Positions 1-64,000 of a stretch of DNA of 64,000 bases are shown here, one piece after another. The translations under genes and the position numbers were made by a program. Position 1 is the first letter of the stretch, and each line of letters opens with the position of its first letter. The DNA is from Prunus persica (lineage: Eukaryota; Streptophyta; Magnoliopsida; Rosales; Rosaceae): assembly GCF_000346465.2 (NCBI RefSeq), contig NC_034013.1:12447373-12511372 (forward strand), written 5' to 3'. The notes under the pieces were generated by a model. It ran no database searches, was not told where the DNA came from, and saw only the letters and a program-made list of their open reading frames with translations.

Positions 1-1410
1 TCATGGCCCCAGAGCTTTATGATGAGGAATACAATGAACTTGTCGACATCTATTCTTTTGGCATGTGCATGTTAGAAATGGTGACTTGTGAATACCCTTA
101 TAGCGAATGTAAAAATCCAGCACAAATTTACAGGAAGGTTACCTCTGTAAGTTTCTGATCGCCTGAATTATGAATTTCCTCCAATTTTTTGTTTTACTAA
201 GCAGTTGCCTAATGTTTCTCATAACTTTGTTTCAGGGTATAAAGCCTGCTTCACTCAGTAAAGTGGAAAATCCTCAAGTCAAGCAGTTCATAGAGAAGTG
301 TCTAGTTCCAGCATCTATCAGATTGACTGCGACAGAGCTCTTGAAAGATCCATTCCTTGCAACTGACAATTTGAAGGAGCGTAGTTGTGATCTTTCGCAA
401 CTACCCAATCCTGTGCCCAAGTTGGTGAACTTGCCACAGCCTGAAGCTCGCCCTATGGACCTAGATACTAACGACCAGAAGTTTTCTATTGGATCTTGTA
501 GGAAAAGTGTCAATGAAACTTCTAACTCTTCAGTTCTGGAGTTTTGGAGGTTCACAGAGAATAATGAGTTCAGGTTAAGAGCTGAACAAAATACGGATAC
601 TACCGTCTCTTTAACTCTGCGCATTGCTGATACCTGTGGTAAGTGCATCTGCCATGAAAATGGGTTAATTGTTTCCCCTTATTTTTCATGAAGTGAACCT
701 GAATGTTATTTGTCTATACAGGTCGTGTGAGGAATATCCATTTTAATTTCTATCTTGATTCTGATACTGCAATGTCAATTGCTGGGGAAATGGTTGAGCA
801 ACTTGATCTTTCACACGAAGATGTCTCTGTCATAGCTGAGTTAATTGACAAATTGATTATGAAGCTTGTACCAGGCTGGAAACCTTCATCCGAAAGTTCA
901 TCATGTGGAACTAACAGTTCATGTGGGGATCATCCTGCACATCAAAATATTCTGTCACCATTGGCATATGCAGAAGACCAAGATAACCAAGCAACAATGA
1001 TTTCAGATACCTCAGCCTGCTCAGCCCAGTATGGCGTCCCTACTGCCTCATGTAATGTCAAAGTTTCAGAATCGGCCAAGTACAGTTCTGATGAATGCTG
1101 CACAGGTTCAGATGGGAACGGTTCCAGTCCGGATTGTATGGTTCAGGCCAGGCTGAAGGAGAAGAGCTATGAAGCTGGTTCTGGTGATTCTGTTGTTATG
1201 AATGACGCATGCCCTGACATGTCAAGCATTTGCTCCTTATCTGAGTTGTCTCTAGTGGACAAAGATCGGTATGATGAGCTGAAGGGGGAGCTTGTTGCTA
1301 TTGATGTGCAGTATCATCAATGTCTTCTCGAACTCTTGAGGATGAGGGAAGAAGAAATTCAGAATGCCAAGAAGAGGTGGATAGAAAAAAAGAAAATAGC
1401 TGTTAATTAA
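1..1410 (+). CDS. WNK-family Ser/Thr protein kinase, C-terminal part (5' end outside window)
   Basis: Stitched exons are 1-146, 236-638 and 722-1410, with good GT-AG sites and continuous frame, giving about 411 visible residues and a TAA stop. The first visible residues are the end of the kinase activation segment ([10 protein letters not shown]), followed by subdomain IX ([12 protein letters not shown]) and the YPYSEC/IYRKVTSG region typical of plant WNK (with-no-lysine) kinases. A second conserved block after the kinase ([10 protein letters not shown] through [12 protein letters not shown] and EMVEQLDL) is the OSR1_C/CCT-like domain. The tail is Ser-rich and ends in a basic, coiled-coil-like segment (about the last 60 residues). 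The N-lobe, where the shifted catalytic lysine would be, is missing, so subtype (WNK8/10-like is my guess) and activity cannot be checked. Pieces of its 3' end are duplicated at 2.75 kb and 21.5 kb. Confidence 0.9.
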
Positions 1411-1690
1411 TGTACTATTTTGTCTTCCTGGGGTGGCTTTTTTTCTTTTTCTTGTTGACATTCATTTAATTCTTGTATTTTTTTTTTCCTTAAGAAAACG
1501 CAGGGATCTGTTTTGGTACATAATTTGTTTTACGGTTATTAATGAATATTTTTTTTGTTCCATGAGTTCTTGACTGTTTTATTTCATGTATAAACAATTG
1601 TATTATCATGAGATTATGATTTGATATGAAAATAAATATAACAGTAAAACCAAAAGCTTTTAATTCAAGTTAAGACAGATTTCGTCTCGC

Positions 1691-2028
1691 AGTTTGATTT
1701 TTATGTTGCCATGTTTCTTCAGTTGAACTTCCAATTGATTTTCTATTTTAATTCCCCATTTCTATTTTGATTTACTCACTTGCCCTAAAGATTCCTAGTC
1801 ATCCTAGAGTTTAATTTCCTCCAAGTGATGCTGGGGTTTGTTATTTTCCTTTTTTGAATAGGATTCCTAGAGTTTAATTTCCTCCTAGTGATGCTAGGAT
1901 TTGTTATTTTCGTTTTTAGACTAGGAGTCCTAGTAATTCTAGGGTTAGAAGTAGTATTTATTTCAACTTTAGTGCAATTTTAATCACTAACAATATTTAC
2001 GAGTAAGCTCTAGATTGAAACAGAGAAT
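1691..2028 (+). repeat. Duplicated RPW8-gene upstream block with 63-70 bp tandem repeats
   Basis: From 1790 a unit beginning GATTCCTAG and containing AGTTTAATTTCCTCC and GATGCTAGGATTTGTTATTTT occurs about two and a half times (about 1790-1860, 1861-1923 and a decayed third copy). The same array precedes the RPW8 start at 3229 (2956-3110) and the intact RPW8 gene at 16797 (16504-16660). The block before the repeats (1691-1790) also matches sequence after the WRKY stop codon at 13455. It therefore looks like old WRKY-gene 3' UTR joined to RPW8-gene leader. Confidence 0.8.
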
Positions 2029-2754
2029 ATGTTTTCTGATTTTTTGCTTTTGGCTAGGAAAATCCTCGACAATCAAGATGAATTAGACAAAAGATTGTCT
2101 GATTTAGTGAAAGTGCAAGAGGAAGCCGGGCTGAGAGCACAACAAAAAACAAATATGAGGGAGTTTTCAGGAAGCAATAATACACAAACGATGGGGCATG
2201 ACCGCAGTGAAGGGAATGGTGTGGAAGGGGCTACTCTAGGAACATCGTTTGGGGTGCTCTTTGGTGCTGTTATACAAGTGAAGGACAAGACTAAGATGTT
2301 TAAGTGCATCCTCGAGTATCTCGAATCCACGATAGACTCTCTAAAACCATTTATAGAAGAGATGGTAGAATATAACAAGGTATTGCATCTCTCAAAAGAG
2401 GAACTAGGGAATTTTATAACACTTATGGAGAAGGGTGCACAGCTCATTCACAAGTGCTCAAAGATTCGTAAGTGGGCTAGCTACAAGAAGTATGAATATG
2501 CCAACAAACTTCTTAGATTAGATGAATCTCTTCAAGTAATGTTAAATATATTTAGAGTGCAATTAGTAAGGGATGTGAGAGAGAGCTTAGTTTCCTTAAG
2601 TAATATAGAGGCTATGATCAAGCGAATGGAAGGGAGTGATTTGATACAAAATGATCAAATTTTAAGTATAGGTGGTTCTGCAGTGCCTGAAGTTTACCTC
2701 CATCGGCCTGGATGTATTGAATGTACATGGAACACAAGATGTGCAGTGCCTTAA
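2029..2754 (+). pseudogene. N-truncated RPW8-domain gene copy
   Basis: An open frame of 241 codons matches the HMA-fused paralogue at 18639 from the middle of its first RPW8 domain (LLLARKI..QDELDKRLSDL) through the complete second RPW8 domain (GVLFGAVIQVKDKTKMFK to LRLDESLQVMLNI). It then runs into the start of the linker (IKRMEGSDLIQNDQI) and ends after about 35 further residues. The first 120-odd residues are lost. The leader of the 16.8 kb gene is joined straight to the domain interior, and the ATG arises inside leader sequence (TATATGTTTTCTG here, TATATAGTTTTCTG there). The 3' side is joined to copied WNK 3' UTR. It is open and may be expressed, but I read it as a deletion derivative rather than a designed gene. 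Confidence 0.7.
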
Positions 2755-2925
2755 CATTCATTTGATTCTTGTAAGTTTTTTTCCCTTAAGAAAAGGCAGG
2801 GATCTGTTTTGGTACATAATTTGCTTTTACGGTTATTAATGAGTATTTTTTTGTTCCATGAGTTCTTGACTGTTTTATTTCATGTATAAACAATTGCATT
2901 ATCATGAGATTATGATTTTTTTTAT
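2745..2925 (+). repeat. Second copy of the WNK 3' UTR
   Basis: ACATTCATTTGATTCTTGTA through AGGCAGGGATCTGTTTTGG and CATGAGTTCTTGACTG to the CATTATCATGAGATTATG stretch repeats the sequence after the WNK stop codon (about 1456-1620) with few differences. It is attached directly to the end of the truncated RPW8 copy. It is therefore the product of a tandem duplication of the WNK 3' UTR plus RPW8 leader segment. Confidence 0.85.
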
Positions 2926-2955
2926 TTTTTATTTCCCTTTTAGACTTCAATTAAA

Positions 2956-3262
2956 GATTCCTAGTCATCCTAGAGTTTAATTTCATCGTAGACGCTAGGG
3001 TTTGTTATTTAAGTTTTTAGACTAGGATTCCTAGAGTTTAATTTCCTCCTAGTGATGCTAGGATTTGTTATTTTCATTTTTAGACTAGGATTCCTAGTAA
3101 TTCTGGAGTTTATATCAACTTTAGGGCAATTTTAATTGCTAAGAATGTTTACGAGTAAGCTCTAAATTGAAACAGAGTTTATAATTTTCTTATTTTTTTT
3201 CTTGCGTTGGATTAGAAATTAGGTTGCCATGGGCGGGAGGACGACTGTTTTGAATGAGAAGT
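2956..3262 (+). pseudogene. RPW8-gene leader and first codons only
   Basis: This contains the 63-70 bp leader repeats (2956-3110), the conserved leader (TTTACGAGTAAGCTCTA, TTGCGTTGGATTAGA) and an ATG at 3229. The ATG opens a reading of about 11 codons (MGGRTTVLNEK) that matches the N-terminus of the intact gene at 16797 (MGKRRTVFNEK). Homology then stops abruptly and unrelated sequence follows, so it is a 5' remnant of an RPW8 gene. Confidence 0.7.
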
Positions 3263-3595
3263 GCAACAAAAAAGGAAGAAGAACCCATGAAATTGACAAA
3301 ACAAATCTCTTTTTTTTGGCCAGCAACAACAAATAGTAGCTTACAGCACCGTCAATCCTTCAACCCATATGGATAAGAAGTAGAGGGAGCAACTGAAAGA
3401 GGAAGGTAGAATTCCAGATCGCATGTATCACTTGGATTGAAAATAAGACCGATAAGAAGATAAAAGACGAATTCATGAGTAAACATCCCTTTAATGCTTG
3501 ATGTTATTAAGTTAATTACGGATTAGAACTTGCTACCATGCTCAACAAACTGATTAGGGTGGAGAGGATTTAATTATCTGAGATTGACCAAGGTG

Positions 3596-3626
<31 letters not shown>

Positions 3627-4015
3627 AGATGCATATCAGATGTCTCTCTCTAGTTCAGAGATGATTAGTTTTCCGGTGGACAAGGGAGTGGTTGCAATCC
3701 CATGTCGTTTTTACGTTTTTATGAAGTGGTTGCAATCCCACATCGGCTGCTTAGATAAACCTCATCTGTTTTTCCCTATATAAAAGCTTCATTCTAGAAT
3801 AGCGATGTTATCACAGACTTCCAAGTCCAGCCATTTACTTTGTTTGGGCTTCAAATGTCTCTGTACATTTGGGCTTTTGGCCAGCTGGAGTTTAAATTTT
3901 GAGTTAAAGTTAATTAGTTTTACTTGATCACAACTTTTGTATTATGTAAGGAGACTAAGCTCTCTCTCACATTTTTTGCTAATTGCACTCTTGGATGAAT
4001 TTCTCATAAGTATAC
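3263..4015. other. Intergenic; GA microsatellite and possible solo-LTR-like sequence
   Basis: No coding signal is seen. A (GA)n tract covers about 3596-3621. Around 3690-3960 there are two copies of GGTTGCAATCCCA, one of them continuing as CACATCGGCTGCT, followed by a TATATAAAAG box. This is the look of LTRs in small TRIM-type retroelements, whose LTRs often contain CCCACATCGG. I could not define both ends or a target duplication, so this is tentative. Confidence 0.35.
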
Positions 4016-4715
4016 TAAAAAGTGCAATTAGTAAGAATGCGAGAAAGAGGTTAATTTCCTTAAGTAATATAAAGGTTGTGATCAAGCGAATGTAAGTGAT
4101 TGATTTGATACAAAAGTGATTGATTTGATACAAAATGATCAAATTGTAAGTGTAAGTTGTTGTCCAGTGCCTAAACCTCCATCAGCTACAGTTGCATTGG
4201 ATGTATTAAATGTACATGGAACACAAGATGTGATCCTTGAGACGTTTGGTTCATCGAGGAAAATAGAAGAAGGGGTCAAGCTAGTTGAAGGGAGTGGTGT
4301 GGTACAATTACTAAATGATCAAATTGAAATTAGAGGTTCATTTGATGTTCTAAATATGCGAGGAACAAGGAATGGAAATGAGACATTGGATTCAACAATG
4401 AATATGGAGGCAGTGGGCAAGCAAATCAAAGGAATTGTTTTGGTACAAAATCAAATTGATGTTGTAGTAACTGAACCTGCATCACCTACATTTGGATTGG
4501 ATGCAATGAACATGCAGGGAATCAGGGATGAGAATGAGCCCTTGGTTTCAATAAGGGAGGCGGCAAACAAACAAATTAAAGGGATGAGAATGAGCCCTTG
4601 AAATCCAAGCTGCAAATGTTCAATTAAAGCTCTCAAATTGGATGATTGATTCCAAAGACAACCAGCAAGCAATGAACATGGAGCAGAAAATGATCTTTGA
4701 TAATTTCTCATTCCA
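4016..4715 (+). pseudogene. Unit A: RPW8/WRKY-gene linker fragment
   Basis: It begins in the last RPW8 helix (AGTGCAATTAGTAAG.. with stops) and is open from 4116 to 4601. The open part reads the linker as repeated blocks of about 45 residues, of the form NDQI-x-EP-PxxxLDVxNxQGTRDxNETLDS-KQIKG. It ends near the segment DNQQ..EQKM..NFSFQ that follows the linker in the 10-13 kb gene. No NB or WRKY part is present. The open stretch is probably a relic. Confidence 0.7.
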
Positions 4716-5564
4716 ACAAGAAAGAAAATAAAATCATCCGCCCTCAAATACTTAAGCAATTAAAAGTTTATATGTAAATACATATAATAATTCAATGATT
4801 CTATCCAATCTAAAAATGTATTCATTGTGTTCTTCTCTTTTTCTCTTTTGTACTGACGTGCAATGTTAAAACACTATTTATTGATTTGTCTACCCATGAG
4901 ATCAAATGAAATAATGTCCATTCATTTAAAACTATGGACGACTGTAAGAATAACAAAAACATGTCGGTCAATGTGGTCAATAATTTCATACCTAAAAAAT
5001 GTGGTTCATAATTTGTAGTTCATTTACTATCTCCAAATTTGTATCTAATACTAAATTAAATTCATTTGATTTAATTTTTCGCCTTTTTTTCTTTTTCCCC
5101 TGTGTGTGTGTTAATTTTTTGGTTGATTTCGATGAAAAATAAGGGTTCAATTTGTGATGGATAACCAAGATATGAAGTAATGATGTGATATAATTTGGAT
5201 TATGTTTTTTTTTTAATTTTATATTTTTCTTGAATGTGTAAAATGACATTGCTTGAATGACATTTTACATAATCTACTCACTAACATGTCATTTTACATA
5301 ATCTACTCACTGAGCGGTGGTTTGCTTATCCCTTACCTATTTTGTTTTTTAGATAAATTAGTGGGCAAGACAGCCAAAACCAGAGAAGTTGGATTAGTTT
5401 AGAGTGATCAACTTTTATTTATATCTTGTACACTTGTAAGATTATTATAATATATATATAATAATGGTAATGTATTTTAACCAATTTTTCAGTATTTTAT
5501 TTATTTATTTCAATTCACGTACCCTGATTCTGGAATATCCTTTATTTTCGGATCGGGCGTGACA
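4716..5564. other. AT-rich insert between units A and B
   Basis: No gene is seen. The stretch 4895-5000 (from CCCATGAGATCAAATGAAAT to the ..AAATGTG end) recurs at about 15930-16045 with a few differences, so a dispersed or duplicated segment interrupts the array here. A 31-bp direct repeat ending in CATTTTACATAATCTACTCA occurs around 5257-5310. Confidence 0.55.
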
Positions 5565-7080
5565 ACATGGAACACAAGAGGGGTCAAGCTATTTGAAGGG
5601 AGTGGTGTGGTACAATTGACAAATGATCAAATCGAAATTAAAGGTTCATGTGAAGTGGTTGAACCTCCACCGTCTGCAGTTGCATTTGATGTTCTAAATG
5701 TGCGGGGAACAAGGGATGGGAAGGAGACATTGGATTCAACAACGAATATGGAGGCATTGGGCAAACAAATCAAAAGGAGTGGTTTGGTACAAAATCAAAT
5801 TGAGATTGCAGTAACTGAACCTGTATCACCTAGAGTTGGATTGGATGTAATGAACATGCAAGGAACCAGGATGAGAATGAGACCTTAGTTTCATCAAGAG
5901 AGACGGCAAACAACCAAATTAAGGGGATACGGGTCATCGAAGTCCAAGCTGTGGATGTCTAATTGAAGCTATTAGATTAGATGATTGATTCCAAAGATAA
6001 CGAGCAAGAAATGATGGTTTTAGGAGTTAAGTTTGAAATTGAACTTGAGTCACTATAGGGCCTCTCCTTAGACATTGCGACAAGCTTTGGAAATATGCAG
6101 AGTAGCAAACCTGACGGTGCTCTAAAGCTTGATTATATGCATTGCACTCAATTGTCTCAGTATGTGAGCGAACTAACGTTAGATGATGGGTTCAATTGGA
6201 GAAAATATGGGCAGAAATCAGTGAAAGGTAATGAATATCAGCGTATTTATTGCAGGTGCACAAATCCCAATTGTTGAACGAAGAAGCACCTTGACAAATC
6301 ATTGGATGGACAGATTACGAAAATTGTTTACAATGGAGGTCACAACCATCCTCATCGTCATTGTACAAGAGAGTCAACCTCTCAACCAATTCCAGCTTCT
6401 TCACATTAAATCTTCGATCTATCACTCCCAACAATGTCCAACTCGAAAATTGAGTCAATCACGATGCATGAGAATTATTTAGCCTCAATTAGAGAGGATG
6501 CTTTTGAGCAAAACTCTCTAATCATAGATTTAGGAGGAGCTGCAGATGAAAGTGATCATGAGGCCAAAATATGGTAAACCTCATACAATTCTGATTAGGA
6601 TTGTGTATATGTCATATATAGCGATTTTTGAATATGTAGAGTGGTTATTCTTTTGTAGGAATGTAGAAAATGCAAACAATCAAACCTCATCAGATTTTGA
6701 GGGTAGAATTTTTAGAAAACCTAGACTTCTGGTGCTGACAAGAAGTGATATTGAGAACTTGGATGATGAGTATAAATGGAAGAAATATGGAATGAAAGTA
6801 TTGAAAGGAAATCCAAATTCAAGGTACACAGTCCGGAGTAGTATTAATTGCTTAGATAGTATTACAACCTTATAAAAGCCTTTTTATTTTTTTTATTTTT
6901 TATTTTTTTTTGGTGAAGGGCCTTAATTACAAGCAAACATTTTCTGAACTTGTGTGCTTAACATTTTCAATTGTTTTCCAATTTGTAGTAACCACTACAA
7001 ATGCGCATTTGTAGGATGTCCAATGAGGAAATGGGTCGAGCGAGCATCACATGACTTAAGGGTTGTGATCAAAACAATTG
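5565..7080 (+). pseudogene. Unit B: linker plus two WRKY domains, disrupted
   Basis: Linker repeats (5569-5888) lead into a group-I-like N-terminal WRKY domain (about 6175-6360) with an intact WRKYGQK heptad, a C-X4-C pair and a downstream HNH. A TGA sits directly after the second cysteine, where the sister copy at 9.8 kb has CGA. A spacer (about 6400-6570) and an intron follow. The C-terminal WRKY domain is split by an intron at the conserved PR position. Its first half (about 6660-6823) has a WKKYGMK heptad and its second half (6988-7075) reads YKCAFVGCPMRKWVERASHD. The copy breaks off before the final HxH and joins unit C. There are several stops and frame changes, so it is non-functional as one protein. 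Confidence 0.8.
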
Positions 7081-8820
7081 TGATCAAGTTAGATTAGATG
7101 AATCTCTTCATGTACGGTTAAGTATACTGAGAGTGCAATTAATAAGGGATGTGAGAGAGAGCTTAGTTGGCTTACGTAATACATAGGCTGTGATCAAGTG
7201 AATGGAAGGGAGTGATTTGGTACAAAATGATCAAATTGTAAATGTAGGTTGTTGTGCAGTGCCTGAACCTCTACCGGCTATAGTTGTATTGGATGTATTG
7301 AATGTACAAGGAACACAAGATGTGATCCTGGACACGTTTGGTTCATCAAGGAAATTAGAGGAAGGGTCAAGCTAGTTAAAAGGATTGGTGTGGTACAATT
7401 ACCAAATGATCAAATTGAAATTAAAGGTTCATGTGAAGTGGTTGAACCTCCACCGCCTACAGCTGCATATGATGTTCTAAATGTGCGGGGAACAAGGGAT
7501 GGGAAGGAGACATTGGATTCAACAACGAATATGAAGGCATTAGGCAAACAAATCAAAAAGAGTGGTTAGGTGCAAAATCAAATTGATGTTGTAGTAACTA
7601 AACCAACATCACCTAGAGTTGGATTGGATGTAATGAACATGCAGGGAACCATGGATCAAAATGAGATCTTGGTTTCACCAAGGGAGGTGGTAGACAAACA
7701 AATTAAGGGGATAAGGGTAGCCGAAGTCCAAGCTTCAGATGTGCAATTGAAGCTCTTAGATTAGATGATTGATTCCAAAGATAACGAGTAAGGAATGATG
7801 GTTTCAGGACTTAAGTCTGAAATTGAACTTGAGTAATTACAGGGCTTCTCCTCAGTCATTGCGACAAGCATTGGAAATATGCAGGGTAGCAAACCTGACC
7901 GTGCTCCAAAGCTTGATTGCATTGCATTCAATCGTCTCAGTTTGTTAGCGAACTAACGTTAGATGATGGGTTTAATTGGAGAAAATATGGGCAGAATCAG
8001 TGAAAGATAATGAATATCACCATATTTATTAAAAGTGCACATATCCTAATTGTCAAACAAATAAGCACCTTGATAGATAATTGGATGGTCAAATGTTTGA
8101 AAATTGTTTACAAAGGAGGTCACAACCATCCTCAACCTCATTCTATAAGAGAGTCAACCTTTCAACCAATTCAAGCTTCTTAACATAGAATCTTCGAGCG
8201 ATGGCTCCCAACAATGTCCAACTTGAAAACTGAGTCAGTCACGATGCATGAGGATTCTTTAGCCTCAATTAAAGAGGATGGTTTTGAGCAAAACTATCCA
8301 ATCATAGATTTAGGAGGAGCTGAAGATGAAAGTGATCTTGTGGCCAAAATATGGTAAACCTCATACAATTCTAATTGGGGATTGTGTATATATCATATAT
8401 AGCGATTTTTGAATATGCAAAATGGTTTTTCTTTTATAGGAAGGTAGAAAATGCAAACGATTAGACCTTATCATATTTTGGGGGTAGAATTGTTAGAGAA
8501 CCTAGAGTTCTGGTGCAGACACGAAGTAATACCGAGAACCTGGATGATGAGTATAAATGGAAGAAATATGGAACGGAAGTAATGAAAGGTTATCCAAATC
8601 CAAGGTACACAGTCCTAAGCAGTATTAATTGTTAAATACTATTATAACCTTATAAATGGCTTTTTTTTTTTGGTTAACTTTAATTACAAGCAAATGTTTT
8701 TTAAACTTGCATGCTTAACATTTTCAATTATTTTCCAATTTGTAGTAACTACTACAAATGCGTACTTGTAGGATGTCCAATTAGAGCATCACAGGACTTA
8801 AAGGTTGTGATCCAAACAAT
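7081..8820 (+). pseudogene. Unit C: RPW8 end, linker and two WRKY domains, disrupted
   Basis: It starts immediately after unit B's WRKY domain with the RPW8 end (LDESLHVRLSILRVQL), then linker repeats with stops (open 7570-7764). The N-terminal WRKY domain follows at about 7957-8140. It loses one base inside the heptad region (GGGCAGAATCAG against GGGCAGAAATCAG in unit B) and so shifts frame. The C-terminal WRKY domain is split by an intron (about 8450-8605 and 8747-8800). The overall length of about 1.74 kb marks the repeat period of the array. Confidence 0.75.
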
Positions 8821-10395
8821 ACCGATCAAATTAAAATAGATGAATCCCTTTAAGTACAAGTATACTAAGAGTGCAATTAGTAAGGGATGTGAGAGAGAGC
8901 TTAGTTTCTTTAAGTAATACAAAGGTTGTGATTAAGTGAATGGAAGGGAGTGATTCGATACAACATGATCAAATTGTAAGTATAGGTTGTTGTGCAGTCC
9001 CTAAACCTCCATCGACTACAGTTACATTGGATCTATTGAATGGACAAGGACCACAAGATGTGATCCTGGACACGTTTGGCTCATGAAGGAAAATAGAGGA
9101 AGGGGTTAAGCCAGTTGAAAGGATTGGTGTGGTACAATTACCAAATGATCAAATTGAAATGGAAGGTTCATATGAAGTAGTTGAACCTCTACCACATGTT
9201 GTTGCATTTGATGTTCTAAATGTGCGGGGAATAAGGAATGGGATGGAGACATTGAATTCAACGACGAATATGGAGGCAGTGGGCAAGCAAATCAAAGAGA
9301 GTGGTTAGGAACAAAATCAAATTGATGTTGTAGTAACTGAACCTACATCACCTACAGTTGGATTGGATGTAATGAACATGCAAGGAACCATGGATGAGAA
9401 TGAGACCTTGGTTTCACCGAGGGAGGCAGTAGACAAACAAATTAAGGGGATGAGGGTCGTCGAACTCCAAGCTTCGGATGTCTAATTGAAACTCTTAGAT
9501 TGGATGATTGATTCCAAAGATAACGAGCAAGGAATGATGGTTTTAGAAGTTAAGTCTAAAATTGAACTTGAGTAATTATTGGGCTTCTTCTCAGACATTG
9601 CGACAATCCTTGGAAATATGCAGAGCAGCAAACCTAACAGTGCTCCAAAGTTTGATTATATGCATTTTGCACTCAATTGTCTTAGTATGTCAGCGAACTA
9701 ACGTTAGATGATGGGTTCACTTGGAGAACATATGAGCAAAAATCAGTGAAAGGTAATTAATATCAGCGTATTTATTACAGGTGCACACATCCCAATTGTC
9801 GAATAAAGAAGCACTTTGACAGATCATTGGATGGACAGATGTCTGAAATTGTTAACAAGGGAGGTCACAAGCATCCTCAGCTTCATTCTATAAGAGAGTC
9901 AACCTCTCAACCAATACAAGCTTCTTCACATTGAATCTTCGATCTATCGCTCCCAACAATGTCCAACCCGAAAACTAAGTCAGTCACGATGCATGAGGAT
10001 TCTTTTGCCTCAATTAGAGAGGATGATTTTGAGCAAAACTCTCCAATCATAGATTCAGGAGGAGCTGAAGATGAAAGTTATCTTAAGGCAAAAATATGGT
10101 AAGCCTCATACAATTCTGATTGGGATTGTGTATATGTCTTATATAGCGATTTTTGAATATGTAGAATGGTTATTTGGCCTTCAACGTTCTTCAAACGTGG
10201 TTTCAGGAGTTACATCTGAAACTGAATTTGAGCCACTACACAGCTTCTCCCAAAACAGTTTCGCAAGCTTTGCAGATAAGCATCTTATCATGGAAGAGGA
10301 TGATTCTTCAACCTCAAGTACAGTGGATGATTTGGAACAAAATTCACTACCTAGTGGTTTGAGTCTAACTCATCTGAAACTGATTGATCACTAAT
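8821..10395 (+). pseudogene. Unit D: RPW8 end, linker and N-terminal WRKY domain, disrupted
   Basis: It has the same layout as unit C: RPW8 end, linker repeats with stops, then a WRKY N-domain (about 9701-9880) whose heptad has decayed to WRTYEQK. At about 10170 the copy switches from the intron before the C-terminal WRKY domain to another segment (FGLQRSSNVVSGVTSE.., 10174-10395). That segment is also found at 12630-12862 in the next gene. This switch and the loss of the C-terminal WRKY domain point to unequal recombination. Confidence 0.7.
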
Positions 10396-10953
10396 CAGGT
10401 TGGTAAAGTTTAGATTGATTGAAATGAATACAAGTTTTCTGAATTTTGTATTATTGGTTGTTGTTGGTAGTTTTGTTGTGAACACAATCATGGCACTTGA
10501 GTTAGTTGGAGGGGCTGCTCTATGCAGTTCAAACCCCTCCTTGGAGATCTCAAGTTCACTCTAGACTCGCTAAAACCACGAATCATCCAACAAATAGGAG
10601 AACATAACTTGGCATTAGGTCTCCCAAATGAAGAAATAGACAGCCTTCAACAACAAATGGAGGAGGGTGTAAAACTCGTTGTCAAGTCATCAAAACTTAG
10701 TATGTGGAGCTGCAGCATCTGGTGTAATTGTTGCAATTGCACAAAGCCTAGTTATACAGACCAACTTGTGGAATTTGACAGATCTCTTAGAATACTATTG
10801 GAAATATTGAAGCAGCAAGAAATGAGGGATGTGAATGAGGCACTGTTTTTGGCAAGGAAAATTCATGAAAAACAAGATGAATTGGACAAGAAACTATCTA
10901 ATTTACTAAAAGTGCAGCAAGAAGCCGGGCTGAGAGCGCATGAGGAATGGAAT

Positions 10954-10973
10954 GGGGGGGGGGGGGGGGGGGG
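10954..10973 (+). repeat. Run of 20 consecutive G
   Basis: An uninterrupted guanine homopolymer lies inside the RPW8 region, where the sister gene has ordinary codons (GCAGGGGATGTGGGAGGG). It shifts the frame. It could be slippage, a G4-forming tract or a sequencing/assembly artefact. Confidence 0.95.
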
Positions 10974-12956
10974 AATTTTCAAGAAGCAATAATTCACAGG
11001 CTACATGGCATAAACAAATTTAAGGGAATGGTGTGCAAAGAACTGTTCTAGGAGCAGTGTTTGGGATGCTTTTTGGTGCTATTATACAAGTGAAGGACAA
11101 GACTAAGATGTTTAAGCACATCATTGGATATCTCAACTCCACGTTAGACTCCTTAAAACCACTAATAGAAGAGATAACAGAATATAACAAGGTACTGCAT
11201 CTCCCCAAGGAAGAACTAGAGAATTTCACCATACAAATGGAGATGGAGGTAGAGCTCATTCACAAGTGCTCTAAGGTTCATAAGTGGGCTAACTACAAAA
11301 AATATGAATATATCAACAAACTTCTTAGATTGGATGTATCTCTTCAAGGATTATTAAGTATACTGAGAGTGCAGTTAGCAAGAGATGTGAGAGAGAGCTT
11401 AGTTTTCGTAAGTAATACAGAGGCTGTGATCAAGCAAATTGAAGAGAGTGGTACGGTACAATTACAGAATGATCCAACTGAAATTGAAGATTCATGTGAT
11501 GTACTTGAACCCTCACAGCCTGAAGTTGGATTGAGTGTGCAGGGAACAAAGAATGTGAAGGAGACATTGGATTCGGCAGCAAAAATAGAGGTCGGGGTGA
11601 AGCAAATCGAAGGTAGTGGAGATGTACAAGGTCAAACTGACATGGGAATAGGTGAACCTACATTGCTTACACTTGAAGCTCCGGATGCTGAAAATGAGAT
11701 GACTGAATATGTACCTTCAACAGTTACAGTTAGCTTGGATGTGCTATTGAATGAGTTGAAGAGGAAGCTTCTTAAGGATGAGGCATTAGCGCTTGTGCTA
11801 ACGGGGCCTCGGGGATGCTGCAAAACCACATTTGCAAAAATAAATTGTCAAGATAAGGAAGTTAAAGATATATTCAAGAAGAGTATCTTCTTTATTCGTG
11901 TTTAGAAAAGGCCCAACTTGAGCGTTATTGTACGAAAGCTATATCAACAGATTAAACACAAGGGTTCTCAGATACTTGAGTTGCAAGAAGACACAATTGC
12001 ACTTAAGTGGCTGTAAGTATTTCTTAAGGAAACAGGACAACACCCTTCACTGTTGGTCCTGGATGATGTTTGGCCTGGATCAGAACCCATTCTTGACAAG
12101 TTTGATAATTTCAAAACATCATATTACAAGATTCTGGTGACATCAAGATCTGAATTTCCGACATTTGGTTCTCCATATTATTTGCAATCAATTAATGATG
12201 AAGGCACCATGACTCTTTCTCATCATTCCCGCGCAAACTCCTTCGAATCATTAGACGATGAAGACCTGGTACATGTTTCTCCAGCAACTTCCTCTATAAC
12301 GATGGATGACGATCCAACTACTTACTTTCGTGATTTTTCCACATCCTACCTGGAAGACAGAATCTCTCATGTTTCAGAATATGCTAACCCGATGGCTCAT
12401 TTTCATGATTCCTTTGCATCCACTGCAGGAGATACAAGCTCTTCTATTTCAAAGGATGTTGGGAGTCTCAAGCAAATTAAGGGGATAAGGGTGGTCGAAG
12501 TCCAAGCTCCAGATGTCCAATTGGAGCTCTTAGATTGGATGAGTAATTCCTGAGACAACCAGCAAGGAATGGACAGGGAGCAGAAAATGGTCTCTGGTAA
12601 TTTCTCATTCCAATAAGCAATAAGGAAATTTGGCCTTCAACGTTCTTCAAACGTGGTTTCAGGAGTTACATCTGAAATTGAATTTGAGCTACTACACAGC
12701 TTCTCCCCATATAGTTCTGCAAGCTTTGCATATAAGCATCTTATCATGGAAGAGGATGATTCTTCAGCCTCAAGTATAGTGGATGATTTGGAACAAAATT
12801 CACTACCCAGTAGTTTAGGAGGAGCTGAAGATAAAAATGATCATGATGCCAAAAGATGGTAAACCTCATAAAATTCTGATTGGGAATATTGTGTATATGT
12901 TATATAGCCAAAATTGAATAAGTAGAACGGTTTTTTTTCTTCTTTTGTATCAAGGC

Positions 12957-13455
12957 AGAAAATGTAAATGATCAGACATCATCAGCTTATGGGGGTAGAA
13001 TTGTGGAAGAACCCAGAGTTGTGGTGCATACAATAAGTGAAGCTGATATCCTGGAAGATGGATATAGCTGGAAGAAATATGGACAAAAAGAATTTATGGG
13101 ATATCCAAATCCAAGGTACACACTCCTGACCTTTAACTATTGCTTAGATAGTATTATTGCAACCTTGTAACTAAGTTTAGTCAACATTTTTGGCTGTTTT
13201 CCAATCTGTAGGAGCTACTATAAATGCGCATTTCGAGGATGTCCAATGAAAAAATATGTGGATCAAACATCACATGACTCAAGGGTTGTGACTACCACAT
13301 ATAAAGGGACACACAACCATGGTAGTAGCAGCAACAACATGTACATGCCTGTCTTAGACTTGCCCTTTCAGAACATAGAGCAGCGAACAACACAAACTCA
13401 GCTGTGTCTTGAGGCCCAGGACCAAGTAAGTGAAGATGATTTGTTTTGGGAATAA
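12957..13455 (+). CDS. C-terminal WRKY domain exons of the decayed fusion gene
   Basis: Two exons (about 12957-13115 and 13212-13455) are joined at the conserved intron inside the WRKY domain, after Pro-Arg (AG|GTACAC, then GTAG|GAGCTAC). They read EDGYSWKKYGQK, then YYKCAFRGCPMKK and a final HNH. The zinc ligands are intact (C-X4-C and HxH). The heptad is WKKYGQK instead of WRKYGQK, and that arginine is normally conserved. A 40-odd residue acidic tail ends at TAA 13455. I list it separately because it is undamaged while the upstream NB part carries stops. Whether it has its own transcript is unknown. Confidence 0.65.
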
Positions 13456-13826
13456 GTTAGGACTTGTAGATTAAGGAGGCTAGTTTGATTTGTATGTTGC
13501 CTTGTTTCTTTAGTTCAACTTCCAATTGATTTTCTATTTTAATTTTCCATTTATATTGTGGTTTAATATATAAACTTCAAGTTTCATAAATAAAAAAAAA
13601 AAATATGTATTATATATACTAGCCCCTTTGGCACAGGCTCACACATGTGTCAATTGGTTTTCTTTTTTGTTTTGTTTTGTTTATTTATTTATTTTATAAT
13701 TAAGAAAAGATAAAATCGGTAGATATGTACCATAAAAATAAGACCCATTATTTAATTTTGTGTTAAATTTAAATTATTTTTAATATGAAAAAGTGTGAAT
13801 TTACCATATTATCCTCATTTTATTAA

Positions 13827-14131
13827 GACTTTTTATCACAAAACGTCCTTGACATTTGCGAAACTATCAGATTGCATCCTTAAAGTTTTTTTCTATCACT
13901 CATGGTCCCTAACGTTAATATAGGTGCTCTTAAATAGTCCCTCTGTTAAAAAAACTGTTAAATTCAGGGATATAATCGTCAAATCAATCCAAAATTATAA
14001 AAAATATTTCTCTCTTCCCTCTTTGTTTTTTGTTTCCTTTCCTTCTCTTTTCTGTCTCTCTCTCTCTCTCTCTCTCTTTCTTTTTTTCTTCTTTCTTCCT
14101 CTCTCCTCTTTCTTTTTTTATTTCCTTCCCT

Positions 14132-14166
<35 letters not shown>

Positions 14167-14908
14167 CTCCCCGAGTTCAACCACCACTCTCGCGGTAAGT
14201 TCAATTATCTTAGTGAGAAATGTAAGTACTATTTAGTTGCAGAAATTATGTCTATTGCTAAGTAGATTCAAAATTTTGCCTTGAAGAGAAAAATATAAGA
14301 TTATAGCTTTTCCTTTAGGCATGGAAATAAGATCGTAGTTGAGATCTTGACATTCACTTTATTTTGCTTAGGTTGTGAGCGGTTCTAAGACAGTTGCTGG
14401 AAAATAGTTTTTGTTGCATTCCTTTGTAAACTAATGTACCACCCTTTTGTTCAATTGGAAGAAAGTTTTAGATTTTAGATTATTAAACTTACTGCGAGAG
14501 TGGTGGCTGAACTCAGGGAGAGAAAGAAAGAGAGAAGGGAAGGAGAAGAAAAGAAAGAGAGAAAGATATCTGGCGGACAAAGAAGAAGAAGAAAAGAATG
14601 AGAGAAGGGAAGGAAATAAAAAAGAAAGATGAGAGAGAAGACTGAACTCGGGGAGAGGAAGAAAGAAGAAAAAAAAGAAAGAGAGAAGAGAGAAGGAAAG
14701 GAAACAGAAAAGAAAGAGGGGAGAGAGAATTATTTTATAATTTTGGATTGATTTGACGATTATATCCATGAATTTAACTTTTTTTTAACAGATGGACTAT
14801 TTAAGAGCACGTATATTAACGTTATGGATCATGAGTGATAGAAAAAAAACTTTAAGGATGCAATCTGATAGTTTCGCAAACGTCAGGGACGTTTTGTGAT
14901 AAAAAGCC
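13827..14908. mobile_element. Non-autonomous Mutator-like element with long terminal inverted repeats
   Basis: A 1,082-bp element is flanked by the perfect 9-bp direct repeat TTTTATTAA at 13818-13826 and 14909-14917. Nine-base target duplications are the Mutator hallmark. The ends are inverted copies (GACTTTTTATCACAAAACG at the left, GGCTTTTTATCACAAAACG as the complement of the right). The inverted match runs for about 210 bp, continues through CT-rich low-complexity DNA, and includes a CCACCACTCTCGC block (14180s and 14497-14510). The arms are therefore 300 bp or longer. No transposase ORF is present. Open frames inside are only pyrimidine-tract translations. Confidence 0.85.
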
Positions 14909-15094
14909 TTTTATTAATAATTTCAATTCTTCAATTTTGCATTAACCAAGGGTATTTTATGGTATTTTGAATGTTTTACCATTCTCTGTTTTTTGTTTTA
15001 TATATACTAGCCTCTAAAGCCTATGCCAATTAGTTTTTTTTTAAAAAATTTATTTTTTATTTTAGAATTAAAAAATATAATGGGTACTTGTGTT

Positions 15095-15519
15095 CAGTGG
15101 CGGAGGGAGTTAAGGCCCAGGGTGGGCATCTGCCCTATCTCAAATGCTATTTTAGGCTATTGTATTATTAATATAATCATACTTTTTAAACCAAATTTTG
15201 AAGTGCCCATGTATTTTTTTAATTTTCCTTTTCTCACTATCACGCTCCCCTTTCATATCTCTTTTTGTTGTACTTTAGTTTGTAATGGTAAATTGCCGTT
15301 CAAATTTTCTTAATGTGTATTTTTAATAAATTACATTTCATTTGATTTTTTCCTAGGATCGATGTTGAGTAGATAGTTAATATAATATATAAAATAATGG
15401 AGTACAAAAATTAGGGATTTTATATCAAATAAAAAAGTAGTTTCATTGTCACTCTAAAGAAAAATATATTTCAATATATGAGGTGCTCCCTCAATGAAAA
15501 TTTTCTGGCTCTACCACTG
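15095..15519. mobile_element. hAT-like MITE
   Basis: A 425-bp AT-rich element with ends CAGTGGCGGAG and, as the complement of the right end, CAGTGGTAGAGCCAG. It is flanked by 8-bp direct repeats CTTGTGTT (15087-15094) and CTTGTATT (15520-15527), with one mismatch. Eight-base target duplications and the CAGTGGCGGAG terminus are typical of plant hAT-derived MITEs. It has no coding capacity. Confidence 0.75.
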
Positions 15520-15929
15520 CTTGTATTCTATAAAAATAGGACCCATTATCTTATTTTGTTTTTAATTTTAATTTTTAATATAAAAAAGTGTGAATTTACC
15601 ATATTATTCTCATTTAATTAATAATTTCAATTCTTAATATTTGCACTAACCAATGACATTTTTTTGGTATTTTGAATGTTTTATCATTCTCTACATTTTG
15701 CTTTATATATAGAAGAAGATAGAAGATAAACTTCAAGTCGATTGCAGAATTGACTTATTTTCAATAAAGAAACAAAATTCAGAAAAATAAGAGCTTAAAT
15801 GTAACAGTATTTGTCTATTAGTCAATCCATTTGATAAAATTAAATTCAGTTAATTAGGCCTTTGATTTCTTCCCTGAGATCTTCCTATTGACGGGACATG
15901 AACTTTTGGGCCAACATGTACATATTGGA

Positions 15930-16045
15930 CCCATGAGATCAAATGAAATAATGTCCATTCATTTAAAACTGTGGTCAGCTGTAAGAATAACAAAAACATG
16001 TCGGTCAATGTGGTCAATAATTTCTTACCAAAAAAGATGTGTTTC
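15930..16045. repeat. Copy of the 4895-5000 segment
   Basis: CCCATGAGATCAAATGAAAT through AACAAAAACATGTCGGTCAA and TGGTCAATAATTTC repeats the sequence in the gap between units A and B. This indicates that the cluster's spacers were copied along with the genes. Confidence 0.75.
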
Positions 16046-16402
16046 ATACTTTTTTTTATTGATCAGGAGATGATTTATTTATTTTTAATTGATGGAGGAA
16101 AATTCGAATTTTGACTCCTTTCAAATACCTAAGAGGTAGTTTGCGAAAGATGATTCCATTGAGAAACCGATTGACAACAAAAATGGTGACAAATACAATT
16201 TCTAATTTTTTTTATTCATCCAAAGAATGAGAATGATTTGATATTAAAATGACAAACACAAAGTATATATGCTTAATTATTAGATCAAAAAAACCTTGTT
16301 CATTGGTGTTTCCTTGTTCATTTGTGTAATTTGGGCTCCTCCCAGCTTTGGGCTCCGGGCTGTAGCCCTGGTAGCCCTGGGCCAAGGTCGGCTCTGGCCT
16401 CA

Positions 16403-16796
16403 GCAATTTGATTTTTATGTTGCCATGTTTCTTTAGTTGAACTTCCAATTAATTTTCTATTTTAATTCCCCATTTCTATTTTGATTTACTCACTTGCCCT
16501 AAAGATTCCTAGTCATCCAAGAGTTTAATTTCCTCCTAGTGATAATGGAGTTTGTTATTTTATTTTTTGGACTAGGATTCCTAGAGTTTAATTTTCTTCT
16601 AGTGATGCTAGGATTTGTTATTTTCGTTTTTAGACTAGGAGTCCTTGTAATTCGAGGGTTTGAAGTAGTATTTATTTCAACTTTAGCGCAATTTTAAACA
16701 CTAACAATGTTTACGAGTAAGCTCTAGATTGAAACCGAGTATATAGTTTTCTGATTTTTTTTTTTTTTCTTGCGTTGGATTAGATAGTAGGTTGCG
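16403..16796 (+). promoter_or_regulatory. Leader/upstream region of the double-RPW8 gene with 63-70 bp repeats
   Basis: This is a near copy of 1691-2028: the TATGTTGCCATGTTTCTT block, then the repeat array (16504-16660) and the conserved ACGAGTAAGCTCTAGATTG and TTGCGTTGGATTAGA leader before the ATG at 16797. Conservation across three RPW8 gene copies suggests transcribed leader or promoter sequence. No single factor site is evident. Confidence 0.5.
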
Positions 16797-17822
16797 ATGG
16801 GCAAGAGGAGGACTGTTTTCAATGAGAAGTTTAGACCCCTTCTCAAAAATCTCAAATTCACACTAGATACTTTACTTCCACGTATCAGCCAACAGATGGG
16901 TGATGAAAACAACGTCAAATTGGGTCTGTTCAAAGACGAATTAGAAAGCCTTGGAAGACAAATGAAGGAGGGCACAAGGCTTCTTGTCAAGTTATCAAAG
17001 CCTATTAGTCTATGGAACTGTTGCATCTGGTACAATTGGTGCAACTACACAGAGCTTAGTTACATGGACCAACTTGTCCCATTGAACAAGTCTCTCACCA
17101 TACTGTTAGAAACGCTAAAGCTGCTGCAAGAAGCAAGGGATGTTAAGGAGTGCTCGCTTTCGGACGACGAACAAGATGAATGGGAAAGAAGACTCTTAGA
17201 CTTGCTGAGAGTGCAAACGGCAGGGAATGTGCAAGAATTTTCAGCAAGTAATGAAGAAGAAACCAAAGTGCATGGGCAAACTGTAGGAGAATTATTCTGG
17301 GTGATGTTCGATACCGTTGTAGAAGTGAAACACAAGAATAACATGTTCAAATGCCCCCTCCAACATATAAAATTGACGCTAGACTTCTTAAGGCCATATA
17401 TAGGGATAGCAGAGCTGAATCTCCCGAACGAAGACTTAGAATTTGTTAGAATACAAATAGAGAAGGGTGTAGAACTCGTTCGCAAGTGCAACAAGCAAGC
17501 TAGATGCAAAAAGTACAAATATACCAACAAACTTTTTGAATTGAATCAATATTTTCAAGGACTTTTAGATATCCTGATGATGCGGCAAGCACGGAAGGTG
17601 AGGAAGTGCCATGAAACAGAGACGGTGATCAAGCGAATTGAAGAGAGTGGTGTGGTACAAAACCAAACTCAAATTGAATGTACCAAATTGGATCAAGATT
17701 TTCAAAGAGTGTTAAATATACTGAGGGCGTGGCTAGCAAGGAATGTGAGGAAGCAGTTTGGGGATGTGAGGGAAGGCTTGGTTTCATTGATCAAGCGAAT
17801 TGAAGAGAGAGTGGTGTGCTAA
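16797..17822 (+). CDS. Protein of two RPW8 domains without NB or LRR
   Basis: A single uninterrupted exon of 341 codons. Residues about 1-140 are one RPW8 domain (FRPLLKNLKFTLDTLLPRI, then LVKLSKP and LDQLV-like helices). Residues about 160-270 are a second one (ELFWVMFDTVVEVKHKNNM, CKKYKYTNKLFEL). A third partial helix repeat (LDQDFQRVLNILRAWLARNV) precedes the stop. RPW8 domains form helical bundles related to the N-terminal domains of helper NLRs and MLKL. RPW8 proteins act at membranes in powdery-mildew resistance. Compared with the gene at 18639 it lacks the N-terminal hydrophobic stretch (about 25 residues), so membrane insertion is doubtful. It ends where the NB-containing paralogues enter their linker. 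It could be a functional stand-alone RPW8 gene or a truncated paralogue. Confidence 0.75.
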   Translation: MGKRRTVFNEKFRPLLKNLKFTLDTLLPRISQQMGDENNVKLGLFKDELESLGRQMKEGTRLLVKLSKPISLWNCCIWYNWCNYTELSYMDQLVPLNKSLTILLETLKLLQEARDVKECSLSDDEQDEWERRLLDLLRVQTAGNVQEFSASNEEETKVHGQTVGELFWVMFDTVVEVKHKNNMFKCPLQHIKLTLDFLRPYIGIAELNLPNEDLEFVRIQIEKGVELVRKCNKQARCKKYKYTNKLFELNQYFQGLLDILMMRQARKVRKCHETETVIKRIEESGVVQNQTQIECTKLDQDFQRVLNILRAWLARNVRKQFGDVREGLVSLIKRIEERVVC

Positions 17823-18638
17823 AAAACCAAAATCAGAAGACAGAAGAAGAGAGAGAGAGAGAGCAAGTGAAAATAATTACTGTAAACAAATATTTTATTT
17901 GATCTTTTGCTTTAGTTTTCAGGCTTTTAAATCACATATACATGTAATTCTGCATTAGCAAACTATTAAGTCTCAAATTCAATTTAGTTTGGGCGGTTTA
18001 GGCCGAAGCCGAATCCAATTTTTTTTATACATTTTTTCAACTTTATTAGTCTAATTACAACGAAAAAATTCCATAACCTCCTACATACTGTTTATTTTCC
18101 AACACATCAAACCATTTCAGAGTTGTAACATGCCATCAAATTTCAAAATCCATTAACTAACATAGTTACAGCCAAAGAGAGTGAAAGTGGCAATTTTTAT
18201 CGAGTTATTAATTACAAATCTCTCTAGGTAGCCAATAAGAGGAGTACACATGTACAATAAAACAAAATAAATAAGTATATGCATAGTGGAAGTTTAACAC
18301 CGTTAGATGTCTGTTAAGTGGTGTGAGGATATGACCAATCCAGACAGCGGAGACCAGCTGACTAACTCTGATGATTTCTGTGATCGGAGCTTCTTCGAGG
18401 GAAAGAAAGTCCAACAAGAAACCGGGGAGGCTGGATGGGGTCTCTTGACCCACAAGATTCATGTTAGCTTCAAGAGCTAATCAAGGCCTCTGGATTTGAG
18501 CGAAACTGGTCTGAAGAAGCCAACTGATCCCCAATAAGGTAGAGCAGGATTTTACATTGAAACATGTGCAAAGTTCTTTGAGTAAGTTTAGATTGAAACA
18601 TATAAAAAAACCGCTGAGTTATTGTTTTTGTTGTGGCC
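17823..18638. other. Spacer and leader of the RPW8-NB-HMA gene
   Basis: It holds the 3' end of the double-RPW8 gene (a GA run at about 17848-17863), AT-rich DNA and, near 18540-18638, a leader (GTAAGTTTAGATTGAAACAT) resembling those of the other RPW8 copies. No other gene is recognised. The open frames on the minus strand here show no family signature. Confidence 0.4.
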
Positions 18639-21325
18639 ATGGCACTGGCTTTGGTTGGAGGGGCTGCCATAGGAGCACTCTTTGGAGCGCTGTATGATGT
18701 CGTTAAGGAATCGATGGGCAGGACTGTTTTGCAGTATAAACCCCTCCTTGGAGATCTTAAATTCACTCTAGAATCTCTACGGCCGCGCATCGTCCAACAG
18801 ATAGGAGATCATAATGTGGAGTTAGGCCTCCCGAACGACGATATCGAGAGCCTACAAAGACAAATGGAGGAGGGCATAGTGCTTGTTAGGAAGCTGTCAA
18901 ATATTGGTATGTGGAATTGTTATGCATGGGGCAGCTGCTGCAACTGCACAAAGCCTAGTTACAGCGACCAACTTGTTGACTTGGATAGGTCTCTTAGAAT
19001 ACTGTTAGAGATATTGAAGCTGCAGGAAGCAAGGGATGTGAAGGAGGTCTTGCTTTTGGCTAGGAAGATCCATGACAAACAAGATGAATTGGAAAGAAGA
19101 ATGTCAGATTTGCTGAAAGTCCAGCAGGAAGCAGGGGATGTGGGAGGGTCTTCAGGAAGCAACACAGGCACGACGATACAGCAAGGAAACGAAGGGAATG
19201 GAGGGCATCAAGTGGCGCCATTAGGCGGAGTAGGAGGGGCTGCTACTCTAGGAGCAGTGTTTGGAGTGTTGTTTGATACCGTTGCGCGAGTGAAGGACAA
19301 GACTATGATGCTTAAACGCCCTCTCGAAGATGTCAAATCCACGCTAGACTCGTTAAAACCACTAATAGAAGAAATAGCAGCGTATAACAAGGTATTGAAT
19401 CTCCCAAAGGAGGAATTAGAAAAGGTTAGCTTTCAAATGGAAGAGGGTGTGGAGCTACTTCACAAGTGCTCCAAGGTTCGTCAGTGGACTAGCTGCAAAA
19501 GGTATGAATATGCAAACAAACTTCTTGGATTGGACGAATCACTTCAACGATTGTTAAATATATTGAGAGTGCAATTAGCAAGGGATGTGAGGGAGAGCTT
19601 GGTTTCCGTAAGTAAAATAGAGAAGGTGATTGATCAAATTGAAGAGAGTGGTACGGTACAATTACAGAATCATCCAACTGAAATTGAAGATTCATGTGAT
19701 GTACTTGAACACCCACAGCCTGAAGTTGGATTGAGTGTGCAGGGAACAAGGGATGTGAATGAGACATTGGATTCGGCAGCAAAAATAGAGGTCGGTGTGA
19801 AGCGAATCGAAGGTAGTGGAGATGTACAAGGTCAAACTGACATGGGAATAGGTGAACCTAAGTTGCCTACACTTGAAGCTCCGGATGCTGAAAATGAGGT
19901 GACTGAATATGTACCTTCAATGGTTACAATTGGCTTGGATGTGCTCTTGAGGGAGTTGAAGAGGGAGCTTCTTAAGGATGAGGTGTCAGCGCTTGTGCTA
20001 ACCGGGCCTCGGGGATGCGGCAAAACCAAATTGGCAAACAAAATTTGTCAAGATAAGGAAGTTACAGATATATTCAAGAACAATATCTTCTTTGTTCGTG
20101 TTTCGAAAAGGCCCAACTTGAGAGTTATTGTACGAAAGCTATATCAACAGATTAAACACAAGGGTTCTCAGATACCTGAGTTGCAAGAGGACACAATTGC
20201 ACTAAAGTGGCTGCAAGTATTTCTTAAGGAAACAGGACAGCACCCTTCACTGTTGGTCCTGGATGATGTTTGGCCTGGATCAGAACCCATTCTTGACAAG
20301 TTTGATAATTTCAAAACATCAAATTACAAGATTCTAGTGACATCAAGATCTGAATTTCCGACATTTGGTTCTCCATATTATTTGCAATCAATTTATGATG
20401 AAGGCACCATGACTCTTTCTCATCATTCCCGCGCATACTCCTTTGAATCGTTGGACGATGAAGACTTGGTATCTGTTTCTCCCGCACCTTCCTTCACAGC
20501 AATGGATGACGATCCAACTGCTTACTTTCGTGATTTCTCCACATCCTACCTGGAAGACAAAATCTCTCATGTTTCAGAAGATGCTTACCCTATGGCTCAT
20601 TTTCATGATTCCTCTGCATCCACCGCAAGAGATAGAAGCTCTTATGTTTCAAGGGATGTTGGGACAAAGGTGATTTCCTAGTTTGCAATGCACAACATCT
20701 AGCTAAGATTTATTATACCTCATGTGTTCTTACTTCTAAAATTTCTACTTTTCGTATGTGTAGTTGTGTTCTTACTCTTAAGTCTTAACAATATGGCTCA
20801 GGTGCTTTTCCAACTTTAACATGCTCTCTTTCTTTCAATTTAGTTTCCTCTTGGCAATCCTGTCAAGTCTACACAGACATATATGCAGCAGAAGTTGGAA
20901 CTGAAGGTGAGTGCTGATGACAAAACAATGAAGAAAGTCATGAAAGCTGTCTGTGCCATAAAGGGTATAATTCTAACTTTTCTGGCTCAGTTTTGTTTGA
21001 GGAGCTTCAATATTCAAAGCATTCCAAATAAGTTTCTTTTTGTATTTTCCATTCATTTTTCTGTTTATTTGGATGAACAGGGGTTAGTTCGACCAGTTGG
21101 GATGCGAAGAACCAAAAGCTAACAGTGGTAGGACAGTTGGATCCAGCGCTAATAGCGACTAAGTTGAGGAAGATAGTTTCTAAAACAGAGGTGATATCAG
21201 TTGGCCCAGCCGAGGAAGAAATAAAAGAAGATAAGAAAGAGAGAAATCTTACTATGAAAGAGAAAATGGAAGACAACAAAGAAGAAAATAAAGAGAAAAT
21301 TTTTACTAGGAAAGAGAGAAGGTGA
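18639..21325 (+). CDS. RPW8-RPW8-truncated NB-HMA fusion protein (NLR-like with integrated HMA domain)
   Basis: Exons 18639-20669, 20844-20964 and 21081-21325 have clean splice sites and phases and give about 798 residues. The first ATG after the leader is used. Residues 1-25 are hydrophobic/helical (MALALVGGAAIGALFGALYD) and open RPW8 domain 1 (to about 168). Domain 2 spans about 193-345. A repetitive acidic linker follows, then an NB region: P-loop GPRGCGKT at 456-463, kinase-2 LLVLDDVW at 538-545, RNBS-B YKILVTSRSEFP at about 563. The NB homology ends about 20 residues later. There is no GLPL, MHD or LRR, and a Ser/Asp-rich stretch (about 600-675) replaces them. Exons 2-3 encode an HMA fold (about 694-760: KLELKVSADDKTMKKVMKAV, LTVVGQLDP, KLRKIV, ISVGP). 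The CxxC metal site is absent. A Lys/Glu-rich tail ends at TGA. HMA domains in NLRs such as Pik and RGA5 bind fungal effectors, and that role here is inference. Confidence 0.85.
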
Positions 21326-21479
21326 TAAAGGATACTATAATCTTGTTTGTACCATTGGGTACAGCCTGCAGCATTTTGCGTGAATTAATTTCGGATCAAG
21401 GACTCGGCATCTTCGTACTGATGAAAGGAACTAAACGAGCAAGCATCCAATGGTGCTTCTGCTTCATATGCCAAGAATG

Positions 21480-21805
21480 TTAGAGTTTTATGATCAGATA
21501 CGTACGGTTTTGATCGATGCTGTAAAGGTTCAGAAAGGTAGGTAGGGTTCCAGTCCTGATTGTATGGTTCATGAAGTAGCTCAGCAATGAACTCTGCTAT
21601 CTCGTATAAATAGAAAACTTTTAGTTTGCCAAGCATTTGTTCCTTGTCTGAGTTGTCTCTTGTGGACAAATTCCAAAGAAAGGGTACACAGCAAAACAGA
21701 AAATAGTTAACTGGTGTACTTCCTGCTAGGGTGTTTTTAATTTCCTTTTGTTCTATAATATTCATTTGATTCTTGTCATTTTTTAACTTTTGTAAATCCA
21801 TTTGC
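21480..21805 (+). pseudogene. Fragment of WNK kinase 3' end
   Basis: GGTTCCAGTCCTGATTGTATG and CAAGCATTTGTTCCTTGTC..GAGTTGTCTCTTGTGGACAAA match the last WNK exon (1120-1265 region). They are followed by a remnant of its C-terminus and 3' UTR (ATTCATTTGATTCTTGTCATT). About 115 bp of exon are missing and no frame survives. It sits just after the HMA exon, so WNK-derived sequence brackets the RPW8 cluster on both sides. Confidence 0.7.
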
Positions 21806-22441
21806 TTTTAGGTTTATATCTGCTGTGATTATATGTTGGTTTGTTAGCGGTAGTCAGTTCACGACAAATTTCACTTCTTTTTCCCTCCTCTTAAAGCAGA
21901 ATCTCTTTTTAACCTCGAGTTCTTGATAGTGGAACTTTGACACTTTGCAAGTGAAGACGAAGGATCTGCTTTATAGATTTTTTGTTTATGTAGTGTTCGT
22001 GGTGATTTCCTTTCACCCGGGAACACCTAACTAGCAACAGATTTCTCCTATCCAGCACAAATTTGTAATTCTTCATCAGCAAATTCTTGTTCTTATTTCC
22101 CTTCATTCTACATTCAATCATCAACTTCTGTTGAAGTGTAAAACCCATTGGCATCCATCGAAACACGAAGGTTCTATATGCAATGAGTGGAACAGAAAAT
22201 TGTATGCAAAATTTCAAATTTTATTCCATAAGCTAAACTGAGAGTTATTCACAATTTATTAACAAAATCAATCATCCCCAATACAATATTCACACGAGGA
22301 ACACGAAATGAATGCACAACAAGGAACAATAATTGATATTTTCAATTGATGAGATTTCTTGAACAAGATGAATAGAAGCATGAACACCCCATACACTTAC
22401 ATTTGACATGCAGACAGATGAACTAAAAGCCTCCACACATA

Positions 22442-23143
22442 CTACCAGTTTTCCTTGACGATTTTTGATTTCTCAAGTATGAATTTCCCTTCCTTGTACT
22501 TCTGCGTTTCCTCATAGGCTCGTTCGTACTTCCAACCAAGCACCTCACGACAGTCACAGCAGGAGACATCAGCAACAGTGTGCAGACCAGTCATGAGTTG
22601 TCTGTTTTCTTTCGGCCCAACTGTAATGTTCATTGCGTGTGAAAACAGAAAGGCTCGACCATTTCTACCCTATGATTTAGGAAAAGAAATAGTCGAATCA
22701 AGTAATGTTCTTGCAATCCTCTCATCATAGTCACATCCAGAACAAGACTATCTAATATACACATTAACCAAATCAATACAATGCAGAACATAAAAACCCT
22801 CAACCAAACAGAAAACAACTACTTGCCTCCTTCCCTTGGCTAATCAAGTTTGAATGAGTCTTCATTTCAACTTACACGAAGGCTAAACTTTTATTCCTCA
22901 TTTCATCCAAAATCTAGTGACAAGTAAACGTCTATTCATTTCATTTTAAAGAACAGATTCTCATTAGCATATCAAAGCAGGTCTCTTTCTTAATGACAGA
23001 AAATCAAAAGAAGCACAACAGCTTAATCAAAGAAAAGCAAAGTTCTTCACCTGAAAGGCTTTAGAAATGACATCATCATGAAGGGCAACATGGTTTCTGC
23101 AATTACAGCAACTATACAACCTCGGCCCAACAAATTCCGCCAT
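22442..23143 (-). CDS. Yippee-like zinc-binding protein
   Basis: Two coding exons on the minus strand (23143-23051 and 22669-22442) give 106 codons including the stop (105 residues), the family's normal length. Exon 1 reads [20 protein letters not shown]. Exon 2 contains [31 protein letters not shown] and [20 protein letters not shown]. Two CxxC pairs (CCNC and CCDC) form the predicted zinc site of the Yippee/Mis18-like fold. The cellular role in plants is poorly known; in animals and fungi relatives act in ubiquitin ligase complexes. Spliced 5' UTR exons probably lie at about 23345-23400 and 23810-23930, upstream on the same strand. Confidence 0.92.
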
Positions 23144-23929
23144 CAGAAATCGAGATTACGATGCGCAAAGCACAGACCCCTGAGCCACTATACAAAATTC
23201 AAGATCCTCTGCTACAGGGCATCCAAACATTTGCAGATACAGCAGCAATCAGCATCACTTTTTAGTACAATCAAAATTGAAAATCTAAAAGAAGCATATG
23301 TAAATACAAAAATTCAAGAGCAACAAGAAGCTCACCTTTTCCTCACCAGATATTGGTCCACTATAAAATTGGCTATCAACTAGTCTTGGACGCAATTCCT
23401 GTTGACAAAACAGGGCAGTGATTACGTAAAGGATCAAACAGCTGAAACCAATGATAAAAAGCAGTAACGGTGATCAATCAAAGCCATCAATGAGGCCCAA
23501 AAAGAAGTAAATGGCAATTGGTAAAGAAAGAATTGCTGTAAGAAAAGTAAAAGGCTAACAAAGAAACCCACTTCAAAAATCACACAAGATCAGGGACAAC
23601 ATATAGCTAAAACCCAGTAATTAACAATGAATCTGGCTAAAGGAGAAAAACCCAATATTTGAAAATTTTAAAAAAAAATCGAAACTTTTTCTTTAATTAT
23701 GAAATGGGTAGTGGAATGATCATCTGCAAAGGCCCGTAAATGCCAGAAATGTTGAAGATATGAGAATTACATGCATAGATTAAAATTAAGGGTTTAATAT
23801 TTGTACCTGGCCAGTGTGCCATGGTGGGTTTATATAGATGCCTGTGGAAGAGAGAGAGGGAGAGGGGGAGTTTTAGGGTTCTCTGAGACAAACTGTGAGC
23901 TTATAGTAATTGAGAGAGGTGTCGGAGTT

Positions 23930-26900
23930 CGGTGAGTTCTAAACTTACTGATTAGGAAGATGACAAGTTGCCTTGAAGCTGTCCTGAGAAAATGACATCA
24001 CTTTGGCGCTAAATTACAAAGTTACCATTTATATGTTTATTTGATAACTGAGTGAAGCGGTTGTGCCAAAAATATGGAACACTCTAGTACTCTGGGCAGT
24101 CTAGTGTGGCAGTCGGCAAATCTATTATGGATTGCCTTGGCGATTCCTAACTATTAAAAAAATGTGAGTTTTATATTAACAAAACGGTTAAAAATACGTG
24201 GATGATTAACGTTAACAAAATTCATGAAATTGTTAGCTTGGTGTGAAAGTCATTAATCTATTGTGAATTCTATTAGGGGCAGTTGTATGTATGAGCGTAA
24301 GTGTAAGGTTTAAAATTTTCATGTATAAACAGTCAAAAATTACTCACACACAATTGATTTTATAACAACTTAATTCATAATTTGCTTTATGATCCTTAAA
24401 TCTTAGCGCAAATCTTTCAGTTACATAAAAACTTGTGTAATCTTGATTTTTTTTTTTTTTTGAGTATAAGTGATAGTCTAAACTTACATACACAATTAAG
24501 ATATCATGAGGGTTCGAACCTAAGATCTATAGTATGCATGTCAATGCCATTTTCTACTGCTCTATCGTCTAGACTCCGTTGGAAGATTGATAGTTTTTTT
24601 AGGATTTTTGCTCACCACTTTAACCTAAACATAACTATGATAATATAAATGAAAATAAAAAGTTAATCATAATTATGCTTATAGACACGTGTCAAATATT
24701 AAAAACTATGATAAATATACATCTTGAATTAAAATTGTGGGTAAAAATATTTCGATAGTTTTAATAAGAAAGAAAAATGTCAAACATTATTTGGTGGGTG
24801 AGTGGGGTAGGTTGTTAGGTCCGTAGTGCTATAGTATTGGTTTCAATCTGCTAATGGAAACAAGAGAAATGATTTAGATGGGGTTATATAAAGACGACCA
24901 CAATATCATTTGATCATTTCATGTGTATAAAAAGCCTCAAGGATCATGTGATAATATCATATTCCACGAGGCTTTTTATTTTTTATTTTCCATTATTTAT
25001 AGATGTTAGATAAAATTAAAAAAAAGAATAATGGAATAACAGCTGTTCGATTAGATATGTACTATTAAAGTGCATTTTAATTATCTAATTTTATTTTCTA
25101 TCCATATTTGATCACGCAAGTCCTTTAACTTAAACCCTAATCTTTCTTAACAAAATGTGCAAGAAATGAGAAGAATTATTCACATGATTGTGTCTGCCTG
25201 GGACCCCTTATAAAATTAAAGGGAGTGTCTCATGAACATTATTTGCTTCTCAATTTAGGAAGCCGGGTTGGTATGTTGATGATGACATCTATAGCTCTTG
25301 GGACCCCTTAAGTTAAAGGCTGGGTCTCTTGCATATTATCATTTGCTTATCACTTTAGGAAGCAGCTTGGCATGATATTCGACGGCATTATATGGGAGAT
25401 TATAAAATCCGTGCAAGTTACAACCTTCCACCAATAATGCCAAAACATCATCTTCGGCAATCTTGGCAATTGATTTAAGGACGGAATCAGGAAATTTTCG
25501 ACGGATAGGTTAGCTAAATTTTTGGCTAAAACAAAAGTATGCATTAAATCATATAAATCATGCAATTCATAGCTACAGTGACTAATTTCTAGTAAGAATT
25601 AACATAAAACATATACATATTAGATGCAATAAAAAAAATAAATTATGAACATGAATATATGTTTAACAACATAATTAAAAGTGTACTTATAGAAGTTGTG
25701 CCCTAGGATCCTTGAGAGAATTGAAATATTTTGTTATTGTCATCTGAATCCATGTTGTTGCTAATCAACCTATCTATCAAATGATATCTTTGGGACTTTT
25801 TTGTTTCATCTTATTCGTAAAAGGGTGAATTTCATTTAGACAAATTTTTCTCTTATGGAGTCAAATCAATGAAAATATTAAAATTGGAGAGTCAGAGATA
25901 AAAAATTTATCCACGAGACTTTCATAACAAAGAATACAAAAAACATCATGTATTTTTTTGGGACTGCTGCTAAGGCTAAGTTTCACACGTATAATTTTTA
26001 TTTTGATAGAGTTTATTATAATCAAGGATACTACATTATGTGAGACCAATTAGGATATTATGATATTTATTTCTTCATGTGGGACTTCAAACTTGCATAC
26101 TTCTTTACGTAAGAAACAGCCAAGAAGCCACAAGATGATAATCTCAGCTAATGAAAAATATATGTTTAATATTTTCTTTTTCAAAAAACTACCTAGACTA
26201 TAGTCTAGTGTAGCCCACTAGGTAGTTCCACCCGTGAATTGGTTGTATCAAATTTCATTCAAAATAGCTCCAAAATTGCAGAGCTGTCTGTCACAAACTT
26301 GTGGTATATGATGGGAGAAGTAACCTAACTATAGTGACATCCCGATGCATTTAAGTTATGTCAATTGACAACAATTAATATATGCTTGACTTGAGATATC
26401 CTCGTTATGACCATGTAAAAAAGTTTTTACCATAAGTATTCAAAATATTTTCCTCCGGCTAGTAGTGAGTTTACGTGGGTGCATGTGTATCTTCCACACA
26501 TATGCACTGCTCTATGAGATTCAAGAATAATTTGAATCTAGACCAGAAAAGTGCACTTTAGAACATAGATTTTCCCAAACCTTCCACTTTTTTTTTTTTT
26601 TTCAATTCGTTTTCCAATTGGGCATGTAGTTATACTCGCAATTGTAAAATCAGTTGGCCTTGGAAGGGTAGGTATGTTTTTTTTTTTTGATCGAAGGAAG
26701 GGTAGGTATTATTCTGCACTGCACCCTATTATTTTGGTCACCAACTACCAAACAAACTATCCATGGTCAATGGACCCCTCAAAATTCTTCCTATTTTCCG
26801 CCATATTTTTTGTCGTTCAGTACATGAGTGCAATAGATTCAAAAAAGAGAGGATATTTTAGGCAGTGGAAGAAACATATATCAAGCTTAATTGTAGTAAT

Positions 26901-26977
26901 GTTGAGCAGATCGGTGATTAGTATTGGATTGAATTGAATAGGATCAACTAATATTCTCAACTTTGTATATGTATTAG
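23930..26977. other. Intergenic region without recognisable genes
   Basis: AT-rich, with only short, family-less open frames. It holds a short perfect inverted repeat ATAAAAAGCCTC/GAGGCTTTTTAT at about 24927-24980 and an imperfect direct repeat of about 80 bp (about 25197-25275 and 25297-25373, both with GGGACCCCTTA and TTTAGGAAGC). Near 24470-24560 there is a stretch containing GAGGGTTCGAACC that looks like a dispersed plant repeat. Confidence 0.5.
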
Positions 26978-27160
26978 CAGTCCTGATCTCTTGAACCACA
27001 GGAGTCCAAGAGATTATGGTCACTCACCGTTGGATATTAATTTAATGGTTCAAAAAAGTTTCTTAAAAGGAGTTCAAGATTGAGTGATCCGTTGAATTTA
27101 CATCCAACGGTGAGTGACCACAAATTTCTTGGACTCCTGTGGTCCAAGAGATCGGGACTG
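26978..27160. mobile_element. Foldback MITE with perfect 10-bp target duplication
   Basis: A 183-bp element. Its two halves are near-complementary: left end CAGTCCTGATCTCTTGAACC, and complement of right end CAGTCCCGATCTCTTGGACC, continuing through ACAGGAGTCCAAG and CACTCACCGTTGGAT. It is flanked by TATGTATTAG at 26968-26977 and 27161-27170. A 9-10 bp duplication and long stem suggest a Mutator-type MITE. It lies about 300 bp upstream of the OPT gene start. Confidence 0.8.
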
Positions 27161-27457
27161 TATGTATTAGATGTATATAGAAGAAAAAAAGACAGAGACA
27201 AAATAGCACCACGTGGGTGAGCAGCTGCAACAACTCAGAATAACCTGCTAGCTAATTAGCTAACTAATTATTTTTTTCTTGTAATTATCTAAATTAGCTA
27301 TGATATAAATTTATTATACCCTAAAATTTGTTATGACCCAAGAAAATACTTATCTACCTCCTTAGATTCTCCTTCCTCAACATTCAATTTTAATCCGCCA
27401 CCACCACCACCTCAAAAACAAAACGTATATACATGTTAGAAACTATTGACACACAGA

Positions 27458-30400
27458 ATGACAGAAAGCACAGAATCCATGGAAGAATCCACTCATGAAA
27501 TCACAAGCCCTCTCAGTAAGCAAGCCCTCCCCATCAATCAATAAATCCCCTTTTTCTCTTTCTAATTTTGTTTTCTGGCTCTGCAGTTTCTAAGGACAAG
27601 AAAGATGAAGACTTCTATGGCCAGCCCTCATCTTCTCAACCAAAACTTAAAAACCCAGAAGAAGAAGAAGAAAACTCACCAGTGGAACAGGTTGCTCTGA
27701 CTGTACCAACCACAGACGATCCCTCCCTCCCAGTCCTAACATTTCGAATGTGGGTTCTGGGTACCCTCTCCTGCATCCTCCTCTCCTTCCTCAACCAGTT
27801 CTTCTGGTACAGAAAAGAGCCTCTTTCGATCACCGCCATCTCTGCCCAGATTGCTGTGGTGCCTCTGGGGCAGCTCATGGCTTCCAAAATCACAACCCAT
27901 GCCTTCTTCAAAGGCTCCCGCTGGGAGTTCACCCTCAACCCTGGACCCTTCAATGTCAAAGAACATGTCCTCATCACCATCTTTGCCAACTCCGGAGCTG
28001 GAACTGTCTACGCCATTCATATTGTTACTGTGGTTAAAGTTTTTTACAAGAAGCACATCACCTTCTTTGTGTCCCTGCTTGTTATCTTAACAACTCAGGT
28101 TAATATTTTTATTTAAGTAATTTGTTAACTTCTTCCAGATATATTATATTGGTTTTGTAGACTTTAATTGAAGATGAATATTTTGAAATTTTGTTGATTA
28201 GGGTTCATGATGGGGTTTGAAATTGAATTGAATGGTAGGTGTTGGGGTTTGGTTGGGCTGGGATTTTCAGGAGGTACTTGGTTGAGCCAGCTGCTATGTG
28301 GTGGCCAGCGAACCTTGTCCAAGTTTCATTGTTCAGGTAATACCTTCATCTTTTTCTTTTAATTTTTACTTACTATATATATAAATAATATGTATGTTAA
28401 TAGATTATAGTGTGTTTAATTTTGTCATATCTTTTTTTTTTTAATTTACTATGAATATTCCATTGATTCCGGTGTGTTTGGATGGCCATGGAATGGAGTT
28501 GATTGGCCTTTGACTGGTTGGTATCTTGATTGGGGGATGAGAATTTAGAAAGGATAGGTAGGTGTTTGCATTCAAGTAGTGTCCTTCAGTCTTTCATTTC
28601 ATGCATGCCACGAAATAATGAAGCGACAGAGCTAGTAATTTTCTCTGTGTAATTTTATCTACATTTATTCACGTTTTTCGTGTCAAATATAACATATTTT
28701 GTATATATATATGAATGATTTTGTGGAAAGATGCTACAGTCAGTCGTCCATCTATTACAAATCATCATTTGCAATTATAGCGCATCTTTACTCTCAGTCT
28801 ACATTTTTTCATGTAGAATACTTACATGTGATTTTTATTTATCCAAAAAGATAATACATTTTTACGTATTTTGTAAATTAAAAAATCATTTTCAATCATT
28901 ATATAATGGGTTTGGTTGTAAAACTAAAACACAAGTTCTAACTAACTAGTTCTTGGACTTGAGCTAAGGTAATATGAAAGACCCTAACAACTCCTAAAAT
29001 TTGAGATCCCAACCACAAATATACATTTGTTTATATCCGACGGTATTGCTCGAATCTCATTTATTTATTGAGTAAAACACTAACATGTCACACGCCACGT
29101 TATTTAGTGACTAAAATGTGAGAAAATTTCATTACCACAGGGCCCTCCATGAGAAAGAAGCAAGGCCAAAGGGAGGAGTGACGAGAACACAGTTCTTCCT
29201 CATCGCCTTCATTTGCAGCTTTGCTTACTATGTCTTCCCTGGCTACCTCTTTGAAATGCTAACTTCCCTCTCTTGGATATGTTGGATTTTCCCCAAAAGT
29301 GTCCTGGCCCAACAGCTTGGCTCAGGTCTTTATGGGCTTGGAATTGGAACCGTTGGGATTGACTGGTCAACCATCTCCTCCTACCTTGGAAGCCCACTTG
29401 CAAGCCCATGGTTTGCCACAGCCAATGTTGCTGCTGGTTTTTTCCTTGTCATGTACATATTGACTCCGTTTTGCTATTGGTTTAATGTCTACAAAGCCAA
29501 AACCTTCCCAATTTTTTCAAGCACAATGTTCAAATCAGATGGTGAAGAATACAACATAACAGCTATCATTGACTCCAATTTCCACCTTGATTCCGCCGCG
29601 TACAATCGAGAAGGTCCGCTTTACCTCAGTATAATTTTTGCAATAACTTACGGCGTTGGCTTTGCTGCACTCACTGCTACAATTGTACATGTTGCTTTGT
29701 TTCATGGAAGGTAACAATTTAACAATACACTATGTTCAAGTTTAGAGAAAATCTTCGTTAGAACTAGTTGTATACAACTCTATATTGATTTTTATGAATC
29801 ACATTATGATAAAAATTGACACATAATTGTATACAATCAATGATAAAGAAGATTTTCTCTTAAATTTTTCACATTTGAGTCAATTGGTTTAGGCAGTGTT
29901 TAGAATCTCATTCTTTGGCCATATGGGTGTATTTGTAGGGAAATATGGGAGCAAAGCAAAGCAAGTTTCAAAGAGAAGCAAATGGACATACACACAAGAC
30001 TTATGCAGAGGTATAAGCAAGTGCCTGAGTGGTGGTTTGTGGTCATACTTTTGGTCAACATTGCAGTCACTATTTTTACCTGCCAATACTACAATGACCA
30101 GCTTCAGTTGCCTTGGTGGGGTGTTTTACTAGCTTGTGCTATTGCCATTTTCTTCACCCTCCCAATTGGGATCATCACAGCCATCACAAATCAGGTACCC
30201 ATTTTCTGGTACTTTCCCTTAGCAGCCAATGTTGTTGGACATTTTAGTCTTTTAACTAATCTGTTGCTTCATTAATCAGTTCATCTTTCTAATGACAGAC
30301 ACCAGGCTTAAACATCATCACTGAGTATATAATTGGGTATATATACCCAGGTTACCCAGTTGCCAATATGTGCTTCAAGGTGTATGGCTACATAAGTATG

Positions 30401-31241
30401 ACACAAGCCATCACATTTTTGCAAGACTTCAAGCTTGGTCACTACATGAAAATCCCTCCTAGAACCATGTTCATGGCTCAGGTCACTTCCTATTTTTTTA
30501 GTGCCGCTATTTGTACTGCATTCACAAATCACATAATGTGGTCAATAAATATCGTAAAAATAGTATAATTGTATTTCTCTTCTTAATAATTTCCTTCCAA
30601 TCCCAATATCCTTAACAATAAAATTCACCTGTCAGGTTGTGGGTACCCTTATAGCTGCAATTGTCTACTTGGGCACTGCTTGGTGGCTGATGGAAACCAT
30701 CCCAGACATATGTGAGGACACATCATCAGTGTGGACTTGCCCAGGAGACACAGTGTTCTATGATGCCTCAGTCATATGGGGCTTGATTGGCCCTAGAAGA
30801 ATATTTGGTAACAAGGGCACATATGAGGCAATCAATTGGTTCTTCTTGGGTGGGGCAGTTGCCCCCCTTGTTGTATGGGCAGCTGCTAAGGCCTTCCCAA
30901 AACAAGAGTGGATCAGGCTCATCAACATGCCAGTCCTAATTGGTGCCACAGGGAATATGCCACCTGCAACTGCAGTCAACTACACTTCTTGGATCATTTT
31001 GGGTTTTCTGTCTGGTTTTGTTGTGTATAGGTATAGGCCAGATTGGTGGAGGAGGCACAATTATGTGCTCTCTGGGGCACTTGATGCTGGCCTTGCCTTC
31101 ATGGGGGTGCTTCTGTATTTTAGCTTGGGGTTGGAGGACATTAGCCTTAACTGGTGGGGAAATGACCTTGATGGGTGCCCCTTGGCTACTTGCCCTACGG
31201 CTAAAGGTGTGATTGTTGAAGGCTGCCCTGTTTACACTTGA
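27458..31241 (+). CDS. Oligopeptide transporter (OPT family)
   Basis: Seven exons (27458-27515, 27587-28098, 28239-28336, 29141-29710, 29939-30194, 30299-30481, 30636-31241) join in frame to 760 residues, close to the usual OPT length. It is a polytopic plasma-membrane-type protein with about 14-16 hydrophobic segments after an acidic cytosolic N-terminus. Family marks are the NPG motif ([13 protein letters not shown], exon 2), [17 protein letters not shown], the KIPPR motif ([15 protein letters not shown], exon 6) and the Cys-rich end [23 protein letters not shown] proteins import tetra/pentapeptides, glutathione or metal chelates with protons. The substrate of this one cannot be read from sequence. 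Exon 1 encodes only 19 residues, and its ATG is the first in frame. The donor after exon 6 (GTCACT) is weak but conserved-frame supported. Confidence 0.93.
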
Positions 31242-32317
31242 AGAAATTGTATGTAGTTTTTTCTTTTTTTTCGTTCTTAAAGAATTGCAATAGTTGGATA
31301 GAAAATAGGATGATTTCTTTCCAGTCAACTGTTGGTTTCTTGGTTTGTAATGGGGAAAGCAACGGATTTCATTTGTAATTTGTGCATGGGCAGTACTCAC
31401 GCTTGAATTTGGTCCAACAAAATGTTGGAGAAGTTTCACAAAAACAAAACAAAAAAAGTTGGAGAATCCTACGAGATTGAAAGATGCTACAGAAATCATA
31501 CTGGTGTGATATAGTAAGTTATCTTTTGGTATTTATAATTATCTTTGTGCGTATATGTATCGTTAGAGACTCCTTTAATGATCGTTTATCTCTAATTTTA
31601 ATGTTCGTACCATCAAATAAATTGTGCATGTTAAACAAAATTTACTATATAAATCATCTTATTTGATGGTTAGAAAAAAAATGAATGAGTCTCCTAATTA
31701 GAGGTTTGCAAGTAACACGATCAACCAAAGAGATGCTAATTGATTTTCTAAAAAAATTATGTACCTTCATACATCAAGTAGGGATGAAATGACTTCAGAA
31801 GAAGTAAATCAAAAACTAGTTGGTGAAATGACTTATAACCAACGTCGCAAAAGAAATCTATTCTCTAAATATTTTTTTGATACATATCTAATTTTTTATA
31901 TATAAATATTATGGTATTAAACTATAACAACTATAACATTTAAACAAAATCCAAACTTAATCAACCATACCATTTTATCAACCAAAAAAAAAAAAAAATC
32001 AACCATAACATATTGGCATGAGGAAATTCCCAAATATATATCTAAAATATTTTGAAAAATCATCTAAAAACAAAAAATAAAATAAAGAGGGGAATTGTTT
32101 GCCTATTCCCTCCTGTTCCTATCCTATGCATATATGTTGGTTTGACTGCGAACATTACAAAATCCCTCGCTATTCGTAGAAAGAGGGAGAGAGAGAGAGG
32201 GAAATTGTTTTGCTTGAACGGCTTCAGCTTCAACTTCAGTCGATTTTGTCCACAAAAAAAAAACTTCAGTCGATTTCAGTCACTTACACAGAGAAGAAGC
32301 ACAAGAAACCCATAGCA
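31242..32317. other. OPT 3' flank and MTA promoter/5' UTR
   Basis: No additional gene is seen. The last 150 bp before the MTA start contain a GA-rich run (GAGAGAGAGAGG at about 32188) and a duplicated CTTCAGTCGATTT in the leader. Confidence 0.5.
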
Positions 32318-35300
32318 ATGGAAACCCAATCAGACGGCGAAGCCTCATCCATAGCCACCATCAGAAACAGGAGCCAACAGCTCGAAGCTCGAATGGAGTC
32401 TCAGCGCACCACCCAGCTAGAACTCCTCTCTTATCTCCAAACCCAAGTCGTCCCCGCCATTGTTCCCACCATTGATCTCTCTCTCAAGGTCCTCTCGGCC
32501 TTCAATGGCCGACCTTTCACTCCCACACCTTCTCTCCCGGACCCTAAACCCAACCCCAACAAACTAATTGAACCAATCGAACCCACTCGCCCTTTAACCC
32601 CAGAACCCCAACGCAGTCGCCTCCCTTCTCCTGAACCCAAACCCACAAACCCAATTACCGAAATTCCGAAGCTTTCTCCGAATCGGGCGAATCCGGAGCC
32701 GACTGACCTACCCGAACCCGAGAACTTCAGCCCCATGGATGAGATGGGAAACCCATTGTCTGTGGTTCGGGCTATGGTTGCGGTTTGCTTGCTTGAAAGG
32801 GTGCCCTTTTCGCGGGTTGACTCGTCGGCGATTTTGAGAAAACTTGAGGGCGACCAGAATGCGACTTCGGAGGAGAAGGCGGCGCTGCGAGAGCTCGGAG
32901 GAGAGTCCGGGGCGATATTGGCGGTGGAGATGGCGTTGAGGTCAATGGCGGAAGAGAACGGTGGCGTTGAGTTGGAGGAGTTTGTGGTGAGTGGCAAGTC
33001 GAGAGTTATGGTTTTGGGGATTGACCGGACTCGGCTGATGAAGGAATTGCCTGAAAGCAAGCAGTTTCAGAGTCAAGATTCGAATTTGGTAGATGGGAAT
33101 GGGAATTTGAATCAGAATCAGAGTCAGCAGCAAGTGGTGACTAATGGGGTTGATGGTAATGGTGGAGTGTTTGGAATGGGAGGGCCTGGTTCAAGGCCAA
33201 TGCAGGACATGTGGATGGGACCTAATGATACCCATATGGCCGGTTTGCCGCCTATGTTTCCTGGGAGTGGACCGCCAGGTTCATTGATGGGTCCAAGGGG
33301 TGCTCCTAGTCCTAGAGTAATGGGCATGATGGGAATGTCTAGAGGGATGAGTGGTGTTCCTCCAATGCATAGAGCTGGTAGTTTGGGGCCAAATGCAACA
33401 ATGGATAGCCCCAATTCGATGTCTCATAAGCCTAGGAGTGAAGAGGAGGAAATGAAGGATCTTGAGGCATTGTTGAATAAGAAGACTTTTAAGGAGTTAC
33501 AAAAATCAAAAACTGGTGAGGAGCTTTTGGACCTGATTCACCGGCCAACTGCCAAGGAGACTGCTGTGGCTGCCAAGGTTTGTCAGATGTCAATACTTTT
33601 AATTGTATTGTTCTTAATAGACTCATTTAACTGGTTCTTTGCATAACCTGTAAAGCTTTTTTTTTTTTGGCGTCAATAACCTGGAAAGCTGGTATATGTA
33701 AAAAATATTTCCTGTCTGCTATTTAAGCTATAAATAGGCTTAAGATCACAAATGGTCATGTGTTTTACTCTATATGTCGAAGGTTTATAGATAATTTCTT
33801 CGGCTTTAGTTTTGTTAATAATACCCTTGTGGTCTACTCCGTTACCAATTTTTAGTAAATCTCTACTTTCCATGAATGTGTGTTATTAACAAAATTGGAG
33901 ATTTGAGTAAACTTGGTAACCAGCGTAGACCACATGACTTACCTTCCACTCAACTTGTCTCCAAAGAGACTCGCAACATGTACTGTAAACCACATGGATC
34001 CTTTGTGAGGAGTGAAATGGGTGGAAAATGACCATAATGCTCCTGCACCTGATGTGCATGTGGATGACCAGTTACAAAAATTGACGGAATTAAGAGATGT
34101 AACTAAAACTGGTAACAGATGTAGACCACAAGAGTTAGTATTAACAATACTAAACAACATGACTTGTCATATAGAGTATGTGTGACAGTAATGCCACAAC
34201 CACATGGTCTTACTAATCAAGCCCTGAAATTGTAACACGTGGTGGCGACAGGTTTATTACTAAATACACACATGCTAAAACACGGGTGGATTGGTAACAC
34301 TGCGTAACACTGAAAAATTACTTGGAACCGCAAGGACCATTTATGCTTTTAGACTTTATAAGTATTGATGTGATATTTTCAAATTTTGTGTTATCTTCTC
34401 TGCTTATTGATTAAGAGCACCAAAGCAATGATTTTGGGTTCTGTAATCAATGAGTAGGAGGCTTGTGGTGAACATTTTATTTTGCTTACAGTTTGTTCTT
34501 TATGTTATAACTGGGACTCAATTATTCGATGGACTCATTGCTTGGGCATAAGAAATGCTAAAACTGGGGTTGGCTGCATCAGCAGGAAAGTCTTAAGTCA
34601 ATTGATGTCTTTTTTTGTTTCAGTTCAAGACTAAAGGTGGTTCACAATTGAAGGAATACTGCACATCCCTAACAAAAGAGGACTGCCGGCGCCAGTCTAA
34701 TTCCTTACTTGCATGTGAGAAGGTCGGTAAGAAATATAGTCTATTGACTGTTCTTACGAGTGCAAAACATGCCTTTGATCATGACTTCTTAAGTCTTGAA
34801 ATTAATAGTGATCAGAATGCTGCCTCTTGCTTATTATTTTGTTCGATGTTGTACAATTTCAATTCATAGCATGCGTCTAGTTTAAGTTCTATGTTTTGCA
34901 CTGGGGTCTTTTAACTACCTAATAATGTGCTGAAACGATCTTGCTACAAAGTGTAACCAAAATGATTGAGCTCTGATTTAATGTTGCCTTGTAGCATCCA
35001 ACTTTAGAGGATTGCATCATTGGATTTAGTTTTGCCTGTTTCCGAAATTGAAATTTATGTGCACACTGGCTATTTCAGTTCTATTAACTATAATTTGTGA
35101 ACTTATTCAAAGTTGTTTTGAGATGTTCTACATTTCCTTTTGCTGATTGTATTTCTAGTTTTTATTCTAAAATCACTGCAAATAACTTTAATCTTAGTAC
35201 TTAGACCTATTGTGCTTTTTACACATTGTATTTTATTTTCTCCTTTCAGGTTCATTTTAGGCGAATAATTGCTCCACATACCGATGTCAATTTAGGAGAC

Positions 35301-37275
35301 TGCTCTTTTCTGGATACTTGTCGTCACATGAAGGTAAAGTTTACCTTCTTTACTTGAGTGATGAATTAATTATATGTTAGTGACTATTTTTCATAAAGTA
35401 ACACATTGTTGTCTCCATTGTTAGACATGCAAGTATGTACACTATGAGCTTGATCCAACACCAGATGTGTCTCACATGATGATGGGGGCTCCAGCTCTCA
35501 ATCCCCATAAACCATTGAAGCCTCAGCGTGCTGAATATTGTTCTGAGGTTGAACTTGGTCAACCACAATGGATTAACTGTGATATCCGCAACTTTAGAAT
35601 GGACATTCTAGGGCAATTTGGAGTAATAATGGCAGATCCACCGTGGGACATTCATATGGAATTGCCCTATGGGACAATGGCTGATGATGAAATGCGCAAT
35701 CTTAATGTTCCCGCATTGCAGACAGATGGTCTGATTTTCCTTTGGGTCACTGGGCGTGCAATGGAGCTTGGGCGTGAATGGTATGTGTATACTTTGACCA
35801 TCTGTCAACTGCTGCATCAAATGTATAAGTTGACCATAGATGCTTAAATTGGATCTGCTTATTATTTGGCTTTCACTCACAGAAATATCACTATTCTTCT
35901 TGCAGTTTGGAACTTTGGGGATACAAGCGTATCGAGGAGCTAATTTGGGTAAAGACTAATCAACTTCAACGAATAATTAGAACAGGGCGGACTGGCCACT
36001 GGCTTAATCATAGCAAGGAGCATTGCCTTGTTGGAATAAAAGGGGAACCATTAGTAAATAGAAATATTGATACTGATGTCATTGTTGCCGAGGTTAGAGA
36101 GACAAGCCGTAAGCCAGATGAGGTTAGTGGAATATGCTTCTTATAATTGTGCAGTGAAATATCTATGCAAAATATAGTTCTTTATAATGAGCTTACAGGA
36201 TGAACTATATTATAATTGTACTCTTTCCCTTACAATTTAAGAGGTGGTGATCTAGAAGTTATTGCCTTCTACCACATAATGTTATAATAATTATTGTCTC
36301 TGTTGTATTTGTATTTGTTTAGTTTTGTTAAAATTTGGCTAAATATACATGCATTCCTGCAGATGTACCCTTTGCTGGAGAGGATAAGTCCAAGGACTAG
36401 AAAGCTGGAACTGTTTGCTCGCATGCACAATACTCATGCAGGGTATGCTTTCTTGACTAACGGCTGTAATTGTTAAATGAAATTCCTTCTTTATTGTTGA
36501 TCAACAATATCAACAATGTTGTATGTTGTGATTTTTGGCATAAATTGATAACGAAACCGGTGACAATCTGAATCTAGCATGGTCTTGGGTTTTCCGTAGG
36601 TTAAAATTTCTTGGATAGTGCAAGTAAGCAAAGTTCAGTATCATGCAAATGTGGGTAATAACCCTTTCCCATATTTATAAGGCCCATTGTTTTTTCCTTT
36701 TTTTCCTTTTTCATTCGGCTTTTATTGTTTTTGGGGGTTTTCTTAGAACCAAAGGTAATTGTGAAGGGTTAAATTGGAAGTGCAACTCTTAAGTAAGAAA
36801 AGTTGAGTATCATGCTAATAAGGTAGATAGCCATTTTAACCCTTTCCCGTCCTAAAAAGCCTTTACCATCGTTTATTCTCCACACACAAAAAAAGCCTTT
36901 ACCATAGTCTATTCTCTCCTGTTGTCTGTGGGTGTGGGGCCTTTACTTGAAAATCAAGCTTTTATGTTTTATTCGGAACTGTTTTGTATCAGGTGGATGT
37001 CACTCGGTAATCAACTGAGTGGTGTAAGATTGGTTGATGAAGGCCTGCGAGCACGATTTAAGGCTGCTTATCCGGATGTGGAGGTGCAGCCTGCTTCCCC
37101 ACCCAGGCCCTCTGCTATGGAGGTAGACTCTAATGCTGCCCAAATGCGAAATCCATTTTCAGTAACAGAACCAAAGTCTACGGCCACACAATTTGCAGAG
37201 CCTGCAGTTCCAGATGCACCCTTTGCTGCTTCCGAAGTGAAGCCAACACCAGTTGACATTGACATGGTCGGTTGA
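32318..37275 (+). CDS. MTA: mRNA N6-adenosine methyltransferase MTA (METTL3 homologue)
   Basis: Seven exons (32318-33577, 34624-34722, 35250-35333, 35425-35780, 35906-36122, 36363-36442, 36993-37275) give 792 residues. The first half is a Pro-rich, low-complexity region followed by an alpha-helical segment ([19 protein letters not shown]) and a Gly/Met/Asn-rich stretch. The CCCH-type zinc-finger region ([13 protein letters not shown].., [13 protein letters not shown]) precedes the MT-A70 methyltransferase domain. That domain has the catalytic DPPW ([17 protein letters not shown]), the [19 protein letters not shown] loop and the SAM-binding LGNQLSG near the C-terminus. It methylates adenosines in pre-mRNA in the nucleus with MTB, FIP37 and VIR. 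It is longer than Arabidopsis MTA mainly in the N-terminal half. Intron 1 is large and holds an inverted-repeat insertion. Confidence 0.95.
33750..34205. mobile_element. Inverted-repeat (MITE-like) insertion in MTA intron 1
   Basis: About 33752-33865 and the reverse complement of about 34085-34205 share GGTCATGTG, ACTCTATATG, TTGTTAATA, CTTGTGGTCTAC and GTTACCA in the same order. This gives arms of about 110-120 bp around a 220-bp core. The core contains further partial copies (AACCAGCGTAGACCACATGA). Exact ends and target duplication were not resolved. Confidence 0.5.
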
Positions 37276-38144
37276 GTAAGTATTAGATCCATCACACGTA
37301 CTCGTCCAAAACAGCGTCCCCTGTCTCGTCCATCCGTACCGAGATGTTGAGATGAAATCCTGCCCAGCCCTCATCAATTTTGTCAAATGTGTTATAACTC
37401 TGTCAAATGTGTTCCAACTCTGTCAAATGTGTCTACCTCCATGTACTTTTAAGATGAGAAAAAAGCTCAAGTGCTGTTATGAGGCCTTGATAGGCTGTGT
37501 ACCATATATAGTAGAGCGTGCAATATTTTACGGTTACTGTGGTTATGAACTTGCTGCTCTTAATCCTTGTGGTGGCAGAGTTACATTCTCTTATTATACA
37601 AGCATTTTCTTTCATACTTTTGGTTCATCTCTTCTTTCTTTTTCTTTTTTCATATCTTATTATGATGCTACATTTAATTGGTGACCCACATGGATGAGAC
37701 ATTGTCGTGGGCAACATGTACATCCAGCTGTATGCTTAATAATTGTATAATCTATACAACTACAACTTCTCACCGCCACAATCACCGGGCACTGTTCTGT
37801 CAGGATGTCCTTGTACTTTGACATGGAAACCCATGTTATCTTATCTTCTCTTCTTTTGATAGCAAAAAAAGGAATTTTAAAATAAAAAGTAACTTTGTAA
37901 CTTTCTCTTTTAGGTTAAAATGATCCTTTCACTGCCCCCCGAAACTCAAGGGATTCACCAAAAGAAAGTAAGAAAAGCAATGCTAAATCACATATGAACA
38001 TGATATGCTTCATTATTCTATTGGATTTCCAAAAAGAATTACAATACCAAAAATTCCATATATTAACCAATATGCCAATGTTTAAAGAACCATGCATGAG
38101 AAGAAGAAGAAAAAAGAATCCAATAACAGCCATGTTGAAGCTGT
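37276..38144. other. MTA 3' UTR and convergent spacer
   Basis: It contains a triplicated short motif (TCTGTCAAATGTG.., TTTGTCAAATGTG) at about 37379-37430 in the presumed MTA 3' UTR. The rest is AT-rich 3' flank shared with the convergent phytocyanin gene. No gene is seen. Confidence 0.5.
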
Positions 38145-38822
38145 TCACAGATTGCCACTGAGCAGTGAACATACCACAAATCCAATCACAGCCACCATGA
38201 GAACTGGGAAACTTTGTGATGGTGCAGAAGAAGGGGGTGCTGGGATTGTGCCAAAAACTGTGGGGTAAGAAGGTGCAGAATCAGGCAATGCACTAGGGCC
38301 ATAGGAGGGAGAGTAGGCAGAGCCATTGCCAAAAGAAATATGGAGCTTCTGGTTATTCTGGCAACGACCCGGTTCACCGCTGGTGAAGTAAAAGTCCCCC
38401 AATGAAGTAAAATTGAACAGAGAGTTGCCATTGTTCATGTACAAGATTGGATCTTTGAGGTTGCAGCTGGTGTAGGCTTGTGCTGTGACTTGAACCACTG
38501 AATCTTGGCTTGGTGGGTACAAAAACACTGCATTACACAGGAAAAAAGAAACCAATTTTTTTCTTCAGTGGTTTTGAAATGAGAAAACAGAAAGAATAAT
38601 ATTGAAAGAAAGAAACAGAAAACTCTTACAGAGAGAATCTCCCATCTTGAATTCATGGGTTTTTGACCATTTGGTGTAGACTTGTGGATTTGTTGAAGTG
38701 GGTATGCCCCAAGCATCTAGATCTCCAACTTTGTACTGGTAGCAAAGCACTTTGGATTGTATTAGCATAAGGACTTGCAAAACCAGTAAGAGCTGAAACC
38801 TTGGACTTCTAAGATTGACCAT
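38145..38822 (-). CDS. Early nodulin-like protein (phytocyanin family, GPI-anchored type)
   Basis: Two exons (38822-38630, 38527-38145) give 191 residues, with the intron at the usual phytocyanin position (inside GDSLLFLYPPSQDSV). The order is: hydrophobic signal peptide (about 1-28, LLLVLQVLMLIQSKVLC), plastocyanin-like domain (YKVGDLDAWGIP, WSKTHEFKMGDSL, CNLKDPILYMNNG, FYFTSGEPGRCQNNQKLHI), Pro/Ser/Ala-rich arabinogalactan-like spacer, and a hydrophobic C-terminal tail (VLMVAVIGFVVCSLL) suited to GPI anchoring. The copper-ligand His and Cys set is not complete (FTSGEPGRCQNNQK lacks the usual His), so it is an early-nodulin-like rather than a copper-binding phytocyanin. It is predicted at the outer face of the plasma membrane. 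Confidence 0.92.
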
Positions 38823-39059
38823 CTCTAACTCCTCTCTCTCACTTCAAACTTTCTCTTTCTCAAATGTAGGAGTGAGTTGAGAGAATCAGTGGATGGGCAA
38901 ATCTTATTGGCTCGAGGGTGTCTGCACTACATACGGACAACCTGAAGACAAAATTACCAAATGCCCCCTCGTTTTGAGCGTGATTGGTACATCTTTTTAG
39001 ATGGTCAAAGACTCAATATCAAACCAGCTGTGTCAAAACCGGTTAAACATCAAAAGAAT

Positions 39060-39179
39060 AATATAAGGATGGTGGAGTTCTCTGTGGGGAATATAAGGAT
39101 GGTGGAGTTCTCTGTGGGGAATATAAGGATGGTGGAGTTCTCTGTGGGGAATATAAGGATGGTGGAGTTCTCTGTGGGG
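39060..39179 (+). repeat. Minisatellite, 4 perfect copies of a 30-bp unit
   Basis: The unit AATATAAGGATGGTGGAGTT plus CTCTGTGGGG occurs four times in a row without a visible mismatch, giving NIRMVEFSVG repeats in one frame. An open frame of 112 codons spans it (38961-39299). It has no recognisable domain or start context, so I treat it as non-coding. Confidence 0.9.
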
Positions 39180-40392
39180 AGACTTGGTTTGTTCCTGCTA
39201 AGTGGTAAACAATACATGGATAGGTACAAGTTACAAGTAACTACAGAGATGGGCTTTGCTGAAAGGGTTGATTTGGAAAACCAATCACATGGCCAATAAT
39301 TGCACATGCGCAAGTTGCATGTTCATGATTCGTGCATGAATTTAACTTAAACTGGGTAAGTTGAACAACTATGTTAGCATAAGTCGTTTAGTATAGTTCT
39401 TAAAAATCCATTAAAGGATGAGCCACTAATGTTGAAGTGCTCATAAGTTGAAAGGTTGAAAAAGAAGAGTGGGGTCGGAGAAATTTTTTTTGGAATATGA
39501 TTAGGAAGATGAATTGAGTTAGTTATTGGCTAATCATGTGGAGAAACATGAAAGAACATGAAAGCCTGTCTCCTTTTCACATGGTTTGTCGTCCGGAATT
39601 CAGTCAGAGGACACTCATGGGTAACAGCTACTCGGGGGTTGTCTAAGGTTATGTTTTATAAAAAGAAAATAAAACATCCATACAATAATTGAACAAAGAA
39701 TTACACTCTCATTAATTAACTTTTAATTCTATCTTCCGTCTCCGATGACACCGGTGAGCACCCGTGAGCGTGAGTTTTCCCCCCTCCCCTACCCCTACCC
39801 ACTTTTGGCAAAAACTTGTATCTTCTGCCTCCAATTAGGAAAACGTTAAACATTCTTTTTATGCCTTTGTGCACTTCAGATTTACAAAAAATTCAAGACT
39901 ACAAATTTCAAATTAGAAATGTATACCAAATTGATATTACACTTCCAAGGTGCTGCCTCTAAGTACGTCCCATAGAAACAAAACAAAAATGAGAAGTTGA
40001 AGGGAAAAAAGAACGAGAACAAAATGGCCAAGAGGAAGAAAAAAAAAACACACCATTTATAAGTGACTGAAGCATCCTTACTTTTTCTAACATCAACCAT
40101 ATGACAACCATATGACAAAATATAGCTGATGCAAGAATGGGTCTACAGTGATTGGAAAATACATGAACTACATATAGCAACTAGACTCGTTAGTTAAGTC
40201 ATTTCTTTGTGTTATAGCCACCAGTTGATTGCCCCTGAAACTCCTTCATGCATGTTTGAAGTTGGCGTCAATCAGAGACAGCAAACAGAAAACCAAGATG
40301 CAGCTCGAACGTTCACATTAGAATAGGTGGCTTGTTTCAAACATCAAAAAATTTCCAGGTGTCTTTTCTTTTATTGTTATATTCATCATCAA
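39180..40392. other. Intergenic, nothing recognised
   Basis: AT-rich sequence between the upstream flank of the phytocyanin gene and the 3' end of the molybdate transporter gene. No domain-bearing ORF, RNA gene or clear element was seen. Confidence 0.5.
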
Positions 40393-43339
40393 TTAGTCAT
40401 TTAATGGCTCTGCTTCTGTGTCCCTCTCATGTGTTGTCCATTCTTCTGGTTCTACGATGAAACATAACATATTCATTATTAATCATCACCACAGGAAACC
40501 AACAAGAAAAAAGGGTGGAATGTAACTGTGATAGTATAACATACAGTCAAAATATATCAATTAATTAGAAAGACGCAAGGACTACAGCAGAACTTACTTG
40601 ATTTCGGGCCATCAGCAATCACCATAAGCCGCCTCTGCAATACAGCAGCCACAGAGAGGAAAATCGAGCACATACCAAACATGATGGTGATGGGAAATGC
40701 ATCAACCTTCGAAAAGGAAACAAACCAAATCATTATTTACAGAAAAATGTACAATCATATTTGTATTTCTATGAGAAAGAAACTATTTGAGGATACCCTC
40801 ACAGTTTTGTTTTTTGTCAAAAGCATGTACTGGTAGGCAGAGCCTCAAACGATCATGAGTAAATGAAACCTAATCACTCACATTGTACAGCACAACGCAC
40901 ACAAAGATGTTGAGAGGAATGCGGAAAAAGTTCATGATGGTGCTTCTTGCCTCCTCTGGGATGTATTGGGACCTCATTTTCATGATGGATGGCCAGAATA
41001 TGCCCACACAGGCCTCAAATATGCAGAAGCCAATGAGCTGAGTATACCCTGATAATGACATGCTCCCACCTTTCACATTGGAAGGTGCAATGAATAACTG
41101 TACAAATTCATAGACATGTTGATAACCATGGTTTAAAAGCAATTCAAATTCATAAATTTGAAGAAGATTGATATATTAAAATTCTTGACATACAGTTGTC
41201 ACAATGGGAAGCAGAAGCGAAGCCGCAGAGACTACAAATACAATCTGCATATAGCTCTCGACTTTGGGGGATGAAGCTGCCATCAGCCGAGATGCTAAAG
41301 AGCTTCCCAACATTGAGGCTAGCATGAATGTTGCAAAAATGAAACCATGTGGAATCTCCTCATCATTTGGGCTCAAAGCAGGAGTCCAGAGGAACACAAA
41401 GGTATACATTGAGCCTTCAAATAGGGACTGTATGGCACCAAGCAAAGCAATCTTCTCATCTGCTCCCCCATGGAAAATAATAGAAGAAGAATTTGTGAGA
41501 AATGCAAGAGAATAAGGTTAGAGTCATATGAATGTCAGCCCACCTTTATTTAAATTCTTATATTATCTAATTGGAGAAGTTTTTTTTATGGACTTAACCA
41601 TTAATGAAAAAAAGATGATGGAAAGAGAATAAGGTCAGGGATTCACCGGAAGCAATGGCTACAGCAGCACCCCTGAACTGGGTGATCAAGTTCTTGTTTT
41701 CTGAAGAGTCTCCATAATTTTCACCCCATGATGCCAATATAATTGCCATGCCAATTGCCAAAAAGCATGCAGCAGCATCAAATGGAGCAACTGGGCCAAA
41801 TCCCAAAGTATCTACCAGAAGATTCCCAAGTAGCCCAGCTACTATGGCAACTAGACCATTGCCAAGAAAAATAGCCTTAGAGAATGTTAATGAAAGCCAC
41901 TGCTGCTCAAAGCCCCTCTGCAAAAATTAGGGGACACAAACAGTTAAAGAGCAATTGCATATGTGAAATAATATTGAATTCTAAAATCCCTTGCGTGATA
42001 AAACATGGAGAAAGCAATTCAACTGAATGGAATTTAATTTATGACACAATAACTAAATTAACAAAAATATGACCTGAGCCCTTTGGACGCAATAATTGAC
42101 TGGTTCCAATTTCTACCTTCTACGACGTGCAGAAATATAAACAGTAATATGAGTAGGCCTTCCATACCATCAAAAGAAGGATAAATTGATCCACAGCTTT
42201 TGTAAGACTAACTATAAATTAGAACCTGTCAAGAAAATGAATTCCAGAACTGCAATTAATTAGCAGACCAATCACTGCACCTTATTGTGTTCTGCAACAA
42301 GCCAAGACTCAAAAGCTGAAAAAAGTAGAGATGTGGCAATGCCTCCCAATATGCGTCCCAACAGTAAAACCTTGTAGTCAGGAAAATGTTTGGTGAAGCA
42401 GCTTAGAATGTAAGTGATGCAGTACGTAATACACGCCCTCTTCCGACCCCTGAAATTGGTGTATCATTATTGAGAATCAATAATATGATCAAGTTTAAGG
42501 AAACACAACAACTAATCAACATGAAACCTTACTGTTTGTCAGCTAGAGATCCCACAACTGTCCCAAACAACATGGATGACCCAAACCCAGCAATAAAAAG
42601 CTGTCCAATATCCCCCTTGCTGAACCCATACTGGCTGTAGAGGTAGTACACATATGGACCCTGCAACCAATCCCCGGCTATAGCCACAACCAATTTAATC
42701 AGATCCAGAATGATAAAACATTTCAAGGATGATTCATAACGAAAAGCAACAATCTACTTCAATTCCAAGCAGTTTTCAAATAACATAATACTCTTGACCT
42801 TAAATATTTATATTACCATCCATAACCAATGCAATCAAGTGTAGCACTACAATCAAAAGACTCAGACACCATAGCAAAGAGCAGTACATCAATTACAGCA
42901 CTGATACCATCAACCAACGTAAACAGATAAGGGAGAAGCAACAAGAAATCATTAGAAGGGGTTATAATGACTGGAATATAACTAGATCAATAATCTTGAA
43001 CAAACAACATGCTTGCTCATTACATAAAATTGCCAATCCAAGAAACTGTATATAGTTGAATCTCTAATTTTAGTCCAATTCGATCTGAATATCCAAATCC
43101 AAAAGAAGAGCGACATTGCAGTACATACAGCACAGAATAAAGAAAACCCAGATGAGAAATGAGAAAGAAATGACAGATCTAAGCTTACCCATCATGAGAG
43201 AGTAGATGAGGAGGTAGTTGTTCTTGAAATCATTGAAAACAGAGGAAGTATGAATGCGATCTTTGTTGTTCTTGCTCAGCTCCAAAGCTGCCACAACCGC
43301 AGAGAGAGCCCCAAACAGAAGGAAGTAGAAGAACTCCAT
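40393..43339 (-). CDS. Molybdate-anion transporter (MOT2/MFSD5-type, major facilitator superfamily)
   Basis: Eight exons on the minus strand (43339-43189, 42677-42533, 42449-42281, 41917-41647, 41459-41194, 41097-40882, 40706-40598, 40451-40393) join in frame to 461 residues. About 12 hydrophobic helices are seen. Family marks are MEFFYFLLFG at the start, GDWLQGPYVYYLYSQYGFS, GRILGGIATSLLFSAFESWLV, RGFEQQWLSLTFSKA, SLFEGSMYTFVFLWTP and FRIPLNIFVC. This is the plant counterpart of Chlamydomonas MOT2 and human MFSD5, involved in high-affinity molybdate uptake by homology. The C-terminus is short, acidic and cytosolic. Exon 2's acceptor was placed at TATAG|CCGGGG because it restores the conserved AGDWLQGP. 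Confidence 0.93.
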
Positions 43340-44501
43340 TGCTCACTCTCAGCCTCTCACACAAACGAAACAAGCTCGCAGAGAGAGAGAGAGAGAGGAG
43401 CAAAAGCAAAGAGAGTGGTAAGGAGTGCTGTTGTGTGAAATGAGCTTAAAAAGGACTGGCTACCAACCCTGAAGTGGACATGGAGCGAAGTTTAGGTGGT
43501 GAGAGTGGGATTTGTGAATTGAGAAAAGGCTCTCAAGATTTCCCGGGGATTTCAATTCCCATGAACTCACGCAGACACACAGACTGGTTTTTGGTCCGAT
43601 GGGGGTGATGGTTTTGTTGACTATGTGTTTGTTTATTTTTCTTTTCTTTTCCTTTCTTTTCTATTCTAATTGGGTAAATTGGAAGCCAAGATACGAAAAG
43701 TAAGGTTTTCTGACTTCTCTTTTCCACTATTTTTTTTTCCTGACTCACGCTATAACACTATTCCCAAAAATTCTCACAGGTGACTGATTTTTAGTTTCTT
43801 AATGGCCTCACATATCACATTTTAAGTCTCCATCAAGAAACTAAATAAAAGAGTACAACATTGGTTAACGAACTGATGACAAATTTAATCATCAAATGTA
43901 ATACATATGTCTCAAAACTCAATCAGAAAACTTGTTGCAATCCTCTTATGATAGTGAGTTAGGCAGGGTGCATTCAGTAAATGAATATTTCCACTTCAAT
44001 TGGTAAATTACCTGCCAAACCTATATGTTCTTCGGGCTTGGTGCATATAATATAAGACAGCTATGAAGACAAAAACATGCATTACACTTTCTTATTCATG
44101 ACAGCATCGTGGTAACATGTCACATCTCCTCTTTTACTTGGTCGGGTTTTTTTCCATGTGCCTTGTTGTTTTTTTGACCCAAAAAAAAAAACAGTCGGCA
44201 AACTTGTCATTCAGAAAAAATTTCCATTAATTTTTTTATTAGAAGAAATATATTCATTATCATTACCATTAATAGCTAAGAATTTGACCAAAAAAATAAT
44301 AGCTAAGAAAAATAATATTCATTATATAATTAGGTCGGCAATTTGACCTTTTATTATATGAAAACAGTCCCAGGGGCCCAAACACCACAAGAAAAATAAA
44401 AAAGCCCACTCAAATTTACAAGTCCAAGATTCTAAGTTCTGAAGTTTTCTTCAATATTTTTCCTCGCTAAGAAAAAGAAAAAAAAGAAAAAAGAGTTTTC
44501 A
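43340..44501. other. Promoter of the molybdate transporter and 3' flank of the aldolase gene
   Basis: A GA microsatellite at about 43380-43397 lies in the 5' leader of the transporter gene. The rest is AT-rich with no recognised gene. Confidence 0.5.
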
Positions 44502-45575
44502 TCATTCGCTCCAGTACTTCTCATCAGCATCTTTCTCATGCTCCTGCTCATCATCAGAACCGTCGATCAAGTTCATCTTAAACCTCTTCACGTCCTCCAC
44601 TGCAGCGCTCCTGAACAGCCCAACATCAACGGCTCCCGACACCATGTGGTATCCGCGTGTCCAGAGATCGCGAGGCGCGTCGTGTGGCATAGCGAAGCCA
44701 GCCAAGTAGGCCCCGCCCTGTTTTGGGTCGGACCCCAGCACGGCCATCTCGGCGGTCTCCATCATTTTCCTAACCTTCTTGTTCGCCGGGTCCCACAAGT
44801 ACCCAATGCTGGCGCTCAGATCCAACGGCCCCATCTGAATGCAGTCAACCCCATCGACGGCCGCGATGTCCCCTGCGTGCTTCACGCCTTCCTCGCTCTC
44901 CACCTGGCACATGATCAGCAGCTGATCCTCGTAATTACTCAAATACCCTTCATCGATGCCGTAGCTGGAGGCCCGAACGACGGTGTGGGCCGACCCGCGG
45001 ACGCCGGCGGGCGGGAAGCGGCAGTAGGAGACGGCCTTCTTGGCGTCCTTGGAAGATTCGATCATGGGAAACATGATGCCTTGTGGGCCCAGATCTAGGG
45101 CTTTCTTGGCCCAAGCTGCGGAGGCCTCGGGCAAGCGAAGAATGGCCGGGGTTTGAGCGGCGGCCAAGGCGTGGAGGCAGGGGAGGGCTTGGGAGATGCT
45201 GCCATGGCCGTGCTCCATGTCAACGACGACAAAGTCATAGCCGGAGAGGCCGGCGATCTCGGCAAGGGTTGGGGAGAAGGAGAGGAGGAAGAGGCCGTAG
45301 AGAGTCTCGCCGTTTTGGAGGCGGGACTTGAGGGTTTGGGGGGAGGGGGAGATGGAGGTGGTGGTGGTGGTGGTGATGGTGGTTGTGGCGGTGGATGTGT
45401 GGTCGGAGGAGGAGGTTGATTTGATGGGTGAGGTGGAGGTGGCAGTGAGGTTTAGGGTTTTGAGTGGGGAGAGAGGGAAGGAGATGAGTTTGGTGGATTT
45501 TCTGAGAGATAATGTGGGTTTGGTGGCTCTGATGGTGGAGGTGGTGGTGGTGGTGGGGTAAGTCAGTGTGGCCAT
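44502..45575 (-). CDS. HpcH/HpaI aldolase-family protein, plastid-targeted
   Basis: An intronless ORF of 357 codons, noticeably more GC-rich than its surroundings. Residues 1 to about 80 are Ser/Thr-rich with few acidic residues before residue 58, like a chloroplast transit peptide, and include two Thr runs. Residues about 85-330 are the HpcH/HpaI (2,4-dihydroxyhept-2-enedioate aldolase/citrate lyase beta) TIM barrel: LFLLSFSPTLAEIAGLSGYD, VVVDMEHGHG, LRLPE, GIMFPMIES, the metal-site Glu in QVESEEGV and the Asp in MGPLDLSASIG. An acidic tail ends in KYWSE. Bacterial members cleave 2-keto-3-deoxy acids to pyruvate and an aldehyde. The plant substrate is unknown to me. A GA run (45653-45682) lies in the 5' UTR. 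Confidence 0.92.
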   Translation of the reverse strand: MATLTYPTTTTTSTIRATKPTLSLRKSTKLISFPLSPLKTLNLTATSTSPIKSTSSSDHTSTATTTITTTTTTSISPSPQTLKSRLQNGETLYGLFLLSFSPTLAEIAGLSGYDFVVVDMEHGHGSISQALPCLHALAAAQTPAILRLPEASAAWAKKALDLGPQGIMFPMIESSKDAKKAVSYCRFPPAGVRGSAHTVVRASSYGIDEGYLSNYEDQLLIMCQVESEEGVKHAGDIAAVDGVDCIQMGPLDLSASIGYLWDPANKKVRKMMETAEMAVLGSDPKQGGAYLAGFAMPHDAPRDLWTRGYHMVSGAVDVGLFRSAAVEDVKRFKMNLIDGSDDEQEHEKDADEKYWSE

Positions 45576-45650
45576 GGCTGCTGGTTGTGAGTTTTGGGGT
45601 CTAGGGAAAAAAGTTGTGATTTTGCTTTTTCACTTCACTGACTAGTAGGA

Positions 45651-45685
<35 letters not shown>

Positions 45686-46277
45686 CTATTTCATGACAGA
45701 TTCACAGAGTCACGTGTGCAGCTGCATAATGGAATCTTGAAAGTGTGGCGGTGTAGCTTGTAAGTTGTACTGTACTGAGCTACAACTTCAATGGCGTCCC
45801 GTCCCGAGGGAGATGGAAAACAAACAGAGCCCAAAACTTACAAAAGAAAGGTTCGAGTTGAAGGAACCAACTTGGTTGGTGATCCAGATTTTGCACTATT
45901 AAAACCAAAAGAACCATTTGTTTACATTTCATTTCTTTCAACATTAGTTTGCAAAATGATTTGGTGCGGATTTCAAGCATTGAATAATTATAAAAATCGT
46001 CTACAAGGCCAAATCAATTTATGCTCAACTGAGAAAATTGCATATTCAAAGTCATTGACAGAACAAATGCATATTCTTGTTTGTGGACTCTGAAATCACT
46101 GCATGAATGTTTACTTAACACTTCTGTGGAAACCAAATAGTGAAAATTTCATCGAAGACGATATCGTAGGAACATAAAACAGGCCAAAGTTTAAGAAATT
46201 AGCAAAGATCCAGCTGAAATGCCCAAAATTTACTAATCTGAATTAGTAATCACACCAATGCAAGTCAATCTTGTCTA
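45576..46277. other. Aldolase-gene promoter and MYG1 3' flank
   Basis: (GA)n at 45653-45682, otherwise unremarkable. The 100-codon open frame at 45791-46093 on the plus strand has no recognised domain. Confidence 0.5.
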
Positions 46278-48480
46278 TCAAAGCTTCAAACTAGCTTTTG
46301 CCATGGCCAGAGCGCCCTCATATGTTTGATTTCCTCCAATAAACCCACTCATGTGGACAAAAACACATCCGGGGATCGCAGCCTCCTTCGAGAGCTCCTC
46401 ATCCCTAAGTCCTCGCCATTGCAATGCTAGAGGCTTTCGGCTCTCAAATCTATCAGGAGCTACTGCCACCGCTTGAACTCGCCAGTGTTTGCTCCTATCA
46501 TCCTGCACGTTGTTTTTATTTTGATAATAAAATTAGCGACTCTTCCCAGATAAATTTGCAGACAAATTAGCTACACAACTAAAAGTAACGTCAAGGGGGC
46601 AAAAACATTACAACAGAAGAAAAGAAACAGAAACCACTGCAGACCATAAACAAAAAAAAAACAAAAAAACTGAAAATCATTACAATCCAAGAAAAGATAA
46701 CAAGGACATGAGATTGATACATGTACCTGATAGAGAACATATTTTATGGGAGGGTCAATCTTCATCTCTTCTTCAAGTTCAAATAAATGAAGCTTCCACT
46801 GTAGGGCATGAAAATATATAGATGTCTCAACTAAGCCCAGATATGGATAACAAATCGCTTAAAAACATTTGAAGATGCAATGAAGAAGTTCTAAAACTAA
46901 TAGCATCAGCATCGGTTATAAGTGACAGCTTATGCCTAAAGTTATTAAATTGGCAGAAACAATACAGCACTGCATACTTACAGGGCAGAATCGAGTCAAA
47001 ACCATGATTTCTCCACTAGGATCAACACTCCATCTTGCTAAGAGACACTCCATTACAATAGACCGTGCTGGTAACCATGATTTTGCATGAAAACGAACAC
47101 TCTGAAATTCGGAAAAAGGGTCATTGAAAAGGGATGTGAAAAAATAAATCCCAATAAAATACAACCTCATTAAAGCATTCCCCTTCTAGTTATGTGCTCA
47201 GAGATGTGAAAGAAAATTATTAGATAAAGATGTTTGATGTGAATTTACCAAAATAAATAATAGAGAAAATTCTACATATCTGTTAAGTCTTAATGAAAGA
47301 AAGACGCACGCTTAAAAACTCACTGCCAGCCAGTTCCATGGCTCGACGAAAGGCTTCATTCTCCTTCTCAGGTGATTGATCAGGATCTATCCAATCCAAA
47401 TTCAACTTGCCTACCCTTGAAGACAAGTGTGTGTTATTCACATATCTTGGAGGCTGTTCCGTATCGTACTGATTGATCCCATTGTCAACAGCATCAATTG
47501 CCTGTTACAAGTAACCAATAATGTTAAAAATACAGTTGGACTAACAAAAATGCATGTCAAATGAATTTTCTGAACATTCAAGAAAGCGAAAAGAGTAACT
47601 ACAAATAACATTTCAATAAAACTTTGAAGAAAAGAAACATCTGCAAAATGTGCATCCTTATAAGGGTTTTTGTCTCTTTTATAACATAAGAGGTTTCTCA
47701 GTATCTATGAGTCCATTTGAGTTCAAATTCGAATAGAATGAAAAATAAAGATGCAGAACTTGGTCGTACCTCCATAAAGCTTTTGTAAACAGCCAAGAAC
47801 AACCGATGCACATCTAGGTGGCCTTCATCAACTTGAAGCTCCTTGGCTATTATTTCCTTCCCAAAATGCTACAACCAGATTTAACACAAGCAAAGTTACA
47901 CACTTGAAAAGCCCATACTTCAAACCCTGAAAAAAGAGAGAACCTCTTGAAAGTAAATACCTTGTAAACCAGACCAGCACTACTCAGCTTAGTCTTAAAC
48001 CCATGGCCAAACACCTCCTCGAAGCCCTTCTGGTGATGATCATACCGATCCCTACTAGGATCATATACACCCCCAACATCAAGCACAGCATCCAGACCCT
48101 CCAAAACCTAAAACCCTCAAACAAACAATAACAACGACAATAAGAAATCACAAAGTCCTGCAAGAGCTTCCAATTTCCAATCGAGTAACTTCATTTTGCA
48201 TCAATTTTCCCGGGAACCAAACAGAAAATGGTGAAGGGTTACAAACCTGGGGGTCACGGGTGCGAACGATTTCGGCGTTGGAGAACTTGTCGGTGAGGCG
48301 AATCATGAAGCAGCCGAGGGCTTCGTCGCAGTGGAAGCTGCCATTGTGAGTGCCAACTCGCTTAGCTGAAGTAGCGGTAGCCATGAGAGAGCGAGAGAGG
48401 TGAAGGCGCAGGTGATGGTGGTGGCTGGGGAAGACGAATGGTAGCGTGTGCTTAAACCCTCTGCCTACTAGCGGAAGCAT
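46278..48480 (-). CDS. MYG1-like metal-dependent hydrolase/exonuclease (UPF0160)
   Basis: Seven exons on the minus strand (48480-48247, 48107-47961, 47868-47770, 47501-47310, 47101-46982, 46798-46727, 46502-46278) give 362 residues. Metal-site motifs of the MYG1 (DHH-related) family are VGTHNGSFHCDEALG (exon 1) and DVGGVYDPSRDRYDHHQ (exon 2). Conserved later blocks are AIDAVDNGINQYDTE, SWLPARSIVMECL, WKLHLFELE and PGCVFVHMSGFIGGN. Human MYG1 is a mitochondrial/nuclear 3'-5' RNA exonuclease. The first about 32 residues here (His/Arg/Leu-rich, before a second Met at MATATSAKRVG) look like an organelle presequence, so alternative starts could give dual targeting. Exon 4 ends at AGC|GTGCGT, chosen for frame and conservation. 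Confidence 0.93.
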
Positions 48481-49206
48481 GCCTTAGCGGGATTTCAACA
48501 GTTGGGCGTTATTTTATTTGCACTATTTATTTTTATTTTTGTTTTGTCATTAATTTTGCTCAGCACTATAGTGTACATAATCATTTTGGAATTTGTAAAC
48601 TTTTTTTTCAGAAACTATATTTGTAGAAAAAAAAAATTCAGTACAAAATTATATACTTCCTCAGAAATTTAAATACTAAATATCCTTTTGGGAGGGAATT
48701 ATTGTTTGAGTGTATTCAACTTTTTTTTTTAAGTACAAGCGATAATCTAAAGAGATTTCTCACACACTACTACGGTGTCATGGATTTTCAAACCTGAAGT
48801 TATTAGTCTGCAAATTAAGGCCCTTTTTAACTGGGTTAGACCCGTTAACATAATCACTTTTATTTCAGAAATTTTTGTGTTAAATCCTTCATCCTCAATA
48901 TTGTTGGTATAGAAAATGAAAAGAAAAAAACATCTTAAATTTCATCTCTCAATATCGTTGGTATTGAAAATAAATATGAATATTTAAAAAAAGATAAACA
49001 AAGTTCTTAAATTTTAAACAAGAGGTCATTTGAAAGATAATATAACAATATAGCTTAATTGCTTGAAAGAAATAAAGGGAAAAAAAAAAGTTCAGGGTGA
49101 GATAAGATATTTTTTGGGTGTAGCACTTGCAAATGGAAATTGGGGTATCTTCCTCAAACAAAACATGAAATAGGATAACAAAATCCTCCAAAAATCAGTG
49201 ATCACC
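48481..49206. other. Divergent promoter region between MYG1-like gene and plastid-protein gene
   Basis: About 725 bp separate two outward-facing genes. AT-rich, with a stretch near 48730-48830 resembling the dispersed repeat at 24.47 kb. No gene is seen. Confidence 0.45.
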
Positions 49207-50768
49207 ATGCCCTTAACCATCAATCTCACTTGGGTTTCCTCCACAATCCCCATATCTCTCCTCCCAAGAGAACTCATCACAGCATCAAAAACCTGCTCTA
49301 CAATCTTTCACAGAGCTTCTTCTCCTTCAACATCTCGTCCCCTCATAGTCAAATGCACGAGAAGCACCTCTGGAGAGAGCGGTAGCTTGAAGGACGCACT
49401 GAGTGGCATTGTGGGAGAGCAAGTAGAGGAGCTCTTAAAAAGAGAAGAGAACAGGGATTTGCTTGATGGGTTGGAAAAGGCATCTCAAAGGGTAGAGATG
49501 GCTAAGAGAGAGCTGGCTGAGATTGAGAAACAAGAACTTGAGGCAAAGCGTGTGAGAGATTATATTAACCAACTTGAAAGCAGGGCTTCTGAGGTTCTCA
49601 TTCTTCCCAATTCCCATTTTTTATATGCTTTGCTGGGTTTGTTTCTGAGTTGGGTTTTGGTTTTAGATGCCTCTTCTACTTCCTTGAAGTGAAAAACTTA
49701 CAAATTTGGGATCTTTATGTATATAAATTAATGTTTTCCTAATTTTGTATACTATTCCTGTGGTTGATGTGTGGAAATTGTCAGTTTTATTTGATGTTTG
49801 GATAATTGGTTGTTCTCTAACAAATTAAATCTGCTCTATGAGAAGAATTGTGTTCATTTGATTCCTTCTTCTGTTGTTGAGACATTTTATGTTGCTGCTT
49901 ACAGTTTGTTTTCTGTGAATTCCATATAGCATGATATTGCTTGCACATGGTTGTTCATGAACCGAGTTAATTTTGTTCAAATATAATGACAAGTTATGTG
50001 TTCAGTTTATTTGTTATTTTGTTGTTTTGGCATTTGTTGCTGCCACTGATAATAGACTGTTGCGTGCATTAAAGATTGCAGAATGTCAAAAGGAGATATT
50101 AGAAGCAAAAGCCATGGTTGAAGAAGCTGAGCGTGCCCTCTCACAAGATGGGGATCAACTTGGAGATGGATATGGATTTTCAGAGACTGGAAATGGGGAA
50201 ATTGACAAGGATAAAGAGAGATGGCAATCCATAAAAGCAGCTTCTATTTCTGCCCTTGTCGGCACCGTTGCTGGATTGCCCTTCTCCTTCACTCAGGTGT
50301 CCAGCAGTTCAGAGCTGATACTCCCTCTGGCAATCACATTTGTTAGCTGTGCACTATTTGGAGTTACCTTTCGATATGCAGTTCGAAGAGACTTGGATGA
50401 TGTTCATCTTAAGACAGGAGCACCTGCAGCTTTCGGAGTTGTCAAAGGTACTAATTACACCACTATGCAGAACAATTGAAATCTTCAAGCATATCAACCA
50501 GTTTTGAAATATGACACCGCATGCATAGTTTTGCCTTGAAATGAAAATGTATTTGCCTTTTGCAGGTCTTGCTACACTGGATGGTGGACAACCTCTTCAG
50601 CTAAATGCTGGTAGCTTCTTATTACATGCTTTTCATGGTGCACTCTATGTATCTGAGAGTCTTTTTGTTTTTCTTTCTGCTGCTATTGCCCTGGATTATT
50701 GTTTTAAGGCAAGGCTCTTGAGTCCTTTTCCTGTCAAGAATCCTGTATCAGGATCCAATTCTAGATGA
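49207..50768 (+). CDS. Predicted plastid membrane protein of unknown function
   Basis: Exons 49207-49593, 50075-50447 and 50566-50768 give about 320 residues. The N-terminus (about 1-55) is Ser/Thr-rich and basic, like a transit peptide. Residues about 60-165 form a charged coiled coil (EQVEELLKREENRDLLDGLE, VEMAKRELAEIEKQELEAKR, ECQKEILEAKAMVEEAERAL). The C-terminal half has three hydrophobic segments (ASISALVGTVAGLPFSF, LILPLAITFVSCALFGVTF, LFVFLSAAIALDYCF). I do not recognise a named family, but codon continuity and splice sites leave little doubt that it is a real gene. The first donor (GAG|GTTCTC) and the second acceptor (TTAAAG|ATTGCAG) are the least certain points. Confidence 0.8.
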
Positions 50769-51369
50769 TGTTCTAGTAAAGCAAAGGTGTTCATACTTAG
50801 GAGAAATGCAATTACTTTGTATCAGAATTGCAGAATGTTTGCTGAACACAGTTCTCAATGGTTCTGGTACCCACTTCCAATCACAAAAATACTCATTCAA
50901 AAGTGTGCTTTACGTCAAATGTCAATAAAAATTAAAATGTCTATTTCTTGGTAATGTTACTGTGCTTCATTTTCATTCCTCATTTCCTCAAATAAAACAA
51001 CCCAATTAATAAATAAAAACCATGGGCCTTAGCCAACCAGAGTCGAAAATGAAAAAGCCATCCAGAATGTGCGGCATGCTAAAAGGACCTATATATAACA
51101 AATTCATTTCGATGGTCTGCAAACCGATTCTACATTCTACATTCTTCATGTGAAAGCATCATATGCTAATTCATAACAGTGTGCAGCCAGTAATATCGGA
51201 CAATTATGGTATCCCTCTCGACTCTCCCTTGTGCGCTGAGCTTGCAGTCGAGGTCATCTTTACTTTAGTAAAAGACAATATCAACATTCACTACATTTTT
51301 GTCTGGGCACAAAAGCCACGTTCTGCAATTCAAATTGCTTGCCTGCAACTCTGACGACGGTCTGACCTT

Positions 51370-52820
51370 CTAGTGTTTGCTTCTTTCATCATCATCCCAA
51401 TCTTCATTCGAGTGTTCATGATCTTGTAAAGGATTCTTGGGAACTCCCCACCTCCCAATCTCTTCGCTGGATGGCAGGTTCTTATTTTCTCTTTTCCTCC
51501 CCTTCAGATTATATTAAAGTGATTAAAGCTGTTGACAGATAAGAACAAAAACTATCCAGCATATCTAAAAACTTACAAGGACCCTAAGTAGTTAATACCT
51601 CCTCAGAGGTCCCTTCATGCCCAGTCAGATCTTTCTTTCTACTCGTGAATGATGTATGCTTTGCAGCCTCGCTAAACAATTGAAAGCCCTGAAGATCTCC
51701 ATTTTTAATACTGGCTTCCAGCTGCAAGGGAGAAAATGTGGAATCACAAGAATAAGGTTACATGATATACAAACAATTGAATGAACTCACAATCAAAACC
51801 CCTCGAAACCATAGCTCTAAACCTTGCCTCCAGCAACCCACCAACAACAAGATATTGCATTCGGGCGTATAGTTTCTCCATGTTAGCAATATATTTCCTT
51901 TACAGGTTGAACTGGGTATAAAGAAGTACTGAGAGGACTTATACCTGGACATGAATAATGCACAGAACAATGCTAGCAATAGGCAGCCAGCTCTCCTCAG
52001 GAGACAATGACAAATTCGACCTGATAAACCATGGGAAGTCAAGCAATTACATTAGTACCTAGAACTACATATATAAATCAAAACCCATACAAAATCTTCT
52101 GCATAGGATTATCACTATTACAAATCATTGAGCTCAATCATTTGTTGGTGACTGGTATGAGACAAACTTTCCTTATTGTCCACAAAATAAAAAACAATAA
52201 GCACAATAAGCTCTCAAGTAGTTCAATTGCCACAGAACATGTAAGCATTCAATTAAGAGTAAGAGAATGAGAATGAAACCTGAGGTAGGGAACCAAGTAG
52301 ACAAGCGCATACACCGCATAACGCCTTTTCCCGGTATCCAGAAACGCAAAAATCCAACTCTGCCAAAATTATTCATTCCAACTCAACAAAAATTACAACA
52401 AACCCAATCAATAAAAAGTTTAAAACACATAAACAAAAACTTCAATAATTCACACCCAAGAAAAAAGAAAAAAGTGTTTTTTACCAGCCAATTGAAGTAG
52501 GGAATGAAGCTAACGATGCCCATGACTGCAAACCTGGCATCGGTAGAATCCATAGGCGAACCGCCGCCGCCATCGTCCTCTGGAGTAGTGACCGGAAGCA
52601 CCAGAGAAGAGAGCATGCAGGCGCCGATGGCTGCAGCAAACGGTGCGTCGTTTGAGAACTCCGCTCTGCACGTTCTGTATCTGGTGCCGATCTTCTTCCT
52701 CGTGTTTGGGGATTTGTTGCTTTTGGAAAGGAAAGAGGGTTTGAGGTTGCAGAGCTGAGAGGGATGAGGCGGTGGTGGTTTCAGACGGTGGATAGTAGAA
52801 GAGAAGTGGATTGAAACCAT
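51370..52820 (-). CDS. Predicted plastid protein of unknown function
   Basis: Five exons on the minus strand (52820-52485, 52359-52280, 52020-51945, 51721-51599, 51501-51370) give 248 residues. The N-terminus is basic, Ser/Pro-rich and acid-poor (about 1-55), consistent with a chloroplast transit peptide. Two or three hydrophobic stretches follow (FAAAIGACMLSSLVLPV, FAVMGIVSFIPYFNWL, YAVYALVYLVPYL, IASIVLCIIHVQ), separated by the conserved-looking SWIFAFLDTGKRRYAV and LSPEESWLPIAS. The last 80 residues are hydrophilic and acidic. I recognise this layout from plant genomes only as an uncharacterised protein. The start of the last exon (GAAG|GGG or ATAAG|AAC, both in frame) is ambiguous. Confidence 0.8.
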
Positions 52821-53841
52821 GGTTTTGGCTTGGGTTCTTCAGAGCTTACTGCACCATTTGCATAGCTCAGCTGAGTTCGATCACCTCGAGTCTCGCGCGT
52901 TTTGGGAAAGAGAAACTAATCGACGGCGTTTTTTCAAAAGGAAAAAGAAAAGAAAAGAGAGAAAATATCGTTTACTAATTCCTCTCAAACGACACGCCGT
53001 TTGCGTGGACTTTGCCTGCTATAGCTTTCCGTTAATTCTTTGTTAATTTGAAAAGGGTATAGTTTTTCTGCAATGTTTTGTTAATTTGATAAGAGTATGA
53101 TTTTGTCCCAATTTTTTGTTAATTTGCAATACTCGTGTCAACATAAATTTAACAAGAGAACATTATATTTCGAAATTAACACCAACTTTCTTCTTTTCTT
53201 ATAAATTTTTACACAAAGATAATACGGGAGTTGCAGATTTGGGATGCATTCAAAATCCCATATTTCTAAAGAAAGCAAAAAACGAATAGTTTGTGGAAGC
53301 GTACATAGGAATAGGAATAGCACAATTAGTATAAATGAAATAATAAACAGCATTACGTTCTACCGCCATCATATACAAGCTCATAAATCCATTTTGACAA
53401 AAATAATGATGCCACAATGTCTGTTTTAACCTTATAAATATAAAATACACCCCTATTTATTATATATGTATATAACTGTAGAACCAATTTGACCACCAGT
53501 CCAGGAGTTAGATCGCTACAGAGAAGCACCTATTTTCCATTTTTGAACAGGACAAATCACATCCGGATGAATCCATAAGCTCGATTATTACTTGTCTGAA
53601 TTCTGAAGTGGCCGAAATCCTTGAGGGAACTTATTAGGTACAGTGGGAGAAGTGATTCAGGAACATCAAATTGTTACCTTCTCCATGCATCTACTTTTAC
53701 CGGCAGCCAATGAACAATTCCCGTTCAGCATAGAGAAAAAAAATTTGTTGGAGAACACATTCGGCACGATCTACCGCTCATTGGCCGGATGTACATGGAT
53801 TCACTTTACACTAATCACAACTTTGGGTTTTCAGGCACCCC
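52821..53841. other. Spacer between the plastid-protein promoter and the kinase 3' end
   Basis: Contains the 5' flank of the 52820 gene and AT-rich DNA. The final part (about 53500-53841) is probably kinase 3' UTR. No gene is seen. Confidence 0.45.
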
Positions 53842-54186
53842 TTATCTTCCGTCCCCATTTTCTTCCTGCCCAGATACAGCATTCAGCTGTTGCTGCAACT
53901 GTCACCAGATAACCAACTCATTAATGAAAAACTATATGCAATCAAATAACCAGCAATAATGGCATGCATGGGAACCCATCACTACCAACTGGTCCAACTC
54001 AAACTAACTTGAACTATACCATTTTCTCAAACCCTCGTACTCATACTAGACTCGACTACAACATTATGCATTCTTTCTTCCTTCAACCATATAAGGCACA
54101 AAAACTGTAATTTTGAACCCTTGAGCAACTCACTTGAATGTGTCTCGTCTTTTCAGCAGTCAGTTCATCACTCAAGTTGTTCATCC

Positions 54187-54232
<46 letters not shown>

Positions 54233-55534
54233 ATTAGACAAACTTATATGAAACCAGGAAAAAAACACAGAAAAGGACTTCAAAGGCATTCAGTTTAAAC
54301 TTAAGATGACTAACCTAGCTTGAAGCTCAGAGACCTTGAGGAGCAATAAACGCTCCCTCTCAGAAACTGCAGCTTCAACCTGTTGGTTAAACAGAGTAGA
54401 AACGTGATGAGTCGATAAAGCTAATGACTTATCATGATATCAGTCCAATAGAGTTTTGTCATGAACAAAAAAAAAAAAAAACATAAAGAAATCTGCTTTT
54501 CCACAGTATATATCACATAAATTGATTTAGTAAACAAGTCCAGTTCAAAATGAACTAAGCTAACAGTTATTTTTTCCTCAATCAGTCAAAGTTGATGGAA
54601 TTCTGTCAAATAAACAGTCAAGTAAACTACCATTTGGAAAAATAATAATAAAAAGAAGATGCTAAGAACGAAATTTATATCATTCCCATTATAGTAGTCA
54701 TATCCACATCAGAACAATCACGGTGACAAAATAAAATATACTTACACTTCCATTGGTCTCAGAACTGCGGGGCAGTGGAGGCAACTTTCCATTTTGAGTA
54801 CCTGAGACAAAAATGGAGTACCATACTAACTGGTTCAATGCCTCCTTACTGATAGACAATTAATTTCAAGTATCAAACTCTCAGATATTTCACTCACCTT
54901 CTACTGCCTCAGCTGGTTGCAAGGTGCTCAGTAAATTCATAATTATATCCTGCAATCCAAGGAATAAACAAGGACACTCCTTAGCTTCAGAAATAAAATT
55001 CTTCAGGTCAAATATCCACTATCTATGTTGTACCAAATTTGTTCTTTACCTGTTGAATCGACGTCTGCTGAAAAAGATTCTGAAGGTGAGGCAAGAGAAG
55101 TGATGCAGGTATGTTGCTGTTGTTCAACTCCTTGGCAGACGGAGTGGTAGGCTGAAACATAGAGAATGAAATCATAAATGGACAAATACATTTCAAGCTA
55201 CCACAGTTTTAAGTTAGTGACTGGACCTTCTATGTTGTCATAATAGATATTGAATATGGGGAAAAAACTATTGGCACTATGCCACTATCTAATGTTCATC
55301 GAATAAACACAGAGACACGGATATATGAATATGTGCACACACACATACAATTTAGATCTCCCGGTTATCGGTGAGCATTAAGACCATGCTCACCACCGTT
55401 GGATCAAAATCTACGGCTGTTATCCAAATCTCATAAATTAATTTATTATTGAATAAATTTCAGCCATTGGATTAGAATCCAATAGGTTGAAAAGTTCGAA
55501 TTTTTATGTTCATTAGTGAGTAAGATAAAGATAT

Positions 55535-55569
<35 letters not shown>

Positions 55570-58500
55570 GTATCATGTGTGTATGTATGGATGTATCTGT
55601 ACACAACTATCGTTATGTATACAGAGAGAGAGAGTGGGGGTGGGAAGGAGAGAGATTACAACACAAACCATTTGCCTGGATTCAAATACCCAATCACCAA
55701 CGCTTGCTGACTTTCTTAGAGGTGATCCCTAAATAATAACAAAAGAGAACGTGAATTAGAACTGAACAAATTACTTGAGAAAGGGTTAGGAAAATACTGG
55801 CTACCTACCTGTGAAGATCGACGAGGTATTGTACTTGATGGAATATCCTATGGCAATTTTTTTTAAGTTAGTGATTGTAAAAAATAGAATAAGCATACCA
55901 TAAGAACAAAGCCTTACCTTTACAAGATCTAAATTTTCTGATGTCACTGAAAACCTCCCCTTAATTTGCACCAAATTAGCCTTTGACTTGTCATCCAAAG
56001 AATCTCTAAAACCTATTAAAGGTGAAACACTTAGCGCTACAAGAATTCTGGGCCCAATGTACTCATAACAGTAGAAAGAGTTGCATTTTTAATTGTCATC
56101 TCTTAAAAATAATGGACATCTTCATTACCTCCAGAAGATTTTATAGGAGCTGATAAACTGTTTGCCGAAGCTCGATTTGGAAGCATCAGTGGACCACTAA
56201 AGCTTGGTGTTCGTCGTACTTCACATTTAGCTTTATCAATTGCCGGTTGATTTTCATTCTCACTCCTAAAGATAACAAAGCATCAGGCTCTTATCCCTTG
56301 AGAGAGAGACAACACCAATAGCTTCAATTTTGGAGCATTATTTAACCATGACAAACCTTTCAAAGATGCGAGCCCTTTCTGATACTGAATGACTAAGCAC
56401 AGCACCAGGTGTGAGTGGGCCACTCTGCGTTTGACGACTTTTCACCGATAGATTTTTATTCTTGGCCTGTACCATGTCTTTTTCTGATGTAGATGCTGTT
56501 GCCTCAGAGCTTGATTCATTTTTCTTCCAGGCTGTTTTCTGCTGGCCACCAGATTCCAGTATATTACTTTCAAGAACCTTGCCTTTTTTGTTCAAGCTTT
56601 CAACCTGTTGTGCCTCATAATCATTTACTTCTTTGTATTCCGTCCAATATGGTTCACTATTTTCGTTCAACTTCCCCAAACTGGATTGGCAACCAGTTGC
56701 TTCCTGCTAGCATAAAAACAAAAACAAAACAAAACAAACAAGAAAAATTATTTTTCTGCATAAGAATAAGATATTTAAAAGAAAAGACCAGCAACGTGCA
56801 CCATCACCAAAAAAGAAACTAAAATCTTATACTGCACTAAGAATAGCATGACAAATGTCTCAAGAATAAAAGGAAATTGATGACCTTATAACTAACAACG
56901 GATTTCAACTTTTCATCTTCTTCCATCATTTCTGGAATATCATCATCATCTCGCACCTAGCAAAAACAAAGGATATTAATTCAGATTCACTCGCCAATAT
57001 AGAAAACAAGGAAGCTACTGCCCAGAGATACCACCATGCTGATAATTGCTAAATACTAATACGTGGCATACCAGGGATGCTTGGGCTTTTAAATCCTCAA
57101 CATCAAAGTTCCAGGCGCTGACTCCTCGCTGGTACTCACTCTGATCAAGGAAAGACAATGACACCACTAAAGATTAGGGCAAAAGAAATAATAAGGCACA
57201 CATTAGCTATCTGGTATAAAAAAAGCTTTGGATATGAACATACTTTGACTCTGTTTAAGTCAGTTTTATGTGAAAAAATAACAGCATTAAGAGATGTCTC
57301 AGACCTGTGATATTGCCTCTTGCTCTGCTGAAGGCATTTTCTTCAAAGCCAGTTGTGCTGCATCTTTAAGCTGCGATATTCCCATATTTTAGCAATTCAT
57401 AAAATAAGAATACTAACACATGTCAAAGACCGAAAGCAAGGAAGTGATATAAAAATGGAGTGACAGCTAACCTGGAGTGCTTTTACACGATTCCAAAGTG
57501 GTGGCAAGTCTGTAAACAATTTCTTTATAGAAAGCTCTGGAGGTTTTGCGTTCTTGAAAAAGGAGTGTTTCAATAATTTCTCTGCTGTTGGTCTCTTTGT
57601 TTGATCTTTTACCAAGCACATTGCAACCATTTCTTTAAAAGACTGATCACGACTGGAAATCCTCCAATTAGAATATTATTCTGTAAGCGAAATACAATAC
57701 AGGGCAACAACTACACTTGAAGCCTTGGACTACTTACATGCCTTTTAATAACGCACAATGTACTAATAAATGATTTGCATGCATCAAACACATATGCGTT
57801 AATGTCACTCTATCTAGAAAGAAAACCAATACCTTAGAGAACTTTTTATCACGATCATAATCAAGTCCTGGAGGGGCATTCTGTATGGTCATGAGGAGAA
57901 CCTGTGAGAACAAACAAAAAGAGTTTGACGTGTCAGAGGTTTTACTAAAGAACCACTATAGAGGTTGCAGTCAAGTTCAATCCTGGTAACATAAGTACCT
58001 TCATTGGAGGGTACTTTGAAAATGGTGCATGACCATGGGCCAACTCCAATGCCGTTATACCAAATGACCAAATGTCAGCCCTGTAAAGAGATCAACCAAC
58101 AGAAAACTAAGAAATAAGCACATAGGACCCTTTTTTCGAATTATACAGTACAGCTCGGAATTTATCATTTCCTCCAAAAGTTAAGTGAAGAAGTTAGCTT
58201 TCAAAGCAGATAATACATTGAACAATTGCAAGAAATAGGCTACGGCATAAAATAAAACTCACTTGGAATTGTATCCACTTCCTGGTTGCAATACCTCTGG
58301 TGCCATCCTGGAAAGCAAAAACCAAGTTTTAATCTCAAATACATGGATAATAAAGCAGTTAGCATAACATGTGGCACCAAACCAGGAATTAAGTAATAAT
58401 TTATGTGACTTAAAAACTCACCAGCATGGCGTTCCTACGAAAGTGTTTCTTGAGCGTTGCCTATCAGCTGCATCAAACAAGCAAGCTGAAACACCAAAGT

Positions 58501-59542
58501 CGGCAAGTTTCACCACCCCATTAGTATCAAGTAGTATGTTTCCCGCCTGCAGCAAAGACAGTAAAACAATCAAAAAGTAAGAACCTCCAAACAAACTTAT
58601 GACAATGAAACAGAAAGGAAGGCTACCCGTAAATGAAACAAACCTTAACATCTCGGTGAATATGACCTTGTTTATGAAGGTAAACCAGAGCCTTTAGGGT
58701 TTCCTTAAGGATAGAACCGATCGCAGATTCCTCAAACCCATCCGGATATGCGATTTTCATGAGGTGCAAACAAGAACCCTCTGCCATGAATGGCATGATC
58801 ACCCAAAGGTTTCGCTCGACAACAAATGAACAATACGCCTTTACAACATTTGGGTGATCTATCAAGCTCATCGTTTGCGCCTCCCTCCGTATATCTTCCT
58901 ATGAAAGAATACAAGCATAATATATCAAATAATGGGTTATGCATTTTCACCCAAAAAAATAACGGGTTATGAATCAGCTACAAAACTGGAAACAGTAGAA
59001 CATGGGTTTTCTTCAGCAATATTCATTTCAAAGAGAGTACTCCAGCGACTAAGATAATAGCATTTGCAAAAGTTGTGATTTGTGCTCATCAATACAGACC
59101 GTTGAGGATCTGAAGCATAAATTAAAACCAAATTAAACCCTACACCAATTAAAAAATGAAAGTCCCCCGATTCCTAACTAATTCCGCATTCACAAATCAA
59201 GCATTCAATTTCACAAATCGAAGTCCAATCTCAAACCAAAGCAAAGATCTTAAGCTCATATCAAATCTAGCTTCACTCAGTAACCAAACAGCTTAAAATG
59301 ATCCCCCAAAGTTCGTTAACAACAATAAAATTGAGATTTTGAAACAAGCAGAGCAATAAGAAACTGACGAAATTGCTGCCGCAGCGATCGAGATCCAAAC
59401 ATTTTACAGCGACGACTTCATTGAAAGGGAGATAGATCGCTCTGTACACTGTAGCACTGGCGCCATAGCCAACCTCTTCCAGAAGCTTGTAGTCGCTGGG
59501 GTTCGCAGAGTGAGACCTGGAATTGGCTCCCATCCTCCCCAT
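53842..59542 (-). CDS. STE20/GCK-type Ser/Thr protein kinase (BLUS1/OXSR1-like)
   Basis: A multi-exon gene on the minus strand, ATG at 59542 and TAA at 53842-53844. Clear exons include 59542-59369 ([12 protein letters not shown].., Gly-loop [18 protein letters not shown]), 58898-58644 ([20 protein letters not shown] to HIHRDVK), about 58548-58429 ([20 protein letters not shown] to the TFVGTPCW end), then [27 protein letters not shown], and about 57630-57472 ([21 protein letters not shown]). Catalytic marks are the HRD, DFG and GTPCWMAPE motifs of the STE20 group. The C-terminal half, in about ten small exons, is Ser/Lys-rich, with conserved [51 protein letters not shown] and a terminal coiled coil ([36 protein letters not shown]). 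Total about 650-700 residues. Introns carry GA (54189-54232) and CA (55537-55566) microsatellites. The upstream frame stays open, so a longer N-terminus cannot be excluded. Confidence 0.9.
54189..54232 (+). repeat. GA dinucleotide microsatellite in a kinase intron
   Basis: About 22 uninterrupted GA repeats directly next to a splice acceptor of the minus-strand kinase gene. Read on that strand it forms a CT-rich polypyrimidine tract. Confidence 0.95.
55537..55566 (+). repeat. CA dinucleotide microsatellite in a kinase intron
   Basis: About 15 CA repeats within an intron of the STE20-type kinase gene. Confidence 0.95.
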
Positions 59543-61124
59543 GCTCCTCCTCTTGGAGAAGAAGCGACTAGCGAGGACTTGCGCTTTGGCTATACCTGAA
59601 ACAGAGTTGCGTGCCGTTTTGAGGCTATGGGCTCTGCGTTTCGATGATATTATATAAACTCGTTGACCGCCATGAGAAGCGAAAAGGAAAAGGCGATAGA
59701 GAGTGAAGAAAGAGAAGAGAACTCGGAGCAGAACTTGGCTTGTGAATTCACTGAAATGTGAGGTGCTGACGTGTCGGAGGCTGTAAAGGGTGATGGGGAT
59801 GTTGACACGTGGATGGGTCATTATAGGGGACGGCTGGGACCCGCGCCCTCGCTGGGTGTCTTTTGCACCTTTGGTGAATTTGTATTGTTTTTGTAATTTT
59901 TTGAGGTGGCTCTGTGGCTGAGCTGAGCTGTCAATAGTTTTGTTGCTAATTATTATTAATTTTCAGACAAACCCCTATTTTTGGGAATTATGATTTTGAA
60001 TTTCTTGGGCAGATTTCTTGTTTTGTCCGAAATGTATTATTATTTTATTTATCTTTTTTAACGGAAAATTACGGGAATGACATGCTGCCTTCCATTGATT
60101 AGAAGATTTAATTCGATTGATTGAATGTCATTAGATCATCAAATTAGAGGAAATTTTTTTTCTTTTCAAACACAATTTTCCAACAAAAAATATGAAGTTT
60201 ATTTCGTGCTTAACTGTTGCATTTCAATGGAAAAAACTTCCCCAATTTAAAATGTTCTTATGATCGTTTACGTTTGTTGACATTTGGTATCATTTTTTAA
60301 CTAAATGAATCATACACGCGATACATGTGTAATGCAATAGCGATTTCATATTGGCCGTTGTTATCATTCTCCAGCTAGATAGGCATGATGATAGAACGAC
60401 AGAGATAACCGAAATGGAGAATAACATGGAGTACTTGTATAGTTGTACTGTCTCGTAGGCTACGGAATTGTCAAACTCCTCTAACTATTAAGCATGTTCA
60501 TGTGTTGGTGGTTTTCTCACTTGCTCATTTTCCCTTTGGTCGACCAGGAAGGGCCTTTATTGGTCTTGTCAATTGTAAGGCTGGTGTCCCTCACCATCAG
60601 ATAATGACACACAAGGGGGTAGGCTAGTGTCAATGTTTGCCCATCCAATAATGTTTCATATGCACAAAAGAACAACATATCATCAACTTTAAATGATCTT
60701 TAATTGACATGCAAGGAGCTCATTAAATCTTGTACATGTACCAAAGAACATGTTAGATCAACTATATTCTCTTAATTTGATGTGTATTCATTACAACCAG
60801 TTATTATGATCAACGATATTAAAGGAAAAGAGATTCGTACACATGACATTAAGTGCAGGAATATCTCCTCTTAACTATTTAAGTTACAAACTTCTTATGC
60901 GGACGTAACCTAACTCGAACGAATCATATTGTATAGCACTTTTACGAGTTTAGTTTCATTTTGTTGACCAATCTTTCGTATTATCAATGTTGTCCCCCTA
61001 ACATTACTCAACCTAAGGTACCTAGCATGTAGGTACATACCCTAGAGGTAGAGAGGATAGAAAACATAAAAGTTAGTTTTAGTCATGTCTAAAGATAAGG
61101 TCGTCAGCTAGGCACTTGCCAAAC
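59543..61124. other. Kinase 5' region and intergenic DNA
   Basis: The first 300 bp are the kinase 5' UTR/promoter. Beyond that it is AT-rich, with no recognised gene or element up to the Harbinger-like element. Confidence 0.5.
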
Positions 61125-62606
61125 TGGGCTTGTTTGGTACGTCGGATTGTACTGATTAATTTTCGTCGGATAGTATTAATTTGTTCCGGAGATTACTGAC
61201 TATTTATCCATAATATTATAAGGCGTTTGGTGCTGTTCCGGATAAATAGCCTGACTAAGTTATACTGTGTTTGGTGATGTTTCGGATAACATCAAATCAG
61301 ACTATTTTTAAAATAAAAAAAATTTCTTTGATAATTTTAATGGAAATTGAGATTCAAATTACACGAATTTTTTTTGGTAAGATTCATATGACAAGATTTG
61401 TTTTTCAATTATTTTTGCCAATATTTTTTTTCTTCATATAACCCATTATCATAATTGTAGTATCTCATAAAAATTCCAACATACTCGCATACGTTAATAA
61501 AAACAGTACCAAATAATGTATAATTCAAAGTGATCACATACTAAGGTGATAAGAGCAAAAGGGAAAGTTGTTCATAAACCAAACTACATCAAAGAGTGAA
61601 TCACAGCTCCCTCGCCCCAAGTAAGAGAAGAACAAATGCTTTTCTCATAGCACCATCCAATGTCAAGAATGTTCTCTCATCACTTGCTTTCTCCAAAATT
61701 AGCCGTAGTGCCTTAATTTGGTCATTAATAGACAAGTCCATCTTTGCCAATTCAACAGCAATGTCAGGTCTTGGTTCTGATCCTTTCACCAAACTATTAG
61801 TTATAGTTTTCAATTGGTCAATAGACTCAGAAATCATCTCACCAAATGCTTTAGCCATTTCCTTTTGAATATCAGTATCTACATTTTGTTTGTGGTGTCG
61901 ACTGCTTGAGTTAGCTGAGTTTTGTTGATTTGATATTGGCAAAGAGGCACAATGATCTGGTTCAACCTCAACTTCCTCATCATCATCATTGACATCAATG
62001 TTGGTTTTTATAAAGAGAGCCTCCTCTTACTTTTTTTTTTTTTTTTTTTTTTTGGTGTGGGTTGAAATCTGATCTCATTAAAGAAACCCATAAAAAATAG
62101 ATTACAAAGCAAGTCACAAAAACCGGGTAGAGACACCTAGACCTCAAAACCAAGGCTAGAACCAAGCTTCTCACCCAGACCAGTTCAAAACTAAACAAAA
62201 ACAAAATACATAAGATAACATAAAACAAGGAATTCGGACAGCACCACCCATAACCAATCAACAATGTCCCAAACGCAAGACCAAACCCACTATAAAAGAA
62301 ATCGTAACCAAAGGAAAATGGTGATGACTCAATTGATGTTGCTGCTACTGTTGTGAAGTTTGTGTATTCATTTAAATGGTTTAATTTGCTTCGGTAATAG
62401 GATTGTGCAATTCATTCATTAAGCCCATGTCCAATGTTTCTCATTTGTAAAATAGGTCCTTTTACGATTTAGCTTTCATTCATGTAAGTAAGCATAACCT
62501 AATTTCAAAAACGAAAAATACATAACCTAATTCCACAAAAATTTAATAAAAAAATTGAAATATATAAAGAATAGAGAAGAAGCAAGAAGAAGCATATTGG
62601 AGAGAG

Positions 62607-62641
<35 letters not shown>

Positions 62642-62950
62642 GAGATGGATACCTGAAGAAGAGTGAAGAAAATAACCTTTGGAGAAGATAGCAGAGAAAA
62701 ACCCTAGAGAGAAGAAGAAAAAAAGAGCGTTTGATTTTTTTTCGTAGAACGCGTGCTTAGCCGTATAATTAAGCGTGTATTATCTAAACCGGACTGTGTG
62801 GATTGTATTAGTTAGTCAGGTAAGGAGAGTATTAAAAGCCCAACCCGTATAAAATAGTCGGGTAATTAAATAATACAAGTTGACACCAAACACCTGACAT
62901 AGCCTATTTACTCCTATCCAGAGTCTAATACGGTGTACCAAACGAGCCCA
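61125..62950. mobile_element. PIF/Harbinger-like element remnant
   Basis: The left end TGGGCTTGTTTGGTAC and the complement of the right end TGGGCTCGTTTGGTAC form terminal inverted repeats. Inside them are further sub-terminal similar motifs (GGATAAATAG, GTTTGGTG and the CACCAAAC complement). TGGGCTnGTTTGG termini are common in plant PIF/Harbinger/Tourist elements. The flanks do not give a clean 3-bp TAA duplication (AAC against AAG at my best placement). The interior holds a fragment of a SANT-type accessory ORF on the minus strand but no transposase, so it is deleted and inactive. A GA microsatellite lies at about 62608-62638. Confidence 0.6.
61601..62029 (-). pseudogene. Fragment of Myb/SANT-like accessory protein of a Harbinger element
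   Basis: The minus-strand frame is open from about 62029 to the stop at 61601. It starts inside a coding region (EALFIKTNIDVNDDDEEVEV) without a proper ATG. It carries KAFGEMISESIDQLK, DIAVELAKMDLSINDQIKAL and SDERTFLTLDGAMRKAFVLL, the style of C-terminal regions in plant transposon-derived Myb/SANT-like proteins. The DNA-binding N-terminal half is missing. A T/A-rich run at 62033-62055 sits at the break. Confidence 0.5.
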
Positions 62951-63269
62951 AAGGGATTGAGGAAAGGATATGATTTTTTTTTGTGAAACCCAAGGCAAAA
63001 AGTTTATATAATTGAAGCCAGGATGGAAAAGGCTTTAATTGAAAACACAACACAAACAAGGGATATTGGAATCTTCTATAACTAACTTCCTGCAATAGAG
63101 AAATCTAAGCTGTGATGTGATTAGATGAGTTGACCCCATTATCTTAAAAACGAAATTAATTAAATTCATTGAAATCATTATGACCTTTACTTCTTTTGGG
63201 TCTTTACCATTGAACTCTCAACAACGTGTCAAAATTTCAAGATTTGAAATTACCAAAAACCCATTGGGC
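62951..63269. other. Spacer and 3' UTR of the right-edge gene
   Basis: No coding signal. The last part is probably 3' UTR of the minus-strand gene at 63270. Confidence 0.45.
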
Positions 63270-64000
63270 TTAAAATAATCTTCTGCGTCTTAATGTTTTG
63301 GCAGAGGCTTTGGAAACAAAGTAGCCCACGCCTAAACACATGACCCAAATACCCACATCAACGGCCCATCTCACTCCTTCCATATCTACCTCTAACTCCA
63401 TATCCTCTCTGGCCACCTCACCACCCACCTCCGAATCTCCACCGTCCGATCCACATTTACAACAACAGCCGTCTGATTCATAATCCACGTCTCCCTCCTC
63501 CGGAATCTCCTCCAGCCGCTTAAACCCGCAGTTCCGGTGCTTTTTTGTTTTTTTAACCACCATTCTCACCCTCTCAATCATCGTCACGTGTCCCTCCACG
63601 GCCACGCAGACCTGCGCCTCAGCTATCTCCGTCGCGACGCTCTCGCTCTCCAGCGCGCACTTACACTCCAATTTCCACTCTTGCCCCTCATCTTTCCTGA
63701 AAGTTCCCTTCAGCACCTTCTCTTCCCTCAGATAAACCTCGAACCGGATCCCATCGCCGGCCTCGACCCGCTCCCGGGATCCGAATATCACTTCCCCGTC
63801 CTTCACCTTGGCATTCACGACCCGGTAGAGAGTGAGGAATGCCGGCGTATCGGGTCGGATCTTCGACCCGTCGATCTCTAACTCGTTCTCGTTAATCCGA
63901 GGAAGAAACGAAAGAGTGAGGGATTCGGGTAACGGTGCCCGGGTATTCAGACCCGAAAACCGCAGAAAGAAAGCCCGAATCTTCAACCGGTCTTTCCTCG
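63270..64000 (-). CDS. At1g01500-like protein (annotated elsewhere as erythronate-4-phosphate dehydrogenase family), 5' end outside window
   Basis: The minus-strand frame is open to the window edge and ends at 63270, with at least 238 residues visible. The first in-frame codon usually called as start at 63986 is TTG, and the frame continues upstream (RKDRLKIRAFFLRFSG), so the N-terminus lies beyond 64000. Conserved blocks are LTLSFLPRINENELEIDG, SKIRPDTPAFLTLYR, SRERVEAGDGIRFEVYLREE and VLKGTFRKDEGQEWKLECKC. A Cys/Gly/Asp-rich segment (GCCCKCGSDGGD) and a hydrophobic segment near the C-terminus (WAVDVGIWVMCLGVGYFV) follow. The dehydrogenase name used for such proteins is not supported by any visible NAD-binding motif. 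The function is unknown. Confidence 0.75.
   Translation of the reverse strand, partial: RKDRLKIRAFFLRFSGLNTRAPLPESLTLSFLPRINENELEIDGSKIRPDTPAFLTLYRVVNAKVKDGEVIFGSRERVEAGDGIRFEVYLREEKVLKGTFRKDEGQEWKLECKCALESESVATEIAEAQVCVAVEGHVTMIERVRMVVKKTKKHRNCGFKRLEEIPEEGDVDYESDGCCCKCGSDGGDSEVGGEVAREDMELEVDMEGVRWAVDVGIWVMCLGVGYFVSKASAKTLRRRRLF

Follow-up and report, generated by a model that had tools for sequence, protein, structure and literature searches.

RPW8-type NLRs are usually regarded as helpers that execute what other receptors detect. The HMA domains of the rice receptors Pik-1 and RGA5 are not known to have a working CxxC, the small HIPP proteins carry a CaaX end, and Arabidopsis DAR5 is not known to have an LRR and bears its integrated domains at the C-terminus. 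In the available part of one source, the table entry for DAR5 gives LIM and DA1-like domains as integrated into an RPW8-like receptor (PMC9528084). Several RPW8-X fusions have also been reported, namely, RPW8-RPW8, RPW8-Pkinase_Tyr, RPW8-IQ, and RPW8-RPW8-RPW8-Peptidase_C48, and the available text names strawberry (PMC5039405). The architecture RPW8-RPW8-SBP-NBS-HMA is listed once each for Malus baccata and M. domestica in Table 2 of an apple study whose available part gives counts only, and a form ending in a kinase, RPW8-RPW8-SBP-NBS-Pkinase, is in print there as well (PMC6643876).

In this work, we analyzed a locus of peach (Prunus persica) in which two RPW8 domains and a partial NB domain are predicted to be joined to an HMA. 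The order of RPW8, RPW8, NB, and HMA is that of the apple proteins, which differ in having an SBP domain between RPW8 and NB that the Prunus copies lack. DAR5 is likewise an RPW8-like receptor with integrated domains, but these domains are other than HMA. The original prediction called such an LRR-less combination unusual; the architecture itself is supported, but given the apple entries and DAR5 it is not wholly new. In the literature searched, which lay mostly outside subscription papers, we found no account of the origin or function of the RPW8-RPW8-NB-HMA architecture and no Prunus study of the fusion protein.

Structure of the peach locus

The window, i.e., the whole stretch of DNA analyzed, comprises 64,000 nucleotides (C5:12447373-12511372), and the RPW8 profile search took in the 227.5-Mb genome. 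Positions 18639-21325 hold three exons and two GT-AG introns (Table 1), and the joined frame is open over 798 amino acids in splice and ORF tests; the exon coordinates and clean splice sites given in the original prediction are correct to the base. Exon 1 comprises 677 codons and ends in phase 0, and the stop is the last codon of exon 3. Because 31 donor/acceptor pairs at this locus would hold the HMA in frame, an open frame alone is insufficient to choose the 20669/20844 splice, which was instead chosen because annotated relatives use the same junction and the donor resembles that of an NRG1 intron. From these sequence comparisons, we infer that the two halves form one transcript in peach.

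It is very improbable that the locus consists of two adjoining genes, one encoding an RPW8-NB protein up to the stop at 20681 and the other a small HMA protein from position 20883 on. Such an arrangement would fit the translation of a transcript that retains intron 1, which continues for three further codons to the stop at 20681 and yields a 680-aa form without HMA, and also the in-frame ATG at 20883, just ahead of the HMA. However, in the three peach HIPP loci examined (L011, L013, and L014), the DNA reads as an AG acceptor (CAG or AAG) directly ahead of the HMA, closely preceded by an in-frame stop. Translation of these HIPPs must therefore begin in an upstream exon, and the ATG at 20883 does not correspond to a HIPP start. 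Furthermore, the residues at the junction, including those upstream of this ATG, are mostly retained between Prunus and the Pyrus and Malus proteins, and on these two grounds we rejected two separate genes as the main reading. Annotations in six genomes, from cherry, almond, pear, and crab apple, also join both halves, with the same or a similar junction in P0001 (P. speciosa), P0003 (P. campanulata), P0004 (P. dulcis), P0006 and P0007 (Pyrus), and P0008 (Malus).

Table 1. Features of the predicted RPW8-RPW8-NB-HMA gene, in positions of the window.
Feature	Position	Strand	Content	Basis
Exon 1	18639..20669	+	Two RPW8, partial NB, and most of the linker; residues 1-677	Frame/splice test, Pfam
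First RPW8	18651..19067	+		PF05659, 72 bits in genome search; helices 2-166 in model of P. speciosa orthologue
Second RPW8	19230..19634	+	Residues 198-332	PF05659, 101.5 bits
NB, front half only	19947..20354	+	Residues 437-572	PF00931 and motif scan
Linker	20439..20669	+	Predicted disordered; stretches resemble the NRG1 segment ahead of the GLPL exon	
Intron 1	20670..20843	+	5′ end resembles the native NRG1 intron	
Exon 2	20844..20964	+	Junction FPLGNPVKSTQTYM and first half of HMA	Splice test; same or similar junction in relatives
Intron 2	20965..21080	+	Inside HMA; position and phase as in peach HIPP loci L011 and L014	
Exon 3	21081..21325	+	Second half of HMA (to ~21214), K/E-rich tail, and stop	

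All three domain families expected in the protein were matched by Pfam. RPW8 (PF05659) was found in two stretches (E = 4.7e-49), NB-ARC (PF00931) had an E-value of 2e-15 and covered just profile positions 5-138 of 248, and HMA (PF00403) scored 27.0 bits against a cut-off of 24.8 (E = 5.9e-6). Together with the splice test and the annotated relatives, these matches agree with the claimed fusion of a double RPW8 and a P-loop NB to a C-terminal HMA. A motif scan located Walker A (GPRGCGKT) at residue 456, kinase-2 (LLVLDDVW) at 538, and RNBS-B (KILVTSR) at 564, and detected neither GLPL nor MHD patterns in the 798-aa protein. No LRR family was matched in this protein by Pfam, as anticipated for an LRR-less backbone. 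The metal loop of the HMA reads SADDKTMKK, which confirms that it has no CxxC. The tail does not end in a CaaX motif, and the same holds for the relatives; these ends are KERR in peach, IFTM in P. speciosa and P. campanulata, DERN in P. dulcis, and EHAL or TPR in Pyrus/Malus.

P0001, the orthologue from P. speciosa, provided the structural evidence in the form of an AlphaFold model, whose mean pLDDT of 53.3 and pTM of 0.26 are too low to judge domain packing. Helical bundles are predicted at residues 2-166 and 200-337 and an α/β domain at 427-569. Residues 571-691 have a pLDDT under 50, and the linker is thus predicted to be disordered. The predicted βαββαβ domain at residues 693-760 (pLDDT 74-81) corresponds to the HMA fold, which bears out the assignment made from the peach DNA.

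Relation to NRG1 and HIPP genes

The NB domain is nearest to that of NRG1, with 128 bits to At5g66900 (8yl6_C) compared with 47 to another RPW8 protein, 38 to At5g04720, and 30 to ADR1. Our search found 167 related proteins, and many further matches among the best 120 of the 167 are named after At5g66900. The peach NRG1 gene PRUPE_7G139600 (P0067), which matches the genome exon by exon (100% and 99% in the two longest pieces), has a phase-0 intron after ..FHHSASLGDKSSLIPQDLSRQ, ahead of the GFPLA exon. Exon 1 of the fusion ends in ..FHDSSASTARDRSSYVSRDVGTK, also in phase 0, and intron 1 starts with GTGATTTCCTAGTTTGCAATGCACAACATC; the corresponding intron of the NRG1 paralogue L020 starts with GTGATTTCTTTATCCGCAAAGCACAACATA. 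This exon-end pattern was recognized in five of the 11 NRG1 loci, for which the observed score was attained in 3, 5, 0, 18, and 3 of 1000 shuffles (intron-start shuffles preserve base composition only), and in the other six (L021, L023-L026, and L028), a similar read-through (VIS, VLFSC) was seen by eye only. When three pieces of the linker (residues 583-610, 623-652, and 652-682) were compared with six NRG1-type sequences, the shuffle counts were 0-36 of 1000 in 17 of the 18 comparisons and 152 in one, each count being given per single comparison. An intron after the RNBS-C segment recurs in NRG1 paralogues. The interval C7:15470679-15600648 holds 21 of the 29 RPW8 matches of the genome, NRG1-type genes included.

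The HMA is close in sequence to those of HIPP39-like small HMA proteins and rice OsHPP09, but these are small free proteins and the fusion lacks a CaaX end. Among the three peach HIPP loci read from DNA, L011 and L014 have a GT donor within the HMA at the position and phase of intron 2 of the fusion, and L013 has no GT at this position. The HMA tree is poorly resolved, with 10 of 20 inner branches open, and singles out no parent gene.

The NRG1-like donor and linker, combined with the HIPP-like internal intron, point to exon shuffling. To judge from the sequences, the most likely event is the substitution of a HIPP-type HMA for the rear half of an NRG1 helper. The HIPP-like piece would have been genomic DNA that still carried the intron inside the HMA, and it would have come to lie downstream of the NRG1 intron separating the RNBS-C part from the GLPL part. 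Splicing from the original NRG1 donor would now lead into the HMA exons, with the exons for GLPL, ARC, and LRR lost. The predicted protein is thus of NRG1 descent, yet it is not an RNL, because its NB-ARC is partial and GLPL, MHD, and LRR are missing. It has the N-terminal RPW8 and NRG1-like NB of RNLs but not their full NB-ARC and LRR, and as in integrated-domain NLRs, a foreign HMA is found in one predicted protein with receptor domains. Compared with NRG1 of the At5g66900 group, it is alike in NB sequence and similar in exon end and intron start, but has two RPW8 domains and an HMA in place of GLPL, MHD, and LRR.

Distribution and conservation in Rosaceae

The best matches include the full-length fusions P0001, P0003, and P0004, followed by the Pyrus and Malus proteins P0006-P0008, and we read the sequences of 31 relatives at first and more later. 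An HMA or a piece of one stands behind a like linker in P0001-P0004, P0006-P0009, P0011, P0012, and P0017. Among these, P0009, P0011, and P0017 stop within the HMA, apparently through read-through into the second HMA intron, P0012 has the HMA and has lost the NB, and the end of the HMA is replaced in the model of almond P0004; some copies or models therefore lack a full HMA. In the 10 relatives scanned by Pfam, the HMA was over the cut-off in three (P0004, P0008, and P0012), below it in three (P0001, P0006, and P0010), and not found in four, namely, P0011 and three that were chosen for other domains (P0005, P0088, and P0090). Apricot P0005 has NB and WRKY domains and keeps the junction and the first HMA residues between them. 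SBP lies between RPW8 and NB in P0006 (Pyrus) and P0008 (Malus), and by precomputed domains, it is absent from the Pyrus proteins P0007 and P0009.

A different HMA occupies the same slot in the Malus proteins P0138 and P0010 (36/71 and 35/71 identical to peach), which points to domain exchange at this slot. In a midpoint-rooted RPW8 tree of 26 chosen rows (peach and 25 relatives), the Prunus HMA proteins and P0006-P0008 form one clade (support 99/97), in which the Pyrus/Malus proteins with this HMA are sister to the Prunus ones. P0012 also belongs to this clade, as does P0137 (Prunus, 445 aa), which showed no HMA; the HMA-bearing P0138 groups outside it.

The surroundings of the gene contain several damaged copies. 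A broken paralogue with RPW8, RPW8, and NB lies at 10491-13455; in-frame stops that end at 11905 and 12016 interrupt it, a long run of G occurs near 10955, and the two exons that follow encode a single WRKY domain (WKKYGQK). In apricot, P0005 is an open NB-WRKY protein. Fragments of a unit in which RPW8 is linked to WRKY halves recur in 4000-10100, reminiscent of the RPW8-RPW8-WRKY-WRKY proteins of Malus and Pyrus; on Pfam, six of seven pieces within 6059-9931 matched WRKY at E ≤ 1, four of these six above the cut-off. A 341-aa open frame with two RPW8 domains at 16797-17822 begins past the hydrophobic N-terminal helix of its relatives. By analogy with the stops and frame breaks of the WRKY-bearing copy and the broken RPW8/WRKY pieces upstream of it, the fusion itself could be a decaying relic kept by chance. 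However, this is highly unlikely, as no stop interrupts the 798 codons of the copy at 18639, open frames are found in its orthologues from several species, and the conservation of its HMA is unusually high.

This conservation was assessed on protein sequences in an alignment of peach and six full-length relatives, with partial relatives left out and domain borders set by hand. The HMA of peach is identical at 61/71 positions to each of P0006, P0007, and P0008, which are close kin, compared with ~68% for the remainder of the protein. By domain, identity to these three is 102-104/131 for the first RPW8, 102-104/141 for the second RPW8, 110-113/167 for the NB (66-68%), and 54/90 for the linker. 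Within Prunus, the HMA is identical at 69/71, 66/71, and 63/71 positions, the last being P0004, whose model ends differently. Against all other parts, the difference between peach and the three closely related Pyrus/Malus proteins has a Fisher p of 0.001-0.002, and against RPW8, RPW8, and NB combined, p is 0.013-0.018. Rice Pik-1 has, in the available part of the source, positive selection in its HMA and little sign of any in NB-ARC (PMC8294853). The HMA, the best conserved part between peach and Pyrus/Malus, is not evolving like a Pik-type bait, which speaks against an arms-race bait. A hypervariable Pik-like bait is unsupported, with the HMA as the slowest part, though its difference from the first RPW8 alone is not significant (p 0.19-0.34).

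Possible roles of the fusion protein

Among HMAs of solved structure, the closest in sequence is that of rice OsHPP09, which was solved with AVR-Pia. In VIA-align comparisons, the predicted fold matches those of rice HMAs solved with blast effectors, and OsHPP09 ties with the HMAs of RGA5 and Pik-1. By this likeness, an effector bait is plausible. As in Pik-1 and RGA5, the same HMA fold is joined to an immune receptor, but these two are CC-NLRs with full NB-ARC and LRR, which the fusion lacks, and the HMA of Pik-1 is fast-evolving, unlike that of the fusion. The likeness to effector-binding HMAs together with the domain exchange at the HMA slot is the strongest point for a bait, and the slow HMA is the strongest against.

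At about an even chance, the locus encodes one three-exon protein made of an NRG1 front half and a HIPP-type HMA, in which the HMA likely senses a pathogen effector or its tampering. The HMA would hang from the long disordered linker, and either effector binding or the loss of a usual host partner would bring molecules together into clusters via the HMA and the nucleotide-binding half. The RPW8 bundles might then act at membranes directly or by joining full-length NRG1, e.g., from the chromosome-7 cluster. Lacking ARC2 and LRR, the protein has no conventional NLR off-switch, and restraint would have to be exerted by the HMA, by the linker, or at the level of expression; a half NB domain without ARC1 and ARC2 may not switch at all. 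If intron 1 is retained, a 680-aa form without HMA would result, which would be comparable with the pair of splice forms that the available part of one source describes for rice RGA5 (PMC9528084). Relatives whose HMA is incomplete or not matched by Pfam above its cut-off, and the placement of P0138 outside the HMA clade, weigh against this sensor reading.

A less likely alternative is that the fusion is real but regulates full-length NRG1 or acts as a brake on it, with the HMA as a conserved HIPP-type docking domain for a host partner. Arabidopsis NRG1C, a truncated NRG1 form, acts as such an antagonist. The HMA being the most conserved part would suit docking, and with GLPL, MHD, and LRR missing, NLR-like switching is unlikely. 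Chromosome 7, with 21/29 of the RPW8 matches, is also the home of full-length NRG1-type genes. Against a brake, the HMA resembles the effector-binding HMAs of rice, and related double-RPW8 proteins carry unrelated WRKY, SBP, kinase, EDR4 zinc-ribbon, and CCCH domains, which looks more like a series of baits than like a single docking role.

This series was drawn from a search with the double-RPW8 part that returned 59 proteins, in which only the candidates sharing most words were scored and Pfam was run on chosen members. Backbones with two RPW8 domains carry WRKY-WRKY (Malus and Pyrus), SBP and NB, some with HMA (Malus and Pyrus), a kinase (Malus, Pyrus, P. mume, and Rosa), or NB, CCCH, and WRKY (Rosa). 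P0161 and the Rosa rugosa protein P0164 have a match to the zinc ribbon of EDR4, a powdery-mildew resistance regulator, on a double RPW8, and Rosa P0162 has a POX match slightly below the cut-off. The domains found on this backbone are thus HMA, WRKY, SBP, kinase, EDR4 zinc ribbon, CCCH, and possibly POX. We tentatively propose, with more doubt than confidence, that the NRG1-related double-RPW8 backbone of Rosaceae, LRR-less and often NB-less, is a sensor chassis with exchangeable effector-target domains, and that the HMA version combines sensing and execution in one conserved protein, bypassing the division of labor between sensor and helper.

The exon-shuffling origin proposed here is readable from the introns, and the slow HMA offers a clear test of bait versus guard. 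If the fusion of Prunus, Pyrus, and Malus is a sensor, it would be a one-protein shortcut that places a domain of effector-binding type directly on the RPW8 part, and it would show a switch without need for an LRR. As all of these trees (peach, almond, cherry, apple, and pear) are grown as crops, a working sensor would also be useful in practice.
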